From: Ktedonobacteraceae bacterium
Lineage (GTDB): Bacteria > Chloroflexota > Ktedonobacteria > Ktedonobacterales > Ktedonobacteraceae
Assembly: GCA_035653615.1 (NCBI GenBank)
Contig: DASRBN010000011.1
Coordinates: 1 to 64,000 of the forward strand
Direction of reading: 5' to 3'
Length of the DNA: 64,000 nucleotides
Shown here: positions 1-64,000 of the stretch, in pieces
How positions within the stretch are numbered: the first letter of the stretch is position 1
Layout of the letters: every line of letters begins with the position of its first letter
Translations under genes and position numbers: made by a program
The notes under the pieces: model-generated
What the model was told of the DNA's origin: nothing
The model's input: the letters and a program-made list of their open reading frames with translations, nothing else
The model's database searches: none

Positions 1-98
1 GTCACATCCAGCTGAGAAACGCACGAGATGTGAGAGCATCCCGGGAAGAGGCCGTTGACGGAACCAGAAGCAGAGAGTACAATGAGCAACAGAGAGGC

Positions 99-124
99 AT
101 CCCGGGACTCTTCCCGGGATTTTG
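99..124 (+). terminator. Hairpin resembling a Rho-independent terminator
   Basis: A perfect 9-bp inverted repeat (ATCCCGGGA, loop CTCT, TCCCGGGAT) is followed directly by TTTTG. It could end a transcript entering from the left of the window, and it lies just ahead of the first CRISPR repeat. The T run is short, so termination is plausible but not certain. Confidence 0.45.
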
Positions 125-541
125 CAAGTGCAACTGTAGTGTGGTCGCGGCGTATCAAACAATGGCAGGTGTTTCGGCTAAATGGCTTGGGATGCCCGTT
201 GGGGATTGAAACGAACTCATCTTTAGCAACAACCCGCTCGGGTATGACCGGCTAAATGGCTTGGGATGCCCGTTGGGGATTGAAACGACACAAGTCGGAG
301 CCTGCCCGCAGTGTGGCGCACCGGCTAAATGGCTTGGGATGCCCGTTGGGGATTGAAACGAACTTTTGCTCGTTCAATGGGAATGACAGCCGGAGTATGG
401 CTAAATGGCTTGGGATGCCCGTTGGGGATTCCTGCGAAAAATGCCTGGAGGATGAGCAGAGAGGAAAAAAGGCAGCACAAAAGCACCCACAGCGAGGAGC
501 TGGAGTGAACAAGGAGGCAGGCGAGCAGGTAAGTGACACGC

Positions 542-1786
542 TTAGGCAGGCACCTCCTGTTGTCGAGCCTGTAAGGTGACGGAGTAGCCGAGGGCTTCGA
601 GCCGTTGAATGGCCCGGCTGCGCTGTTGTTGCTGATCGAGCGTCTCAAAGTAGGGGGAACCGAGATCGCGATAGGGCTTCTGCTCACGCAGCACATGATA
701 GATGATCACCAGCAGGCTATGGGAGACCGCCACAATCGCCCGCGATTTGCCGATGCGACGGGCCAGTCGATGATACTGCGCCGAGAGATAATTGTCCTTC
801 ATATGCGAGATGACCCAGACGACTTCCGCTAAGGCCGCCCGCAGGCGTGGATTGCCCTTCGTAGCTTTGCCGCTGAGCCGTTTGCCGCCACTCTGCTTAT
901 TGCCCGGACACACGCCGGCCCAGGAGGCCAGATGCTTGGCCGAGGGGAAGCGAGTCATATCGACGCCAATTTCGCCCACGATGGTGGCCGCCGTGATGCG
1001 CTGGATGCCGGGGATACTCAGCAGCAACTGCATGGCCTGCTCATAAGGCAGCAAGCGACTCTCAATGGCCGCCAGCAGGGTTTGCATGCTCTGTTCGAGG
1101 AAGTCGATATGGGCCAGCAGTTGCTGCAGCAGGATGCGATGATGGGCATCGACCCGTCCATCCAGCGCCTCGCGCAATTGAGCGATCTTGCCGCGCAGGG
1201 AGCCACGCGCCAGGTCGGCAAGCGCTTCGGGATCACTGAGGCCCTCCAGCAGGCAGTCGAGCATGCGGCGACCACTTTTGCCCAGGATATCGGAAGCGAC
1301 CGAAGCCAGCTTAATGTTGGCGGTCTCTAAGAGCTTGTGGAGCCGGTTGACTTCTTGCGAGCGCTCATAGACCAGGGTCTTGCGATAGCGCAACAGGTCG
1401 CGCAGATCGCGAATGGGCTGGGGAGGAATAAAGCTGGCTTTGAGCAGGCCGTGGCGCAGCAACTCGGCGATCCATTCACTATCTTTGGCATCGGTCTTGC
1501 GACCTGGAACGGCTTTCATGTGCTGAGCGTTGACCAGGATCACGATGAAGAGGCCTTCCAGCAGGTTAAAGACGGGCCGCCAATAGACACCGCTCGACTC
1601 CATAGCGACATGCGTGACGTGTTGGCTGCTGAGCCAGTCGCTTAAGGCCAGCAACCCGGCAGTGGTGGTGGCAAAGGTGCGCAGTTCTTTGTAAACCTGA
1701 GCGGTGTCCGAGGTCAGCATGAGGCAGGCCACCACCGTCTTCTTGTGGACATCCAGCCCGGCACAGCGTGGATAGAGTACCTGCAT
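542..1786 (-). CDS. IS110-family transposase (DEDD recombinase)
   Basis: The 414-residue protein has the two-domain layout of IS110 recombinases. The N-terminal RuvC-like DEDD domain shows D12 (GLDVHKK), E63 (AMESSGVYW), D99 and D102 ([14 protein letters not shown]). The C-terminal Transposase_20 domain has the helix-hairpin-helix-like [15 protein letters not shown], then [17 protein letters not shown] and [15 protein letters not shown], which contains the expected catalytic serine region. Length is normal for the family and no frameshift is seen, so the enzyme may be active. The start at 1786 has AAAGGA about 12 bases upstream. Known members are guided by an element-encoded bridge RNA and recombine at a dinucleotide core. 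Confidence 0.95.
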
Positions 1787-2048
1787 TGCGTTGGTCGTTC
1801 CTTTCTGCTATACTTCGATGGAGTTCAAGAGAAGAGAAGGCGACGAGCGGTGCGGCGGAACGGACAAGGTTCCTGCTCGTGCTCACGGGTAGTCCCGTGG
1901 CGACACTCGGGTCTACTGGATGCACCGGGATCAGCTTGAAACACGGACTTGGGTGTACCAATCCCGATCGATCTCGCCTCGTCGCTTTCTTCGTTTGTTA
2001 GTATATACCTTTTTTCATGCTCGGGTCTGACGCGCCGCGTCATTGCGC
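1787..2048 (-). ncRNA. Candidate bridge RNA region of the IS110 element
   Basis: This non-coding end lies upstream of the transposase, where IS110-group elements encode bridge RNA. On the plus strand TTGAAAC (1936-1942) equals the right half of the disrupted repeat plus the TT core, and CAATCCC (1959-1965) is the complement of the left half (GGGATTG). In a minus-strand RNA both guides carry the core at their 3' ends and are separated by a short ACAC/GUGU stem, the layout expected of a target-binding loop. Further on, TTCCTGC (1870-1876) matches the TT-plus-left-end donor junction beside a 6-bp hairpin (1884-1899), resembling half of a donor-binding loop; the partner donor guide is not convincing. 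RNA ends, fold and transcription are inferred. Confidence 0.5.
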
Positions 2049-2432
2049 TTGAAACCCCGGCCTGCTGATCCCTGGCACCGGCGTCACCTGGGGCTAAATG
2101 GCTTGGGATGCCCGTTGGGGATTGAAACCTTCGGTGGTTCTGGCCCCTCGCGGGGTCGTTCGTTGGCTAAATGGCTTGGGATGCCCGTTGGGCCTGCGAA
2201 TTGCGCAACGAGGTTGTTGAAGAGCTAATCGCTGAGTGAGCGGGAGCAAGCTGCCCACAGCGAGATGTTGCCCTCAAGAGAGGCGGCAGTCACAGAGAGG
2301 GATCGAGCCAAAAGAAAGATATTCCACCCATTCTGGTACTCGCGTGGAGCGGCATCTTCTCTTGTCCTGACAAGGTGTGCGATGATATGATCAGCTTAGG
2401 AGTACGTAGAAAGAAAGCACGGGGAGAAACGT

Positions 2433-2828
2433 ATGCTAAATGCTCCACATGCAAATAAGGTGAACATACAAAAGATCGTCGAAATGTTTAATACGGGCGA
2501 TCTTTCTGAGGTCGGCTCCCTCTTCTCTCCTGACTATGTGGACCATCAGAGGCCACCCTGGCTCGATGTCAGTGGGTCCGAGGAATTCAAACAGATTGTT
2601 CTGAGTGCCAGAAAGTCCTTACCCAACCTCCGTGTCACGATTGAAGATGTCATTGTAGAAAGTGATCGAGTGGTTGTACGCCTCCGGTGGCGGAGCACTC
2701 ATCCAGAGGGCAAAAAGATTGAGCGAGAAACGATAGATATCCTGCGGTTTGCTCAGGGGAAAGCGGTTGAGCATTGGGGAGCAGAAGCATGGACCAAGGA
2801 AACGGCTGGAAACGATCAGACTTCATGA
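2433..2828 (+). CDS. SnoaL-like / NTF2-fold protein
   Basis: The 131-residue protein fits the SnoaL-like polyketide cyclase/ester cyclase group of the NTF2-like superfamily. It has an N-terminal helix with VEMFNTGDLSEV, then FSPDYVDH (a residue pattern common in this group), a central KQIVLSARKSLPNLRVTIED and a strand-rich C-terminus ending KAVEHWGAEAW. Such proteins are small cone-shaped hydrolases, isomerases or binding proteins, and substrate cannot be read from sequence. A purine-rich GGGGAGAAACGT precedes the ATG. It stands alone after the CRISPR/IS region, with no operon partner. Confidence 0.7.
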   Translation: MLNAPHANKVNIQKIVEMFNTGDLSEVGSLFSPDYVDHQRPPWLDVSGSEEFKQIVLSARKSLPNLRVTIEDVIVESDRVVVRLRWRSTHPEGKKIERETIDILRFAQGKAVEHWGAEAWTKETAGNDQTS

Positions 2829-3247
2829 GTATCCCTCCTTGTGGAGCAAAGAACTGCTCAGGACAGGAAAGGATGTCGCTCCACGCGAGTACCAGAATGG
2901 GTGGACCCTCCTCTGAGTCAGTGTGGGATCAGGGAAAAGCGGACAAAGAAGGCACGTGGAGACACTCGCAGAGGCACACCTTTCCGAGGAGGGGGCCCGG
3001 TATGCTGCTCGAAGCAGGGTTAGGCTGATGCCAGACCAGGCGAGGCAGCAAAGGCTTCTGGGACGCCGAACAAGTTAATCGTCACCCGACCAGCAATGGG
3101 AGGACAGGCATTGCGAGCCAGCCGCTCTTGCCACGAAAGACGATAGGGAAGGCGGTCAATCTGAGTGGGTTCTCGCTAGCATGGGTAAGCCCCGCGTCCT
3201 GGTCTCCGTTCGTTGACAGGACGAACGATGCAGTATAGAATGGACAC
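2829..3247. other. Intergenic region, no recognisable feature
   Basis: About 420 bases between the SnoaL-like and VOC genes. Short open frames here have no coding look or good ribosome-binding sites. No repeat, RNA motif or convincing terminator was seen. Confidence 0.5.
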
Positions 3248-3688
3248 ATGGCGCTTAAACGAATGGACAACGTCGGTATCGTGGTGGAATCCCTCGATGC
3301 CGCTATCTCTTTTTTCGCTGAGCTCGGCTTCGAGCTCGAAGGGCGAGCCATGGTAGAAGGCGAGTGGGCAGGGCGCGTCACCGGACTGGGCGACCAGCGC
3401 GTGGAGGTCGCTATGATGCGCACGCCAGACGGCCACAGCCGGCTCGAGCTCTCGCGATTTATCACGCCTCCCGTGATCGCCGATCACCGGAACGCTCCGG
3501 TGAACGCTCTGGGCTACCTGCGCGTCATGTTTGCCGTCGACGACATCGACGATACGCTCGTCCGGCTCCGCAAGCACGGCGCAGAGCTGGTCAGCAGCGA
3601 AGTAGTCCAGTACCAGGACGTGTACCGGCTCTGCTACATCCGCGGACCGGAAGGACTGCTCATCGGACTGGCCCAGGAACTCGGCTGA
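3248..3688 (+). CDS. VOC-family (glyoxalase-fold) protein, metal ligands not conserved
   Basis: The 146-residue protein has the paired beta-alpha-beta-beta-beta modules of the vicinal oxygen chelate family. Module one runs from MDNVGIVVESLDAAISFF to SRLELSRF, and module two from LGYLRVMFAVDDIDDTL to GPEGLLIGLAQ. Family metal enzymes normally carry His at the start of each module's first strand and Glu in the last strands. Here the positions appear as Asn (DNVGIVV), Glu (LELSRF), Arg (YLRVMFAV) and Gly (LLIGLAQ), so three of four ligands are lost. It may be a binding protein rather than a metalloenzyme. The ATG at 3248 lacks a strong ribosome-binding site. It is monocistronic by position. Confidence 0.8.
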   Translation: MALKRMDNVGIVVESLDAAISFFAELGFELEGRAMVEGEWAGRVTGLGDQRVEVAMMRTPDGHSRLELSRFITPPVIADHRNAPVNALGYLRVMFAVDDIDDTLVRLRKHGAELVSSEVVQYQDVYRLCYIRGPEGLLIGLAQELG

Positions 3689-3812
3689 GTCGCCGCCCTT
3701 TCACGTAGATCGCGGCTGGTCCAACCGGGGCCATGGGCGTAAAATGTGAGGTTTCATCCTTACAGTGCGGGAGCTTGCGCCCAGATCTGTACCGCGACAG
3801 CCGGGAAGTCTT

Positions 3813-4673
3813 CTACCTGATCCGAATCCCCAGGCGTTCCAGCAGCTTCTGGCTCAACCCGGCTCGATATTTGATGGGTTTCTTCTCTGGACCATGGGAG
3901 TCTGAACCGGAACTCGTCAGTAACTGATGGGCCTGAGCATATTCCCGATACATAATCACCTGCTCCGGTGTGTGGGCAGGATAATAGACCTCGAAACCAT
4001 CAATGGGAACCTCCTGCCGGAGCTCGTCAAGCAGGCGAGCATCGAAGCTGGTATAGCCATCGCCCCGGCCAGGATGGGCGATGAGACAAACCGCGCCGCT
4101 CCGGTGAACTGCGTCGCAGACCTCGGCCAGATCTTTGGTGACCCACAAGAAACCGGCGTCCGTGATGAGCTGGCCAGCCGAGGTTTCGCCTGTGCCGTAG
4201 CCCAGCTTTTTTAAGAGGGCCACCAGCGAGTGTGGCTGTTGCGCGCTCGGTTGGGCCAGGATCGCATCCAGTTCGCGCGGGTCTGGGAAGGAGATACCAG
4301 TTTTGCGAAGGTTTTCACAGACCTCCCGAGTGTTCTCGCGCTGGCGGTGCGCGATATCCTGCGCCAACTCCTGCAACGCGTTCTGGTGCGGATCGAAACC
4401 GTAGCAGAGAACATCGTTCGGCTCGCCTCTCCACGAGGCGCTTATTTCCACAGCAGTCAAGAGGGGAAACTGCTTCTCCGCCGCAAGCTGTAGCAGTTCC
4501 GCGGCGGTATCGGGACGATCATGATCGGTAATCGCAGCCAGAGCAAACTGTTCACTTATCAGGTAGTCGATGAGTTGCGCGGGCGTCCAGGTGCCATCGC
4601 TGTAAATGGTATGGAGTTGGAGGTCAATCGCAGCATCAGCCGCCAGGACAAAAGGGAAAGTGAATGGTTTCAT
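3813..4673 (-). CDS. PHP-domain metal-dependent phosphoesterase
   Basis: The 286-residue protein matches the PHP superfamily that includes the RNase AM/TrpH-type nucleoside bisphosphate phosphatases. Motifs in order are DLQLHTIYSDGT near residue 18, AITDHDRPD, LLTAVEIS, CLIAHPGRGDG and GSDSHGP near the C-terminus. Together they supply most of the His/Asp/Glu metal cluster. The first His of the usual HxH pair is Gln here (QLH), so one metal site may differ. AAAGGA sits before the chosen ATG. It likely hydrolyses phosphoester bonds of small nucleotides or RNA ends, but the exact substrate is not readable. It has no co-directional neighbour. Confidence 0.85.
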   Translation of the reverse strand: MKPFTFPFVLAADAAIDLQLHTIYSDGTWTPAQLIDYLISEQFALAAITDHDRPDTAAELLQLAAEKQFPLLTAVEISASWRGEPNDVLCYGFDPHQNALQELAQDIAHRQRENTREVCENLRKTGISFPDPRELDAILAQPSAQQPHSLVALLKKLGYGTGETSAGQLITDAGFLWVTKDLAEVCDAVHRSGAVCLIAHPGRGDGYTSFDARLLDELRQEVPIDGFEVYYPAHTPEQVIMYREYAQAHQLLTSSGSDSHGPEKKPIKYRAGLSQKLLERLGIRIR

Positions 4674-4877
4674 GCGAATCCTTTCAAAGTTAGCCAGGTA
4701 ATGCAGTTATCTGAAGATCTCTGTTTATACATCGAATATGGATATATCATTGAGGGATACCTTAGCCCTTGCCGGGATAGTCTGTCAAGAGGTACACATC
4801 AACCTCTGCGTCTGTTCTCTTCCAGAAGCGTGACGAGGCCATTCCTTATCGTTCTTCGACCTCGTCGGGCAGGTGAG

Positions 4878-4914
4878 GGTTAAATGGCCTGGGATGCCCG
4901 TTGGGGATTGAAAC
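4878..4914 (+). repeat. Orphan CRISPR repeat
   Basis: This 37-base sequence is identical to the array repeat at 176 except for two transitions (C to T at repeat position 3 and T to C within the GGCTTGGG segment). The full GGGGATTGAAAC end is kept. It stands alone, about 2.7 kb beyond the array, in the gap between the PHP gene and a small gene; no second copy lies one spacer length away on either side. It may be a relic of a longer array or a captured repeat. Confidence 0.88.
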
Positions 4915-5056
4915 ATATGAGGTAGAAGCGAGCGGTTCCAGTACCCAGGTCAATGCGCAGCTCTCATGGGTGAATACAGTGGATTTGGTCCTGCCAGTAT
5001 AATGAATATTGATGAGTAGCATTGAAGCGTTTTGATACATGTGGTAGGGAGGCATT

Positions 5057-5443
5057 ATGCTACAGAAAGTTTCGTATTTTCTCCAGGCCCTCTTTCGCGG
5101 TGAACAATCCACCCGGTTCTCATCTACCGATCAGGCTGCGCAGCAGGTCATGCAGGCACGAGATACGGGCAAGCAAGACCTATCTTCCGTGCTGAAAAGG
5201 GAACCCATTGAAAGAGATACGCTGCCTGTGATGCCTGCACTCGTCCGGGAGCGCACTACGGAGCCATATCCATCGCTGGTGCAAAAGAAGAATCCGGCAC
5301 TGCGTTATCGAAACCTTGATGCGATGCTGGAAGAACTCAAACGCGAACGCTTGCACAATATGGATACGCAGCTTATCCCGCATGTAGCGTATAAGCCCGT
5401 GCGTCACTTACAACGCATCAGCAACAGGCAGGAAGAATCTTAA
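5057..5443 (+). CDS. Small protein of unknown function
   Basis: This 128-residue, charged protein has no recognised domain. GGGAGG lies six bases before the ATG, which supports the start. The N-terminus (MLQKVSYFLQALFRG) is amphipathic, without a clear signal peptide. The middle is proline- and arginine-containing and probably flexible (RDTLPVMPALVRERTTEP), and the C-terminus has a helical stretch, LDAMLEELKRERLHNM. Codon use looks like that of its neighbours. Gene identity is supported mainly by the ribosome-binding site and a clean open frame. Confidence 0.5.
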   Translation: MLQKVSYFLQALFRGEQSTRFSSTDQAAQQVMQARDTGKQDLSSVLKREPIERDTLPVMPALVRERTTEPYPSLVQKKNPALRYRNLDAMLEELKRERLHNMDTQLIPHVAYKPVRHLQRISNRQEES

Positions 5444-5681
5444 GAAGCAGGCGCTTGCTTTTGTGCCAGGATGATCAAACAAAGTGGCTTATCAGCGTGA
5501 GTGCGTCGCAATTCTTCTGGGAGATAACCTTCCGGTCTTGAACACTGACGTCTTGAAATTCTGCCTCGTTCATATACACTCCATTCACTAAGATGCCCGG
5601 CAATGATAGAATATAGCAGGATCATCTCGCATCGTAAAGAGGCGCCGGTTGCCTGAAACTACGCAGAGGAAAAGATAGTAC

Positions 5682-7022
5682 ATGAACAACGCACAAACAT
5701 CAAGTATTTCCAGCACGATTTCCGAATTCAAACTGCCGGATCTCGGCGAGGGTATGCATGAGGCCGAAATCGTTGAATGGCTCATCCAGCCGGGTGATAT
5801 GCTGAAGCAGGATCAGACGATGGTGAAAGTAGAGACCGATAAGGCGATTGTCGAAATCCCCTCACCGGTGGCAGGGCGTGTTTCTGAGATTCGCGTCCCG
5901 AATGGCCAGGTTGCGAAAGTGGGCGAGGTGTTAATTACTTTTGAAACGCCTTCTCCGGCAAAGACTACCGGTCCGACCGCTACTGAAAGCAATGGGGCCA
6001 CGGCTACGGCTCCAGCTTCTGTTTCTGGAGAACCGGCAGCGGCACAACAAACGCCTGCATCCAGGCAGCGTGTCCTGGCCGCGCCCGCCGTGCGCAAACT
6101 GGCGTTTGAACTCGGCATCGACCTCGCTCAGGTGCCGGCCTCCGCGCCCAATGGACGTGTCACCATCGAGGATGTGCGTGCTTTTGCTGAACGCGGTAGA
6201 ATCGCATCTACACATCCCGCTTCCTCTGCACCACCGACAGAACTGCAGCCGGCACAGTTACCTTCTCAAGCGGGGCAGCCGGTACAACCATCCGCGCAGG
6301 AGAAGTTCCAGCCAGCTACTGTCGAGGAGCGCCAGCCGTTGACGGGCCTGCGCAAACGCATCGCCGAACATATGGAACGCGCGTGGCGTAGCATTCCGCA
6401 CGCCTCAGCATTCGACGAGGTGGATGGCGGGGCGCTCAAAGCCCTGCGCCAATCACTGACGCCCACGGCAGAAAAGCGCGGCGTTCGCCTGACTTATCTA
6501 CCCCTGCTCATCAAGCTCTTGATCCCTGTACTCAAAGAGTTTCCGATCTTCAATGCGAGCTTTGATGAGGAGCGACGCGAGATCATCTATAAACGCGCGT
6601 ACCACATCGGTATCGCCACTGCTTCCCCCGAAGGATTGCTTGTGCCCGTGATGCGCAATGCGGATCGCCTCACGCTGCTGGAGGTTGCTCGCACGCTCGA
6701 ACACCTGGTAGAGGGGGCGCGCGCGCGCACGCTCTCGCTGTCGGAGCTTAGCGGCGGCACATTTACACTGAACAACGTGGGTAGTTTCGGCGGCAGCAGC
6801 GGTACACCGATCATCAATTCACCCGAAGCGGCTATCCTGGCGGTAGGCAAATTGCAGGATAAGGCGATGGTGCAGGACGGCGCTGTGGTAGTACGCCCAA
6901 TGCTGCCCCTGACGCTCTCGTTTGACCACCGCCTGATCGATGGGGCGATGGCAGGAGCATTCCTGGCGCGTTTCAAAGAGCTGGTAGAAAATCCGCAGCA
7001 GTTGATGCTAGATATGGTCTAA
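5682..7022 (+). CDS. 2-oxo acid dehydrogenase E2 (dihydrolipoamide acyltransferase)
   Basis: The 446-residue E2 has the full domain order. A lipoyl domain (about 15-90) carries the lipoylated lysine K54 in VETDKAIVE. An Ala/Pro-rich linker is followed by a peripheral subunit-binding domain (about 131-170, APAVRKLAFELGIDL), a second linker, and a catalytic domain from about 215 with the DHRLIDGA active-site motif (His416, Asp420). It transfers acyl groups from E1-bound TPP to CoA in a pyruvate or branched-chain complex; sequence alone does not settle which. It is followed 21 bases later by the E3 gene. The E1 genes are 36 kb away at 43213-45265 on the other strand. Confidence 0.93.
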   Translation: MNNAQTSSISSTISEFKLPDLGEGMHEAEIVEWLIQPGDMLKQDQTMVKVETDKAIVEIPSPVAGRVSEIRVPNGQVAKVGEVLITFETPSPAKTTGPTATESNGATATAPASVSGEPAAAQQTPASRQRVLAAPAVRKLAFELGIDLAQVPASAPNGRVTIEDVRAFAERGRIASTHPASSAPPTELQPAQLPSQAGQPVQPSAQEKFQPATVEERQPLTGLRKRIAEHMERAWRSIPHASAFDEVDGGALKALRQSLTPTAEKRGVRLTYLPLLIKLLIPVLKEFPIFNASFDEERREIIYKRAYHIGIATASPEGLLVPVMRNADRLTLLEVARTLEHLVEGARARTLSLSELSGGTFTLNNVGSFGGSSGTPIINSPEAAILAVGKLQDKAMVQDGAVVVRPMLPLTLSFDHRLIDGAMAGAFLARFKELVENPQQLMLDMV

Positions 7023-7043
7023 AACACTGGAAGGGAAATACTC

Positions 7044-8408
7044 ATGGTTGTTGGAGATGTTACCACAGCAGTCAATGTCCTGGTTCTCGGCGCGGGTCCG
7101 GGTGGCTACGTCGCGGCAATACGCGCTGCCCAGCTGGGACACCACGTCACATTGATCGACCAGGGTCCGGCTGGGGGTACCTGTTTGCTGCGTGGCTGCA
7201 TCCCACTCAAGGCGCTGCTCTCGTCCAGCGAGCGGTACGAGCAGGCCCGCTCGGACGACCTCGCCGCTATGGGCATTCATGCCGAAACCGTCTCTTTCGA
7301 CTGGACCAGCATGCAGGCATGGAAACAGGGCATCGTCGATCGCCTGGCTGAGGGTGTGCGTCGTTTAGTCTCCGGCAACCATATCGACTATGTACAGGGC
7401 ATTGGCTGGTTCATCAACAACCGGGAAGTACGCGTCGAGGGAGAATATGGCTCCCATCGCTTCAAATTCGAGCATTGTGTTCTCGCGGTCGGAGCCGATC
7501 CGGCCCGGATTGGCGATTACTCTTTTGACGGGAAGCAGATTTTGACACCTGAACAGGCGCTGGCATTGCCAGAATTGCCCGCGTCGCTCAGCATTCTCGG
7601 CCATGATTACATCGCCCTGGAACTCGCTACCCTCTTCGCAAGACTGGGAGTCAGTGTTAAACTCTACTCGCCTGGCGAGCAAATACTCGCGAACGCTGAT
7701 CCGGCGGCCTTACGACTCGTTCAAGCAGGATTGCGCAAACTGGGAGTACAGGCAACGACAAAGGCAACTATCGAGGCCATCGATGATCGCCCGATTGTGA
7801 TTTCGCAGGGCGTTTCCCCGCATACCGCGGGCCTGCACCTGGATGCTGCCGGAATTGAAACGACGGTCAATGGCGGCATCTCTGTCAACTCCATGCAGCA
7901 AAGTAATATTCCTTCTATTTACGCCGTTGGAGACTGTACGGGGGGGCAGGCGCTAGCAACGATTGCCATCAAACAGGGAAAAGTGGCCGCTGAAGTGCTC
8001 TCCGGCCAGCGCGTGCAATTTGCCCCGCTTGTGACGCCGCTTGTTGTTCACACGACACCCGAATTTGCTACTGCCGGTTTTTCGGCGAGTGAAGCAACCG
8101 GCACCGGTTATACTATCGTCAGCGGTCGTTTTCCACTGGCCGCCAATGGCCGCGCTCTGACGCTTGGCACTGATAATGGGGCCGCGTTCGTCGTGGCAAA
8201 CGCGGACGATGGCGCCTTACTGGGCGTGACCCTGGTTGGGCCGCGCGCTGGTGACCTGATCGGACAGGCGGCGCTTGCCATCGAGATGGGCGCGACGCTG
8301 ACCGACCTCAGCGAAATTCTCTATGCTCATCCCGGCTTGAGCGAGGCATTGGAAGAGAGCGCCGAGAATGCCCTGGGAAAAGCGATACATATTCTATCAA
8401 AGTCGTAA
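7044..8408 (+). CDS. lpdA: Dihydrolipoyl dehydrogenase (E3), atypical
   Basis: This 454-residue flavoprotein has an N-terminal FAD motif (LGAGPGGYVAAIRAAQLG), the redox pair C47/C52 in GGTCLLRGCIP, a second FAD segment (IPSIYAVGDCTGG) and the C-terminal interface with the His-Glu pair in HPGLSEALEE (H429, E434). It reoxidises dihydrolipoyl groups of E2 with NAD. The NAD-binding loop is unusual: SILGHDYIALELA replaces the common GGGYIGLE pattern, losing two of the glycines. The redox loop also has LLR where most members have LNV or LNR. E2 is immediately upstream in the same operon. Still most likely E3, but cofactor preference or activity may be altered. Confidence 0.88.
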   Translation: MVVGDVTTAVNVLVLGAGPGGYVAAIRAAQLGHHVTLIDQGPAGGTCLLRGCIPLKALLSSSERYEQARSDDLAAMGIHAETVSFDWTSMQAWKQGIVDRLAEGVRRLVSGNHIDYVQGIGWFINNREVRVEGEYGSHRFKFEHCVLAVGADPARIGDYSFDGKQILTPEQALALPELPASLSILGHDYIALELATLFARLGVSVKLYSPGEQILANADPAALRLVQAGLRKLGVQATTKATIEAIDDRPIVISQGVSPHTAGLHLDAAGIETTVNGGISVNSMQQSNIPSIYAVGDCTGGQALATIAIKQGKVAAEVLSGQRVQFAPLVTPLVVHTTPEFATAGFSASEATGTGYTIVSGRFPLAANGRALTLGTDNGAAFVVANADDGALLGVTLVGPRAGDLIGQAALAIEMGATLTDLSEILYAHPGLSEALEESAENALGKAIHILSKS

Positions 8409-8410
8409 CG

Positions 8411-8767
8411 CTATTCTTCACCCGTTTTAGCCGCCAGAATAATGTTCTCAATGTCCTGGACGGATAGAGGCTCGATATCAACACGATCTCCCTCGATGGT
8501 AAACAGGAGAATCTGCTTCTGACCTGCCGGGCTGCTCTCGTCGTGCAAGAAGTTATAAAGGGTCTGCGCTACCTGCCGGGTGGCCTGCGCAGCCCGCTCT
8601 CCGCTGTGCTTTATGCCGATGGCCACCAGGGCAGGAGCCGTGGCATCCCTTGGCTCAATCAGCTCTACCCCCACATCGTGTATCTGCTTCAACTGGTGTT
8701 CCAGGATTTTGAGATGCCCCTCTGTATCTGAAAAGAATTCAATCGTAATCGTTGCCATTACATCCAT
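8411..8767 (-). CDS. Small alpha/beta protein of unknown function
   Basis: The 118-residue protein begins with a strand-helix unit (ATITIEFFSDTEGHLKILEHQLKQI) and ends with a beta strand and helix (QILLFTIEGDRVDIEPLSVQDIENIIL). No family was recognised. It is convergent with lpdA, the two stops lying only two bases apart. TAGGA about six bases ahead of the ATG at 8767 favours this start over the internal ATG three codons on. No signal peptide or membrane segment is seen. Confidence 0.6.
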   Translation of the reverse strand: MDVMATITIEFFSDTEGHLKILEHQLKQIHDVGVELIEPRDATAPALVAIGIKHSGERAAQATRQVAQTLYNFLHDESSPAGQKQILLFTIEGDRVDIEPLSVQDIENIILAAKTGEE

Positions 8768-8899
8768 AATTTTCCTACTCTTTCTTTTTCAAACCAGGAC
8801 TCCAGCCAGGACAGGGACGAACCGCTGTCCCTACAGGAGCTTTCAAGCCCCGGACGTATCTTACCTGATGAATCACAGGGATGCAATAGCCCTGTGCGC

Positions 8900-8955
8900 T
8901 TGACTTTTCCAAAGCAATTAGATATACTTCTATGTAGATATAAATCTAATTAGAT
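8900..8955 (+). promoter_or_regulatory. Promoter and palindromic operator of the ArsR-type gene
   Basis: TTGACT (8900-8905), a 17-base spacer and TATACT (8923-8928) form a strong sigma-70-type promoter. Immediately after the -10 box lie overlapping dyads built on TAGAT/ATCTA: TAGATATAAATCTA (8935-8948) and the perfect 12-base palindrome ATCTAATTAGAT (8944-8955). A site at the transcription start suits autorepression by the ArsR-family protein encoded at 8970; that link is inferred from position. Confidence 0.7.
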
Positions 8956-8969
8956 GTAGATAAAAAAGG

Positions 8970-9536
8970 ATGGAGAACATGCCGCAAGAAGACTTTGAAG
9001 CGCTGCTGCAATTTTTCAAAGTGCTGGCCGATGAAACACGACTCAAATTGTTGGGCATTCTGGCGACACGCGAGCACAGCGTAGAAGAACTGGCCGCCCT
9101 GCTGCAATTGAAAGCGCCGACCGTGTCACATCACCTGGCCCGGTTGAAAGAACTGAATCTGGTAGGCATGCGTACCGAGGGCAACATTCATATCTACCGG
9201 CTCAATGCCGAAGCGTTGCGCGATACGAGCAAGGGGTTGCTCTCCTCAGAGAAAATGGCCTCGCTGGTCGATAATGTCGAGGGTGATGCCTTTGAGCGCA
9301 AGGTACTTAAAGACTTCTTTGAAGGAACACGCCTGAAGGAGATACCGGCCAGTCGCAAGAAACGCTCGGTGATTCTGAAATGGCTGGCTCAACAGTTTGA
9401 GCCGGGAGTGCGCTACTCCGAAGCGCAGGTGAACGAAATACTCCAGCGCTATCACCCTGACTCGGCCACGCTGCGACGCGAGATGATCGGAGAACACCTG
9501 CTACAGCGTGAGCAGGGTTCCTACTGGCGTCTCTAA
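8970..9536 (+). CDS. ArsR-family HTH regulator with DUF2087 domain
   Basis: The 188-residue protein has an N-terminal ArsR winged helix (about 8-90: FFKVLADETRLKLLGILATREHSVEELAALLQLKAPTVSHHLARLKE). The C-terminus (about 110-188) resembles DUF2087, with KRSVILKWLAQQFEPGVRYSEAQVNEIL, YHPDSATLRREMI and the end GSYWRL. No cysteine metal site of the ArsR/SmtB kind is visible, so the signal is unknown. It is preceded by its own promoter and TAGAT-type operator and followed 28 bases later by a damaged MFS transporter gene, which it probably once controlled. Confidence 0.88.
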   Translation: MENMPQEDFEALLQFFKVLADETRLKLLGILATREHSVEELAALLQLKAPTVSHHLARLKELNLVGMRTEGNIHIYRLNAEALRDTSKGLLSSEKMASLVDNVEGDAFERKVLKDFFEGTRLKEIPASRKKRSVILKWLAQQFEPGVRYSEAQVNEILQRYHPDSATLRREMIGEHLLQREQGSYWRL

Positions 9537-9564
9537 ACCGTACATGAGCAACAGGGGGGTATGT

Positions 9565-10145
9565 ATGAAAACGAACCTTCTCATCAATCGCAACTTCGCG
9601 CTGCTCTGGTTTGGGCAGGCCATCTCTTCGGCGCTGCCTTTGGTGCGGGGGTTATCTCCGCTTCCTTCGCGCTGGTGCTGCTAGCCCATCGCCTGGGAGA
9701 GGCGCGCGTACTCGCATTTTCATTGATTGCCTGGGGCCTTTTCATGGTCATATTCTCGCGCCTGACGAGCTTTATTCCCGGTCTGATCATGTTCTTCATG
9801 CTCGGCGCATCGAATGCGGGGATTAATGTGACCGTGGGGCCGCTTTTGCTACACACGACTCCCCGGCAGTTTGTCGGGCGCATCTCATCGGTAATGACGC
9901 CAAGCATTACCCTGGCATCGATGGCTTCAGCAGCTGGCGCGGGTTACCTGGTCAGCACTACCCTGCGCGGTTTGCGTATCTCGCTGCTCCATCTGACATT
10001 CGGGCCGCTGGATATGGTGTTTACGGTAACGGGTATACTTGTGATAGGCGCAGGCATGTATGCCATGCTCGCGTTGCGTGGCGTCGCTTTATCGAAGAAA
10101 GCGCAATCAGAAATGCGTACTACCGCAGAGGTTGTCAAAATTTAA
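9565..10145 (+). pseudogene. MFS transporter, internal deletion and frameshift
   Basis: The ATG at 9565 opens a typical MFS N-terminus (MKTNLLINRNFALLWFGQAI), but that frame runs off the family pattern after about 25 residues and stops near 9680. The remainder is in the frame that starts at 9561 and encodes the C-terminal half of an MFS_3-type exporter: several membrane segments, GPLLLHTTPRQFVGRISSVMTP and a final helix ending MLALRGVAL. Transmembrane segments 1 to about 7 are missing, so a deletion with a frame change joined near 9625-9640 is the simplest reading. The frame from 9561 could give a 194-residue membrane protein, but an intact transporter is excluded. Confidence 0.8.
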
Positions 10146-10267
10146 CCATTTTTTGCTTGAAGAAACGTTGGAAATATGGTATTGTTGACAAAGTAAAGCA
10201 GAGTTGTCAAGTATCATTCCACTTGACGCAGATACACCTATTTTATTGTTTTATGGAAGGAGTTGTC

Positions 10268-11119
10268 ATGGCTGAAGACAAGGGGTACGCCCATCCAGAG
10301 GCCCTGGTAGATGCCGACTGGGTAGAGGCGCATTTACACGATCCAAATGTTCGTTTGATTGAGGTTGATGTTGATACGGCAGCCTATGATCAGGGACACA
10401 TTCCAGGAGCCGTGGGGTTCAACTGGAAGAAAGAATTGCAAGATCAGGTGGTGCGCGCTCCGCTGAGCAAGGAACACCTGGAAGAGCTTCTGGGACGCGC
10501 CGGGGTCAGCAATGATACCACCATCGTCCTGTATGGCGACAACAATAACTGGTTCGCGGCCTGGGCGTTCTGGATTCTGAAGTATTACGGCCACAACGAT
10601 GTGCGCCTGCTAGACGGTGGCCGCGTTAAATGGCTGGCCGACAAACGCGAAATCACGACCGAGGTTCCAAGCTATCCACCCACAACCTATCATGCATCGG
10701 AACCCAGGACTGATATTCGTGCCTTGCGCGACCAGGTTCTCGCTGAGATTGGCAAGAGTAATGTTGCGCTGGTTGATGTACGTTCCCCCGGCGAGTATAG
10801 CGGCGAGTTGCTGGCGCCGGCCAACCTGCCGCAGGAGGGCGCGCAGCGCGGTGGTCACATTCCGGGCGCGGCCAATATTCCGTGGGGCACGGCAGTACGC
10901 GAGGATGGAACATTCAAATCGGCGGATGAGTTGCGCCAAATTTACGGGAGTAAAGGCGTGACCCCCGATAAAGAAGTCATTGCCTATTGCCGCATTGGTG
11001 AGCGCAGCAGCCATACGTGGTTCGCGCTGCACTACCTGCTGGGCTATCCTCATGTGAAGAACTACGACGGTTCCTGGACCGAATGGGGCAGCCTCATCGG
11101 TGTTCCTATTGAAAAATAG
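10268..11119 (+). CDS. Thiosulfate/3-mercaptopyruvate sulfurtransferase (tandem rhodanese)
   Basis: The 283-residue protein has two rhodanese domains. The N-terminal domain (about 10-130) has DQGHIPGAVGFNW and LYGDNNNWFAAWAFW, with no cysteine in the active-site loop. The C-terminal domain (about 150-280) has LVDVRSPGEYSG, GGHIPGAANIPW and the catalytic Cys in YCRIGERSSHTWF. It moves a sulfane sulfur from thiosulfate or a similar donor to cyanide or another thiophile in the cytoplasm. The ATG at 10268 has AAGGAG seven bases upstream; a longer frame from 10157 would include promoter-like TTGACA sequence and is unlikely. It ends in a large bidirectional palindrome shared with the convergent LysR gene. 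Confidence 0.93.
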   Translation: MAEDKGYAHPEALVDADWVEAHLHDPNVRLIEVDVDTAAYDQGHIPGAVGFNWKKELQDQVVRAPLSKEHLEELLGRAGVSNDTTIVLYGDNNNWFAAWAFWILKYYGHNDVRLLDGGRVKWLADKREITTEVPSYPPTTYHASEPRTDIRALRDQVLAEIGKSNVALVDVRSPGEYSGELLAPANLPQEGAQRGGHIPGAANIPWGTAVREDGTFKSADELRQIYGSKGVTPDKEVIAYCRIGERSSHTWFALHYLLGYPHVKNYDGSWTEWGSLIGVPIEK

Positions 11120-11126
11120 CAAAATT

Positions 11127-11201
11127 TGAGGCTGAGCAAGCATATAAAACGACCGGTAAGCTCAAGATTTGCCGGTCGTTCTGTATGCTTGTTCAGCCTC
11201 A
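11127..11201. terminator. Bidirectional terminator-like palindrome
   Basis: TGAGGCTGAGCAAGCATA and AACGACCGGTAA on the left pair with TTGCCGGTCGTT and TATGCTTGTTCAGCCTCA on the right, with small mismatches and a loop around 11160-11168. It lies between the convergent rhodanese and LysR genes and includes the last codons of the LysR gene. Confidence 0.7.
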
Positions 11202-12133
11202 TCATCCTTAGCTATCTCCGTAGCCTGCTGGAGTTCAGGTATTTCCTTGTCTGGGGGCTTCAGAAGAGCGCAGAAAGCCTGGGCCGCGCGTGAAAGCTGC
11301 TTATCGATACGTCGTATCAGGCTCAGCTGGGGATGCAGTTCCAATCCGTTGATCGGAACGTGTACAAGGTCACCGGAGGCCAGCTCTCGCTGCACTGTGA
11401 GCCTGGACAGGATTGCTGCTCCTACACCACTCATTACCATCTGCTTAATAGCCTCATTATCGGGAATGGTCAATAGCGGACTAACCTGCACACCATGCTG
11501 GAGCAAGGCATGTTCGATTACCTCGCGAATGCCGCTTCCCTGCTCGCGCAACACCAGTTCTTCACTACGTAATGCTTCCGGTTTCAAGGCAGGCAATCGA
11601 CTCCAGCGGTGTTGCGGCGCTACCACCATCACCAGTTCATCGTAGGCGAATATATCGACCTTCAAGCCTTCCGGCAGGGTCGCAGGATCGCTCTCGACCA
11701 ATCCAAAATCCAGGTTCCAGTTCAATATCTGTTCGACGATTTCGTGCGAATTCAGGATATTGATGTGCAGAGCCACCTGGGGATAACGAGCGCGAAAACG
11801 CGCCACGATGGGAGGCAACAGGTATACTCCGGTCGTGGTATTGGCTGCGAGCGTAATCTCGCCGCTCTCTATATCCTTCAAGGCAGCAAGCGCCTCTTCC
11901 ATCTCGCGCTCTAACGCGAACATACGGCGGGCGTATCTATGCAGCAAATGCCCGGCATGCGTCAGGACAATGCGCCTGCCATGCCGCTCAATCAGTTCAA
12001 GTCCGACTTCGTGTTCCAGGCTCTGAATAATCTTCGTGACAGCCGGCTGGCTCAGAATCAGCTCTTCAGACGCTCTTGTGATATGTTCGTGCTCGGCTAC
12101 CGTCATGAAGACACGTAAATGGTAGAGATTCAT
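11162..12133 (-). CDS. LysR-family transcriptional regulator
   Basis: The 323-residue protein has an N-terminal winged HTH (1-60: LYHLRVFMTVAEHEHITRAS, LSQPAVTKIIQSLEHEVG, LELIERHGRRIVLTHAG) and a periplasmic-binding-fold effector domain (about 90-295), with an extra acidic tail. The domain resembles the CbbR/CysB-like branch in general outline, though the effector is unknown. It is divergent from the region leading to the ChrB-domain gene and ABC transporter, about 700 bases away, so it might sense sulfur or nitrogen status there; that is speculation. Its start is supported by the family N-terminus MNLYHLRVF. Confidence 0.92.
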   Translation of the reverse strand: MNLYHLRVFMTVAEHEHITRASEELILSQPAVTKIIQSLEHEVGLELIERHGRRIVLTHAGHLLHRYARRMFALEREMEEALAALKDIESGEITLAANTTTGVYLLPPIVARFRARYPQVALHINILNSHEIVEQILNWNLDFGLVESDPATLPEGLKVDIFAYDELVMVVAPQHRWSRLPALKPEALRSEELVLREQGSGIREVIEHALLQHGVQVSPLLTIPDNEAIKQMVMSGVGAAILSRLTVQRELASGDLVHVPINGLELHPQLSLIRRIDKQLSRAAQAFCALLKPPDKEIPELQQATEIAKDDEAEQAYRTTGKS

Positions 12134-12500
12134 AGCATTATTCCTCTCAACTCGTTGCTTATTCCTCTTCTATTATGCATACCTGGCCCCATGAAAGCAA
12201 TGGATTTCATACAAATCATGCCATTTTCTTATGGGATTATAACCTCCAGTAATGAAATACATAAACCTTAAGAATGATAAGTGACTTCATCCATATCAAT
12301 GTTGTTATAACACAAAAGAATATAACAAATAACTTGAAGGAATAGCATTTTTATGTTATTGTTTACTTAACGAAGCTGAGGTTTCAAAGTGATGACCTGT
12401 TGACGAGTCATCCTTATTTCAAATCCGGTGTCCTTTCCTGCAAAGGAGGCAGGTGAGCCAGGGGCCGTAGTAGAAAAAAACATTCCCGTCCTCTCCTAAC
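12134..12500. other. AT-rich intergenic region upstream of the LysR gene
   Basis: This stretch has no coding frame of note. It holds a 10-base palindrome TGTTATAACA (12303-12312) followed by TATAACAAATAAC, which could be part of a LysR-type operator or promoter, and a GATGAC/GTCATC dyad at about 12391-12412. None matches a riboswitch class I know. Confidence 0.4.
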
Positions 12501-12547
12501 GAGGTATTTCCTATGAGAGATCCCCCCATCTCCATAGGAAATGCCTC
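12501..12547. other. Long imperfect hairpin of unknown role
   Basis: GAGGTATTTCCTATGAGAGAT (12501-12521) pairs with ATCTCCATAGGAAATGCCTC (12528-12547) across a CCCCCC loop, with one bulged A and one G-T pair. No T run follows on the plus strand; an A run at 12474-12480 would give a U run on the minus strand, but it lies 20 bases away. It may be an RNA structure or the arms of a small dispersed element. Confidence 0.5.
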
Positions 12548-12573
12548 CACCTTGAGAGATGGACAAAAACACA

Positions 12574-12597
12574 ATGATGTAACTATAGTTACATCAT
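12574..12597. promoter_or_regulatory. Perfect 24-base palindrome (upstream operator)
   Basis: ATGATGTAACTA followed by its exact reverse complement TAGTTACATCAT. The core GTAACTATAGTTAC is repeated at 12717-12730 beside a promoter. Two identical dyads about 140 bases apart suggest cooperative binding of a dimeric repressor. Confidence 0.65.
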
Positions 12598-12674
12598 ATC
12601 TTGCTTTTTGCGTCGTGAAGATTGATCTGCTTAATAAATCTGCCCATTAGTGGCCCTTTTTCAGGGCAACTCCC

Positions 12675-12730
12675 TTGACAACTTTTTAAATGTTGGGTAT
12701 ACTTCAGCAAGTGAAAGTAACTATAGTTAC
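12675..12730 (+). promoter_or_regulatory. Strong promoter with operator at the transcription start
   Basis: TTGACA (12675-12680), a 17-base spacer and TATACT (12698-12703) are near consensus. The palindrome GTAACTATAGTTAC (12717-12730) begins 13 bases after the -10 box, a classic repressor position. It should drive the ChrB-domain gene at 12829 and probably the ABC transporter genes behind it. Confidence 0.75.
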
Positions 12731-12828
12731 ATACAAGCGAGGGGAATTCATAGGGACGGCAGAAATTCTGATGAGTTCCTCGAAAAGCAAGAAAGCTGAA
12801 GTAGCCTGAAGCTGCGGAGGTGCTTTTC

Positions 12829-13134
12829 TTGAACACCTGGTTGTTGTTCCTCTACAAGGTGCCGCACGAGCCAAGTTCTCGTCGTGTCTTCGTCTGGAGG
12901 AAGTTAAAACGCTTAGGAGCTGTATTGCTGCATGATTCCGCCTGGGCTTTGCCAATGTCGCCTGCTGTCCTGGAACAATTCCAGGTCTTAGCAGTGGAGA
13001 TCGCCGAAATCGGTGGCGAATCTCTCCTGCTGGAGGCGCAACTGGTACCTGGCGAAAAGAGCCAGACGCTGGCTCAGGTATTGCTGACCCGGGCGGAATC
13101 GCTTCGCGAGCAGGAACCTTTAGAAGTGCAGTGA
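12829..13134 (+). CDS. ChrB N-terminal-domain protein (stand-alone)
   Basis: The 101-residue product of a TTG start at 12829 begins MNTWLLFLYKVPHEPSSRR and continues VFVWRKLKRLGAVLLHDSAWALP. This is the pattern of the N-terminal domain of ChrB, the chromate-responsive regulator. The rest is a helix pair (VLEQFQVLAVEIAEIGGESLLLE). The C-terminal ChrB region is absent. GCGGAGG lies eight bases before the TTG, whereas a GTG at 12820 would overlap it, so TTG is chosen. It sits between the palindromic operator and a sulfonate/nitrate-type ABC transporter 70 bases downstream, so it may be that operon's regulator; the operator assignment is inferred. Confidence 0.7.
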   Translation: MNTWLLFLYKVPHEPSSRRVFVWRKLKRLGAVLLHDSAWALPMSPAVLEQFQVLAVEIAEIGGESLLLEAQLVPGEKSQTLAQVLLTRAESLREQEPLEVQ

Positions 13135-13204
13135 TGAAGGCTGCCGGGGTTACTGTTTCAACCATCTCGTCGATAGGGATTAAGAAGAAAAGGAGAACTA
13201 GTTT

Positions 13205-14260
13205 ATGAAGCGTTATTTGCAAGTTATCGGGCTTTTTATCATGCTTGCCCTGGCGCTTGCCGGCTGTGGCTCTCAGGGTACCAGTAGTAACGGCAACAGT
13301 AGTAGCGGGCCGGTAACGTTGAACCTGGCCTATTACCCCAACATCACCCACGCTGTCGCCTTAGTAGGCGTAGCGCGCGGCACATTCCAGCAAGAGCTGG
13401 GATCAAACGTCAAGTTGTCATCCAAGATTTTTAACGCCGGTCCTGCCGAGATCGAGGCGCTTTTCGCGGGTGATATCGATATCGGCTATGTCGGACCAAG
13501 CCCGGCGGTGAACGGCTTTGTGCAGAGCCATGGCCAGGCGCTGCGCATCATCGCGGGAGCCGCGAGCGGTGGAGCTTCGCTCATTGTACGGCCCGCCGCG
13601 AATATTCATACCGCGAAGGACCTGAGCGGTAAGAAGATCGCTGATCCTCAGCTCGGCGGCACGCAGGACGTATCGTTGCGCTACTACCTCAAGGAAAATG
13701 GATTGACTCCACAGGATAAGGGCGGAACTGTACAGATCGTCCCAACAGATAACTCTACAACCCTGACCCTCTTCAAAGAAGGCAAGATCGACGCTGCCTG
13801 GGTACCAGAGCCTTATGCTACACGACTCGTGGTAGAAGACGGTGGGTCACGCTTTATCGATGAGCGCACGCTATGGCCGGGTGGAGTATTCAGCACAACC
13901 GAAGTCATTGTGCGTACCGCATTCCTCAACGCGCATCCTGACATTGTCAACAAGTTCCTGCAAGCCCATGTTGACACTATCCAGTACATCCAGAGCAATC
14001 CAACAGAGGCGGCGACCTACATCAACAACGAACTGATCAAGATCGCGGGTAAGGGCCTGAAGAGCGCTGAAATCACTCAGGCTCTGAGCTATCTGACCAT
14101 CACATATGACCCACTGAGCAGTTCGGTGTCGACACAGGCGGATAGGGCTTATGCGCTGGGATTCCTGAAGAGCAACCCTGATCTGACCGGCATCTATTAC
14201 CTGGGGCCGCTCAACCAGGTGCTCACATCCAAGGGATTGGCGGCAGTCTCAGGATCATAG
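13205..14260 (+). CDS. ABC transporter substrate-binding lipoprotein (SsuA/NrtA/TauA-like)
   Basis: The 351-residue protein has a lipoprotein signal peptide with lipobox ALAGC (lipidated Cys21), a Ser/Asn-rich linker, then a two-lobed NMT1/SsuA-type binding domain (NLAYYPNITHAVALVGVARGTF, GDIDIGYVGPSPAVNGF, IADPQLGGTQDVSLRYYL, GKIDAAWVPEPYATRLV). It would capture an anionic substrate such as an aliphatic sulfonate, taurine or nitrate outside the membrane. Substrate is not certain; the GYVGPSPAVN segment suits the sulfonate branch. AGGAG precedes the start. It is the first gene of a three-gene importer with the ATPase and permease following. Confidence 0.9.
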   Translation: MKRYLQVIGLFIMLALALAGCGSQGTSSNGNSSSGPVTLNLAYYPNITHAVALVGVARGTFQQELGSNVKLSSKIFNAGPAEIEALFAGDIDIGYVGPSPAVNGFVQSHGQALRIIAGAASGGASLIVRPAANIHTAKDLSGKKIADPQLGGTQDVSLRYYLKENGLTPQDKGGTVQIVPTDNSTTLTLFKEGKIDAAWVPEPYATRLVVEDGGSRFIDERTLWPGGVFSTTEVIVRTAFLNAHPDIVNKFLQAHVDTIQYIQSNPTEAATYINNELIKIAGKGLKSAEITQALSYLTITYDPLSSSVSTQADRAYALGFLKSNPDLTGIYYLGPLNQVLTSKGLAAVSGS

Positions 14261-14294
14261 GTACTCAGGCCAGATCACGAGAGAGGACGATACC

Positions 14295-15161
14295 ATGTTT
14301 TTCCAATCAACGATCAGTGCAAGCAACGCGAAGAACGCTGAACATGCTGCCAGCAATGGCCAGCAAACGCCCGGGGGCATTCCGTTAAGGATCGAGGGCG
14401 TGACCAAGTTCTTCGCGGGACGCAGCGGCTTAGTCGAGGCGCTGCGTCCGGTAGATATTGACGTGGCAGCCGGCGAGTTCATCTGCTTGCTTGGACCCAG
14501 CGGCTGTGGCAAGTCAACATTGCTCAGCATTATCGCCGGCCTTGAGCCGGCAAGTAGTGGCAGTATCTGGGCCGATGGACGCAAAGTCAGCGGCCCGGGT
14601 ACGGACCGCGTGCTGTTGTTCCAGGAGGCGGCGCTGTTCCCATGGCTGGACGTACAGCGAAATGTCGAGTTTGGCCTGCGCCAGGCCGGTATGAGTAAAA
14701 AAGAGCGCACCGCGTTAGCCAGGCATTTTATTGAACTGGTGCATTTGAAAGGCTTCGAGCGCAGCTACGTGCATCAACTTTCTGGCGGCATGCGCCAGCG
14801 CGTTGCCATCGCCAGGGCGCTGGCGATCGATCCTGCGATACTGCTTATGGACGAGCCCTTCGGAGCATTGGATGCCCTAACCCGCGACCGTTTGCATACC
14901 GAGCTAGAGTCGATCTGGGCAGCAACACGCAAGACGGTTTTGTTCGTCACCCATAATGTGCGTGAGGCGGTGGCGCTTGGCGACCGCGTGCTGGTCTTCT
15001 CACCACGCCCGGGACGTATTGTACGCGAGTTCCGTGTCGATTTACCACGCCCGCGCAAATTGGAGGATCATTCCTTAGTAGATATGACAAGGGAAATTAT
15101 GGCCGTCCTGAGTCAAGAGCTAAGCACAGACGAGGAGGATGAGCATGCCGAAAGCAATTAG
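14295..15161 (+). CDS. ABC transporter ATP-binding protein (SsuB/TauB-like)
   Basis: The 288-residue ATPase has Walker A GPSGCGKSTLL near residue 70, the Q-loop in LLFQEAALFPWL, signature LSGGMRQRVAIARAL, Walker B ILLMDEPFGALDALTR and H-loop FVTHNVREAV, all intact. The SsuB/NrtD-type segment DRVLVFSPRPGRI is present. It energises the importer with the binding protein upstream and the permease downstream, whose reading frame overlaps its 3' end by about 17 bases. An N-terminal extension of roughly 30 residues precedes the conserved core. Confidence 0.93.
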   Translation: MFFQSTISASNAKNAEHAASNGQQTPGGIPLRIEGVTKFFAGRSGLVEALRPVDIDVAAGEFICLLGPSGCGKSTLLSIIAGLEPASSGSIWADGRKVSGPGTDRVLLFQEAALFPWLDVQRNVEFGLRQAGMSKKERTALARHFIELVHLKGFERSYVHQLSGGMRQRVAIARALAIDPAILLMDEPFGALDALTRDRLHTELESIWAATRKTVLFVTHNVREAVALGDRVLVFSPRPGRIVREFRVDLPRPRKLEDHSLVDMTREIMAVLSQELSTDEEDEHAESN

Positions 15162-15966
15162 CGCCGTCACGGTCGTACAGAACCAGCGCGTAAAGCAGAT
15201 CGCTCAGAGCCCCTGGTTACGGCGCATCATCTTCTATATTCTCCTGCTGCTGCTGTGGGACGCCATCTGCGCAGCCGGTATCTGGCCGGATTACCTGTTT
15301 CCGACACCACTCGAAGTATGGAACGCGCTGGTCAACGGTTTTATAGGTGGAGGCCTCTATCTCCAGGCATCTCTGGTGAGCCTGGAGCGCCTGGCAATCG
15401 GTTATGGCATCTCGCTGGTTATCGGATTAGTGCTGGGTCTGTTGATAGGGCGCATTCGCCTGGTTGAAGAGACGCTTGGCTCGGTGATATTAGGCCTGCA
15501 GGCCTTGCCCAGCGTGTGCTGGTTGCCGCTGGCAATCCTGTGGTTCGGCCTGACCGAACAGGCCATCATCTTCGTCGTAATCATGGGCGCGCTCTTCTCG
15601 ATCACGCTCGGAGTCGATGCCGGGGTCAAGAACACATCACCTATCTACCTCAAGGCAGCTCGTAACCTGGGATCGCGTGGAATAGGTCTCTATACTCAGG
15701 TGGTGATGCCTGCGGCCATGCCTGCGATCTTGAACGGGCTGAAGCAGGGCTGGACTTTCGCATGGCGCTCGCTCATGGCCGGTGAATTGCTTTTCTTCAC
15801 ACTGAGCCTGGGGAATCTGCTGGAAACCGGGCGCGACCTCAACGATGCATCGCAGGTCATGTCGGTGATGGTCGTGATCATTGTAATTGGCGTTGCCATC
15901 GATAGCCTGGTTTTCGGTCCCTTAGAGCGCCGCGTGCGCGATCGCTGGGGACTTAATCGAAGGTAA
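15145..15966 (+). CDS. ABC transporter permease (SsuC/TauC-like)
   Basis: The 273-residue BPD-type permease has about six membrane segments and the EAA-like coupling loop AARNLGSRGIGLYTQVVMPAAMPAILNGLKQG, followed by WRSLMAGELLF. It forms the membrane pore for the importer. The ATG at 15145 is preferred over the one at 15139 because GAGGAGG ends right before 15139, leaving a proper six-base spacing only for the later start. The start overlaps the end of the ATPase gene, indicating translational coupling. Confidence 0.9.
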   Translation: MPKAISAVTVVQNQRVKQIAQSPWLRRIIFYILLLLLWDAICAAGIWPDYLFPTPLEVWNALVNGFIGGGLYLQASLVSLERLAIGYGISLVIGLVLGLLIGRIRLVEETLGSVILGLQALPSVCWLPLAILWFGLTEQAIIFVVIMGALFSITLGVDAGVKNTSPIYLKAARNLGSRGIGLYTQVVMPAAMPAILNGLKQGWTFAWRSLMAGELLFFTLSLGNLLETGRDLNDASQVMSVMVVIIVIGVAIDSLVFGPLERRVRDRWGLNRR

Positions 15967-16072
15967 GGAAAATCGAATGATGTAATCTGCAACTCTATGC
16001 TATCCTGCCCGTATGATTACATAGCACTATGGAACAGGTCTTAAGCAGGCAAAACGTGAGGAGCAGAACAGC

Positions 16073-16408
16073 ATGTCACAACAAATGAACTACGAAGAGG
16101 GCAGGAGTGAGAAGGAAGCCCCACCTTTCAATAACTACCAGTCCGGCTATTCACAGGACCCTTTCATGGGATCGTATGGGCATAAAATTTCGGCACCGGA
16201 AGATACTTCCAGGGTCGCAAGCGTAGGCCAGCGCCTGACCCTGGCAATCGTTTCTATAGTGATGCTGGTGCCTCTTAGCGGTATCATCATTGGCATCACA
16301 GGTTCGCAAGATAACGTTTTCACGCTGATTGGCGGCCTGGTCGCGCTTGGCTTAATTTGCCTGACGATCATGGTTGTCAATATCGCTTTCAGTTGGAGAG
16401 GAAAGTAA
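16073..16408 (+). CDS. Small membrane protein of unknown function
   Basis: The 111-residue protein has a hydrophilic N-terminus (about 1-55, with Tyr/Ser/Glu-rich sequence and no signal peptide) and two membrane helices (TLAIVSIVMLVPLSGIIIGI and FTLIGGLVALGLICLTIMVV), ending FSWRGK. No family is recognised. GAGGAG lies about nine bases before the ATG. The stop codon lies within a 30-bp terminator stem shared with the convergent mop gene. Confidence 0.6.
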   Translation: MSQQMNYEEGRSEKEAPPFNNYQSGYSQDPFMGSYGHKISAPEDTSRVASVGQRLTLAIVSIVMLVPLSGIIIGITGSQDNVFTLIGGLVALGLICLTIMVVNIAFSWRGK

Positions 16409-16468
16409 GCAGAGCAATAAAGATGGCCAGGGCACATCCTGGCCATCTTTATTGCTCTGCTTACTTTT
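16402..16468. terminator. Bidirectional Rho-independent terminator
   Basis: A perfect stem of about 30 bp (16402-16431 with 16438-16467, loop GCACAT) is flanked by an A run on one side and TTTTATTCTTT on the other. It separates the convergent small membrane protein and molbindin genes and overlaps both 3' ends. Confidence 0.92.
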
Positions 16469-16676
16469 ATTCTTTCCCTATCATCACCTCTGTTGACTTG
16501 ATGATTGCGACAACCTGGTCGCCAGCTTTCAGACCCAGTTCCTCAACCGAGCCGAGCGTGATGGCGGAGACCACTTCCTGACCATCCGGCAGCGAAACGA
16601 CTACCTCGGCCATCACAGCACCTTTCTTCACCTCTTTGACCGTACCCTTTAGCTGGTTGCGCGCGCTCATTTTCAT
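16467..16676 (-). CDS. mop: Molbindin (single Mop/TOBE domain protein)
   Basis: The 69-residue protein is one complete Mop domain: MSARNQLKGTVKEVKKGAVMAEVVV, then VSAITLGSVEELGLKAGDQVVAIIKSTEVMIGK. Molbindins assemble into hexamers that bind molybdate or tungstate oxyanions and buffer cytoplasmic molybdenum. The NQLKGTV and SVEELGL segments are the hallmark. No molybdate transporter is nearby, so it is probably a free-standing gene. The start is at 16676, with AAGGAGC upstream on the minus strand. Confidence 0.92.
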   Translation of the reverse strand: MKMSARNQLKGTVKEVKKGAVMAEVVVSLPDGQEVVSAITLGSVEELGLKAGDQVVAIIKSTEVMIGKE

Positions 16677-16797
16677 AGCAAGCTCCTTTCAATCGGCAAA
16701 ATATGACTTTGTGACGTTTTTCAATCGGGCAGGTAATCAAACGAATCTGCTCCTTAGTAATATACGGCATCTAACCGGCCTCAGGTACAAAGAAAGA

Positions 16798-17250
16798 TCA
16801 ATGGAGCATGCTTTTATAATCGGCTAGCCGCCGTACCCAGGGGAGTTTACCGCCGATTGCGTTCCAGAGTCGGGTGTCTGCGGTCCAGTAGTCGCACTGC
16901 TCGCGTTCCGCTAAGGCAAGATAATGTGGATCGTATGCGGCTGGAAGAGAATAAAGATGGGCTAATTCAATTGCTCTCTTGCCTAGATTTAAGAAATCAT
17001 CAAGGTTAAGCTCAAGTTCAATAAGTAGAACATCTTCTAACCCTTTCTTCGCTCTTTCGGCTGAAAGTTCACCTTTACGGACACGCTGATATAATACGTT
17101 AGCAACCTCATACGCGAGTAGAGCAGGAGCCCGTATCTCTGTTCCTTCATCAATCCACTTGAAGAGTAAGGCCAGTGCTAAACTGGAATCAGGTTCATCC
17201 AACACCCATTTGATAGCAATACTTGTATCAACAACTACTTTTTTTCTCAT
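16798..17250 (-). CDS. VapC-type PIN-domain toxin
   Basis: The 150-residue PIN-domain nuclease keeps the acidic quartet: D8 (VVVDTSIAIKW), E48 (LLAYEVANVLYQ), D107 (AAYDPHYLALAE) and D125 (YWTADTRLWN). VapC toxins cleave specific RNAs, often tRNA, when released from the antitoxin. Its start overlaps the antitoxin stop (ATGA-type overlap at 17247-17250), typical of a coupled toxin-antitoxin pair. Confidence 0.92.
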   Translation of the reverse strand: MRKKVVVDTSIAIKWVLDEPDSSLALALLFKWIDEGTEIRAPALLAYEVANVLYQRVRKGELSAERAKKGLEDVLLIELELNLDDFLNLGKRAIELAHLYSLPAAYDPHYLALAEREQCDYWTADTRLWNAIGGKLPWVRRLADYKSMLH

Positions 17251-17594
17251 AACTCACCTAAGTACCTGGAGCGCTCTTCGCGCATCTCTCGAATAAGTTC
17301 GGTAGAATCACTAAATGGCTCTCCCTGGCGCTCTTGTCTGATCTCCTCTCTTATTTGTAAGAGCCGTTCAAGTAATTTACGGCGATCAGGGCGAGGCCTC
17401 TCTTCCTCATTCACCTCTACTTCGGGAACAGCCTGCTCCAGAATATCTTCGACATATGCACGGATAGAAAGATCCTTCTGCGCTGCCGCAATCTTGATGC
17501 GGCGGCGTAACTCAGGGCTAATATCGATCATCAGGCGAGGACGCTTGCTCTGATGCCTGCTTTGATCATCATTATTCTGCTGCTGCATTGCCAT
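17247..17594 (-). CDS. Antitoxin partner of the VapC toxin, RHH-like
   Basis: The 115-residue protein has a central RPRLMIDISPELRRRIKIAAAQKDLSIRAYVEDILEQA, the beta-helix-helix pattern of ribbon-helix-helix DNA-binding proteins, at about 18-56. A long charged C-terminal helix would bind the toxin (LLERLLQIREEIRQER, then SDSTELIREMREER). AGAGGTG before the ATG at 17594 supports the start. Expected to neutralise the toxin and repress the operon; the operator was not identified. Confidence 0.85.
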   Translation of the reverse strand: MAMQQQNNDDQSRHQSKRPRLMIDISPELRRRIKIAAAQKDLSIRAYVEDILEQAVPEVEVNEEERPRPDRRKLLERLLQIREEIRQERQGEPFSDSTELIREMREERSRYLGEL

Positions 17595-17784
17595 AATTTC
17601 ACCTCTGTTCTTTAAAAGAAGCTACATGAGCATCTGCAAGATGAAATACCTCTCGATGCTACCCATATCCAATATCTGATGAGGTAATTATATATCATTG
17701 GTGACAAGTCGTCAAGACATATTTCTATATTTATGACACAATCTATAGTAAGTTACTTTTCTCGCTTGATGCGATGCCAGGTAG

Positions 17785-18759
17785 TCAGGAGTTATCGTTC
17801 TGTGAAAATACGTCAGCAGGCACTTTCTGTGGCACGATAACCTTTAAGCTCGCAGGAAGAATGCTGAAAGTAGCGGGGGTATAACCGGCGGCTTCGCCAT
17901 CGACCTGAATGGCGACCGGCTGTGGCGTTTCTATCGCAATAGAGGTGAAGGTTTCGTAATGAACCCAGTGACGGCGATGTTCGCGGCGCAGGATGAAGTC
18001 CCACAGCACTACCAGGCGACCAAACGGCCCGCGCCTGCGCACGATGCATAAATCGAGCAAGCCATCGTCGCACTTCGCCTGCCAGGTAAACTTGAACGCG
18101 CCCGCGTAGAGCTGGGTATTGCCGACAAAAACCTGCAAGGCGCGCATGTTCACAGTTTTTCCATTCTTGTGAAGAGTAACGGGGAAGCTTTGATAGCCGG
18201 GGCCTAACCAGGTAGCGGCGAGGAAATAACCAAAAATGCCCAGGCGTTTGAGCGGCTTTTTTTCGACGGCCTGCGTGATTGTGCCATCGAGACCGATGCC
18301 GACCATCATCAGAAAATAGCGCCCGTTGACGCAGCCGAGGTCAATACAGCGCGTCTGCCCATGCAGCAGCACGTCGCGCGCGCCTGCATCATAAAAAGGA
18401 ATGCCCATTTCGCGCGCCCACACATTGACGGTGCCCGTAGGGATGACGCCCAGCGCGGTTTCGCTTCCGGCCAGGGCCTGGATGATTTCGTTGATGGTGC
18501 CGTCGCCACCCACTGCGATTACCACGTCGGCTTTCTGTTCTACGGCAGTGCGAGCCAGTTGCTCCGCATCACCGGCTCTTTGCGTGTAACAGAGCTCGAC
18601 CCTCCAGCCCTGATTGCGTAAAAATGAGGCGGTCTCATGCAAGCGATGCGTATGATGCACAAAGACACCCGATCCCGAATTGGGATTGGCGATCATGACG
18701 GCAAAACAATGCGATGCGCCCGAAGCGTGCGAAATATCCCCGGTTGTATCTGTCAGCAT
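17785..18759 (-). CDS. Diacylglycerol kinase-family lipid kinase
   Basis: The 324-residue protein has the DAGK catalytic domain with IANPNSGSG near residue 26, VVIAVGGDGTINEIIQAL, LGVIPTGTVNVWAREMGIP and the later FKFTWQAKCDDGLLDLCIV. It matches the YegS/DgkB-like family that phosphorylates diacylglycerol or related lipids using ATP at the membrane face. The C-terminal VAIQVDGEAAGYTPATFSILP is the second conserved lobe. It is followed (upstream on the minus strand) by the murF-alr gene 23 bases away, so the two are probably co-transcribed. Confidence 0.9.
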   Translation of the reverse strand: MLTDTTGDISHASGASHCFAVMIANPNSGSGVFVHHTHRLHETASFLRNQGWRVELCYTQRAGDAEQLARTAVEQKADVVIAVGGDGTINEIIQALAGSETALGVIPTGTVNVWAREMGIPFYDAGARDVLLHGQTRCIDLGCVNGRYFLMMVGIGLDGTITQAVEKKPLKRLGIFGYFLAATWLGPGYQSFPVTLHKNGKTVNMRALQVFVGNTQLYAGAFKFTWQAKCDDGLLDLCIVRRRGPFGRLVVLWDFILRREHRRHWVHYETFTSIAIETPQPVAIQVDGEAAGYTPATFSILPASLKVIVPQKVPADVFSQNDNS

Positions 18760-18782
18760 ATTACTTCTCCGGCTCTACAAGA

Positions 18783-21443
18783 TCAATCTACGCGCGGCAC
18801 GCGTGCCAGGATTTCCGAGACGACTTCATAATTAATTGTACCCAATCGCTGCGCCACCTGCTCGGCGGTAAGAGTCGCCTGTCCCTGTCGTCCGATCAAG
18901 ACTACCTCGTCACCTACACGCGCCTGCGGAATGTGCGAGACATCGACGATGCACTGGTCCATGCAGACCCGACCCAGCAGCGGCGCTTCCTGCCCGTGAA
19001 TCAGCACGGAACCCCAGTTGGCCGGAGCGCGGCGAAATCCGTCGGCGTAGCCAACCGGCAGTATCGCCACCGTTGTAGGCCGTTCCGTCGTAAAGGTACA
19101 GCCGTAACTGATGCATTCCCCTGCCGGTATGAGCTTGACCTGGCCCACCTGCGTTTTGAACGAAAGCGCGGGCCGAAAGCCTTCCGGCAGGCGCACCTCC
19201 GTCGATGGGTCCAGACCATACAGCGCGATACCGGGCCGCACCATATCGAAATGCGCCTCAGGCAAACTCAAGATCGCCGCGCTGTTGGCGGCATGAATCA
19301 GAGGCGGGCGGATGCCTTTTCTCTCCAATACTTCCAATACGCGCCGGAACCGATTCAGTTGCAGGCGCGCATGAGCTAAATTGGCACTATCGGCCATCGC
19401 GAAATGGGTAAAGATACCTTCCAGAACAAGCCCGGGCAAACGTTCAACCTCCTGGGCCAGTTGTAATACGTTTTCGGGTTCCTCGGCACGTATACCCAAT
19501 CGCCCCATACCGCTATCGACCTTGATGTGGACATTGACGGATTTTTTCAGGGCCTGAGCAGCACGCGAGAGCGCCTGGGCCGCTTCCACCGAATACAGTG
19601 TGATCGACAATCCCAGGCGCACAGCCTCGCGCATTTGCCAGTGAGGGACATAGCCAAAAACAAGCATGGGCGCATTGATGCCGGCTTCGCGCAAAGGCGC
19701 GGCCTCGCTTACCGTCGCCACCCCGATCATGGTGGCACCATTGTGCAAAACTGTACGCGCCACCTTCAGCGCTCCATGCCCGTAGGCATCGGCTTTCAAA
19801 CTGGCAAGAATACCGACTCGCGGCCCGACCAGCGCCTGAATGCGCCGCGTATTATTCGCGATGGCGCTCAGGTCGATTTCTACCCAGGTAGGCCGCTCGG
19901 GGCGCATAACCACAATTTGCTTCCAACCCGGCATCTGGCGCACCAGCTGTTCGGGCGCCTGTTCAGGTTGCGCCATAAGCATTTCTGTTACTCGCTCCAT
20001 GCGCGTTTCCTCGGAACCTTTGATGAGGACGGTGGATGCGTAGGATAGGAGTTCCGGGTTGGCGGAAGGAACGGATTGGGCCGGTAAATCGGCGGTGTGT
20101 ACGATCAATCGGCCCCCATGGGATTCTGCGATGAAATGCCGCGCTACTTTTACAGCGTCTTCGTGGGTTGAGGTGATGATGATGCGCTCTGGCGAGAGAC
20201 CGGCCTGCTGCGCGGCTTCGGAAACAGTTGTCGCCCACTCTCCGCGCAAAATCAGGTAGTCGACGCACGAGGCGGTTTTCTGCCCGGCCTGGCGATGGGC
20301 CTCCTCTTCATAGTCGCCCAGGCGTAACATATCGCCAAGCACGGCAATACGGCGACCCGAAGGAAGCGTTCGTAGTGTTTCCAGCCCGACAAGCACCGAC
20401 GCGGGTGTAGCATTGTGCGTATCGTCGAGCAGCATCGAACCCTGTATGCCGGGGACAGGATTGAGTCTCCCCGGCAGTGGATATACATTCGCCAGGGCAT
20501 GAGCTATGTCATCCTGATTCAAGCCACAATAGCTGCCGACAGTAGAAGCAGCAAGCATAGTGGAGATATGATGCGCGCCCAGCAGGTGCGAAGAGAGATG
20601 GACAGGTTCATCAAAACGGATGCCCTGCCACGTCACTTTCACGTTTTGTGCCGCCAACGGCATAAAAGGTATGATGGGAGCAACAATAAACCTCGCGAGC
20701 GAATCTACCATGGAGCCTGAGATGATATCGCGGATGCGCGCATCATCGATGTTGACGATAGCCACACCTTCCTCTGGAAGGTGGGTAAGGAGGGAAACCA
20801 GTTCGGCGGCCAATCGATCAACGCTGCCAAAATACTGGAGCTGCGCAGGGCTGATATTGGTCAGGACACCAATCTGGGGCCGCGCAATGCGACACAGGTC
20901 TTGAATCTCACCCGGATGATCGCAACTCATCTCCAATACCGCGTACTCGTGGCGCTCTTCAAGACGGCCAAGCGAGAGCGGCAATCCCAGCAGGTCATTG
21001 TAGTTTTGCCAGCTGCGAAATGTGGCAAAGCTACCGGCCAGGACAGTAGCTATAGCTTCCTTTGTGCTGGTCTTGCCAGTGCTGCCGGTTACGGCGATAA
21101 CCGTCGGATGCCAGCGCTCCAGAATGAAGCGAGCATATTGTTGTAAGGCGATGCGTGTGTCTTCTACGACGACGACAGCAATGCCTGCCTGTTGTATCGC
21201 CAATTGCGCTTCCTCAGAGAGCGCGTTCATATAGCGAGCCTCTAGCAGCAGGCCCGCCGCTCCTCGCTTCACAGCATCGCCCAGGTAATCATGGCCATCG
21301 CGGCGTTCGCCGCGCACGGCTACAAAGAGTTCGCCAGGGATCAGTTGCCTGGTATCGTGGTTAAAAGCATCGAAGTGTTGCTGTTTTCCTGCAAAGCGCA
21401 GCACTCCCTGTGTCGCGTCGAGCAGGTGATCAAGGAATATCAT
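18783..21443 (-). CDS. murF-alr: Bifunctional MurF ligase / alanine racemase
   Basis: The 886-residue fusion joins two cell-wall enzymes. Residues 1 to about 480 are MurF (UDP-MurNAc-tripeptide:D-Ala-D-Ala ligase), with DTRQLIPGELFVAVRG, the P-loop AVTGSTGKTSTKEA (about 117-130), SCDHPGEIQDLCRIARPQIGVLTNI and LLDDTHNATPAS. Residues about 505-886 are a PLP-dependent alanine racemase, with WVEIDLSAIANNTR, the PLP lysine in LKADAYGHGALKVA, CISYGCTFTTE (catalytic Tyr region is elsewhere conserved in the family), LPVGYADGFRR and LGRVCMDQCIVDVSH. One chain thus makes D-alanine and uses the dipeptide derived from it. No frameshift separates the halves. Confidence 0.93.
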   Translation of the reverse strand: MIFLDHLLDATQGVLRFAGKQQHFDAFNHDTRQLIPGELFVAVRGERRDGHDYLGDAVKRGAAGLLLEARYMNALSEEAQLAIQQAGIAVVVVEDTRIALQQYARFILERWHPTVIAVTGSTGKTSTKEAIATVLAGSFATFRSWQNYNDLLGLPLSLGRLEERHEYAVLEMSCDHPGEIQDLCRIARPQIGVLTNISPAQLQYFGSVDRLAAELVSLLTHLPEEGVAIVNIDDARIRDIISGSMVDSLARFIVAPIIPFMPLAAQNVKVTWQGIRFDEPVHLSSHLLGAHHISTMLAASTVGSYCGLNQDDIAHALANVYPLPGRLNPVPGIQGSMLLDDTHNATPASVLVGLETLRTLPSGRRIAVLGDMLRLGDYEEEAHRQAGQKTASCVDYLILRGEWATTVSEAAQQAGLSPERIIITSTHEDAVKVARHFIAESHGGRLIVHTADLPAQSVPSANPELLSYASTVLIKGSEETRMERVTEMLMAQPEQAPEQLVRQMPGWKQIVVMRPERPTWVEIDLSAIANNTRRIQALVGPRVGILASLKADAYGHGALKVARTVLHNGATMIGVATVSEAAPLREAGINAPMLVFGYVPHWQMREAVRLGLSITLYSVEAAQALSRAAQALKKSVNVHIKVDSGMGRLGIRAEEPENVLQLAQEVERLPGLVLEGIFTHFAMADSANLAHARLQLNRFRRVLEVLERKGIRPPLIHAANSAAILSLPEAHFDMVRPGIALYGLDPSTEVRLPEGFRPALSFKTQVGQVKLIPAGECISYGCTFTTERPTTVAILPVGYADGFRRAPANWGSVLIHGQEAPLLGRVCMDQCIVDVSHIPQARVGDEVVLIGRQGQATLTAEQVAQRLGTINYEVVSEILARVPRVD

Positions 21444-21514
21444 TATGGCTCCAACTAGCAGGCTATCACGCGATTTCTCTAGCAGTAGCGGTACTTCCCA
21501 CTGCTCTCTCTACT

Positions 21515-21566
21515 AAAAAACGAGGAGGGCCAGTGATCTGTTACATCAGAGGCCCTCCTCGTTTTT
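21515..21566. terminator. Bidirectional terminator-like hairpin
   Basis: AAAAAACGAGGAGGGCC (21515-21531) pairs with GGCCCTCCTCGTTTTT (21551-21566) across a 19-base loop. The A and T runs on both flanks allow termination in either direction; it lies downstream of the 555-residue secreted protein gene read on the minus strand. Confidence 0.88.
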
Positions 21567-21620
21567 AGCGAAAGGAGCAACTCAAGAAGGAGGAGGCTAG
21601 AAATTAACCTGTCTGCAAAG

Positions 21621-23288
21621 TTATGCCTGTATCTCCATGACGCGAGTTCCCCAGTTCGTATGTGTATATCCCGGCCCTGGAATATACTCGGTTGCCATCC
21701 AGATGGTCTTGCCATTGTTCGATGGATCAATGACGGCCGCCGAATAGTCGCCCCAGCGGCACAGGCCACCTAATTTGGGTAAGCAGGCGTATTCACGCAC
21801 GCGGTAAACTCCGGCAGCGGCTACCTGCACGGCTCCAAAACCGGTCTTACCTGACGGCATGACGGTATAGACCGCGCTGGGATATACCTGCGCTGCTGAC
21901 AGGCTCATGGTCATGACTACTGTGCCATCGGGACTCGCCTGAATTGCCGGATACATCAGATAGGTGCCCAGCATGTCTACATATCCCTGGTTCGTTACGT
22001 TAGCACCGCCGATGACATTCCCTTTCAAATGGGGCTGGATTTCAAACCACGCTGCCGCCGAGCGAATCTGCGTATCACCCGGAATCGTGATGGCCGTGGT
22101 CAAAGAGGACCATAATTGCCCATTGATGAACTGCACCTGCTGCATGCGATCATCATCGGTATTGAGCAGTTCATTATGCGGGCTTTGCGCGCTCGGTGGC
22201 AGTCCGTAGGTTTCCGAAGTAATCACCACGCTGCTGAGATCTGGCACGCCACCTTTCCCTACCTTATCGCGGCCGGTCATGGCCCAGACACCGATGCGAT
22301 TATCGAATGTTCCATTGGGGTCAAGCGAGTTCAAGAAGTATTCGGCGTTGACATCGCCATGATTGATGGCGGGCTGTACCGAAGCCGCAATAGTACCACC
22401 GATATTCAGGTTGCCGAAATGCACATAATTGACCTTCGTATTGTGTACCAGAGCCGCTTTATCGAGCGCGTAAATCTGCGCGCCGTTGAACTGCGGCCCA
22501 AGGATCGAGAACTCGTTGGTGCTGACATAGAAATTGAACTGGTCAAGTCCAAAGAGCGGCTGATCACCAAAGCAAGGACAACCAGGATCGCGATTGTCGG
22601 TCGTATCGATTTTATAGACCACCGCCGACTTGAGCGGATTGTCATTCGTACTGACCTCGATATCAAAATGCGAATGCTTGTTATTCGGGTCGATGGTGAG
22701 AATAGTGCTGAACCAGGCTTGCGTCGTAGGATCAAAATAGCAGCGCGGATCGCTGGTGAACTCGGATGGCGACTCGCCGAAGAAGCTATTCATACTGATC
22801 AGCCCGGAAGCGAGCGTACCATTGCGGTGGTAAAGCGCGAAAACGGAATTCACTTCTTCCAGCACGTAATCGCCATTGACGCAGAGGCCCTGGTCGGGGG
22901 GTTCAACAGTGCTGCCGTTCACGTTGAAGCTGTCAACTCCACTCAGTCCATTGAAATTCTGCAACAACGAGTGCCCATTCCCTGACGGTGATGCCGGCGC
23001 TTCCGGCAGGCCATTCGCGCTACCTGTGCTACCTTTACGGGTAGGGCGATTGACCTTGATCGCAGAGAAATCGGAATGAGAAGACGCGGAAGAGCCTTTC
23101 GAGCTAGTTAAGTCCGCCCGGATTACCGCGCTCACCGCTCCCTGGCTGACCGAGTACGGATTGCCAGCAGCATGAGCCAGGGTCGATGGACCATGGAAAA
23201 AACCCGTCACCGCAAATCCGCCGGCGACAGCCAGGATAGTGACGAGCGAAAGGATAATGCTCATCTTTGAGCGAGAAGTAATGCGCAT
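21621..23288 (-). CDS. Secreted protein of unknown function
   Basis: The 555-residue protein starts with a signal peptide or anchor (RSKMSIILSLVTILAVAGGFAV, probable cleavage after LAHAAG). A Ser-rich linker follows, then a large beta-rich domain with repeated blade-like segments such as LCVNGDYVLEEVNSVFALYHRNG, DPRCYFDPTTQAWFSTILTID, DQPLFGLDQFNFYVSTNEFS and CRWGDYSAAVIDPSNNGKTIWMATEYI. The DPxTxxWFSTIL and WGDYSAAVxDP patterns recall sialidase/beta-propeller folds, but no specific family can be named. It is exported, monocistronic and terminates at the hairpin near 21540. Confidence 0.75.
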   Translation of the reverse strand: MRITSRSKMSIILSLVTILAVAGGFAVTGFFHGPSTLAHAAGNPYSVSQGAVSAVIRADLTSSKGSSASSHSDFSAIKVNRPTRKGSTGSANGLPEAPASPSGNGHSLLQNFNGLSGVDSFNVNGSTVEPPDQGLCVNGDYVLEEVNSVFALYHRNGTLASGLISMNSFFGESPSEFTSDPRCYFDPTTQAWFSTILTIDPNNKHSHFDIEVSTNDNPLKSAVVYKIDTTDNRDPGCPCFGDQPLFGLDQFNFYVSTNEFSILGPQFNGAQIYALDKAALVHNTKVNYVHFGNLNIGGTIAASVQPAINHGDVNAEYFLNSLDPNGTFDNRIGVWAMTGRDKVGKGGVPDLSSVVITSETYGLPPSAQSPHNELLNTDDDRMQQVQFINGQLWSSLTTAITIPGDTQIRSAAAWFEIQPHLKGNVIGGANVTNQGYVDMLGTYLMYPAIQASPDGTVVMTMSLSAAQVYPSAVYTVMPSGKTGFGAVQVAAAGVYRVREYACLPKLGGLCRWGDYSAAVIDPSNNGKTIWMATEYIPGPGYTHTNWGTRVMEIQA

Positions 23289-23676
23289 GCGACCATCTCA
23301 CTTTCGAAAATAATTTCAATCTCACATGAGAAGCCAGGTCCAATAGCCAACAGCGTTTATCGGGTATCAGATACAATTATGGAAGAAAGCGCTCAGATAC
23401 GAAAGGGTAAAGTGGTTAAGAAGCGGTTAAGGGCTGGTTGCAATTTTGTACAAAACGAAGCAAATGAACGCTACTCGTTTTTTAAGAGAGCAAAAAAGCC
23501 TTCCAGGATGAAAATAACTTATATATACATTTACACAAGAATTAAAAATGTAAAATGCTTGATTAGACAAGCAAAAAGGGGATGATTTTTGGCGATTTTT
23601 GTCGTATAATATATCCATGAGGTTCGATCTGCAACCTCGTAGGGGGAAATATTTCTTCAAGGAGGAAGGAAGAAAC

Positions 23677-24102
23677 ATGCTCCAAAAACGATTCCTGCTT
23701 ACCGTCGTCCTTAGTACGCTGCTGGCTATGCTCTCCATGGGTTTTATGACGCTCACCGCGAGCGCGCAGGCTGTAGCATCTCCGGCACATAGTGTCACGT
23801 TCAAAGTCGGCACCACGCCGCTATCCGGCACGCCGAATTCGAACATCAAGGATAACAAGAAAGGGAAACCGGTCTTCAAGCCGAAGAAGCTCTCCTGCAC
23901 CCAGGTTCAGGGTCAGGCCTGCAACACCATCACCAACGAGTCCAATGAAAATGTAGACATTTACCTGAATGGCAGCTACTTCTTCAGCCAGACACCAGGT
24001 CAGGTCAACTACATCTACTACGGTGGAGCTGGAACCTACGTTTACACCATACCCAACCAGAATCCCAAGACCAAACTGACGGTAACCGTCACGATGGGTT
24101 AA
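23677..24102 (+). CDS. Small secreted protein of unknown function
   Basis: The 141-residue product has a signal peptide (LLTVVLSTLLAMLSMGFMTL, likely cut after TASAQA), a Lys-rich linker and a C-terminal domain with two cysteines (LSCTQVQGQACNTI) and Tyr/Gly-rich beta sequence (NVDIYLNGSYFF, QVNYIYYGGAGTYVYTI). GGAGGAAGGAAGAAAC before the ATG at 23677 sets the start; an earlier ATG at 23599 would lack it. A hairpin terminator follows. No family recognised. Confidence 0.7.
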   Translation: MLQKRFLLTVVLSTLLAMLSMGFMTLTASAQAVASPAHSVTFKVGTTPLSGTPNSNIKDNKKGKPVFKPKKLSCTQVQGQACNTITNESNENVDIYLNGSYFFSQTPGQVNYIYYGGAGTYVYTIPNQNPKTKLTVTVTMG

Positions 24103-24136
24103 TCGCGGCGACCTTCCAACAGGGCCGAGAAAAATC

Positions 24137-24179
24137 AACAGCGCTTGATAGGGTGAATCTATCAAGCGCTGTTCCTTTT
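24137..24179 (+). terminator. Rho-independent terminator
   Basis: AACAGCGCTTGATAG (24137-24151) pairs perfectly with CTATCAAGCGCTGTT (24159-24173) across a seven-base loop, followed by CCTTTTA. It ends the small secreted protein gene. Confidence 0.88.
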
Positions 24180-24281
24180 AAGTATCCTCAACAAACGCAG
24201 GATAAGCGTGTCTTATCCATGTGAGAGATACGCTGAATTGTTTTCCCTAGATCAATGCGCTATGGAGTCAATACGGCTCTT

Positions 24282-25583
24282 TCAGACATACCAATCGCCG
24301 CGCGTCAGAGGCAGTCGGCTATCGCCATGGTCAGGTTTAGCCAGCAGCGTCTGATAAATGTTCGTCCGGCCAGTTTTGAAAGCATGGATCGATGCGGCCA
24401 TGTATAGCCGCCAGATACGATAGGTGACCTCGTTGGTATAGTGGCGCGCCTCCTCGGCATGAGCCTCCAATCGTTTGACCCAATGGCGCAGCGTGAGCGC
24501 ATAATGCTCGCGCAGGCTTTCAACGTCGCGTACCTCGAAGCCGCTTGCCTCGGCTATGCGCAATGTTGTACTGATCGGCACCAGTTCACCATCTGGAAAC
24601 ACATATTTCTGGTTAAAGGATGATTCCTGCAAAGCGGTTGCGGTCATCACACTGGCTATTCCATGGTTAAGGAAGACTCCGCCCGGTCGCAAGAGGTGCC
24701 ACGCCTGTTTAAAATATGTGGGCAGCAGCGCCTCACCCACGTGTTCAAACATACCCACGCTCACAATTTTCTCATAGGTGTGTTCCTCGTTCACATCGCG
24801 ATAATCGCGCATCTCCACGCAGCAGCGATCGGTTAAACCCGCCTGCCGGATACGCTCCTGCGCCAGGTCTGCTTGCGCCTGGCTCAAGGTAATGCCATAG
24901 GTGTCGACGCCATAATGTTGCGCGGCATAGATCACCAATCCACCCCAGCCGCAGCCGATATCCAGCAGACGCTCTCCCGGGCGCAAGCGCAACTTGCGAC
25001 AAATATACTCGAGCTTGCGCTGCTGGGCTGTATCCAGGTCGTCATCGGGACTGGCAAAGTAGGCGCAAGAGTAGACCATGTGCTGATCCAGCCAGAGCGC
25101 ATAGAAATCATTGGAACGATTGTAGTGATAGGAGATGGCCTGCTTATCGCGCTCTTTCGAGTGCAACGCGCCCCGCAATCTGGCGCCTGAATCGCCAGGG
25201 CGAGGTTGGCCTGTGCGAGGCAAGCTCAACAACCGTTTCCCATAGCGGACCTGCGCCATCTTTCCCCAACGCTCATCCATGATCTGATCCGCTACCGGAA
25301 ACACGGCTTCGATATCCCCCTCGATATCAAAGTCATTGTAAATATACGCCTCGCCCAGATTCAGTTCGCTGGGCGGCAGGAACATCTTCCGCAGGGCCCC
25401 CGGATGCTGGAGTACCAGTGTGAAACGGGGTGGCTCATCCGCTTCCGGCTTTGATTGCCAGACCGTTCCTTCCCACAGCCGCACAGCAAAGGCAGGCACC
25501 TCCGCGGAGCCGAAAAAATCTTGTAACAATGATAGGGTGGTTTGGATGGCCGGATCGGTCGTTTTTGTGGTTTGCGAAGCCAT
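24282..25583 (-). CDS. cfa: Cyclopropane-fatty-acyl-phospholipid synthase family methyltransferase
   Basis: The 433-residue protein has the SAM-binding motif LLDIGCGWGGLVIYAAQHYG, followed by YGITLSQAQADLAQERI, the CFA-type MVYSCAYFASPDDDLDTAQQ and KIVSVGMFEHVG. An N-terminal lipid-interaction region (FTLVLQHPGALRKMF, LNLGEAYIYNDFDIEGDIE) is present. It adds a methylene group from SAM across the double bond of membrane phospholipid acyl chains. The ATG at 25583 is preferred over an upstream TTG at 25616 because AAAGGAGC precedes it and the TTG would overlap dprA. It lies 16 bases behind dprA on the same strand. Confidence 0.93.
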   Translation of the reverse strand: MASQTTKTTDPAIQTTLSLLQDFFGSAEVPAFAVRLWEGTVWQSKPEADEPPRFTLVLQHPGALRKMFLPPSELNLGEAYIYNDFDIEGDIEAVFPVADQIMDERWGKMAQVRYGKRLLSLPRTGQPRPGDSGARLRGALHSKERDKQAISYHYNRSNDFYALWLDQHMVYSCAYFASPDDDLDTAQQRKLEYICRKLRLRPGERLLDIGCGWGGLVIYAAQHYGVDTYGITLSQAQADLAQERIRQAGLTDRCCVEMRDYRDVNEEHTYEKIVSVGMFEHVGEALLPTYFKQAWHLLRPGGVFLNHGIASVMTATALQESSFNQKYVFPDGELVPISTTLRIAEASGFEVRDVESLREHYALTLRHWVKRLEAHAEEARHYTNEVTYRIWRLYMAASIHAFKTGRTNIYQTLLAKPDHGDSRLPLTRGDWYV

Positions 25584-25599
25584 AGCCTCTTTGCTCCTT

Positions 25600-26742
25600 T
25601 CATCTCGCCAGTACAAACTGCATCCCCCCCACCTGCCTCACCATCCCTTTCAATTCCATCATCATTAGCGTGGCAGTAACCGTCGTGGTCGCCAACCCCG
25701 ATTCACGAATCAGGTCGTCCACGTGGCGCGGCTCGTGGCCGATCAAATCCAGAAGCACACGCTCTTCGGCATTCTCCGGTAGCGCCGCCTGCATCTCGAT
25801 ATGTTGCGGGATCATGAAGAGATTGAGAGCCTCCAGAATGTCCTTCACGTCCATCACCGGGCGGGCACCGTCCTGGATCAGGCGGTTAACGCCCTTGCTC
25901 CTGCTGGAGAGAATGCTGCCGGGAACGGCGAAGACCTCGCGCCCCTGCTTCAGGGCAAAGTTGGCGGTAATCAATGCCCCGCTTTTTTCGGGCGCTTCGA
26001 TGACCAGTACACCGAGCGAAAGACCGGAGATGATGCGATTGCGAGCAGGAAAATTGCCGCTTTCGGGCTGAACTCCCAGCGGATATTCCGTAATTAAGGC
26101 TCCCTGACCTGATTCTACGATGCGACGAGCCAGGCCACGATTGATGGGCGGATAGATGGTGTCCAGGCCATTCGCCAGCACCGCTATCGTGCGACCACCG
26201 GCATCCAACGCCGCTGTGTGGGCGATGGTGTCGATGCCGAGGGCTAATCCGCTCACGACTGTAACCTTACCCTTGGCGAGGTCGCTCACCATCTGCTCGG
26301 TCACCTGGCGGCCGTAGGTGGTCGAATTGCGCGTGCCAACCACAGCCAGCGCGAATTGATCGGCCTCTGTAAAAGTGCCATAAATATAGAGTACGGGCGG
26401 CGGAGCATCGACTTCTTTAAGCAGCGCAGGGTACGTTTTGTCCTTCCAGGTAATTACTCGAATGTGTAATTTGTCCAGGCGCTCAAGCTCCCGCTGCGGT
26501 ATGATGGCGGCGCGCTGCTTCAGGAAACGTTCAATGATCTTCGGCTCCAGGCCCGCCTGTGCCAGTTCTTTGCTACCGGCATGCCATGCCGCAGCGGCAT
26601 CATCGTGAAAGAAATCGAGCAGTAACTTGAAACGGACGGGGCCTATGCCGAGCACGCGGTTGAAAGCAATCCAGTAGGCCAGTTCGTCTAATGACAGCGC
26701 GTCAGAGGGATAGTAGTGCGAGGGTGAATCAGACACTTCCAT
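25600..26742 (-). CDS. dprA: DNA processing protein DprA
   Basis: The 380-residue protein has an N-terminal HhH/SAM-like region (AYWIAFNRVLGIGPVRFKLLL), the Rossmann-type DprA domain with VVGTRNSTTYGRQVTEQM, VVSGLALGIDTIAHTAALD, TIAVLANGLDTIYPPINR and EKSGALITANFALKQGREVFAVPG, and a C-terminal winged-helix DML1-like domain (LIGHEPRHVDDLIRESGLATTTVTATLMMMEL). It protects incoming single-stranded DNA and loads RecA during transformation. Length and motifs are normal. It is likely co-transcribed with cfa. Confidence 0.95.
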   Translation of the reverse strand: MEVSDSPSHYYPSDALSLDELAYWIAFNRVLGIGPVRFKLLLDFFHDDAAAAWHAGSKELAQAGLEPKIIERFLKQRAAIIPQRELERLDKLHIRVITWKDKTYPALLKEVDAPPPVLYIYGTFTEADQFALAVVGTRNSTTYGRQVTEQMVSDLAKGKVTVVSGLALGIDTIAHTAALDAGGRTIAVLANGLDTIYPPINRGLARRIVESGQGALITEYPLGVQPESGNFPARNRIISGLSLGVLVIEAPEKSGALITANFALKQGREVFAVPGSILSSRSKGVNRLIQDGARPVMDVKDILEALNLFMIPQHIEMQAALPENAEERVLLDLIGHEPRHVDDLIRESGLATTTVTATLMMMELKGMVRQVGGMQFVLAR

Positions 26743-26930
26743 CTTGCTTGTCCATCCTTACGAAAGATTTTTCCCTCAAAGTTGCCCCCGCTCACTCATA
26801 GGAGCCTGGTTGCTGTGAGTCGTGCCCTATTCTACAAGATTTCCAGCCTTCTGTATAGTCACTTAATACTGGTGATTGCCCAGAAGTGGCCAGGACCAGG
26901 AAAGCACGCGGTATCTCAAGGCTGGGCACA

Positions 26931-27014
26931 GGATTCTTCGCTACGCTCAGAATGACAGGCCCGAGCGCAGCCAGGTGCCTCCGGGCCTGTCATTCTGAGC
27001 GTAGCGAAGAATCC
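26931..27014. repeat. Perfect 33-bp inverted repeat (dispersed hairpin element)
   Basis: The left arm, 26931-26963, begins GGATTCTTCGCTACGCTC and is the exact reverse complement of the right arm, 26982-27014; the loop is 18 bases. A variant with the same ACTCAGAATGACATG-type core lies at 63315-63351. The ATTCTTCGCT...CAGAATGACA signature is one seen as an interspersed palindrome in many bacterial genomes. It fills part of the 530-base gap between dprA and the penicillin-binding protein gene; nothing else is seen in 26743-27274. Confidence 0.88.
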
Positions 27015-27274
27015 CTGGCCTCACCTATGCTGTAGCCAAAATAGGTAGTTCTGTTAACCTGTTTATGTTCCAGCGTTGAGATAATCAAGTCGAAGCTTCT
27101 ACCAAGCTTCTGGAGAGGGATGGCGAGGGGAGGATAAAAGTTTGTTTTTCCCGGAAACTACGCAAGCGCTTCGTTCTTTTAGAAAGACAAAGGACGAGAG
27201 ACTTAGAGATGCCACCAGCTGGGGGTTGGCGGCATCCGCACTAGAAGATATTGACGATATCAAGGAAATCTGTA

Positions 27275-30049
27275 ATGAGCAATAACTTCGACAATCAACA
27301 ATATTCGAATGGATATCAACCCGAAGCCGGAAATGGATACCAGCAAAACCGCCCGGCAGGAAGCCTGTTACGCGATTACGCCAGGCAACAACTCCAGGTA
27401 CCTCAGCAATATTCTCCTCCTGCTAATTCTCAGACGCAAGGGCCACCTTCTTATTCACCCATGCCTGTGCCATCTGCGCCGCCACAGCAACCACCACAAC
27501 AAGGATGGCCTTCACCACAGGGATGGCCCTCGCCCTCGTTGTTATCAAACGCGGTACAGATGGTGCGCAGCTGGTCCGGTAAAATAGTAGCAGCCCGCAA
27601 TGTCAATGTTCCCCAGGAGCCGCTCGTCCTGTATCATCCACCTACGCCGCCTGATCTACACAGGCGCTCGGAACGCTGGCAACGTTCGCGGGCGGTACGC
27701 ATCTCGATGCGTATGCGCCACCGCAGAGCACGCTGGAAACGCGCCCGGCCCAATAGTAAAAAAATCTGGGCTATCGTAGCTACTGTTTTCGCGCTGCTGC
27801 TGGTCATCGCTTCATCGGGGGCAACTGCCGCGGCCTACGCTTACTATCAGAGTCAGCTGCCGCAAGTCCAGGGACTGGCATCACGGGTGGGAGTTGACCA
27901 GACCACGCATATTTACGACCGCAACGGCGTACTCCTCTTTAATGCCTATGATAGTGCAGGACGCAGCACTCCTGTTGCTTATAATCAAATTCCAGGGGTC
28001 ATGCAGGACGCAATGATCGCGGCAGAAGACAATACCTTTTGGGATAATGCGGGCATCAATCCGCTGGCGATTATCCGCGCCGCCACTCAGAACGTATCAT
28101 CGGGCCAGATTCAGAGCGGCGCCAGTACGATTACACAGCAATTAGTGAAGAACTTGACGGGCAATACCCAGGATACATTGCAACGTAAAATTCCCGAAGC
28201 AGCGCTGGCAATCGGTCTGACGCAGCAGTATCCCAAGTGGAAAATCCTGGAGATGTACTTCAATGTCGCTCCTTTCGGCGCGCAAGATGTTGGCGTCGAA
28301 GCGGCTGTCGAGGACTTCTTTGGCCTGAAACCGCATTGCGATAAGAACTTCAAATGCACCCCGGCCATCGTCAACCTGGCCCTTGATAAGAATGGCCATC
28401 CTGATCCTGTCCTGGCGCTGGCACGCGCATCGTTGCTGGCCGGCATGCCGCAGGATCCGCCTGCTTACGACCCAACCGTGAGTTCCAGCAATCTACAGCA
28501 GGCGCTCTTACGCCAGCAGTATGTTTTAAGCCAGATGCTCGCGCTACATATGGACATAAACCTTGGGCTGGGAGATCAGATCCAGGATTATGGTCCGATC
28601 ACACAGGACATGGTGAATCAGGCAGAAGCATTGACGGCCAAAATGACGTTCCCCGGCTATCACTATTTTAAAAAGGACCCACATTTCGTGGATTGGATCA
28701 TTTCGCAGCTGGAGACGGCATTGGGAAATGGCGATCCGCAGGTTGGAGTACACCTGTTTCTGTCGGGCGGATTCAACATTCGCACCACTATAGACTCGAA
28801 CCTGGAATCCTTCGTGGAGAATGCCGTGCATCGTCATCTGGATGAACCGGAATACCAGCCCCTTGTAGGCGGTGATGGGCCGCTTAATACTGTCGAGAAT
28901 GTCAACGATTCCGCGGTAGTGGTGATGAACGCGCATGACGGCGAAATTCTGGCTATGGACGGCAGCGCAAACTTTAATTCTAACGATCCTAGAATTGATG
29001 GACAATATAATGCCGCCCTCTCGCCGCGCCAGCCCGGTTCATCCTTCAAACCCATCGTCTACGCGACGGCATTCGAGATGGGATGGTACCCCGGAATCGT
29101 GCTGCCAGATGTGAAGACCTACTTCCCCAAGTATTATGGACCGCAGAGTGGTGATCCTACGAAAATCGCTTACGTGCCTTCCGATTACGGCGGCAGCTAT
29201 AACAACACAAAATGGCCCATTCACATGGACCTGCAGAACTCGTTCAACATCCCGGCAATCAAGGCCCTCATGTATGCCGGCACGCAAAACGTGCTGACAA
29301 CGGCAGAACGCATGGGCATAACAGGAATAGACCCGAAAACTTTGGGCCCTGCTTTTGCGCTCGGAACTGCTGGAGTTTCCCTGCTCCAGATGGTAGGCGC
29401 CTACCAGGTCTTTGCCGACCAGGGCGTGCGCGTTCCACCGCAGGGCGTCCTGGATATCTGGGACAACTATGGAGACCATATCTACCATTTTGACCCCAGC
29501 CATCCTCAAGGCGTGCAGGTAATCAGCAAACAGATCGCCTTTTTGATTACCTCGATGCTGACCGACGAGAATGCCCGCAGCTACGAGTTCGAAACTGATC
29601 ATGTGCTTTCCATGTGGGACTGGACACTGCCGAACGGTACTCACCCGGCAGTAGCGGCCAAAACTGGCACGACCGACAGCTTCAGAGATAACTGGACGCT
29701 TGGCTATACGTCAAATGTGGTAGTAGGAGTCTGGTCCGGCAATGCTGACAATAGCATCATGTACAATCACGTCATTGGTATCACGGGTGCCGCGCCTATC
29801 TGGCACAGCGTGATCGAACGCGTGAGCGGTCATTGCGAGGGCGACCCGCTCCTGCCATGCGGCAACATTTCAACCATTTTACCGCCAGGACAGTTCCAGG
29901 TGCCTCCTGGAGTGCTTCAGCAAACCGTCTCGGCACAGACAGGCCTCTATGGAAGTGGCTATACCGACTGGATGCTGATGAGCGATATTCCCCAGCCCAT
30001 AAGTGGTAACAATGGGAACGGGAATCAAAATGGAACACAAACACCATAG
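27275..30049 (+). CDS. Class A penicillin-binding protein (GT51 plus transpeptidase)
   Basis: The 924-residue protein has a long Pro/Gln/Tyr-rich cytoplasmic N-terminus (about 1-150), a basic stretch (MRMRHRRARWKRARP) and one membrane anchor (IWAIVATVFALLLVIASSGA). The GT51 glycosyltransferase domain has AMIAAEDNTFWDNAGINP and SGASTITQQLVKNLTGN. The transpeptidase domain has the catalytic Ser in QPGSSFKPIVYA, SFN in LQNSFNIPAIK and KTGTTDSFRDNW. It polymerises and cross-links peptidoglycan outside the membrane. The ATG at 27275 follows AAGGA and is favoured over an upstream in-frame TTG. The disordered Gln/Pro N-terminus is unusually long and may recruit partners. Confidence 0.94.
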   Translation: MSNNFDNQQYSNGYQPEAGNGYQQNRPAGSLLRDYARQQLQVPQQYSPPANSQTQGPPSYSPMPVPSAPPQQPPQQGWPSPQGWPSPSLLSNAVQMVRSWSGKIVAARNVNVPQEPLVLYHPPTPPDLHRRSERWQRSRAVRISMRMRHRRARWKRARPNSKKIWAIVATVFALLLVIASSGATAAAYAYYQSQLPQVQGLASRVGVDQTTHIYDRNGVLLFNAYDSAGRSTPVAYNQIPGVMQDAMIAAEDNTFWDNAGINPLAIIRAATQNVSSGQIQSGASTITQQLVKNLTGNTQDTLQRKIPEAALAIGLTQQYPKWKILEMYFNVAPFGAQDVGVEAAVEDFFGLKPHCDKNFKCTPAIVNLALDKNGHPDPVLALARASLLAGMPQDPPAYDPTVSSSNLQQALLRQQYVLSQMLALHMDINLGLGDQIQDYGPITQDMVNQAEALTAKMTFPGYHYFKKDPHFVDWIISQLETALGNGDPQVGVHLFLSGGFNIRTTIDSNLESFVENAVHRHLDEPEYQPLVGGDGPLNTVENVNDSAVVVMNAHDGEILAMDGSANFNSNDPRIDGQYNAALSPRQPGSSFKPIVYATAFEMGWYPGIVLPDVKTYFPKYYGPQSGDPTKIAYVPSDYGGSYNNTKWPIHMDLQNSFNIPAIKALMYAGTQNVLTTAERMGITGIDPKTLGPAFALGTAGVSLLQMVGAYQVFADQGVRVPPQGVLDIWDNYGDHIYHFDPSHPQGVQVISKQIAFLITSMLTDENARSYEFETDHVLSMWDWTLPNGTHPAVAAKTGTTDSFRDNWTLGYTSNVVVGVWSGNADNSIMYNHVIGITGAAPIWHSVIERVSGHCEGDPLLPCGNISTILPPGQFQVPPGVLQQTVSAQTGLYGSGYTDWMLMSDIPQPISGNNGNGNQNGTQTP

Positions 30050-30072
30050 TCATTTCTCTCATATAGCGCCGC

Positions 30073-30118
30073 GAGCAACAGAAGGCCTCCTCAATATTGA
30101 GGGGGTCTTCTGTTGCTC
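30073..30118 (+). terminator. Hairpin terminator
   Basis: GAGCAACAGAAGGCCTCCTC pairs with GAGGGGGTCTTCTGTTGCTC apart from small mismatches, loop AATATT. It follows the penicillin-binding protein gene by 24 bases; the trailing sequence (TATAG) has no long T run. Confidence 0.7.
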
Positions 30119-30141
30119 TATAGTACCTCTGCTTTAAACCC

Positions 30142-30201
30142 TTGACAAACACGGCTGCCGAGTGCTATTCTGTACTTGCACTCTCATGGTGAGAGTGCTA
30201 G
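30142..30201 (+). promoter_or_regulatory. Heat-shock promoter with CIRCE operator
   Basis: TTGACA (30142-30147) with TATTCT (30166-30171) at 18-base spacing is followed by a CIRCE element at 30176-30201: TTGCACTC, nine bases, GAGTGCTAG. The consensus is TTAGCACTC-N9-GAGTGCTAA. HrcA binds CIRCE, so the hrcA-dnaK-dnaJ genes should be autoregulated. A second TTGACA at 30211 with a weak -10 may be an additional promoter. Confidence 0.88.
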
Positions 30202-30270
30202 CAATCATCCTTGACAAACGAAGTATCATACCTTTATCTACTACTGGATGCCGTGAGGATATCTGAGCAT

Positions 30271-31329
30271 ATGATGCCAATGAGCCCGCGCAAGCAGCAA
30301 ATCCTGCGCGCACTTGTCGAAGAATACATCCACACTGCTACACCTGTTGCGTCTGAGACCCTGGTGCGTAAATATGGTCTGAGTTTCAGTTCCGCTACTG
30401 TTCGTCATGAGCTGGCCGGGCTGGAGGAAGGGCATCTCATCTACCAGCCGCATACGTCCGCCGGGCGCGTTCCTACTGACCTGGGATACCGCTATTTTGT
30501 GGAGCATCTCATGCAGGAATCGGCGCTCTCGCTGGATGAGCAGCGCCTCATTCGCCACCAGTTCTACCAGGTGCAGGACCAGCTGGATCAGTGGGTGCGC
30601 CTGACCGCTTCGGTTATGGCGCGTTTGTTGCACAGCGCGGCAGTCATGACACCCCCACGAGCGAATGAGGGACGGCTAAAGCACTTCGAGGTGCTGTCCG
30701 TTACCGAACTTTCCGCTCACCTGGTGCTCGTGCTGACGGATGGAACGGTAAAGCAGCAACGATTGCTCCTGGAGTATCCGATCGAGCAGGAAGAATTAAG
30801 CTCATCAGCAGATCGTTTGAACAGGCTTCTCCAGGAAAAAAGTGCTGGCGAGGTAAAAAAGATACTCGAACAAAATGAACTTTCGCCGGTAGAGCATCTG
30901 ATCGGCAGCACCATCGCACGTATTCTAGAGCAACATGGCGACCCGCTGGGCGACATATTCTACCGCGAAGGCGTCGTCAATATCCTGGAGCAGCCGGAGT
31001 ACAGCCGCATGGGACCGGAAGAAGAGCGCAGCGAACGCGTGCGTAAAGTGATGGAAGTATTGGAGCAAAATCGTTTCCTTCCAGCCCTTGCCTCACACTT
31101 GCGCGAATCCGACGGCGTGCAGGTGATCATCGGCGGTGAGAACGAGTGGGATGAGATGAAGGATGTCAGCCTGGTTGTAGCCCGCTATGGACATGAGGGC
31201 AAGATCGGCGGTTTATTGGGCGTCATCGGCCCTACCCGCATGCAATACGGACGTGCCATCGCCGTAGTGCGCTACATGACCCAGGTAATGAACGAGCTAC
31301 TGGCTGAAGTCTATGGATTTGACGAGTGA
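30271..31329 (+). CDS. hrcA: Heat-inducible transcription repressor HrcA
   Basis: The 352-residue protein has a winged-helix N-terminus (SPRKQQILRALVEEYIHTATPVAS, ETLVRKYGLSFSSATVRHELAGLEEGHL, PHTSAGRVPTDLGYRYFVEHL), a GAF-like middle and a dimerisation C-terminus (VVARYGHEGKIGGLLGVIGPTRMQYGRAIAVVRYM). It represses chaperone genes through CIRCE, which lies at 30176-30201. The open frame reaches back to a TTG at 30211, but that TTG is part of a TTGACA box; the family start pattern (xxRKQxILRxxVEEYI) fits the ATG at 30271. Confidence 0.95.
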   Translation: MMPMSPRKQQILRALVEEYIHTATPVASETLVRKYGLSFSSATVRHELAGLEEGHLIYQPHTSAGRVPTDLGYRYFVEHLMQESALSLDEQRLIRHQFYQVQDQLDQWVRLTASVMARLLHSAAVMTPPRANEGRLKHFEVLSVTELSAHLVLVLTDGTVKQQRLLLEYPIEQEELSSSADRLNRLLQEKSAGEVKKILEQNELSPVEHLIGSTIARILEQHGDPLGDIFYREGVVNILEQPEYSRMGPEEERSERVRKVMEVLEQNRFLPALASHLRESDGVQVIIGGENEWDEMKDVSLVVARYGHEGKIGGLLGVIGPTRMQYGRAIAVVRYMTQVMNELLAEVYGFDE

Positions 31330-31381
31330 GTAGGGGTCGCGCCCGATTCAGGTTGGGCGACCCATTCGGGGTCGCCCCTAC
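31330..31381. repeat. GC-rich dispersed palindrome
   Basis: GTAGGGGTCGCGCCCGA and GGTCGCCCCTAC form an imperfect hairpin with an internal TGGGCGACCC arm. A similar GTAGGGG...CCCCTAC hairpin lies at 39241-39274. It sits between hrcA and dnaK and is probably a REP-like dispersed repeat rather than a specific regulator. Confidence 0.6.
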
Positions 31382-31429
31382 GCATTTATAATAAACAATT
31401 GATACACTATACATTTTTAGGAGGCAACT

Positions 31430-33349
31430 GTGCCAAAGGTTATTGGAATCGATCTGGGAACAACCAACTCGTGCGTCGCCGTCATGGAAGGCGGTGAGCC
31501 TGTCGTTATTCCGAACGCGGAAGGGGCACGCACCACTCCCTCCATCGTAGCAATGAATAAGAATGGCGAGCGGCTCGTCGGTGAGGTGGCAAAGCGCCAG
31601 GCTGTCACCAATCCTGAGAACACCATCTACTCCATCAAGCGCTTCATGGGTCGCAAGTATGATGATCCTGAAGTGGATCGCGACCGGCGGTTGGTGCCAT
31701 ATAAAGTGGTGCGGGCAAGCAACGGCGATGCCTGGGTAGAGGTGCAGGGCAAGCAGTATAGCCCGCCGGAAATCTCGGCCATGATCCTGCAGAAACTCAA
31801 GACCGACGCCGAGGCCTATCTCGGAGAGCGTGTGACGCAGGCTGTGATTACCGTTCCGGCCTACTTCAATGACGCGCAGCGCCAGGCGACCAAAGATGCC
31901 GGTAAGATCGCCGGCCTGGAAGTCCTGCGTATCATCAACGAGCCGACAGCTGCATCGCTGGCATACGGCCTGGACAAGAAAAAGGACGAGCGTATCGGCG
32001 TCTATGATCTTGGTGGTGGCACATTCGATATCTCGATCCTGGAACTCGGCGATGGCGTTTTCGAGGTCAAGAGTACCAACGGTGATACACACCTGGGCGG
32101 CGATGACTTCGACCAGCGCATCATCAACTGGATGGCCGATGAGTTTCGCAAGGAGCAGGGCATCGACCTGCGGCAGGATCGCATGGCCTTGCAGCGCTTG
32201 AAAGAGGCAGCGGAGAAGGCCAAAAAGGAACTCTCCAGCTCGATGCAGACGGAAATCAACCTGCCGTTCATCACGGCGGACGCCAGCGGCCCTAAGCACC
32301 TGAACATGACGCTGACCCGCTCAAAGCTGGAACAATTGGTAGAAGACCTGATCGAGAAATCGCGTGGTCCCGTCATGAAGGCGCTCGCTGATGCAGGCAT
32401 TCGTCCTGGAGATATCAACGAAGTCGTGCTGGTTGGCGGCCAGACGCGTATGCCGGCGGTGCAGACCCTGGTACGCCGCATTTTTGATCGCGACCCGCAT
32501 CGCGGCGTGAACCCTGACGAAGTGGTGGCCGTTGGAGCTGCTATCCAGGCAGGCGTGCTGACCGGCGATGTCAAGGATGTCCTGCTGCTGGATGTCACCC
32601 CGCTCTCCCTGGGTATCGAGACGCTGGGCGGTGTCTTTACGCGCCTGATCGAGCGCAACACAACCATTCCAACGCAAAAGAGCCAGGTTTTCTCGACTGC
32701 CAGCGACAACCAGCCGAGCGTAGAGATCAACGTCCTGCAAGGCGAGCGCGAGTTCGCCAAGGACAATCGCTCGCTGGGCAGCTTTATCCTGGATGGTATT
32801 CCACCCGCTCCTCGCGGCATCCCGCAGATCGAGGTAACGTTCGATATCGACGCCAACGGCATCGTGAACGTTTCGGCACGCGACAAGGGCACCGGGCGCG
32901 AGCAAAAGATTACCATCGTAGCTTCCAGCGGCCTCTCTAAAGACCAGATCGACCGTATGGTACGCGACGCCGAATCCCACGCTGCCGAAGACAAGCGGCG
33001 CAAGGAAGAGGTCGAGGAGCGCAACCTGGCCGATAGCGCAGCCTACCGTGCGGAAAAGAGCATCTCGGACCTGGGTGACAAGATTACCGCGGAACAAAAG
33101 AGCGAACTGGAGTCCAAAATTGCCGACATCCGGGCCGCGCTCTCAACCGATGATGTGGCTCGCATCAAAGCCTCGCGTGAGGCGCTGGAGCAATCCTTCC
33201 ATCGCATCAGCGAGTCCATCTACAGGCAGGCCGGTGCTGGCGCCGGTGGTCCGGGAGCCGACTTCGGTGGTGGTGCGGATCAGGGTAACCCCTCTGACCA
33301 GGGCGGCCCTCACGATGATACCATCGAGGGTGAATACAAAGAGATGTAG
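31430..33349 (+). CDS. dnaK: Chaperone DnaK (Hsp70)
   Basis: The 639-residue protein starts at GTG 31430 (AGGAGG six bases upstream) with [21 protein letters not shown]. ATPase-domain signatures are [40 protein letters not shown] and [14 protein letters not shown]. The substrate-binding domain follows ([30 protein letters not shown]), then a helical lid and a Gly-rich disordered tail ending [10 protein letters not shown]. It folds nascent and stress-damaged proteins with DnaJ. grpE, usually between hrcA and dnaK, is not here. Confidence 0.97.
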
Positions 33350-33554
33350 GGGAATAATGGGAGAACTGTCCTTGTTTAGGAATGTATCTCCTACTCTGAT
33401 ATATGGTCCAGAGGAATCTTTCAGGTATAGCAAGTCATTAGTCTTGCTATACCTGAAAAAACAATGTAGTATGGAATGAAGCACGGAAAAGCAGTTTTAA
33501 ACCTGGCAGCGCGGAAAGAGCCGCGCCCTGTTGCTCACTTTAAAGGACCGGTCG

Positions 33555-34691
33555 ATGGCCACGAATAAACGAGACTATTATGAGGTACTGGGTGTATCGC
33601 GCAGCGCGAGCGAAGAGGAACTGAAGAAGGCCTTTCGTCGTCTTGCCAAGCAGTATCATCCCGACGCCAATAAAGAGCAGGGAGCGGAAGCCCGCTTTAT
33701 TGAGATCAATGAAGCTTATGAAGTATTGAGCGATCCGCAAAAGCGAGCTGCCTATGACCGCTATGGGCACGCGGGCGTGAATGGTTCGGGGACAGCGGGC
33801 TTCGGTGACTTTGCCGGATTCAGCTCGATCAATGATCTTTTTGAAACATTTTTCGCGGGTGCTACGACCTCGCAGCGCCGTTCAGGCATGCAGCGAGGCG
33901 CGGACCTCAAATATGAACTGACGATTACCTTTGAAGAGGCGGTGTTTGGTTGCCAGAAAGAGATTGAACTGCCGCGTTGGGAGACCTGCTCAGTATGTCG
34001 CGGCAGTGGCGCGCAACCTGGCACTTCCACGGCTCGCTGTTCCTCCTGCCAGGGCACGGGCGAGATTCGCCGCGTACAGCAGTCGATCTTTGGGCAGTTT
34101 GTCAACGTGACGATGTGCGAACGCTGCCACGGCGAGGGGCGCGTGATTACGACGCCTTGTGAGAAGTGTCGCGGGCAGGGACGCGTGCGCAACAATCGCC
34201 GCGTGGTGGTCAATATTCCTGCCGGCGTGGATGACGGCATCAATGTGCGCGTGACAGGCGAGGGCGAGGTAAGCGCTCGCGGTGGGACGCCGGGAAATCT
34301 GTATGTGATTCTTACGGTCAAGCCGCATCCGTTCTTCAAACGCCAGGGCAACGATATCCTCTACGAACTGCCGATTAGCTTTACGCAGGCAGCGCTTGGC
34401 GACGAAGTTGAGGTGCCTACTGTCGATGGCAAGACGACAATGCTCAAGATTCCGGCAGGCACGCAAAGCAATCGCTCGTTCCGTCTCAAGGGTATGGGTG
34501 TGCCGGTTGTGCATAGCAACGCTCGCGGCGACCAGCACGTTATCGTGAAAGTGGTAACGCCCACCAACCTGACCTCGGAGCAGAAACGCCTGCTCGAGGA
34601 GTTTGCTCGCCTGGAACGCGAACAGGCCGAACAAAACGACAAAAACATCTTCCGCAACTTGTTTGAAAAGACAAAAGATGTGTTCCAATAA
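33555..34691 (+). CDS. dnaJ: Chaperone DnaJ (Hsp40 type I)
   Basis: The 378-residue protein has the J domain ([23 protein letters not shown] in [10 protein letters not shown]), a short Gly/Phe region, and four zinc-finger motifs [24 protein letters not shown] and CEKCRGQG. C-terminal substrate domains follow ([19 protein letters not shown]). It stimulates DnaK ATPase and hands over clients. The ATG at 33555 (AAAGGA upstream) gives the family N-terminus [13 protein letters not shown], so the longer frame from 33531 is not used. It is third in the heat-shock operon, about 200 bases after dnaK. Confidence 0.96.
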
Positions 34692-34717
34692 AACAGGCGT
34701 TTTATTGGAACACATCT
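34676..34717. terminator. Perfect palindrome between convergent genes
   Basis: AGATGTGTTCCAATAAAAC (34676-34694) and GTTTTATTGGAACACATCT (34699-34717) form a 19-bp stem with loop AGGC. It contains the dnaJ stop codon and the end of the convergent EEP-family gene. It should act in both directions, although the U-tracts lie inside the stem. Confidence 0.75.
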
Positions 34718-35682
34718 AATTCTTCGATATCTTTCCGACTCCTGTCGTACGGGGCATTCTGCGCGCGCTCTCCAAACTCAGCGAGTACGGGATAGTGATC
34801 GCTGGCTTTCTCCCCCGCAATACCATTTCCCCCGGTGATTACCTTGCAGCACGTGAGACGTCGCGTCATTTCTGGGCTGGCAAAGATATAATCGATGCGA
34901 CCGGCAGGTGCGCCCGCAGGACAGGTGAATCCGGAGGCGCGCGGGTTCGTATAGCGAAAACTGTCGGTATAGCCCGCTTTCAGTAACAGGTCAATGCTGC
35001 CGCGCGGCGCATACAGCGTCACCAGCTCGTCAAAAATCGCCGATAATATCCTGCTGCGAGGGATAGCTCGCAGCAGCGGGTTGAAGATGTGGAAAGCAGG
35101 AGGTACCACAAAATTCAGGTAGGGATGCCCACTGTTGACCAGGGCATCTTGCTTGTAGCGCCGATCCAACATCGCGAGATAGCCCAGCAACGCGCTGCCT
35201 TTCAAGCGATCTCCTGGCGCGAGCGCGTTGAAATCGCCCATCAAAAGATGAGGCGTTCCTTGTAAGGGGGCCATGATGCGCAAAATTTCACGCACTTCAG
35301 TACGCCGGATGCTATCGCCGGCTCGTCCATGACTAAAAGATGCCGTCAGGTGCGTCACAAAGACCGTAAGCTGACTGCCATCCTTTTCCTCAACACACAC
35401 CTCTAAAAGTGGCTTTGTCAGGATATCAGGGCGTGTATGCACCTGCGTTCGCACAATGGGAAGACGGCTGAGTACGGCTGCCTGCCAATCCGTGCTATGC
35501 TGCCCGCTGGCGCTCATCCGGTATTCCATGCCCAGCCGCTCTGCCAGCGTTTCAACGACCCGTGGATTCGTGGCCTCGACAAGGCCAACAACATCAGGGT
35601 CAGCAGATCGAATCATCGTAGTTATCTGATCAATGCGAGGTCGACCACCAACGAGGATATTATATGAAAGTACGCGCGTCAT
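34702..35682 (-). CDS. Endonuclease/exonuclease/phosphatase (EEP) family hydrolase
   Basis: The 326-residue protein carries the EEP core: RVLSYNILVGGRPRI (catalytic Asn), VVGLVEATNPRV (metal Glu), TVFVTHLTASFSHGRAG, LLMGDFNALAPGDRL, GRIDYIFAS and KASDHYPVLAEF (catalytic Asp-His). The fold cleaves phosphodiester bonds in nucleic acids or phospholipid/inositol phosphates; this branch is undetermined. No signal peptide, so cytoplasmic. Convergent with dnaJ. Confidence 0.88.
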   Translation of the reverse strand: MTRVLSYNILVGGRPRIDQITTMIRSADPDVVGLVEATNPRVVETLAERLGMEYRMSASGQHSTDWQAAVLSRLPIVRTQVHTRPDILTKPLLEVCVEEKDGSQLTVFVTHLTASFSHGRAGDSIRRTEVREILRIMAPLQGTPHLLMGDFNALAPGDRLKGSALLGYLAMLDRRYKQDALVNSGHPYLNFVVPPAFHIFNPLLRAIPRSRILSAIFDELVTLYAPRGSIDLLLKAGYTDSFRYTNPRASGFTCPAGAPAGRIDYIFASPEMTRRLTCCKVITGGNGIAGEKASDHYPVLAEFGERAQNAPYDRSRKDIEELDVFQ

Positions 35683-35814
35683 TCGTTCTATTTTCCTTAC
35701 ATGATGAGATAGTATCTGGTTTCAGTATATCAGACGGAGAGAGACGGATGAAAGCTACATGGCGCGACTTGACAAACTGCCCCGCATAGTATACCTTCAT
35801 TCTTAACAATATCA

Positions 35815-36108
35815 TACGTAGCATTGATCGAGGGAAGTAGGTTTGCGCTCCGGCTTCAGAGAGCTGGTGGGTGATGCGAGCCAGCGCCGGGGACGAACTG
35901 AAACTGCCTCGTGAGCTGTGGCTGTGAAATGCCATTCCAGCAATGGAGGATGTAAGTAGTAGTCACCGGGAACTCCCGTTACAGAGCGCGGGTGTGTTCG
36001 CACCCAGAAAGGCAGCTATCGCGAGATAGCTGCGAAGCAAGGTGGTACCGCGAAAGTGAGTCGTATGCGCACTGTTCGCCCTTGTCGGGCGGAGGGCGCA
36101 TTCTTTTT
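35815..36108 (+). promoter_or_regulatory. T-box leader of leuS (Leu-tRNA sensing)
   Basis: The leader has Stem I features AAGTAGG (loop-E AGTA motif near 35837) and CAGAGAGCTGGTGG with TGATGCGAGCCAGC (distal loops). A specifier-side GAACTGA follows, with the Leu codon CTG at 35898-35900, and the T-box sequence AAGGTGGTACCGCG at 36039-36052. A terminator made of TGCGC/GCGCA and CGCCC/GGGCG arms (36066-36100) is followed by TTCTTTTT. Uncharged tRNA-Leu should favour the antiterminator. The exact 5' end is uncertain; TTGACA at 35769 is a possible -35 box. Confidence 0.92.
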
Positions 36109-36145
36109 GCCCTCCGCGCTGTCCAAAAGCAACAAGGAGGATCGA

Positions 36146-38674
36146 ATGCCACAACAGGAACCGGCCAGCATCGACGCTGGCACGCCAGAACAGGGGCAAC
36201 AAACCCAACAAACGTCATCGTCTCAACTTGCCAGGGTGCGACCGCCCAGGTATGATTTCGCAAGCTTCGAGGAGAAGTGGCGCGAACGATGGGAGCAGCA
36301 GCATCTCTACCAGGTAGACCTGGAACGCGCTGAGCGGCCTTACTACAACCTCATGATGTTCCCCTACCCTTCCGCTGAGGGATTGCACGTGGGCAACATG
36401 TATTCCTATGTTGGCTCGGACATTCATGGGCGCTGGATGACCATGCAAGGGTATGATGTCTTCGAGCCGATCGGATTCGACGCCTTCGGCATCCACAGCG
36501 AAAACTTCGCTATCAAGCGCGGCGTGCATCCCATGCTGCTCACCGGACACAACGTCGAACATTTTCGCGAACAGCAGTTGAAGCGCATCGGCAATCGCTT
36601 CGACTGGTCGCACGAGGCACATACCACCGACCCGCGCTACTATAAATGGACGCAGTGGATTTTCCTGCAATTGTTCAAAGCTGGATTGGCCGAACGCAAG
36701 ACCGCGCCGGTCAACTGGTGTCCAAAGGACAAAACCGTGCTGGCCGATGAACAGGTAATTGCCGGTCGCTGCGAGCGCTGCGGAACGCTGGTAGAGCGGC
36801 GCTGGCTGGAACAGTGGTTCCTGAAACTGACAGCCTACGCGCAGCGGCTCCTGGACAACCTGGAATGGATCGACTGGTCGGAGCGCGTCAAAACGGCCCA
36901 GCGCAACTGGATAGGCCGTTCAGAGGGACTCGAATTTGAGATGCAGATCGATGGGTTACCGGGCGAGAGCGTACAGGTCTATACGACGCGCCCGGATACC
37001 ATCTTCGGCATGACCTTCGTAGCGCTGGCCCCACTTCACCCGCTTATTCCACGCATCACAGCGGGCGAGCATCTCACAGCTGTCACCGCCTACCAGCAGC
37101 AGGCCAATCGTCCACACGACGACGAGCAGCGCATCATGACCGGCGTCTTCACTGGAGCCTTTGCCCTGCATCCCCTGACCGGCGAGCGCATTCCTATCTG
37201 GGTAGCTGATTTTGTCCTGGAAGGCTACGGTGCAGGCGCGATCATGGGCGTCCCGGCGCACGACGAACGCGACATGGCCTTCGCGAAAGCCATGGGATTG
37301 CCGGTGCGCGTGATAGTTATCCCGCCCGATGACGATGCAGCGCTGCTTGTGGAACAGATGCAGCAAACCGGAGAAGCATATGTGCAACCGGGAGTGCTGA
37401 TCGATTCCGCCGGGTATTCAGGCATGACCTCGGCACAGGCCAGCGACGCCTTTGCTGCCTGGTTCGAGGAGCGTGGTAGCGGCAAGCGGGTCGCGAAATA
37501 CCACCTGCGCGACTGGCTCATCAGCCGCCAGCGCTACTGGGGGCCGCCCATTCCAATCATCTACTGCCCGCGGCATGGAGCCGTAGCGGTGCCGGAAGAC
37601 CAGTTGCCGGTTCTCCTGCCCAGCACGGAGAACTGGATGCCCACCGGAACCGGAGCGTCACCGCTCGCGGCCATCGAGGAGTTTGTCTCGACAACCTGCC
37701 CCATCTGCGGCCAACCGGCCAGGCGCGAAACGGATGTCAGCGATAACTTCCTGGACTCAGCCTGGTACTACCTACGCTACCTGTCTCACAACGACGAGAC
37801 GCAGGCCTGGGACCCGGCCCTGGCGCGCAAGTGGCTACCGGTTGACATGTACATCGGCGGCCTGGAACACAGCGTTCTGCACCTGATGTACGCACGCTTT
37901 ATCGCGATGGCGCTGCACGATCTTGGCTATCTGGAGTTCGAGGAGCCGTTTAAACGCTTCCGTGCCAACGGTACGATTACGAAGGATGGCGCGAAGATCT
38001 CCAAATCAAGAGGGAACGTCGTCAACCCGGACGACTACATCTCGCGCTTCGGCGCGGATGTGTTCAGAGTCTACCTGATGTTCATGGGACCTTATGATGC
38101 CGGCGGCGATTTCAGCGACCGCGGCATCGGCGGTGTCGTGCGCTTCCTTGACCGCGCCTGGTCGCTGGTCACGCGCCATGCCGCGAGCGCGGTCGAGGAA
38201 GCGGTCCAGGGAGATGCGCGGCGTGTCCTTCACCAAACCATCAAGCGCGTCACCGAAGATATCGCCACCCTGAAATACAATACCGCAATTGCTGCGCTGA
38301 TGGAGTTGCTCAACAGCCTGGAAAGCAGGCAAACCGTTACAGGCGAGGAACTGCGCACGCTGTTGCTGCTTATGGCTCCCCTGGCTCCCTATATCACAGA
38401 GGAACTCTGGGAGCGCATTGGCCAGCCAGGCTCAATCCACACCGCATCCTGGCCCGCGTTCGATACTGACGCTATCCGCGCCGAGACGCTGGCACTCGCT
38501 GTGCAGGTCAACGGTCGCGTCCGTGGTCGCCTCGAAGTCGCGTACAACACGCCCGAAGCTGAGATCAAACGGCTGGCGCTAGAGGCTCCCAGAGTGCAAG
38601 CATATATAGATGGGCAGCAAGTGAGCCGCGTGATTTACGTACCGGAGCGGCTGGTGAATATTGTGACCGAGTAA
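36146..38674 (+). CDS. leuS: Leucyl-tRNA synthetase
   Basis: The 842-residue class I synthetase has the HIGH-type motif in PYPSAEGLHVGNMYSYV, GFDAFGIHSENFAIKRG, the CP1 editing domain (VYTTRPDTIFGMTFVALAP, GYGAGAIMGVPAHDERD), YHLRDWLISRQRYWGPPIP, zinc-type cysteines CERCGTL and CPICGQP, the KMSKS-type KISKSRGNVVNPDDYI and an anticodon-binding C-terminus. AAGGAGG six bases before the ATG at 36146 sets the start. The longer frame from 36056 lies inside the T-box terminator and is rejected. About 35 extra residues precede the catalytic core. Controlled by the T-box leader. Confidence 0.97.
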   Translation: MPQQEPASIDAGTPEQGQQTQQTSSSQLARVRPPRYDFASFEEKWRERWEQQHLYQVDLERAERPYYNLMMFPYPSAEGLHVGNMYSYVGSDIHGRWMTMQGYDVFEPIGFDAFGIHSENFAIKRGVHPMLLTGHNVEHFREQQLKRIGNRFDWSHEAHTTDPRYYKWTQWIFLQLFKAGLAERKTAPVNWCPKDKTVLADEQVIAGRCERCGTLVERRWLEQWFLKLTAYAQRLLDNLEWIDWSERVKTAQRNWIGRSEGLEFEMQIDGLPGESVQVYTTRPDTIFGMTFVALAPLHPLIPRITAGEHLTAVTAYQQQANRPHDDEQRIMTGVFTGAFALHPLTGERIPIWVADFVLEGYGAGAIMGVPAHDERDMAFAKAMGLPVRVIVIPPDDDAALLVEQMQQTGEAYVQPGVLIDSAGYSGMTSAQASDAFAAWFEERGSGKRVAKYHLRDWLISRQRYWGPPIPIIYCPRHGAVAVPEDQLPVLLPSTENWMPTGTGASPLAAIEEFVSTTCPICGQPARRETDVSDNFLDSAWYYLRYLSHNDETQAWDPALARKWLPVDMYIGGLEHSVLHLMYARFIAMALHDLGYLEFEEPFKRFRANGTITKDGAKISKSRGNVVNPDDYISRFGADVFRVYLMFMGPYDAGGDFSDRGIGGVVRFLDRAWSLVTRHAASAVEEAVQGDARRVLHQTIKRVTEDIATLKYNTAIAALMELLNSLESRQTVTGEELRTLLLLMAPLAPYITEELWERIGQPGSIHTASWPAFDTDAIRAETLALAVQVNGRVRGRLEVAYNTPEAEIKRLALEAPRVQAYIDGQQVSRVIYVPERLVNIVTE

Positions 38675-38695
38675 GAAAGGCACGGAGCAGCAAAT

Positions 38696-39244
38696 ATGAT
38701 CGATTCGCTAACATTCATCACAAGCAATCCAGGAAAGGCCAGGCAACTCGGCCGGTATCTAGACTTTCCCGTGATTCACAAAAACATTGACCTGGTCGAA
38801 ATGCAATCGCTTGATTTAACAGAGATCATCGAGCAGAAAGCCAAAGAGGCTTATAAGCATATCCGCTCGCCGGTACTGGTAGAAGATACCTCGCTACGAT
38901 TTCTGACATTGGGCAGATTGCCGGGGCCACTCATCAAATGGTTTTTAACAGAACTGGGTACAAATGGGCTTTGCAAGTTGCTTGATGGATATACGGATCG
39001 ATCTGCCCTGGCAGAAGTACAATTTGGCTTGTATGATGGCGAGATGTTTCAGTCCTTCGCAGGTAGTAGAGAAGGTTCGATTGCTCCTGCTCCACGCGGG
39101 AACAGCGGCTTTGGTTGGGATTCCATATTCATCCCTAAAGGGTATCACAAGACATGGGGCGAGATGACGAGCAGCGAAACGCAAGAAACATCGATGAGAA
39201 AAATCGCGCTGAAGAAACTGGAAGTGTATTTATCTGCCCTGTAG
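38696..39244 (+). CDS. Ham1/RdgB-family non-canonical NTP pyrophosphatase
   Basis: The 182-residue protein has LTFITSNPGKARQL at the N-terminus, VLVEDTSLRFLTLGRLPGP (metal-binding Glu-Asp), APRGNSGFGWDSIFIP and EMTSSETQETSMRKIALKKL. This is the ITPase/XTPase fold that hydrolyses dITP, XTP and similar damaged purine triphosphates to monophosphates, keeping them out of DNA and RNA. It lies 21 bases after leuS and is probably in the same transcript. It is slightly shorter than RdgB and lacks the strict SHR end, so substrate range is uncertain. Confidence 0.88.
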   Translation: MIDSLTFITSNPGKARQLGRYLDFPVIHKNIDLVEMQSLDLTEIIEQKAKEAYKHIRSPVLVEDTSLRFLTLGRLPGPLIKWFLTELGTNGLCKLLDGYTDRSALAEVQFGLYDGEMFQSFAGSREGSIAPAPRGNSGFGWDSIFIPKGYHKTWGEMTSSETQETSMRKIALKKLEVYLSAL

Positions 39245-39274
39245 GGGTAGGGGAGCTTGCTCCCCCACCCCTAC
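39241..39274. repeat. Short GC-rich palindrome
   Basis: GTAGGGGTAGGGGAGC pairs with GCTCCCCCACCCCTAC around CTT, overlapping the stop of the Ham1-family gene. The ends match those of the hairpin at 31330-31381. It may also act as a terminator between the convergent genes, but no T run follows. Confidence 0.6.
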
Positions 39275-39289
39275 TGAGATTGTAACGTC

Positions 39290-40666
39290 CTATGCGTAAT
39301 TCCAGGTCACGCGCTTCAGAAGGTATGATGGCAGTTCGTTAATGGGAAGACGAATCTGAGTCATACCATCACGCTCGCGAATCGTGACTGTCGAATCCTC
39401 AAGGGTCTGGAAATCGACGGTGACGCAATACGGCGTGCCGATCTCGTCCTGGCGGCGATAGCGGCGACCGATATTGGCCACATCATCGTACTGCGCGACC
39501 ATGAACCGCTTCAAGCGATTATGGATATCCTTCGCCGTCGTTACCAGTTCCTCTTTGTTCTTCTGCAAGGGCAATACCGCGACCTTGACGGGCGCCAGCC
39601 ACGGATGCAGGCGCAGCACAGTGCGGCCCTCCTTATCCTTGCCGGATGGTGGCTCTTCCTCGTAGGCATCGAGCAGCAGGTTCAGGAAGGTGCGATCCAC
39701 GCCGCCAGAGGTCTCGACGATCCATGGGATATACCGTTCTTTGGTCTCTGGATCGGTATAGCTCAGGTCGTGGCCGCTGTACTCACTGTGGCGCGAAAGA
39801 TCCCAGTCTTGCCGCCAGTGAATGCCCTCCCATTCCTGCCAGCCCAGTACAGTTCGATACTCGATGTCGAAAGCTTGCTTCGCGTAATGGGCAAGCTCAT
39901 CGGGCGCGTGAGCGCGGAAGCGCAGGCGATCCTTGTGGTTGATGATACCCTCGTACCACTTGAAGCGGAACTCTTTCCAGTAATCGAACCACTTCTGCAT
40001 CTCGCTCGGATGCACGAAGAATTGCAGGTCCCACTGCTCGAATTCGCGCTGGCGGAAGAGGAAGTTGCCGGGTGTGACCTCGTTGCGGAACGCCTTACCA
40101 ATCTGGCAAATGCCGAAAGGTATCTGCATGCGCGAGGACTTCAAGACATTATCGTAGTCCAGGTAGATGTTCTGGCAGGCCTCGCCGCGCAGGTAGGTCT
40201 TCATGCGCTCGCCCTCGACGACGCCGATATATGTTTCCATCATCAGGTTGAAGAGACGCGGCTCCGTCAGTTCGCCGCCACATTCCGGGCATTTATTTTG
40301 CTCGACGTTCTCTACTGGCAGGTGATCCAGGCGGAAACGCCGCTTGCAGTTCTTGCAATCCACGAGCCGGTCGACGAAATTCTCAACATGGCCGCTGGCC
40401 TCCCACACGCGCGGGTGCGTGATGATATTGCCTTCGATACCGACGACGTTATCATTCATCTGCACCATCGACCACCACCAGTAGCGGCGGATGTTGTTGC
40501 GCAATTCGACGCCGAGCGGCCCGAAGTCATAGATGCCGGAGACGCCGCCGTAGATTTCGGAGTTGGGGTAGACGAAGCCACGCCGCTTGCACAACGAAAC
40601 GATCTTCTCAATGGGAACAAGCGGAGTGTCCTCGGTTGCTTGAACCTTGTCCTCTGTCTGTGTCAT
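39290..40666 (-). CDS. glyS: Glycyl-tRNA synthetase (alpha2 type)
   Basis: The 458-residue class II synthetase begins MTQTEDKVQATEDTPLVPIEKIVSLCKRRG. It has EIYGGVSGIYDFGPLGVELR, zinc-type cysteines DCKNCKRRF and NKCPECGGEL, motif 2 GICQIGKAFRNEVTPGNFLFRQREFEQ, WIVETSGGVDRTFLNLLLDAYEEE (motif 3 region) and the anticodon domain (VAVLPLQKNKEEL, DEIGTPYCVTVD). The ATG at 40666 has GGAAAG upstream. The frame extends back to 40828, but that part overlaps the T-box terminator and is not translated. Length is typical of the family. Confidence 0.97.
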   Translation of the reverse strand: MTQTEDKVQATEDTPLVPIEKIVSLCKRRGFVYPNSEIYGGVSGIYDFGPLGVELRNNIRRYWWWSMVQMNDNVVGIEGNIITHPRVWEASGHVENFVDRLVDCKNCKRRFRLDHLPVENVEQNKCPECGGELTEPRLFNLMMETYIGVVEGERMKTYLRGEACQNIYLDYDNVLKSSRMQIPFGICQIGKAFRNEVTPGNFLFRQREFEQWDLQFFVHPSEMQKWFDYWKEFRFKWYEGIINHKDRLRFRAHAPDELAHYAKQAFDIEYRTVLGWQEWEGIHWRQDWDLSRHSEYSGHDLSYTDPETKERYIPWIVETSGGVDRTFLNLLLDAYEEEPPSGKDKEGRTVLRLHPWLAPVKVAVLPLQKNKEELVTTAKDIHNRLKRFMVAQYDDVANIGRRYRRQDEIGTPYCVTVDFQTLEDSTVTIRERDGMTQIRLPINELPSYLLKRVTWNYA

Positions 40667-40752
40667 GAGTGGTTTCTTTCCTTTCCTCAAAAACATGATA
40701 TTTGAGGTCGAACCACTCAATAAAGGTCGCAACGATTTCTGAGTGGCCGCCT

Positions 40753-41030
40753 CAAAAAAATTCCCCAGGCGTTCATTCTTCTGCAAAACGCCCAGGGACG
40801 AATACATGCCGTTGCAGGCCTGGGGCAACTACAAACTGCGGCATGATGCGCGGTTCCACCCTGCTTCTTCACCCAATCGTGTGAAGCCACTCATTGAATC
40901 CAGCTCCGAAGCGCCTTCGCCTGCTGCGAATAACCGGCATCGCACCATTCGCCGGCTCTCTGCTATCCCTGGCAGGTTACTCCTCTTCATCATCACTGGA
41001 GGATATATGCTTGTATGTGCGTAGTATATC
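40753..41030 (-). promoter_or_regulatory. T-box leader of glyS (Gly-tRNA sensing)
   Basis: Read on the minus strand, the leader has a loop-E AGTA motif (GAGGAGTAACC), the distal Stem I pattern CAGAGAGCCGGCGAATGGTG and GATGCCGG, a specifier region GAAGGCGC whose GGC (Gly codon) lies at 40915-40913, the T-box sequence GGGTGGAACCGCG (40861-40849), and a terminator CCTGGGCGTT/AACGCCTGGGG followed by a run of seven T (about 40797-40753). The arrangement parallels the leuS leader, and the specifier agrees with the gene controlled. Confidence 0.92.
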
Positions 41031-41157
41031 GCAGTTGAGGGGAAGATGCAATAGTCACGGCTTGAGTTCGTTTTTTTGAGGACTTGTCGGATCATTTCTC
41101 GGATGCCATCTCGATTGTTGTGTAGCGAAAGGGTCGTAGAGAAAGAGCCCTCAGACC

Positions 41158-41640
41158 TTAGCGATTAATCTCAATGATTAAGACCCAGGCATCAGTAAAA
41201 GCGGCGAGGAAGGAGAGCAGGGTCGCGGCGACCATCCAATAGAGACCGTTGATTCCGAAGATCAGGACAACGATGCCAGCAAGAACAAAGGAGATCGCCG
41301 CCACCTGGCTGACCACGCCCCAACGGACGAACGCGCGGCGATACTGAGCTTGCGTCTTGCGCAGGCTATTGAGTTGGAGGAGAGACATCATCACCCAATC
41401 GATCAGTCCAATGAGCAGGATTTCGATACCAATGGCAAGGAAGGACTGTCCAGGAATCAGGAGCAGCGAGCAAATGAAGAGTACCGCCACCAGGGCCACC
41501 AGGGCTTCTAAAGCTCGATTGGTCAAGATAGATGACGCCATAATCTTCGTGAGATTGATCGAGACTCCCACAAAGACGAGCCCAGTCAGCGCGGCTGAGG
41601 CTCCCAGCTCGCCAACGAAAAAATTCTCCCAACCACTCAT
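41158..41640 (-). CDS. Membrane protein of unknown function
   Basis: The 160-residue protein starts MSGWENFFVGELGASAALTG and has four or five membrane segments (TGLVFVGVSINLTKIMA, ALEALVALVAVLFICSLLLI, SFLAIGIEILLIGLIDWVM, VAAISFVLAGIVVLIF, MVAATLLSFLAAFTDAWVLI). Similar short proteins with a GELGASAALTGLVFVGVS start occur across bacteria without known function. AAGGAGC is placed well before the ATG at 41640; the frame upstream of it lacks a ribosome-binding site. No operon partner. Confidence 0.75.
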   Translation of the reverse strand: MSGWENFFVGELGASAALTGLVFVGVSINLTKIMASSILTNRALEALVALVAVLFICSLLLIPGQSFLAIGIEILLIGLIDWVMMSLLQLNSLRKTQAQYRRAFVRWGVVSQVAAISFVLAGIVVLIFGINGLYWMVAATLLSFLAAFTDAWVLIIEINR

Positions 41641-41916
41641 ATCTGCTCCTTGACAAGACTTTTCTCTGATCGCTCCTCTGCATCCAACCACCCTTCTGAA
41701 TACTTGAGGTTGAGTTCATTCTACCACACTTTGCTTCTGATAGGTGAGGGCATTGAGTAGGACACTGGGGGCTGCACATCGCTACACAACTAGCAAGATA
41801 GCACCTGTCTTTCTCTCTCAAGGATACCTCCTTTTCCCTCCTCTCATCAAATCACGATGGACTGATCACTAGAGCAAACAGGAGCGCCGCCAACCTTAAT
41901 GGCGGGGACGCTGCCT

Positions 41917-41946
41917 TTGGTAAAAGACGGCAATCTCTGGTAAAAT
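41917..41946 (+). promoter_or_regulatory. Probable sigma-70-type promoter
   Basis: TTGGTA (41917-41922), an 18-base spacer and TAAAAT (41941-41946) lie 43 bases before the GTG of the nucleotidyltransferase-like gene. The rest of the 41641-41988 gap has nothing recognisable. Confidence 0.5.
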
Positions 41947-41988
41947 GAAGTCAGAAGAAGTGTTTCATATGAGAGCACAGGAGCCAGA

Positions 41989-43155
41989 GTGAATACAACT
42001 CTCAACAATCAAACCGCTTTAATTGACGATGAAGAACCTGACCGGCTGATTAATATATTACGGTCATGGGGCATCGACTATTTGATGGCTGCCTCTTATA
42101 CCACAGGGAAGGCAGATCATCTATCGCCCGTTGAGTTAGTGAAATGCCTGGCGCAATGTAAGTATCCACGTGTCCGTGATGCAAGCATCTCACTCTTCTT
42201 ATTGCACCCTGAGTTAGCAGACGCTATCGATGAAGCCTACCGCTCAAGCCCTCTACCAGTTAGCGAGCAGATTGCAGTTTTGACACTGGCCACGCTTTAC
42301 CTCCAACGATTATGGTCATTTCGACTGACGGTAGCGCTTGGACATACTCCTTGTTTCCCTGAGCAGCGTTTCGCACATCTCTGGCAAAGTCGGCATTTAC
42401 CTCGACCGGTATGCAGATATGGACAGCAGGGATTGGAGGCATTGCAGGCAATCGAGCAGCAACGCCGGGGCTTGCCATTGAACTTTATCGGAGATTGGCA
42501 AAATCAGCTAGATCATCTATTGCTGCAAGAAGAGGCCAAACATCGTTACTATGCTGTTCCTCTCGCGTCATTAGCAATACAGGAGGATGAGGAACAGGAG
42601 TGCAACGAAATGAGTATGCGCCACATGGTCACAAGGGCCGATATCGAGAAGTTTTTGATTGCTTTAGGAAAGACTTTTCGCAAACCCGGACGGCTGTATT
42701 TGGCCGGTGGAGCTTCGCTGGTGCATTTGGGACTCCGATCAGGCTCCACTATGGATATTGGCGTGGTAATAGAGACAACAGACGAAGATAGTATGGTAAC
42801 TGCTATCCGGCGCATCGTCGAGCAGATGCAGATCAATATCGAGTTTTCTTCACCAGGAGATTTTATTCCTCTTCCGGCACAATGGGAAGCACATGCACGA
42901 TATATTGGCCGTTACGGGTCAATAGAGGCTTTCTACTTTGATTTCTACAGCCTCGCGCTGAGCAAAATTTCGCGAGGAAGTGACCGCGACCTTCTCGATG
43001 TCAAACTCCTGGCACAACAAAAAGTAATCACGCTGGAAGAACTGGACGCCGCATATCATGAAGTCCTGCCCCGTATGGGAAAGCGCCCTTACATTAATCT
43101 AAATCCCCAACGCTTTGCCGAGCGCTATGCGCTTGTGCGCCAGGAGTTACAATAA
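41989..43155 (+). CDS. Helical N-domain fused to a nucleotidyltransferase-like (DUF6036-type) domain
   Basis: The 388-residue protein has two parts. Residues 1 to about 200 are all-helical (HLSPVELVKCLAQCKYPRVRDAS, SEQIAVLTLATLYLQRLW). Residues from about 210 (MRHMVTRADIEKFLIALGKTF) match DUF6036-type nucleotidyltransferase-fold proteins, with LYLAGGASLVHLGLRSGSTMDIGVVIE and a C-terminal helical part (FYFDFYSLALSKISRGSDRDLLDVKLL). In active nucleotidyltransferases the second acidic residue of the D-x-D pair would be expected where this protein has Gly (MDIGV). The partner domains are often separate genes in toxin-antitoxin-like pairs, so the fusion may be a self-neutralised or inactive unit. 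AGGAGC precedes the GTG start. Confidence 0.7.
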   Translation: MNTTLNNQTALIDDEEPDRLINILRSWGIDYLMAASYTTGKADHLSPVELVKCLAQCKYPRVRDASISLFLLHPELADAIDEAYRSSPLPVSEQIAVLTLATLYLQRLWSFRLTVALGHTPCFPEQRFAHLWQSRHLPRPVCRYGQQGLEALQAIEQQRRGLPLNFIGDWQNQLDHLLLQEEAKHRYYAVPLASLAIQEDEEQECNEMSMRHMVTRADIEKFLIALGKTFRKPGRLYLAGGASLVHLGLRSGSTMDIGVVIETTDEDSMVTAIRRIVEQMQINIEFSSPGDFIPLPAQWEAHARYIGRYGSIEAFYFDFYSLALSKISRGSDRDLLDVKLLAQQKVITLEELDAAYHEVLPRMGKRPYINLNPQRFAERYALVRQELQ

Positions 43156-43212
43156 AATTAGAGGCGACCACAAGGGTGCGCCCTTGAATGATTTTTCCCC
43201 ACCTTTTTGTCT

Positions 43213-44190
43213 CTACGGCTCCATCACCTGCCTCAAAGCCGTCATTACCTTCTGCACCGACGGCAAGTAATAATCTTCCTGCCCTGGGACGGGAAATGGT
43301 GTGTCGTAGCCGGTAACGCGCCCGACCGGTTTCAAGAGCGAATAAAGGCAGTGTTCGTTGATGACCGCCGTCACTTCAGCACCAACGCCGCCTGCGCGCG
43401 GTGCCTCGTGTACGATGACAGCGCGGCCCGTCTTCTCGACGGACGAGACAATCGTTTCTTCATCGAGCGGCCAGATCGTTCGCAGGTCGATGACTTCAAC
43501 GCTGGTACCCATTTCTTGCTGCGCCTGTTGCGCGGCCTCCAGGGCAAGCGGTACCATCGCACCATAAGCGAAGAGGCTGGCATCCGAGCCTTCCTGCACG
43601 ACCTTTGCTTTGCCGAGTGGCACGGTGTAATATTCCTCCGGCGTCTCCTGGCGGAACGAGCGATAGAGCTTGATGTTTTCGAGGAACAGCACCGGGTCCG
43701 GGTCCTGCACAGCCGAGGCCAGCAGGCCCTTGGCATCGTATGGATTGGAAGGAATGACGATCTTCATGCCGGGAGTCTGTAGAAAGACACCTTCGAGGCT
43801 GTCGGAGTGCAATTCCGGTGTGCGCACGCCTCCACCGTAGGGAGCGCGCACGACCAGCGGGCAGGTATAAGCCCCGGCGCTGCGAAAACGGATACGCGCC
43901 GCCTGCGAAACCAGCTGGTTCATGCAGACGAAAAGGAAGCCGGCGAATTGTATCTCGGCGATGGGCCGCAGCCCGTAAATAGCCATGCCGACAGAAGTGC
44001 CGATGATACCGGATTCCGCGAGCGGTGTGTCAAAGACGCGTTCTTCGCCGAATTTCTTTTGCAGGTGTTCGGTGACACGGAACACACCACCATTTGGGCC
44101 GATATCCTGTCCGAGTAGCACGACGCGCTTATCCCGCTCCAATTCGAGCGCGAGCGCAGAGTTCAGCGCCTCAATCATAGTCATTTGCAT
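43213..44190 (-). CDS. 2-oxo acid dehydrogenase E1 component, beta subunit
   Basis: The 325-residue subunit has the transketolase pyrimidine-binding domain (MTMIEALNSALALELERD, VVLLGQDIGPNGGVFRVTEHL, FDTPLAESGIIGTSVGMAIYGLRPIAEIQFAGF, RAPYGGGVRTPELHSDSLEG) and the C-terminal domain (VIDLRTIWPLDEETIVSSVEKTGRAVIVHEA). With the alpha subunit it decarboxylates pyruvate or a branched-chain 2-oxo acid and acylates E2 lipoyl groups. GAGGTG precedes the ATG. It follows the E1 alpha gene by 13 bases. The adjoining leuC and leuD hint at a branched-chain role, but this is not proof. Confidence 0.93.
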   Translation of the reverse strand: MQMTMIEALNSALALELERDKRVVLLGQDIGPNGGVFRVTEHLQKKFGEERVFDTPLAESGIIGTSVGMAIYGLRPIAEIQFAGFLFVCMNQLVSQAARIRFRSAGAYTCPLVVRAPYGGGVRTPELHSDSLEGVFLQTPGMKIVIPSNPYDAKGLLASAVQDPDPVLFLENIKLYRSFRQETPEEYYTVPLGKAKVVQEGSDASLFAYGAMVPLALEAAQQAQQEMGTSVEVIDLRTIWPLDEETIVSSVEKTGRAVIVHEAPRAGGVGAEVTAVINEHCLYSLLKPVGRVTGYDTPFPVPGQEDYYLPSVQKVMTALRQVMEP

Positions 44191-44203
44191 GGGAGTTTCA
44201 CCT

Positions 44204-45265
44204 CTATTTTATATAGCGTAAGAGATCGGCCCGTTCCTCTTGCAGGCGCGGGGGAAGTTCGGCCATGGTGTAGTCGAAGAAGCTGTCAGGGCGCATGGGT
44301 GGTGTGGCTTCGGCCTCCCGCACGGCTTCGTTGATCTCTTCTTCCAGGTCTGTGACGATTTGCTGCACCTGTTCCTCTGTCAGCAGGCCGCGCCGGATGA
44401 GAAAACGCTGGAAACGCGCGATAGGGTCTTTGGCACGCCAGGCCTCGACCTCGGCAGGGTCACGATAGCGCGTTGGATCGTCGGCGGTAGTGTGCGCGCC
44501 AATGCGATAGGTGAGTGTTTCTACCAGCGTTGGCCCCTCTCCAGCGCGAGCGCGTTCGACGGCCTGCTGCATCACATCATAGACGGCGAGGATATCGTTG
44601 CCGTCCACCAGTACGGAAGGGACGCCGAAACCGGCCCCACGCGCGGCCAGATATTGCGCGGCGCTCTGCTTATGCCGGGGAACGCTGATAGCCCAGCCGT
44701 TATTCTGCACGACCAGCACAACGGGCGCACGAAAGACGCCCGCGAAGTTCAGCGCCTCGTTGAAATCGCCCTCGGATGTAGCCCCATCGCCGCATACACC
44801 CACCGCTACCGCCGGGTCGCCCGCTATTTTGGCGGCCATTGCCAGACCAACAGCATGCAGCATCTGGGTGCCGATCACAATTTGAATGGGCAGGCAATGC
44901 GTCTCGCCCGGCCAGTTTTCAGGCGTGAAGCCGCGAAACGAGTAAGCGACCGTGGCTATAGGAACGCCCTTGACAAATAACGAGGCGATTTCGCGGTAAG
45001 AGGTGGCCAGCCAGTCCTGCGTTTGCAGAGGCGCGGCCAGTCCGACCGCCGTGGCCTCCTGCCCAACCAATGAGCCAAAGGTGGTAGCGCGCCCCTGCCG
45101 CTGCATGGCGATGATTTTATTGGAAAAGAGGCGACCAAGCTGCATATAGCGGTAGAGCGCCAGCATGCGTTCATCGCTCAGGTCGGGTATTGCTCCCACC
45201 ACGTTTCCATCGGGATCGAGGATCTGATAGGGAACGAGGCCAGGGTCAATTTGTTGTATGGTCAT
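44204..45265 (-). CDS. 2-oxo acid dehydrogenase E1 component, alpha subunit
   Basis: The 353-residue subunit has the TPP-binding motif GDGATSEGDFNEALNFAGVF ending in NNGWAIS, the start region YRYMQLGRLFSNKIIAMQRQG, LPIQIVIGTQMLHAVGLAMA and the phosphorylation-loop-like TYRIGAHTTADDPTRYRD. The ATG at 45265 has AAGGAG five bases upstream, better than the GTG at 45271. It lies nine bases after the leuD stop, so leuC, leuD and both E1 genes may form one operon. The E2 and E3 partners are probably those at 5682-8408. Confidence 0.94.
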   Translation of the reverse strand: MTIQQIDPGLVPYQILDPDGNVVGAIPDLSDERMLALYRYMQLGRLFSNKIIAMQRQGRATTFGSLVGQEATAVGLAAPLQTQDWLATSYREIASLFVKGVPIATVAYSFRGFTPENWPGETHCLPIQIVIGTQMLHAVGLAMAAKIAGDPAVAVGVCGDGATSEGDFNEALNFAGVFRAPVVLVVQNNGWAISVPRHKQSAAQYLAARGAGFGVPSVLVDGNDILAVYDVMQQAVERARAGEGPTLVETLTYRIGAHTTADDPTRYRDPAEVEAWRAKDPIARFQRFLIRRGLLTEEQVQQIVTDLEEEINEAVREAEATPPMRPDSFFDYTMAELPPRLQEERADLLRYIK

Positions 45266-45274
45266 GCTCACTCC

Positions 45275-45895
45275 TTAAGAGGCAAACACCCAGGGAGCCT
45301 CTTGTTTCCTTTTCGCTTCGTAGGCCGCGATCTCATCCTGGTGGCTCAGCACCCAGCCGATATTGTCCAGGCCTTGCAGCAATGCGTTTTTGCGGAAATT
45401 GTCGATCTCGAAGTGCAATTCGCGCCCGCCCGGTGTGGTAATCGTCTGGGAGGCAAGATCAACATGCAGGCTATAGCCCTCGGTTGCCTCGACCTCGGCA
45501 AAGAGCTCCTGGACAATGGCTTCGTCCAATGTGACGGGCAGGATGCCGTTGTTAAAGCAGTTGTTGTAGAAGATATCGGCAAAGCTGGGCGCGATGATGC
45601 AGCGGAAGCCATAATCGCGAATAGCCCAGGGAGCATGCTCGCGCGATGAACCGCAGCCGAAATTATCGCCTGTCAGCAAAATAGTGGCACCCTGGTAGCG
45701 TGTCTGGTTCAGCGGAAAATCAGGATTGGGTACTTTGGAATCTTTATCGAGGTAGCGCCAGTTGGCGAAGAGGACATTTTCAAACCCGCTGCGCCGGATG
45801 GTTTTGAGGAAACGAGCGGGAGTTATTTCATCGGTGTTGACGTTGACGCGATCAAGCGGCACAACAAGGCCTGTGAATGGTTTGTATGGTTCCAT
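45275..45895 (-). CDS. leuD: 3-isopropylmalate dehydratase small subunit
   Basis: The 206-residue protein has the small-subunit swivel domain: [73 protein letters not shown] and a C-terminal [20 protein letters not shown]. With LeuC it isomerises 2- to 3-isopropylmalate in leucine synthesis. GGGGTGA before the ATG supports the start. It is separated from leuC by a 220-base gap holding a large palindrome. Confidence 0.95.
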
Positions 45896-45948
45896 ATTTT
45901 TTCACCCCTTTGTGATCATTTGATGGAGTTATAAATCAAACCGGCACC

Positions 45949-46065
45949 GGGGCCGATCAATCGGCGCTGCCCGCGATAAATCGGGGCCTACGGCTGTGCC
46001 GTAGGGGCCGGGCAGTCCTGCCTGGGGGACAGGCGTACCGCGCCCATCGCCGATTGATCGGCCCC
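45949..46065. repeat. Folded palindromic element between leuC and leuD
   Basis: Outer arms GGGGCCGATCAATCGGCG (45949-45966) and CGCCGATTGATCGGCCCC (46048-46065) are exact reverse complements. Inside, GGGGCCTACGGC pairs with GCCGTAGGGGCC, so the whole 117-base segment folds as nested hairpins. It resembles a small non-autonomous dispersed element more than a terminator. Confidence 0.75.
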
Positions 46066-46116
46066 ACGCGGTTGACCGGCTCATTTACTACTCCCATCAT
46101 TATGCCCTTATAACAT

Positions 46117-47541
46117 TTATTGCCAATCTCGAATATCGACGAAGTGGCCGGCGACGGCAGCGGCGGCAGCCATGGCGGGACTGACAAGATGTGTACGCCC
46201 ACCACGTCCCTGGCGGCCCTCGAAGTTGCGGTTGCTGGTCGAGGCGCAGCGCTCGCCCTCGGAAAGCTGGTCGCCGTTCATGGCGATACACATGCTGCAT
46301 CCCGACTCGCGCCACTCAAAGCCTGCTTCGCGGAAGATATCGGCCAGGCCCTCTTCCTCGGCCATGCGGCGCACCTGCATTGAGCCTGGCACGACCATGG
46401 CGCGAATGTTGGGCGCGACATGCTTGCCCTTGACGTACTGCGCGGCCATGCGCAAATCTTCCAGGCGCGAATTGGTACAGGAGCCGATGAAGACGGTGTT
46501 CAAGGGAATTTCGGTGATCTTCTGGCCCGGTTTCAGATCCATGTATTGCAGGGCGCGTTCGTAGGCCTTGCGTTTTTCGGGGTCTTGCACCTGCGCGGGA
46601 TCAGGCACGACGCCGGTGACATCTACCACCATGCCAGGATTGACGCCCCACGTGACCTGTGGAGCCAGGTCCTCAATATGTACCTCGTGGACGGCATCGA
46701 ACTTCGCGCCGGGGTCGCTTGGGAGCTGTCGCCATGCCTCGACTGCCCGCTCGAACATCTCCCCCTGGGGAGCGAACGGACGGCCCTTAATATAGGCAAA
46801 TGTGGTTTCATCCGGGGCGACCATGCCTGCACGTGCGCCTGCCTCAATTGCCATATTGCAGAGGGTCATGCGCCCCTCCATCGAGAGGCTGCGTATGGCC
46901 GAGCCGCTGAATTCGATCACATGGCCGGTGCCAACGCCCGTGCCGAGTTTGCCGATGATCGCCAGCGCCAGGTCTTTAGCGGTGACGCCGGGCCCCAGCG
47001 TACCTTCGACGCGAATATTCATGGTTTTGGGGCGACTCTGCAAGAGGCATTGCGTCGCCAGCACCTGCTCGATCTCGCTGGTTCCGATGCCGAAGGCTAG
47101 CGCGCCGACCGCGCCATGCGTCGAGGTATGCGAGTCGCCGCACACGATGGTCATGCCGGGAAGCGTGATGCCCTGTTCCGGCCCGATGATATGCACGATA
47201 CCCTGGCGCATATCGCCCATATCAAATAGCGTGAGGCCGAAATCGCGCGCGTTTTGCTCCATCGTGGTGATAACTTCGGTACTCGCTCTATCGACGACAT
47301 CTAGCATGCGCCGTCCGGGTACCGTGGGTACGTTGTGATCGAGTACGGCAATGGTGGCATCGGGTCTACGCACCGGAAGATGATTCATGCGCAAACCGGC
47401 GAAGGCCTGCGGCGAGGTGGCTTCATGCACGAGATGGCGGTCGATGTACAGGATGGTGGATTCGCCTGGAACGTCACGAACGACGTGCGCGTCCCAGATT
47501 TTTTCAAACATTGTCTTTGGCCGGGAGCCATTTTCGTCCAT
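46117..47541 (-). CDS. leuC: 3-isopropylmalate dehydratase large subunit
   Basis: The 474-residue aconitase-family protein has the substrate/cluster signatures [54 protein letters not shown] (first cluster Cys) and [15 protein letters not shown] (the CxxC pair), which hold the 4Fe-4S cluster. It works with LeuD. AAGGA eight bases before the ATG at 47541 supports the start over an internal Met at 47511. The end carries ISFEG-type [28 protein letters not shown], normal for the family. Confidence 0.96.
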
Positions 47542-47689
47542 AGATTCAGTCCTTCTAGAGTGCTTGGGGAACTCCTCATTGAGCTTGTTGTCTTTATTAT
47601 GTCACATTCTGGAAGGATTGTGGGCCTGTATCTTTTAGGGGGATAGTGCAGCCGGGCAAGCAGCAGAGCTTCTTACTCTGCTGCTATGC

Positions 47690-49579
47690 TTAGCGACCGC
47701 GCCATACGATTATATCGGTTCCACTAGATGAGACTATCCACTCGCCGGGTCCCAATTGTACCTTTGGCGAAATCCATTTAACGGTTGTCACATTCGCATG
47801 ATGTCCTTTAAATGCAAACAACTGATTATGATTGAGTCCGTAAATTTGAATAACCTGATCATCTCCGCCGGATGCAATGTAAAGGCTATCATCCGAGAAT
47901 CCTAGATCGGTCACCGGCCCATTATGGTTGTATGGGAACAAAAGGTAGAACTGCTGAGCATTTCTCACCTGCACAGATTTGTTTTCACTGCCAATTCCGA
48001 TATAGCGCCCATCAGGCGAGAATGCAACAGCCGAGATGGGTTGATCAAAATCCTTCCCTGTTGTCGCTATCAGTTGCCCTGTCTCAACATTCCAAACCTG
48101 AGCTGTCATGTCCTCAGAGCCGGAAAGAGCTGTTTTACCGTCTGGTGAGAGGGTAACGCAAGTGACAGTGTCGCTATGGCCCTTATAAACAAGCGGTTGC
48201 TTGAGGAATCCTTTCCGCAGCACGTCTCTATAAACCAGCACGTAGCAGCCTGATGTTACCACGAAATCTCCACGAGAACTCCAGGCGATCTTGCTTGCCG
48301 AAGGAAAGATGGGGTGGTAGTCACGACCTTTAATGGGTGTATATTCATCCCCTTGAAGTTGCCAGAGTCTCACAAGCCCATTCTGGCCTAGAGTGGCGAA
48401 CGTTTGTCCATCAGGCGCCCACGCAGCAGAGGCGACCGGCACACCTTCATAGCGGAGAGAGTCGTCCAGTATCAATTCCTGCGAATCTATCTTCGAGACA
48501 ATCACGCGGCCGCTTTCATCCGTTGATAGCAACTTTGATCCATCTGGAGACGGCAATGCAACTTTTACTCGCGCTTCATGTTGGTTGAAAATGTAGCGTT
48601 CAGTTCCGACTTGACTGCTCACCTGATATTTTTTCTTCGGCTTTCCAGCTCCTTGCAAAAGGTTTCCCAGGTTGTCGAATAGGACAGCCAGGAAAAGAAG
48701 ACTTATCATCACCATAAGGGCGATTGCCGTCCTGCGAGTCATAGGCTTTCCCGCGACGGCCTTGATGAACGCCGCAGTCTCAGCAAGTGTATCTACCCGA
48801 GGCGGCCCAGGAATCATTTCTCGATAAGCCTGCTCGAACCTATCCCGGAATTTCTCTATTGAGGGCCGCTCGGCAGGATCTTTCGCGAGCGCCTCGCGGA
48901 ATAGAGGGTGAAATTGCGGTGGCAGGTCTGTCAGGTCAGGCTCTTCCCAACGATGTTGCCAGCGAATCCTGGCATAAGTTGTTTCTGTCTCGCCAAATAT
49001 ACCATGTCCAGAGTAAAGCTTATAAAGGGTTGCAGCCAGCATGTACACATCCGAGGCAGTGTCGGGCTTTCCCAAATCAGGATGATCTACTTCAGGTGGC
49101 AAGAAGAGGAAAGATCTCAGGTCATAGGATTCAAGGGAGAACATCCCCAAAAACCATCTGCCAAAAGTATATATTGGCCCCACTGTACCTGCCTGAGTTG
49201 CTTCAGGCGGCTTCTGTAGAAAAATGTTGCCCGGCCGGATATCGAGAATAGGTATCCCAATCTGATGAGTAGCTCTTAATAGAGCTGACAGCTGTTTTAC
49301 ACAATCAAGCAGGTCGATGTCTGACATTTGTACGTTTTGCCGGCAAAACTCTTCATGGAGCGAAAGACCTGGGGATTTAAACCAGATAATTGTATATGCA
49401 CATATGGAACTCTCTGTAAGAGGATGTAGTAGTTTTTCATCGTACTGGTAGATTCTTGGAAGCTCTGGATGATCTTCCGTTAAAAGATTCCACTCCTTAA
49501 TGCGCCGGAGCAGTTCTTCCCGTTCTGCATCACTCCGTACTACGATCTCTTCTTTCAAAAACTGTAAAGGAGCATCCAT
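47690..49579 (-). CDS. Membrane pseudokinase with WD40 repeats
   Basis: The 629-residue protein has a kinase-like domain (about 1-270), one membrane helix (TAIALMVMISLLFLAVLF, about 284-302) and a C-terminal WD40 propeller (about 330-629: VKVALPSPDGSKLLSTDESGRVIV, VTCVTLSPDGKTALSGSEDMTAQVWNVETG, ISAVAFSPDGRYIGIGSENKSVQV). The kinase part keeps ILDIRPGNIF (catalytic-loop Asp113 and Asn118) and SDVYMLAATLYKLYSG. It has TFG (138-140) in place of DFG and lacks a glycine-rich loop and VAIK lysine, so phosphotransfer is doubtful. The helix would put kinase and propeller on opposite sides of the membrane. It is the last gene of the minus-strand block. Confidence 0.88.
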   Translation of the reverse strand: MDAPLQFLKEEIVVRSDAEREELLRRIKEWNLLTEDHPELPRIYQYDEKLLHPLTESSICAYTIIWFKSPGLSLHEEFCRQNVQMSDIDLLDCVKQLSALLRATHQIGIPILDIRPGNIFLQKPPEATQAGTVGPIYTFGRWFLGMFSLESYDLRSFLFLPPEVDHPDLGKPDTASDVYMLAATLYKLYSGHGIFGETETTYARIRWQHRWEEPDLTDLPPQFHPLFREALAKDPAERPSIEKFRDRFEQAYREMIPGPPRVDTLAETAAFIKAVAGKPMTRRTAIALMVMISLLFLAVLFDNLGNLLQGAGKPKKKYQVSSQVGTERYIFNQHEARVKVALPSPDGSKLLSTDESGRVIVSKIDSQELILDDSLRYEGVPVASAAWAPDGQTFATLGQNGLVRLWQLQGDEYTPIKGRDYHPIFPSASKIAWSSRGDFVVTSGCYVLVYRDVLRKGFLKQPLVYKGHSDTVTCVTLSPDGKTALSGSEDMTAQVWNVETGQLIATTGKDFDQPISAVAFSPDGRYIGIGSENKSVQVRNAQQFYLLFPYNHNGPVTDLGFSDDSLYIASGGDDQVIQIYGLNHNQLFAFKGHHANVTTVKWISPKVQLGPGEWIVSSSGTDIIVWRGR

Positions 49580-49791
49580 ACTTTCCTTCTCCTACACGGT
49601 CTTTCACCTACTCGATAGCAATACTATTTCCTGACTGGTTTGGAATTGATGTTCCAATAAAACTACCAACTTCAATCTCATGCATACATGACAATTTGAT
49701 GGAGTCGCGAGATGTATTACATGATACCCTGCTAAGAGAGACGCATGGCTCACCATTCCTTCAAATAAGTCTGGGGAGAGAACAGGTCATC

Positions 49792-50877
49792 TTATACATT
49801 GTCTCTATTCTCATCGCGCGGGATCGATCGGCGCCTCCTCCTGTGTTGCGAAATGTCTGTAATATTCTCTCTCCTTGCTTCTGGTTCAGGATTGGGATGA
49901 AGAGCATCGTACAGCATTGAGGCAGCTGCGCGAATAGACTCATCTTCATGATGCAAAAAGCGATTCAGCAACCTTTCTCCGACAGGCATACGAAGTTCTG
50001 CCATGGCTTCTAAAGCGGACTGGAGCAGCTTGTTACTTGCTTGAGGAGCGCGAAGAATATCCTGCAAAGCTGCCAGCATTTCTTTCTCGTGATCCTTCAG
50101 TTCGCCGACCACCCGTGCTGCCCGGCGCTGTTTCTCGCTGTCGCCCGACCGCAGGTCTGCAAGCAGGCGCTCAGTTGGAATATATTTGCGCAAGACGAGC
50201 AGGGCGGCTTGACGTACAAAATCGTCATCATCGTAGAGCATCGTATCGAGTCGCTCGCGTTGTTGTGGTTCCAGGCGCTGAATCAGCGTGCCAAGGGCGA
50301 GAACGGCAGCTTCACGTACCTGCCAATGTTTATCCTGCAAGGCGTTCACAAGTAATGCAACAGGAACCTGGTCACCCAATGAAGCGAGCAGGTGAACAAT
50401 CCACATGCGCTCCCATTCGTCCACATCCTCGTTTTTGAGCTTGTTCTCCAGGTCGTTTAAGATCTCTTTGAGTAATCGTCGAGCGCCATAGCTCGTCAAG
50501 GCCTCTAACGCAGCCAGACGTATTTGTGGCTCATCATCATAAAGCGCGTCTACAAAAGGCTTGAGTGGGACAAGACCTGGATCACGTTTTTCTAACGCAA
50601 GCAGTCCACGCAGCGCCGCTATACGTATAGCCTTGTTAGGATGATTAAGAAAGGAAGAGATGGGCCCTAAAGCATTATTACCTCCATGTTCTATATTCCA
50701 TTCTATCTCGCGAATCCGTTGTTGCCACTCTTCCGCCCCCTTGCTACTCAATCCTAATCTGGAAAGAATCTTTGACTCTAAATCAGGGGACGATGCTACA
50801 GGTTCCATGCCCGGTTGTTGCCGTTCGTGATTGCGATCTTCCGGCGAATCGCCGTGTCTGGAATGCCTCTCACTCAT
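49792..50877 (-). CDS. HEAT-repeat protein
   Basis: The 361-residue protein is built of repeated helix pairs: FLNHPNKAIRIAALRGLLAL, FVDALYDDEPQIRLAALEAL, LVNALQDKHWQVREAAVLAL, MLYDDDDFVRQAALLVLRKY and FLHHEDESIRAAASMLYDAL. It is a HEAT/PBS-lyase-like scaffold with disordered, charged ends. The ATG at 50877 has AAAAGGAG upstream and overlaps the sigma-factor stop (ATGAGTGA), so the two proteins are probably made together. It may act as a scaffold or as a partner of the sigma factor, by analogy with coupled regulator genes; no direct evidence. Confidence 0.88.
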   Translation of the reverse strand: MSERHSRHGDSPEDRNHERQQPGMEPVASSPDLESKILSRLGLSSKGAEEWQQRIREIEWNIEHGGNNALGPISSFLNHPNKAIRIAALRGLLALEKRDPGLVPLKPFVDALYDDEPQIRLAALEALTSYGARRLLKEILNDLENKLKNEDVDEWERMWIVHLLASLGDQVPVALLVNALQDKHWQVREAAVLALGTLIQRLEPQQRERLDTMLYDDDDFVRQAALLVLRKYIPTERLLADLRSGDSEKQRRAARVVGELKDHEKEMLAALQDILRAPQASNKLLQSALEAMAELRMPVGERLLNRFLHHEDESIRAAASMLYDALHPNPEPEARRENITDISQHRRRRRSIPRDENRDNV

Positions 50878-51577
50878 GGTCTTTCTCCTTTTCATCATCC
50901 TCTTTGTCCAACAAATCAGGGTAATCTTTGCCTAATTGTTCGCGCAGCTTTTTTCTAGCGCGCCAAATTCTTGGCTTGATTGTACCTTCAGATTCATTAA
51001 GTATACTACTGATTTCCTTATATGTGAGTTGTAGTCCAAATTTTATAGAGAGAGCTACTTGCTCTTGCGAGGTGAGATCCGTAAATGCTTTTAGAAAGGC
51101 TTCGTACTTTTCATTGAACTCAGCCTGTTCCTCTACGTCTATGACCCGCTTCCACAGAATCTGATAACGAACTCCTGGTTCTGAGGATTCGATTGATAAC
51201 TCTTGCCACTGCTTTACTTTCTCATCCCGATGTTTTTTGGCATCATTTTTCACAATTCTAAAGAGCCACGCTCGTAGATGCAGTTCTCTTATACGTTGCG
51301 GCGTATAGCCTGGACTTTTGAGAGCTGAACGGGCATGTTCAAAGGCATCTATAATGGCATCCTCCGCCCCCTCGCGTTGTCCAACAATTGAGTACGCGAG
51401 CGCATAGGACTTTCCCCAGTACTTCTTTACAACAAGTTCAAAACTCGGCAAAGGTTTTAGCAAGGCATCAACATCGTTTCCTTTCAGCAGACGTTCCTTT
51501 TCTTTCGCCAGGCGTTCCGTTAACTCTTCGTCGTCAGGGAATTGTTGCGGTTCATCTTCAGGATCTCTTCTTGGCAT
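50870..51577 (-). CDS. ECF-type sigma-70 family factor
   Basis: The 235-residue protein has region 2 (YSIVGQREGAEDAIIDAFEHARSAL, RAWLFRIVKNDAKKH) and region 4 (LTSQEQVALSIKFGLQLTYKEISSILNESEGTIKPRIWRARKKLREQL), separated by a linker. The charged N-terminal extension of about 50 residues and the acidic tail DKEDDEKEKDHE are unusual. It directs RNA polymerase to alternative promoters. The stop overlaps the HEAT gene start. No classic membrane anti-sigma factor is adjacent; the HEAT and pseudokinase genes take that place. Confidence 0.92.
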   Translation of the reverse strand: MPRRDPEDEPQQFPDDEELTERLAKEKERLLKGNDVDALLKPLPSFELVVKKYWGKSYALAYSIVGQREGAEDAIIDAFEHARSALKSPGYTPQRIRELHLRAWLFRIVKNDAKKHRDEKVKQWQELSIESSEPGVRYQILWKRVIDVEEQAEFNEKYEAFLKAFTDLTSQEQVALSIKFGLQLTYKEISSILNESEGTIKPRIWRARKKLREQLGKDYPDLLDKEDDEKEKDHE

Positions 51578-51761
51578 CTCTTATACCTCGATTCATAGAC
51601 AACAACACGGCATTACTATTATTGTAATACGAAATGATCCCGAAAGAGTTGCTTGTTTTTACGGATAATTTATTATTACTTTGTCTTCATATATCTATGC
51701 TCTGTTCTCTTATTTCAATACGATATATCGATTTATTGGAGTATGTTTCCCACCTGCCCTT

Positions 51762-54700
51762 TTAAGACAGGTGGGTGGTCGTTGCTGTGCTGGCGCCGGG
51801 CTGTGACAGGCCATTGCTCTTCGCACCGTTCACCTTGCTGGGGGGCAGTGCGAGCTGGCCTGCCTGATCAGGCGCCGGCAATTGCAGCGGTTCCGCTACG
51901 AAGCGTTTGACGCTCAGCAGGAGAATGCGCTCGACATCAGGAAAGTCGGTGATTTCTACCGGTTTGAGACTCTTCAACCCCTGGCGGAAATGATAGCTCT
52001 GCTCTGATGGGGCCATCAGCAGGCGGAAATCGACCCTCTGCCCGGCATGCAGGCTGCGTCCAAAGAGAACGTTATGCACCAGCAGGCGGCGCATCACGGC
52101 ACGCGGGTCATAATCATCGCCCAGTTGCCGCTCCAGGTGCTTCAAGATGCCGTCCGTCATCAAGATTTCGTCGAGCTGATCGTCACTGTGCAGCCAGAAG
52201 AATTGACTCCATAAGGCGGTGGCTGTGGCAGCGAGACTTTTATTGTTCGTGGCGGTATCGGCTGACCGGTACGCTGAACCTTTGTTGCTCGACGTCTCAA
52301 GCGTCACGTGGCTCATACGCTTATTGAGCGTTTTCACGAAAGAAGTGAGGGCCGGGATTTCCTCGCCTGTAGAAGCGTCAATGCTGCGGTATTCTTCGTC
52401 GATGAGATCGATATTCCGAAGCGCAAGCGGGTCGATGACAAAGCGCAGGGTGATGGCCACGAGCGATGCCAGGAACAACTGCAGGCGGCGCTGATTACTG
52501 GCAAGCACATCGCGCTTTTCCAGAAGTTCGCGTTCGACATTTTCTGGAGTTTCCGACCCTTCCAGGCGCAGGATGAACTCCGCGAGTTCTTTCAAGGCTG
52601 GATGTTCTTTGATGAGTTGCTCACGCAGCGCTTTATAGGCGTTCGTCAGCGGTTCCGTTTCCAGTCGCTCATCGCGAATATGGAGGTTCAGCCAGACATT
52701 GCCCGGTTTGCCGCCTGCCCCTTGCTGCGCCTCATCCTGCTTATAGAGCAGGCGATCTGCGGCCAGCTGTTGCTGCGCCTGCGTGTTGATTGCCAGCTTA
52801 TCCAGCAAGTCATTTAATCGCGAGAGACGAGTGTGGTATGGGCCAGGGCCGCCTTTTATGTCGAACAGTTCGGCCCGTTGAGCTATCTCCAGAGCCACTT
52901 CATCCGCGATTACCTCGATGACTTCCTCGATATCGCGCCGGTGTTGTTTGCGCATTTCTTCGACGATGCGACGGCGCTCGCGCAGCAGGTAATCCAACCA
53001 CCAGAAGAAGTAGATCACCTCGATGCACAAAACGACCAGCAGGATGAGAGCCGCCGCGAATCCGATGGCCGGCATGAACGAGAGCCATAACAGGTAGTTA
53101 AGGCTGAGAATATCACCGGGCAGGCTCCCTAGAGAAGTGATCGAGAAACTGACGAACCACCCGGCCAGAGCCACCACGATGAGCAGGAGCAGGAAGGTAA
53201 CTTCGGTGTACAGGCCGGGTCGTCGGTTATTCATGAGCGCCGGACGCAGTGTATAGAATTCCATCAAGAGCAGCAGGAGCAGGATGAAGATCGCGATGAA
53301 CGTCAGCACCGGCACTCCCGATAAAACGTAGTCAACATAGGGCAACAGGCCATCGAAACGGACCAGCAGGAGATGATGCAGCCATGCCGCTCCACTGAAA
53401 ACGGCCACCGCAGTCAGAAAAGCGGCCAGCAGCAGGGTGATAATGGCCATAATCTGCCTCGGCACGGGCGATCCGGCCAGGAAAGGCCAGTGCGCGAGAT
53501 GTTCTTTCAAGCTATTGATCATGCTATTGCCGCGCTCTTGCAGCCTGCGTTTCCGGTTTTCCAGGTTATCTTTCGTTGACTGTGGACTGAGCGGCTTCTG
53601 CTGGTGTTCGCGGCGAAAATGGTCAATCGTATGGCTCAGGGCCTCCAACTGCATCAGCGCGCGTGGAATGGCTCCTGTTGCCTCATGGAAGAACTTGGGG
53701 TGACTGAGGACACGTTCCGCTTCGAGTTGCAGTGCTGTGAGTTCGTTTGCCTCGCGCTCCTGTACCGATTGCTGTTTCTTTTCGCGCAGCACCTGCGCAA
53801 TTTGCGCGCCCCCGTGGAGCAGCGAATCTTGCATGGCGATTTCGTGGCTAGAGGAGATGTAGGTTCCTGTCAACTCAGCCAGGCAGCCCTGTAAATCTTT
53901 GATCGTGCTTTTGCCGATCTGAAAGTTAAATTGGCGCGTCGTGAAAGGATACGACCTTTTCTCTGAGACCAGTTTTGCCCGTCGTATGCCTTCCAGGGCC
54001 GGAACATCCTCCGGTTCTGCCGGGACCAGGGTTGGAATGGTATTCTGCACGCGCTGCCGCCATCCCATGAACCAGTTCGTCGCGATATCCGCCAGCGTGA
54101 TTTTTTCTCTTCCTGGATTGGCCGGTCTTTCGCGCAGGGCGTTCATGCCATCCCGGGCCAGTCCGAAATTCAGCCAGCGGCGTCCCCAACGAGCCGAATA
54201 CTCAAGCGCGGCGAGGCCTACGACATAGGTATTAGGCGGCAGGCCAAGCTGCTGTTTCGCGTCAGGCGATTCAACGGGTTGAGAAGCCGGACCTGCATAT
54301 CCATTGCTGCTGGTTTCACTGACGGGAAACGGTGGAACGATCAGCAGCGTATAGAGCATCAATTCAGCAATATATGCCTGGGCCGTGCCGGAGATCAGCG
54401 CCGCATCCTCGCGGTAATTCTCGCTCAGAATAAGAGAGTCGATATGATCCCACGAGTTGTTCAGGCTCAATCCCTGGATAAGAGCAGTGGGCGGCCCCGC
54501 TTCCCCCGTATTGCCGAGGCACACGACCGTCGTACTCAGCAATGGTTGATGACCGGGACGATCAAATTTGCACGCATAATGTTTCAGATGATCGGCATAC
54601 AGAGCCGCGCTGGTAAGCGATTCCGGGTGATCGACATCGGTCAGGAAGACGACGCGCACAGTTGAATCGCGGGTGCTTCGTCCGGGAATGGCGGCAGGGT

Positions 54701-55151
54701 TAAGGTCTTTCACCGCCGCGATACGATTAGTGCGTACCCGGTCAATCTCCAGGATGAGTTCATTCATGTTCTGTTCAAAAAGATTGAAAGGCATGCTCTC
54801 GGCATTTCCTGGATCGCGTACATCTTCGCTGAAGAGCATATCGTCCGGGTTGGTCGAATGCACTAATCCAACCAGGCCGGTCATGCTGCTATTCCCATTC
54901 GTGCTGCTTTCCTGCTTCGGTCCCGCTGGATGGCTCGTGTTAGGATTAATGCGCATGAACGAGAGAAAGTCTATCAGGTGCCGCCAGTGATACACCTCGC
55001 GACTCTTCATTTCGTTGGCCAGGTCGGTGATTTCTACTTGCAGCCATTCGAGGGCGCGGTCGTCGCTGATTCCGCGCATATCGATGACCACATGGGCAGC
55101 CGGCAGCGGAAGCTGGCTGCGCTGCTGCAAGCTGGTTTCAATCATATGCAT
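51762..55151 (-). CDS. Large membrane protein of the tubulin/vWA cluster (paralogue B)
   Basis: The 1129-residue protein has no named family. A cytoplasmic N-part starts with AAHVVIDMRGISDDRALEWL, VYHWRHLIDFLSFMRI, VRVVFLTDVDHPESL and VVGLAALEYSARWGRRWL. A central membrane region has about six helices (IMAIITLLLAAFLTAVAVFS, VLTFIAIFILLLLLLMEF, TFLLLLIVVALAGWFVSF, FAAALILLVVLCIEVIYFFW), and a long charged helical C-part follows, ending FRLLMAPSEQSYHF and FPDVERILLLSVKRF. The same landmarks occur in the neighbour at 55165-58101, so the two are paralogues. AGGAGG before the ATG at 55151 sets the start. Probable membrane anchor or effector of the tubulin-like protein. Confidence 0.85.
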   Translation of the reverse strand: MHMIETSLQQRSQLPLPAAHVVIDMRGISDDRALEWLQVEITDLANEMKSREVYHWRHLIDFLSFMRINPNTSHPAGPKQESSTNGNSSMTGLVGLVHSTNPDDMLFSEDVRDPGNAESMPFNLFEQNMNELILEIDRVRTNRIAAVKDLNPAAIPGRSTRDSTVRVVFLTDVDHPESLTSAALYADHLKHYACKFDRPGHQPLLSTTVVCLGNTGEAGPPTALIQGLSLNNSWDHIDSLILSENYREDAALISGTAQAYIAELMLYTLLIVPPFPVSETSSNGYAGPASQPVESPDAKQQLGLPPNTYVVGLAALEYSARWGRRWLNFGLARDGMNALRERPANPGREKITLADIATNWFMGWRQRVQNTIPTLVPAEPEDVPALEGIRRAKLVSEKRSYPFTTRQFNFQIGKSTIKDLQGCLAELTGTYISSSHEIAMQDSLLHGGAQIAQVLREKKQQSVQEREANELTALQLEAERVLSHPKFFHEATGAIPRALMQLEALSHTIDHFRREHQQKPLSPQSTKDNLENRKRRLQERGNSMINSLKEHLAHWPFLAGSPVPRQIMAIITLLLAAFLTAVAVFSGAAWLHHLLLVRFDGLLPYVDYVLSGVPVLTFIAIFILLLLLLMEFYTLRPALMNNRRPGLYTEVTFLLLLIVVALAGWFVSFSITSLGSLPGDILSLNYLLWLSFMPAIGFAAALILLVVLCIEVIYFFWWLDYLLRERRRIVEEMRKQHRRDIEEVIEVIADEVALEIAQRAELFDIKGGPGPYHTRLSRLNDLLDKLAINTQAQQQLAADRLLYKQDEAQQGAGGKPGNVWLNLHIRDERLETEPLTNAYKALREQLIKEHPALKELAEFILRLEGSETPENVERELLEKRDVLASNQRRLQLFLASLVAITLRFVIDPLALRNIDLIDEEYRSIDASTGEEIPALTSFVKTLNKRMSHVTLETSSNKGSAYRSADTATNNKSLAATATALWSQFFWLHSDDQLDEILMTDGILKHLERQLGDDYDPRAVMRRLLVHNVLFGRSLHAGQRVDFRLLMAPSEQSYHFRQGLKSLKPVEITDFPDVERILLLSVKRFVAEPLQLPAPDQAGQLALPPSKVNGAKSNGLSQPGASTATTTHLS

Positions 55152-55164
55152 ACTTGTATTCCTC

Positions 55165-58101
55165 CTAATGGCCTGTTGGAACACCGGGTTTGTTGGCGTC
55201 CTTCTTCAGGTTCTCAACAGATGTGCTATCTTCCAGAGCAAAAATCTGGTGTACCTGGTGAATGCGCAAGTAAATCAGCTTTTCCCGGTCAGGAAACTCC
55301 ATAACGTGTAAGCGACGGTAATCGACGTGTTCGAGTGCTTGCATAAATGTGTCGGAAGCAATTTCTGCTCCTGGTGCGATAAACAGGTAATACTCATCTT
55401 CGCCTAAAACTTCGTCAGGATAGCCGAGCAATGTCGCTTTCTGATATAAAGCGTCCACAGCCTCTAAGGGTTGCATGTGTGAAAGCAATAGCCGTTCAAG
55501 CACGTCACTGCCGGTGAAAACTTCTTCCAACTGCGGCAAATGCTCGTGCTGGGCGCTAATCCAGGTGATGAGGGCATACAATCCCTGCCGTTCCCTGTCC
55601 CTTATCGTGAGAGCGCGCTGACTCCCACGTGCCTGAGCCACCAGCGTCTGCTTGACGGCTGTTTGCAGCTCGATGAATTCTCCTCGCGCGAGCAACGGCT
55701 CTGGAAGGTACCTCGTCTTGAGCGCCGTGTATTCCTGCAAGATGGAAAGCACATCCGACAGATGTGGCGGCCTGACAGGGGACACCAGCAGTTGTGCAAC
55801 GAGCAACACACTGACCACCTGGAAGCGCGATTCTCTATCTTTGCTCGCTATCCAACGCTGTTTTTGCCATATATCCTCTAAAAGTTCTCCTGGACGCTCG
55901 GTTCCTAGCTGGCGCAGGAGCATTTCCGCCAGCATATCTACAATCGGATTGGAGCGTAGCGCCTGATACGATCTCAGGAATGCCTCTTCTATACGCGGCC
56001 AGTCAATCAACTCTATTGAGCTAGAGAGGTCCTGCGTGGTCTGCTGCTCCTTGCTGCTAGGGGCTTCAACGCGCAAGCGCATCTCAGCCAGCCTTTGCTG
56101 GAAACGCACCCGCTCCTCAGCTCTCCGGCCTGCCTGGGCAAACGCCAGCACTCGCTCTTCATAAGGGCTGCTAGCCTTCCCCGGATTATAGAGATTGGCT
56201 TTCTCCAGCAGAGCAAGCGCCACACGTGCCGCGATAGTCTCGCTTACCGAAGTCAGATGCCCGGCAATCACAGCACTCAGCCGTCCCTCAACAGCGCGAA
56301 GGTAGCGGCGCATTGAGCGGTTACGCGTACTCAGATACAGGCACTCACCGGCCAGCACGAGCAAGATGAGGATGGCGCGTACCATCCATACCAACAAACT
56401 CACAAAAGAAGGCACGAATATATTCAGCAAGGTTGGGAACAGTCCTTGCCAGTTGATGCCAAAGAGCAGCACCCCGCCGAGTACGAGGGCTATCAACCAG
56501 GAAATGACGGTTGAACGAAACACCTTCCCGAAGAAAGGCACATGCCAGATCTGAAATTTTGCTGCAATCTCTGTCGATGCTTGCTGCGCAGCTCGCTCAA
56601 ACTGTTGCCGGTAATCATCTGTCCTGATCTGTCGCTGCGCTTCAGCGGTGATAGTTTGCTGCGTATAGGTGTTGAACGCGGCCAGCTGACAGAGCGCGCG
56701 TGGTACAGCGCCTTCGGCTTGCTGGAAGTGCAGGCCCAGGAATCGCTGTAGTTTGTGATAGAGCAGCAACAGGCGATAATGACTTTCAAACGCGCCCTGG
56801 TCATCCCCGCCAGCATCTCCGGCCCCGGCGAAACGCTCCATGAACCAGCGCAGTTGTTCGAGAACAGCTCCCGGCCCTTGATCGAGCGCGCGTTGCAGCG
56901 TAGGCGCGTTTTTTCCGCTGTAGCATACCCCCACCCTGTTATTGAGTTCCGTCAGCTGCTCCTGAACATCAAGTAACTTGCCACCAGAAAGTGTAGTCGA
57001 ACGTGCATAATTGCTCAGATAGGCAATGCCGTGCAGTTCGTCGATGTCCCCACTGAGCAAATCCGGTACAATCTCGCGTAAGTCACGTCGCCATGTATCC
57101 AGCCATTTATGAATATTCCACACGAGGCTCGCTCGATCTTGTTCGACCGTTGTTGAGGCGAGCAGCATTTTCAAGATGTTACCGGTCACGCTGTAGTCGA
57201 GCCAGCGGGCAGACCAGCGAGCCGAATATGCGAACTCTGCAAGGCCAATCAGGTACGTGGGCCAGGGCAGTGTCAGCGCGGCTTCTACGAAACGCGGGTG
57301 CATCTCGATAGGATCATTGATCCGTTTCCACAGGATAGCGGGCCAGCGCAGGATAAGCGCGTACAGCAAGAGTTCCGCCTGGAAAAGCTGCGCGCTTTCG
57401 CTGAATGCCGCATCCTGGTCGGAATACTTTTGCAGCAAGATCACCGTATCGATAGTGCTATCTGGCACCTGCCCCAGGGTCTGGAATAAAACATCCTGGT
57501 ACAATGCGCTCACGTTCAAGCAGAGAACGACCGTATGGATGCGCGCGTCGCGATGGTGACGACTCCTGCCATGCTCCTGCTCGCACCAGGCCTTGAGCCA
57601 CGAAGCGTAGGTAGCGGCGCGTTCTAGCGAGGCCACTTCGCGCATGTCGGCCAGCAAGAAAATGCGCACTGTTGATTGACGCACATCCTCCATAGTCACC
57701 GCCGGTACTGGTACCCCAGGTACGTTCAAGCGCGCGTTGCGGACCCGGTCGATACATGCACTCCCTAAAAAGGTGATCAGGTCTTCAGAGTCGCGCATTG
57801 GCTGTTCCTGACCGTCAGGTAATGTAACCATAAACTGCGTATCCGGCCCTGGTGGAAGATCGCCAGGTACAGCATCCAGCCGCAAGATCGCCACACAGTC
57901 ACACAGGTGAGACCAGTGTGTCACGTTGCGCGCACGCATCTCGGCGGTCAGGTCGTCCAACTCGGTATTCAATTGACTAAGCAGCAGGGCAGAATCGTCG
58001 CTGCTGTGACGCACATCCAGCACAACAGCGGCCTCTGAGAGCGGCAAAGACGCAAGAAAGGAATAGTCTGCCTCTGCTGGTTGATCGCTAATTTGTGCCA
58101 T
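55165..58101 (-). CDS. Large membrane protein of the tubulin/vWA cluster (paralogue A)
   Basis: The 978-residue protein of unnamed family parallels its neighbour: EAAVVLDVRHSSDDSALLL, VTHWSHLCDCVAILRL, VRIFLLADMREVASLERAATYA, YLIGLAEFAYSARWSARWLD. A shorter membrane region of two or three helices follows (TVISWLIALVLGGVLLFGI, FVSLLVWMVRAILILLVLAG), then a helical C-part with DEYYLFIAPGAEIASDTF and EFPDREKLIYLRIHQVHQI. Its start at 58101 overlaps the tubulin-like gene's 3' end by 14 bases, indicating coupled translation. It ends just before paralogue B. Role inferred: membrane partner of the tubulin-like GTPase. Confidence 0.85.
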   Translation of the reverse strand: MAQISDQPAEADYSFLASLPLSEAAVVLDVRHSSDDSALLLSQLNTELDDLTAEMRARNVTHWSHLCDCVAILRLDAVPGDLPPGPDTQFMVTLPDGQEQPMRDSEDLITFLGSACIDRVRNARLNVPGVPVPAVTMEDVRQSTVRIFLLADMREVASLERAATYASWLKAWCEQEHGRSRHHRDARIHTVVLCLNVSALYQDVLFQTLGQVPDSTIDTVILLQKYSDQDAAFSESAQLFQAELLLYALILRWPAILWKRINDPIEMHPRFVEAALTLPWPTYLIGLAEFAYSARWSARWLDYSVTGNILKMLLASTTVEQDRASLVWNIHKWLDTWRRDLREIVPDLLSGDIDELHGIAYLSNYARSTTLSGGKLLDVQEQLTELNNRVGVCYSGKNAPTLQRALDQGPGAVLEQLRWFMERFAGAGDAGGDDQGAFESHYRLLLLYHKLQRFLGLHFQQAEGAVPRALCQLAAFNTYTQQTITAEAQRQIRTDDYRQQFERAAQQASTEIAAKFQIWHVPFFGKVFRSTVISWLIALVLGGVLLFGINWQGLFPTLLNIFVPSFVSLLVWMVRAILILLVLAGECLYLSTRNRSMRRYLRAVEGRLSAVIAGHLTSVSETIAARVALALLEKANLYNPGKASSPYEERVLAFAQAGRRAEERVRFQQRLAEMRLRVEAPSSKEQQTTQDLSSSIELIDWPRIEEAFLRSYQALRSNPIVDMLAEMLLRQLGTERPGELLEDIWQKQRWIASKDRESRFQVVSVLLVAQLLVSPVRPPHLSDVLSILQEYTALKTRYLPEPLLARGEFIELQTAVKQTLVAQARGSQRALTIRDRERQGLYALITWISAQHEHLPQLEEVFTGSDVLERLLLSHMQPLEAVDALYQKATLLGYPDEVLGEDEYYLFIAPGAEIASDTFMQALEHVDYRRLHVMEFPDREKLIYLRIHQVHQIFALEDSTSVENLKKDANKPGVPTGH

Positions 58102-60691
58102 CTGAACTCTTTTCCTCTACAGGCTCCAGACCCCCGGTTACTTCCTTGCTCGCACCATTTTGATGATTGCCGGTGTCTAGCGGCGCCAGCGACGCCTCGG
58201 GTTTATGCCCGTTGGTACCCGGCTTGCCCGATTCTTCCGCGGGTTTGCTCTCAAAAAGCGGGTGCAATTCCGGCAGCTTTTCGATGGCAAACTCGTAGTC
58301 TTTCCTGGCACTCACAGCGAAGAGACGACGAATGACGCCCGTTTGCAAAACCCGCCATTCCGCGTCCTTCCCGCTGAAGACGGGAACGCCCACACGCCGG
58401 TTCAAGCTATTGATGCTGTCAATCGGACTGCCGCTGTCCAGTTCCTCGCGCTGTTCCTCCCAGAGCACACGGCGTCTGAGGAACGCATCCAGGCAGCGCC
58501 CGGTCAGGTCGTTCACAGCAGACATAGGAATGCCATCGACATAATAGAAGAGAGCGATTTCGCCAGGGGAGTTCGACTTGAGTAAGGTGCATTGTCCCTG
58601 GGTGACGGCCTCTTTGATGGCATCCAGCAGTTCCTCGCGCTGATCTCCGTTCCTGTAGAAGGCGCTGACATGCCATGCCTCGCTCAATGCGGGAGCGAAG
58701 TTGCGATTGTACATAATCAAAGCGGTGGCCCTTTTCGCGGCCTCTGCCAGTCGCTCTTTCAACGAATCTTCACCGGCACGATGGAGAATATCGAGGATAG
58801 AATGCTGTTCCATAGCCGCGCGTATCTTTTCACGGGTATAGGACGTGACAACCTCCATCAATTGTTCAAGGTTGCCCTTGAACAGGCTCTCCAGTTCCTG
58901 GCGCCCCTGCAGCCACTGTCGAAACTCGGCCAGTTGTTCCGGCGCATCCTGTTCTGAGGTAAAGATGCTGACCTGAGAGGCATAGACGTTGATATCATCG
59001 AGCGAACTGAGGGCGACGATGCTCATAGGATTGCCGGTCTCGATGCTCAATGTGCGCGCGGTATTGGCAAAACGCAGGTCGTCGTTACGCTTGCGTCGCA
59101 GTTTGTTGAGGACGATATCCAGGTTGCGGCCAATTTCCTCGCAGCGCTGCTCCAGGTGTTCAAGGACATAAATGGCGGATGAGCGCGTGTTCTCTTGCAA
59201 ACGTTCATCCAGGTTGCGTTTCATGGTGCCGGCCAGCTGGCGCAATTTCGCCTTGCGATTGAACGGCAAGAAACTACCCACTTGCTTTTGCAGGTTGAGA
59301 ATGGCCGCGTCATTGACACTGGTACGAGTATCGGCGCGCGCGACCTCGAGGGCGGCAGTCAGGATATCCTGCAACGCGCGATATTCCTCGCGTAATTCAG
59401 TCAGTGATACACCACCGCGGCCAATGCGCTCGCCCTTGATGCGCTCAAGCTCCAACTGGGCATTTGCAGTGAAGGTATGAGCATAGTCCTGGATGCGATG
59501 TCGTACCCGGCTGGCTTCGGCTTTTCCCTCCTGCCACAAACTGTTCAGTTTCGCGGCCTTTTCGCCGTCCGACGATCCTTTAGCGTTGATGGTCATATCG
59601 ATACGGCGTTGAATTTCTCCCAGGCCCGCTGCTTCCGCCAGGTAGTCAAGCAGCTTCTGGTAGCGGCTCTCGGCGTCCTCGCCGGCAAGGGCATCGGCGA
59701 ATCTGCCGAGCAGGACATTATCGGTATCAGCAGGTCTGCCTTTTTCAAAGACGAGGTTATTGACCAGGCGTGCCACGTCTCGCTGAATAATCTGCTCTTC
59801 CAACTGCCCCAGGCCAATGGTAACGATGGTGGCAAGGGATAAATGCATGGGCAATTTGCTGAGCGGGTCAAGATCGAGCAGGACATGATTATCAACCTCA
59901 CGCTCGCGATGTTCGGCTGAAAACGTCGAGGCCGGATCGCTGCAGAGGCGGACAATTGTGGCCGCCGTTTCCTGCAACTGGTCGATGGAGCGCAGTACCG
60001 TGTCGCTGCCCCAACCGATCAGTATCTTGCGTCCCTGGTAGCTGCGCGTACCGCTGCCGGTCAATTGTGATGCCGCCAATTCGGCGAACAGCGCCAGCGT
60101 ATTGGCCATGTGGAGGTCGGTCACATCCTGTGAGGGTTGTAAGATGTAGGTATCGCAGCGAATCCTGCCATGCTCGGTCGTGTGAACATTGGCATAGTCG
60201 GCTGCGTCGATGATCACATCGATCAGGTGTTCGAGCGAGCCGCTTCCGGTTGCCCCGACAGAACTGACGATGAGCGCGACGGAGACGTTAGTGGAGCGAT
60301 CTCCATCACGCGCCAGATCGGTCATGCAGCTAATAAGCCACTTGCGGAGTTCTTCGCGCTTGATCTCTACCGCTCCGGCGCCATTATAGCGAATGCTACC
60401 GCCACCTGTTTCCGCTGTGCCTGGCAGTAGCCCATCGAACAGCATCTTTGACACCCGTGGATAGCGCTGGCGATTCTGGTAGACGGCGCGCATATAGCGT
60501 TCGTCGATGCTCAGGTGGAACCACTCGCCCTGGCGCAACATCTTGTCACGTTCCGACAGGTTCGCGCTGTCGATATAGCGTACCATGACTGTTAATTCGC
60601 TGTTTGGGTGTTCCTGCATTTGCTTCAACAGTGTACGTCCAACGCCTGCCGCGACGGTTCCGGCGGTTATCACTAACAGTTTCTTACTCAT
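58088..60691 (-). CDS. Tubulin/FtsZ-like GTPase (Tubulin_2-type)
   Basis: The 867-residue protein has an N-terminal tubulin-like nucleotide-binding fold (about 1-330): KKLLVITAGTVAAGVGRTLL, NGAGAVEIKREELRKWLIS and the glycine-rich VALIVSSVGATGSGSLEHLI, which is the tubulin signature with Val-Gly-Ala in place of the usual triple Gly. A long helical, coiled-coil-prone middle and C-terminal part follow, with a disordered Gly/Ser/Pro tail. Related prokaryotic tubulin-like proteins in operons with vWA-domain genes have been proposed to drive membrane remodelling. AGGAGCG precedes the ATG. It lies between the vWA gene and the two giant membrane proteins. Confidence 0.82.
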   Translation of the reverse strand: MSKKLLVITAGTVAAGVGRTLLKQMQEHPNSELTVMVRYIDSANLSERDKMLRQGEWFHLSIDERYMRAVYQNRQRYPRVSKMLFDGLLPGTAETGGGSIRYNGAGAVEIKREELRKWLISCMTDLARDGDRSTNVSVALIVSSVGATGSGSLEHLIDVIIDAADYANVHTTEHGRIRCDTYILQPSQDVTDLHMANTLALFAELAASQLTGSGTRSYQGRKILIGWGSDTVLRSIDQLQETAATIVRLCSDPASTFSAEHREREVDNHVLLDLDPLSKLPMHLSLATIVTIGLGQLEEQIIQRDVARLVNNLVFEKGRPADTDNVLLGRFADALAGEDAESRYQKLLDYLAEAAGLGEIQRRIDMTINAKGSSDGEKAAKLNSLWQEGKAEASRVRHRIQDYAHTFTANAQLELERIKGERIGRGGVSLTELREEYRALQDILTAALEVARADTRTSVNDAAILNLQKQVGSFLPFNRKAKLRQLAGTMKRNLDERLQENTRSSAIYVLEHLEQRCEEIGRNLDIVLNKLRRKRNDDLRFANTARTLSIETGNPMSIVALSSLDDINVYASQVSIFTSEQDAPEQLAEFRQWLQGRQELESLFKGNLEQLMEVVTSYTREKIRAAMEQHSILDILHRAGEDSLKERLAEAAKRATALIMYNRNFAPALSEAWHVSAFYRNGDQREELLDAIKEAVTQGQCTLLKSNSPGEIALFYYVDGIPMSAVNDLTGRCLDAFLRRRVLWEEQREELDSGSPIDSINSLNRRVGVPVFSGKDAEWRVLQTGVIRRLFAVSARKDYEFAIEKLPELHPLFESKPAEESGKPGTNGHKPEASLAPLDTGNHQNGASKEVTGGLEPVEEKSSDGTN

Positions 60692-60752
60692 TTTTACTCG
60701 CTCCTCTTTATTCGCAGGATGATGTATGAGACATGCAAGGATTTCGTTTGAA

Positions 60753-60778
60753 AAGGACAGGGATCAGGCCCCGTCCCT
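60753..60778 (-). terminator. Hairpin with T run between vWA and tubulin-like genes
   Basis: On the minus strand GGACGGGG, loop CCTGAT, CCCTGTCC (60778-60757) is followed by TTTT. It could attenuate read-through from the vWA gene into the tubulin-like gene. Related AGGGAC...GTCCCT hairpins occur elsewhere (near 8806-8832), so it may equally be a dispersed repeat. Confidence 0.55.
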
Positions 60779-62627
60779 ATAGGGGATCAGTCTGCAAGTG
60801 CAGCGTGGCAGGCCTGCAGCCCTGTACCTGGATGACATCTTTATCCGTGAGTTCAATACTTTGCTGGCTTTCTTTCGTTACCAGGAATGTACGCCCTCCC
60901 TGCCTGACCGTCACTTTAGGCTCGTTGCCGGTTGCGACGAGTTGCACATTACCTTTGAATAGCAGCACAAAGCTTGCTCCACAAAACTCAAGACCACCGT
61001 GACTTTCGAGCTCTTGCGAACTCAAGGCGGCCTTATGGAATAGCCGCCGCATCAGCGGGCGGCCCATAGTTCCGAGGTCTACGACGTGCCCGCCCTGTAC
61101 CAGTTGCCAGCCTTTCGACTTGCGCGGGCGCAGCAGGAAGGCCAGCAGCAGGATGAGTAGCAACAGGCTTAATCCGGCGATCAGGAACAAGCGATACTGG
61201 GCCACGTAGCAGTTTATGGTGCTGCAAGATGGCGCGGGCGGAACAATCACGGCCTTTTTTGCCAATGGAATAGTTACCTGCGCTCGCGATGCCTCGACCG
61301 GTATCTGCAAGTAGACCGCCTCGATCTGAATATGTACCTGTCCTGGCACACTATGCAGCGTGATCTTTCCACCGAAGAGCGGGCTGTTGTTTTCCTGCAC
61401 CAGTTCAACGGTGGTCGTCGAAGTGACTTGTCCGTTGACGAGAACCTGCACCTGGGCGTTCAGCACTGCTTCATTGGGCCTGGGAAGAACAGGTACTGTA
61501 CCATCCAGCAACTCCGCCGAAATTTGTAGCGGCTGTCCTATATAAGCTGTTGTGCGGGCAGAGGGTTGCAGGAGTGTGACATGAAGGCGCGTTTCGACCA
61601 GGGCATATACCTGGGCCTGCGCATCGCCGCTGACATTGATGGTGTACGTACCCGGTTGATTGATGTCGGAGAGCGCCATGTTATCGATCTCGTAATGGCG
61701 GTCGGTAGAACGCTGCACCGATTGATCTGGAATGGGCTGACCATCCGGCCCATTGACCGTAATTCCGTATGTACCGTTGCTGCGGAACGTTACAAATGTG
61801 ACTCGTTCGGCGTAAGTATCAATGCGAACCGTAAAGGTATCGTCGCTCAATTGCGCGGGCAGGAATGTAAGATGCTGCCATTGGGCGTACAGCTGCACGA
61901 CGACCTGCGCGAGTTCGTGCGCGTTACGCACGTTTGTATAGATGCCACCGGTACCACGCGCGATGTCGTTAAGCAAGGCATTCGCCATCTGCCCATCCGT
62001 CTGCGTCAGATCGAGCGCGAGACCAAATGCGCTGACTGGAATACCATTCGCGCAGAACCTCGGGATCAGTTGCTGCCGGATGTCGTTTGCCTGGTTGACG
62101 CCGTTGAGTGTCGCCGGGTCCGGGTTGCCATCGGTGACGATAATCACCCGCGATCCAACGGGAGCGCCTTTCAATAAGGTAAGAGCTTTTTGTAACGCGG
62201 GATCGAGCGGGGTCGCACCGCCAATGGGATAGTTTTGCACCGCGTCCTTCAAGCTCTGGCGCTGGCTCGCGACGGAGAGATCATAGGGACCTAGCACGGG
62301 CGTACTTTGATTGCTGAACGGTATCACCGCCATCTGACCCGGCCATAAATCGGCCAGGGCCTTTGTGACACTCGTACTATAGCCATCGGGGTCTGTAGCG
62401 CCCGGTTGATAGGTCAGGCTACCCGAGCGATCCAACAACACGATCAGCAATGACTGTGAAGTGATGTCACCGGCCACCTGGCAACTCGCCGCTGCATGAT
62501 TCACCACAATTGTCTGTGCGCGCGCAAATGACGGCCACCGGCCGACCAGCGTGATAAGAAAAATGAAGAGGCTGCTCGTGAAGGCTAGAAGGATAATTAT
62601 TCTTACATGCCTGTGAATATGCTGCAT
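60777..62627 (-). CDS. vWA-domain membrane protein
   Basis: The 616-residue protein has an N-terminal signal/anchor (VRIIILLAFTSSLFIFLITLVG) and an extracytoplasmic von Willebrand A domain (about 55-235) with MIDAS residues in VLLDRSGSL (Asp66, Ser68, Ser70), GGATPLDPAL and IVTDGNPDP. A beta-rich middle with Ig-like segments follows (GTYGITVNGPDGQPI, PGTYTINVSGDAQAQVYALVE), then a C-terminal membrane helix (LFLIAGLSLLLLILLLAFLL) and a cytoplasmic FHA-like or SmpA-like tail of about 110 residues. Metal-dependent adhesion is expected. GGAGAG eight bases before the ATG at 62627 favours it over the one at 62642. First gene of the tubulin-like operon. Confidence 0.9.
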   Translation of the reverse strand: MQHIHRHVRIIILLAFTSSLFIFLITLVGRWPSFARAQTIVVNHAAASCQVAGDITSQSLLIVLLDRSGSLTYQPGATDPDGYSTSVTKALADLWPGQMAVIPFSNQSTPVLGPYDLSVASQRQSLKDAVQNYPIGGATPLDPALQKALTLLKGAPVGSRVIIVTDGNPDPATLNGVNQANDIRQQLIPRFCANGIPVSAFGLALDLTQTDGQMANALLNDIARGTGGIYTNVRNAHELAQVVVQLYAQWQHLTFLPAQLSDDTFTVRIDTYAERVTFVTFRSNGTYGITVNGPDGQPIPDQSVQRSTDRHYEIDNMALSDINQPGTYTINVSGDAQAQVYALVETRLHVTLLQPSARTTAYIGQPLQISAELLDGTVPVLPRPNEAVLNAQVQVLVNGQVTSTTTVELVQENNSPLFGGKITLHSVPGQVHIQIEAVYLQIPVEASRAQVTIPLAKKAVIVPPAPSCSTINCYVAQYRLFLIAGLSLLLLILLLAFLLRPRKSKGWQLVQGGHVVDLGTMGRPLMRRLFHKAALSSQELESHGGLEFCGASFVLLFKGNVQLVATGNEPKVTVRQGGRTFLVTKESQQSIELTDKDVIQVQGCRPATLHLQTDPL

Positions 62628-62778
62628 TGCTTTTCTCTCCATTTCAATAGTTAAAAACGCTTGACTCTAACTTGATTACCAATTATTTATCCTCATTACT
62701 GGGAAACGGATTCGCATCGATCTTATCCAATTCATATCATCCTTAATCCTGTTACCCGGTAAAAGGTTGCCGGAATCA

Positions 62779-63069
62779 TTAGCCGAATCGGCGTAGATGC
62801 GCGCGTTCGACTATCGAATGTTCACCGACATCCCAGAGATAGATTTGCCCATGCTTATACTGGTACAGCAGGCGTTTGTTGATGCTGATATAGCAACTCC
62901 AGATTGTTTCGCCTTTCACCTGGCGTAATTTGTGCGCTTGCAAAGAGCGATATCCTGGATTAGTCGCCAGTTGCTCAATTTTGCTATCAACGATATGGCG
63001 TATCCGTGCTGGAAGCTGCCTGTAGGATTCCAGAAACGCCGGCATATAGCTAACGGGCATACGTGTCAT
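62779..63069 (-). CDS. RelE/ParE-superfamily toxin-like protein
   Basis: The 96-residue protein starts MTRMPVSYMPAFLESYRQLP and continues RHIVDSKIEQLATNPGYRSLQAHKL, WSCYISINKRLLYQYKHGQIYLWDVGEHSIVER. This is the compact RelE/ParE fold with the typical strand order and a C-terminal His-x-x-Val-type end. The ATG at 63069 has AGGAGGTGATGCA directly upstream; the longer frame to 63312 is not supported. Some family members are ribosome-dependent RNases. No antitoxin gene is evident beside it, so it may be solitary. Confidence 0.8.
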   Translation of the reverse strand: MTRMPVSYMPAFLESYRQLPARIRHIVDSKIEQLATNPGYRSLQAHKLRQVKGETIWSCYISINKRLLYQYKHGQIYLWDVGEHSIVERAHLRRFG

Positions 63070-63314
63070 TGCATCACCTCCTGTATAATGTTCCCAGGCC
63101 GTGTTTGAATCTGCATAAACCTTAATCTTGCCTTGAGAAAAAAGGTTGCTTCTCATGAGCAAAAGGGAATACTTATCAGGTGGAAACGCTAGTTGTGGTG
63201 AAGCAAGACGCAATGAGGGATACTGATCTGGAGTAAGGGCGGGATGTGGTTGAATGAGAAACAATATGAGCGGAGAGATTCTTCCCCTTCGTTCCTCAGG
63301 GCTTCGGCTCACTC

Positions 63315-63351
63315 ACTCAGAATGACATGGCCGAGGCATGTCATTCTGAGT
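63315..63351. repeat. Dispersed inverted repeat (second copy type)
   Basis: ACTCAGAATGACATG (63315-63329) and CATGTCATTCTGAGT (63337-63351) are perfect arms with a seven-base loop, flanked by AGATTCTT (63277-63284) and AAGAATCTT (63358-63366), which extend the symmetry loosely. It matches the core of the element at 26931-27014. It occupies the gap between the RelE-like gene and leuA, where nothing else is seen. Confidence 0.82.
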
Positions 63352-63453
63352 GGAGCAAAGAATCTTCCCGCGCTGGGGCTTCGCACACCTGATCTTCTCC
63401 ACTCGCAGGAAATCACCAGGTGTCTATTGGGGTACCTGTTGTACAACAAACAA

Positions 63454-64000
63454 TTATTCTGAGGTGATAAGTGTGTGCATTGTGACCTCGGTTTTCCCTG
63501 TGGCCGTCTCCGCGATATAGCGCAGATCCATCTCCTCCAGCTCCTTCTTCTTGCCCAGCAGCAGCTTCGCCATGTCGAAAGCGCGGTTCAACTGCTCTTT
63601 TTCAAGTTCGTAGCCGAGTTCGCGCAGTTGGGCGGCAAGCGCGGCGCGGCCTGAGAGCTTGCCAACGTGCATGCGGCGGTCGGCGGCGGTCAGGCCAATG
63701 GATTCGGGGGTCATGATCTCGTAGGTGCGGGCATCTTTGAGGACGCCATCCTGGTGAATACCTCCACCATGAGCAAAAGCGTTAGCGCCGACGATAGACT
63801 TTGTCCACTGCGGCTGCATACCCGACAGTTTCGCTACCAGGCGGCTGGTCGGAATGATTTTGGTGGTATCGACGCGCACATCCAGGCCAAGATCGGCTGA
63901 ACGAGTGCGAATCGCCATCACCACATCTTCGGTCGCTGCATTGCCTGCCCGCTCGCCAAGGCCGTTGATGCAGGTATCGACGCGCTCAGCTCCGTTGCGC
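63454..64000 (-). CDS. leuA: 2-isopropylmalate synthase, partial, regulatory domain missing
   Basis: The gene enters from the window's right edge. Visible residues begin RNGAERVDTCINGLGERAGN and continue through VDTTKIIPTSRLVAKLSGMQP, VGANAFAHGGGIHQDGVLKD, the LeuA helical subdomain (RMHVGKLSGRAALAAQLREL) and KKKELEEMDLRYIAE. It ends only about 20 residues later at ITSE. Normal LeuA proteins continue with a C-terminal leucine-binding regulatory (dimer) domain of about 130 residues, which is absent here. The stop lies about 100 bases from a dispersed repeat. Catalysis may persist without leucine feedback, or a neighbouring paralogue may supply regulation. Confidence 0.9.
   Translation of the reverse strand, partial: RNGAERVDTCINGLGERAGNAATEDVVMAIRTRSADLGLDVRVDTTKIIPTSRLVAKLSGMQPQWTKSIVGANAFAHGGGIHQDGVLKDARTYEIMTPESIGLTAADRRMHVGKLSGRAALAAQLRELGYELEKEQLNRAFDMAKLLLGKKKELEEMDLRYIAETATGKTEVTMHTLITSE

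What the first reader, a model, noticed from the sequence alone, without database searches (positions are those of the whole stretch)
1787..2048. Bridge-RNA-like guide segments matching the CRISPR repeat
The non-coding end upstream of the transposase has TTGAAAC (1936-1942) and CAATCCC (1959-1965), which correspond to the right half and the complement of the left half of the disrupted repeat, both including the TT core. In a minus-strand RNA both guides end at the core, the geometry expected for a target-binding loop. TTCCTGC (1870-1876), matching the core-left-end donor junction, lies beside a hairpin further downstream in that RNA. The order of loops (target then donor) agrees with known bridge RNAs. 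The assignment of left/right guide labels relative to element orientation is not settled, and one donor guide is unclear. If right, the element is programmed to target CRISPR repeats.
Basis: partly seen in the sequence, partly recalled or inferred. Interest (0 to 1): 0.85.

Follow-up and report, generated by a model that had tools for sequence, protein, structure and literature searches.

The report
Jumping gene programmed for CRISPR repeats
A bacterial mobile element sitting inside a CRISPR repeat carries, in its own non-coding RNA region, guide segments that spell out that very repeat, and comparison with 38 sister elements shows these segments are the RNA guides that choose where such elements land, so CRISPR arrays can be homing sites for RNA-guided transposons.

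Summary
An intact IS110-family element (431-2048, plus one TT core at 2049-2050) splits a CRISPR repeat; removing it restores a perfect repeat. In the 262-nt region upstream of its transposase, minus-strand RNA carries GGGATT(G) (1959-1965) and GTTTCAA (1936-1942), the two repeat halves next to the core, and GCAGGAA (1870-1876), the element's end plus core. In 39 family members these three segments track each element's own right flank, left flank and terminus (permutation p<1e-4; opposite-strand controls flat). Compensatory base changes support stems that put the target guides on opposite sides of one internal loop, and GCAGGAA on the 3' side of a second. So this is a bridge RNA programmed for the repeat's crRNA-handle region (ATT|GAAAC). 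Guide order is right-left, as published for IS1111, yet the RNA lies upstream, as in IS110. The fourth guide stays unresolved. No sister with this guide was found, so targeting rests on one insertion here. However, Thermus IS1000, a distant IS110 element with the opposite guide order, carries the guide GGGATTG; about 13-14 of its insertion sites are in CRISPR repeats, one base from the homologous position, and relatives with changed guides sit elsewhere. Transposition and RNA expression are untested.

The parts
399..430 (+). Left part of the interrupted CRISPR repeat (GGCTAAATGGCTTGGGATGCCCGTTGGGGATT), ending in the TT core
431..2048 (-). IS110-family element without the flanking core; transposase-sense left end at 2048, right end at 431
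   Evidence: right end confirmed by its match to the donor guide
542..1786 (-). Intact DEDD transposase, 414 aa; NCBIfam 'IS110 family RNA-guided transposase' (E 2e-91), Pfam DEDD_Tnp_IS110 and Transposase_20; DEDD acidic residues and the catalytic-serine position present by alignment to IS621
1848..1975 (-). Predicted bridge RNA: target-binding loop followed by donor-binding loop
   Evidence: family alignment and consensus fold
1929..1975 (-). Target-binding loop, closed by the GATC(G)/(T)GATC stem, which shows compensatory changes
1959..1965 (-). 5' target guide (RNA GGGATTG), right-target guide in transposase sense: complementary to core AA + TCCC
1936..1942 (-). 3' target guide (RNA GTTTCAA), left-target guide: identical to GTTTC plus core AA
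1879..1906 (-). Inner hairpin of the donor-binding loop (GTGTCGCCACGGGACTACCCGTGAGCAC), compensatory changes
1870..1876 (-). Left-donor guide (RNA GCAGGAA) = right end GCAGG + core AA
1907..1917 (-). 5' side of the donor loop, where the right-donor guide would be expected; not confirmed
   Evidence: no covariation
2049..2055 (+). Core TT plus the right part of the interrupted repeat (GAAAC)
176..2193 (+). Short CRISPR array: repeats at 176, 250, 323, 399 (interrupted), 2092, and 2165 (degenerate)

Best explanation
This is an IS110-family RNA-guided insertion sequence whose upstream end encodes a bridge (seeker) RNA programmed for the 3' end of the host's CRISPR repeat. Transcribed in the transposase direction, the RNA folds into a target loop whose two sides pair with opposite strands of GGGGATT|GAAAC. 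A second loop carries on its 3' side a guide matching the element's own end. With the DEDD/Ser recombinase, the excised circle is inserted at the TT core without target loss, in one orientation, splitting the repeat inside the stretch that becomes the crRNA 5' handle. Shown here: the matches, their covariation with insertion sites across the family, the stems, the exact empty site, and the intact recombinase. Inferred: RNA expression, circle formation, catalysis, and any effect on immunity.
For: Empty site restores a perfect repeat. Guides at exact positions, joint chance below 1/20,000. In 39 elements the aligned left-target guide shares on average 7.5 nt with its own left flank versus 3.6 with other elements' flanks; no permutation in 10,000 reaches this. 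Right-target guide versus reverse complement of own right flank 4.6 versus 3.1, 0 of 20,000 permutations, same-strand control p=0.90; left-donor guide versus own right end 7.1 versus 3.9. 90% of base-pair cells formed in 26 sequences, with AU/GC/CG exchanges in both loop-closing stems and the inner stems. Transposase intact, IS621-like. Independent parallel: IS1000 copies with guide GGGATTG lie in CRISPR repeats at about 13-14 sites; copies with guides GACTTTG or GGGGCTG lie at CAAAG or CAGCTCC sites instead.
Against: Only one copy exists in the genome although it holds over 200 repeats of this kind, and an exact pattern scan of about 85,000 species genomes found no sister with the same guide and box. 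The right-donor guide was not found. The minimum-energy fold of the single sequence pairs the two target guides partly with each other; the open loop rests on the family consensus. No expression or transposition data.
Confidence: 0.91

Rival explanations
1. The element landed in a CRISPR repeat by chance and the matches are coincidental 6-7-mers.
For: Each motif alone has a 1-2% chance of occurring in the region; only one insertion of this element is known.
Against: Joint occurrence in the right geometry was 0 of 20,000 shuffles; the same aligned positions match different insertion sites in the sister elements.
Confidence: 0.02
2. Target choice is made by the protein, which recognises the stem-loop of palindromic repeats, and the RNA matches are secondary.
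For: CRISPR repeats are partly palindromic; some IS110/IS1111 elements are known at REP or attC structures (PMC11187229).
Against: Guides differ between sisters and match their differing flanks. In IS1000, copies with closely similar transposases but altered guides sit at altered sites.
Confidence: 0.04
3. The element was carried into the array by homologous recombination or spacer rearrangement from another repeat rather than by guided insertion into this repeat.
For: The genome holds over 200 near-identical repeats; arrays recombine.
Against: It only moves the guided insertion to another CRISPR repeat; the flanking 5' and 3' repeat parts fit one repeat exactly.
Confidence: 0.08

Closest known systems
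IS621 / ISCro4 bridge-RNA recombinases (IS110 group; PMC11208160, PMC11208158; PDB 8WT6, 9T56)
   Same: DEDD + PF02371 recombinase, RNA region upstream of tnp, target loop before donor loop, guides on two sides of an internal loop reading up to a dinucleotide core
   Different: Guide order is right-left in the target loop (left-right in IS621); core TT/AA rather than CT; transposase 414 aa and remote (phmmer E 2.5e-15); target is a CRISPR repeat
IS1111-type elements (ISEc11, ISPa11, ISKpn4; seekRNA, PMC11187229)
   Same: Top-strand complement precedes bottom-strand match in the RNA
   Different: RNA region upstream, not downstream, of tnp; long (11-13 bp) subterminal inverted repeats not seen at the expected places
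IS1000A/B of Thermus thermophilus pTT27 (IS110 family)
   Same: Inserted in CRISPR repeats in the same orientation, one base from the homologous position (GGGGATTG|CGAC versus GGGGATT|GAAAC), with a GGGATTG guide
   Different: 27% identical transposase; guide order left-right as in IS621; core TG; PMC6352166 had read the coincidence as IS1000 segments recruited for CRISPR
ISC1229 of Sulfolobus (IS110 family; PMC10883916)
   Same: IS110 element with a sequence link to CRISPR repeats: sites for the CRISPR-repeat-binding protein Cbp1 in its 3' flank
   Different: No guide analysis was made here, and none appeared in the passages of that paper read here

Membership tests
IS110 family (broad) | DEDD RuvC-like N-terminal domain plus Transposase_20 C-terminal domain | tested here: met
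   Pfam PF01548 E 2e-32, PF02371 E 4e-26; NCBIfam NF033542 306.6 bits against cut-off 140
IS110 family (broad) | Insertion at a short core without loss of target sequence | tested here: met
   Exact repeat restored, TT core at both ends
Bridge-RNA (seekRNA) system | Non-coding end RNA with two internal loops whose sides match target and donor strands | tested here: met
   Two target guides and one donor guide covary; stems with compensatory changes
Bridge-RNA (seekRNA) system | Second donor guide | tested here: inconclusive
   No covariation of the 5' donor-loop side with the left end
Bridge-RNA (seekRNA) system | RNA expressed and bound to the recombinase; programmable transposition | not testable with these tools
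   needs RNA-seq of the RNP and a transposition assay
IS110 group (IS621/ISEc21-like) | RNA region upstream of tnp | tested here: met
   262-nt non-coding region upstream
IS110 group (IS621/ISEc21-like) | Left-target guide 5' of right-target guide | tested here: not met
   Order is right-target then left-target in the aligned family; ISEc21 and IS621 order from PMC11187229 and PMC11208158
IS1111 group | Top-strand complement precedes bottom-strand match | tested here: met
   against PMC11187229
IS1111 group | RNA region downstream of tnp | tested here: not met
   Upstream in this element and its sisters
IS1111 group | Subterminal inverted repeats of 11-13 bp, 7 bp and 3 bp from the ends | tested here: inconclusive
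   No such repeat seen by eye at these places; only a short ATGAAAAT/ATTTTC pair, asymmetrically placed; no dedicated test run

The most novel reading that the evidence does not exclude
The crRNA-handle end of CRISPR repeats (GGGATTG...) is a recurrent natural address for bridge-RNA transposons: at least two distant IS110 lineages, with opposite guide orders, have independently programmed themselves to it. It is conserved, non-coding, multi-copy and shared between hosts, so guide-directed insertion gives the element a safe harbour and at the same time breaks CRISPR arrays.
Probability: 0.6. Interest if true: 0.85.

Novelty: new variant of a known kind. Interest (0 to 1): 0.8.

Why it matters
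RNA-guided transposons and RNA-guided immunity meet here with the roles reversed: the memory locus of one is the programmed target of the other. No paper found in the searched library describes CRISPR repeats as a bridge-RNA target, and IS1000 in a model thermophile had been read the other way round. It makes testable whether such elements disarm arrays or simply use them as safe sites. It also adds a subfamily that combines an upstream RNA with the IS1111 guide order, for which the covarying set gives reprogramming rules.

Tried and rejected
(1) Rfam: only weak CRISPR-repeat hits, no bridge-RNA family. (2) Exact pattern scans for the same guide plus conserved box in GTDB genomes and IMG/VR: 48 hits, none near a related transposase and all read as chance matches. 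(3) Right-donor guide: the 5' side of the donor loop was tested against the left end on both strands, no signal. (4) A first MAFFT alignment of the bRNAs shifted the target-loop stem; a global alignment was used instead. (5) A + strand RNA was rejected because the segments would begin rather than end at the core. (6) Spacers of the array do not match the element beyond 9 nt. (7) IS1000 relatives in Meiothermus hypogaeus: none. (9) In one search the empty-site check was run two bases off and printed False; one search is the corrected run.

Full report
WHAT IS THERE. The window starts at the end of a draft contig with a short CRISPR array (repeat GGCTAAATGGCTTGGGATGCCCGTTGGGGATTGAAAC). The genome (6.6 Mb, 44 contigs) holds 217 repeats within three mismatches. 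It has two Cas1 genes of type I-D kind, one with Cas4 beside an array of repeats with the same 3' end, the other with Csc2, Csc3 and Cas3 of type I-D. The fourth repeat of the window's array is split by a 1,620-bp insertion (431-2050, counting one core). Joining 399-430 to 2051-2055 gives the perfect repeat, with TT present at both ends of the insertion. The insertion carries one gene, 542-1786 on the minus strand, a 414-aa IS110-family transposase related to IS621 and ISCro4. The DEDD residues are present and the IS621 serine position is conserved in the alignment. It is the only copy in the genome.

CHECKING THE OBSERVATION. The three motifs are at the stated coordinates. Read as minus-strand RNA (transposase sense) the order is GGGATTG (1965-1959), GTTTCAA (1942-1936), GCAGGAA (1876-1870). 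In transposase sense the target is GTTTC-AA-TCCCC. The first segment is therefore complementary to the core plus the right half of the target, the second is identical to the left half plus core, and the third is identical to the right end of the element (GCAGG) plus core. In 20,000 dinucleotide shuffles the two target segments never occurred within 45 nt of each other.

SISTER ELEMENTS. Transposase searches in the class and the phylum and a viral contig gave 59 elements with readable upstream regions, which collapse to 39 distinct ones. Aligning them without reference to the match puts a variable segment at the place of each motif. The segment aligned with GTTTCAA matches each element's own left flank: TCTACGAA, ATGGGTAA, AGTTCGAA, TCCATAAC, TTTCATAG and so on. 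The mean longest match is 7.5 nt against 3.6 for other elements' flanks; the best of 10,000 permutations (sum 182) is far below the observed sum (292). The segment aligned with GGGATT matches the reverse complement of the own right flank (4.6 versus 3.1 nt, 0 of 20,000 permutations), while the same-strand control is flat (p 0.90). The segment aligned with GCAGGAA matches the own right end (7.1 versus 3.9 nt). For the tests elements were first filtered on a left-guide match of 6 nt, and right ends were located with the help of the donor-guide match; the left-guide claim therefore rests on the unfiltered, and the donor-guide test is partly circular, although the matches of 7-9 nt next to the target flank are plain to read.

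STRUCTURE. The consensus fold of 26 sequences gives a stem closing an internal loop with the 5' target guide on one side and the 3' target guide on the other, separated by an inner stem-loop. A second stem-loop unit follows, with a conserved hairpin (TGTCGC...GAGCAC) and the donor guide on its 3' side. 90% of pair cells are standard. Both loop-closing stems and the inner stems show changes on both sides, for example GC/AU/CG in the target-loop stem and AU/CG/UA in the donor-loop stem. The expected fourth guide, on the 5' side of the donor loop, shows no relation to the left end and is left open. For this sequence alone the minimum-energy fold pairs the two target guides partly with each other.

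HOW IT MOST LIKELY WORKS. By analogy with IS621 (PMC11208160, PMC11208158) and ISEc21/ISEc11 (PMC11187229), the excised circle expresses the RNA, the two loops hold target and circle junction, and the recombinase exchanges strands at the core. That part is inference; what is shown is that the guides are real family-wide specificity determinants at sequence level and that in this element they spell the CRISPR repeat. The insertion point lies inside the last eight bases of the repeat, which by general knowledge form the 5' handle of crRNAs.

ORDER OF GUIDES. Siddiquee et al. report that the RNA region is upstream with the bottom-strand match first in IS110, and downstream with the top-strand match first in IS1111. 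This family has the region upstream but the IS1111 order. It is filed here as IS110 family (broad) with a bridge RNA, and as a member of neither published subgroup without reserve.

IS A CRISPR REPEAT A TARGET OR AN ACCIDENT? Within this lineage there is one case: no sister shares the guide. A paper on Thermus insertion sequences (PMC6352166) noted that an end of IS1000 equals CRISPR repeats and concluded that IS segments had been recruited for CRISPR. In T. thermophilus HB8 pTT27, IS1000A and IS1000B are inserted at the same point of the repeats of two different arrays, one between cas1 and cas2. Collecting further copies from Thermus plasmids and genomes shows about 13-14 distinct sites in CRISPR repeats or isolated copies of them, of several different repeat sequences: GTCG/GTTG/GTTT-CA on the left, CA-ATCCCCTTACGGGG..., CA-ATCCTCTACGAGG... 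and others on the right. Many of these copies lie in visible arrays. IS1000's upstream region carries GGTTGC and GGGATTG as left and right guides, in the IS621 order, and (A/C)GTATC as donor guide, which changes together with the end of the element. Three copies with GACTTTG in place of GGGATTG sit at CA-AAGC sites, and one with GGGGCTG sits at CA-GCTCC. Copies with the GGGATTG guide are in CRISPR repeats in roughly 14 of 16 cases, the changed ones in 0 of 4 (hypergeometric p 0.003; the counts were made by hand, and independence of sites is approximate, since two genomes share one flank). IS1000 is 27% identical to this transposase. Two distant IS110 lineages with opposite guide orders thus use the same repeat end, one base apart, in the same orientation.

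WHAT IS KNOWN. In the library searched no paper describes CRISPR repeats as bridge-RNA targets; subscription papers and preprints are not covered. A link between Sulfolobus IS110 elements and CRISPR-repeat binding by Cbp1 has been published.

VERDICT. The finding is confirmed and its interpretation supported. It is a new variant of a known kind: a bridge-RNA transposon programmed for CRISPR repeats, with an unusual combination of guide order and RNA position. Effects on immunity are open.

Noticed in passing
window 2193-2206: The degenerate last repeat is interrupted by CCTGCGAATTGCGC, which equals the last 8 (TTCGCAGG) and first 6-7 (GCGCAAT) bases of the element joined end to end. Expected by chance about 0.003 times in the window (own estimate); possibly a relic of an older insertion with an internal deletion.
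   Followed up: partly
L130:33918-35191 and 44807-46077 (T. thermophilus HB8 pTT27): IS1000A and IS1000B each interrupt a CRISPR repeat at the same point; IS1000A lies between cas1 and cas2. The published reading (IS pieces recruited as CRISPR) is probably the wrong way round.
   Followed up: yes
L138, L157, L160, L163 (Thermus): Natural reprogramming: IS1000 relatives with changed guides (GGTCAC/GGGGCTG and ATGTTGC/GACTTTG) at correspondingly changed insertion sites.
   Followed up: yes
L105/L117 (G097:C285:20432-23152): Two copies of a sister element with equally scoring transposase genes lie head to tail, the genes 267 bp apart, as if one inserted into the end of the other.
   Followed up: no
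L148 (G000:C44): Beside an array of 39 repeats: Cas1d, Cas4, and a group II-intron-like reverse transcriptase, then a ThiF/E1-like protein.
   Followed up: no
window, left end near 2011-2018 and right end near 441-448: Family-wide motif ATGAAAAT in the left end and ATTTTC near the right end form a short, asymmetrically placed inverted pair.
   Followed up: no
window 4878-4914: A solitary CRISPR-like repeat (two mismatches) without neighbours, 2.7 kb beyond the array.
   Followed up: no
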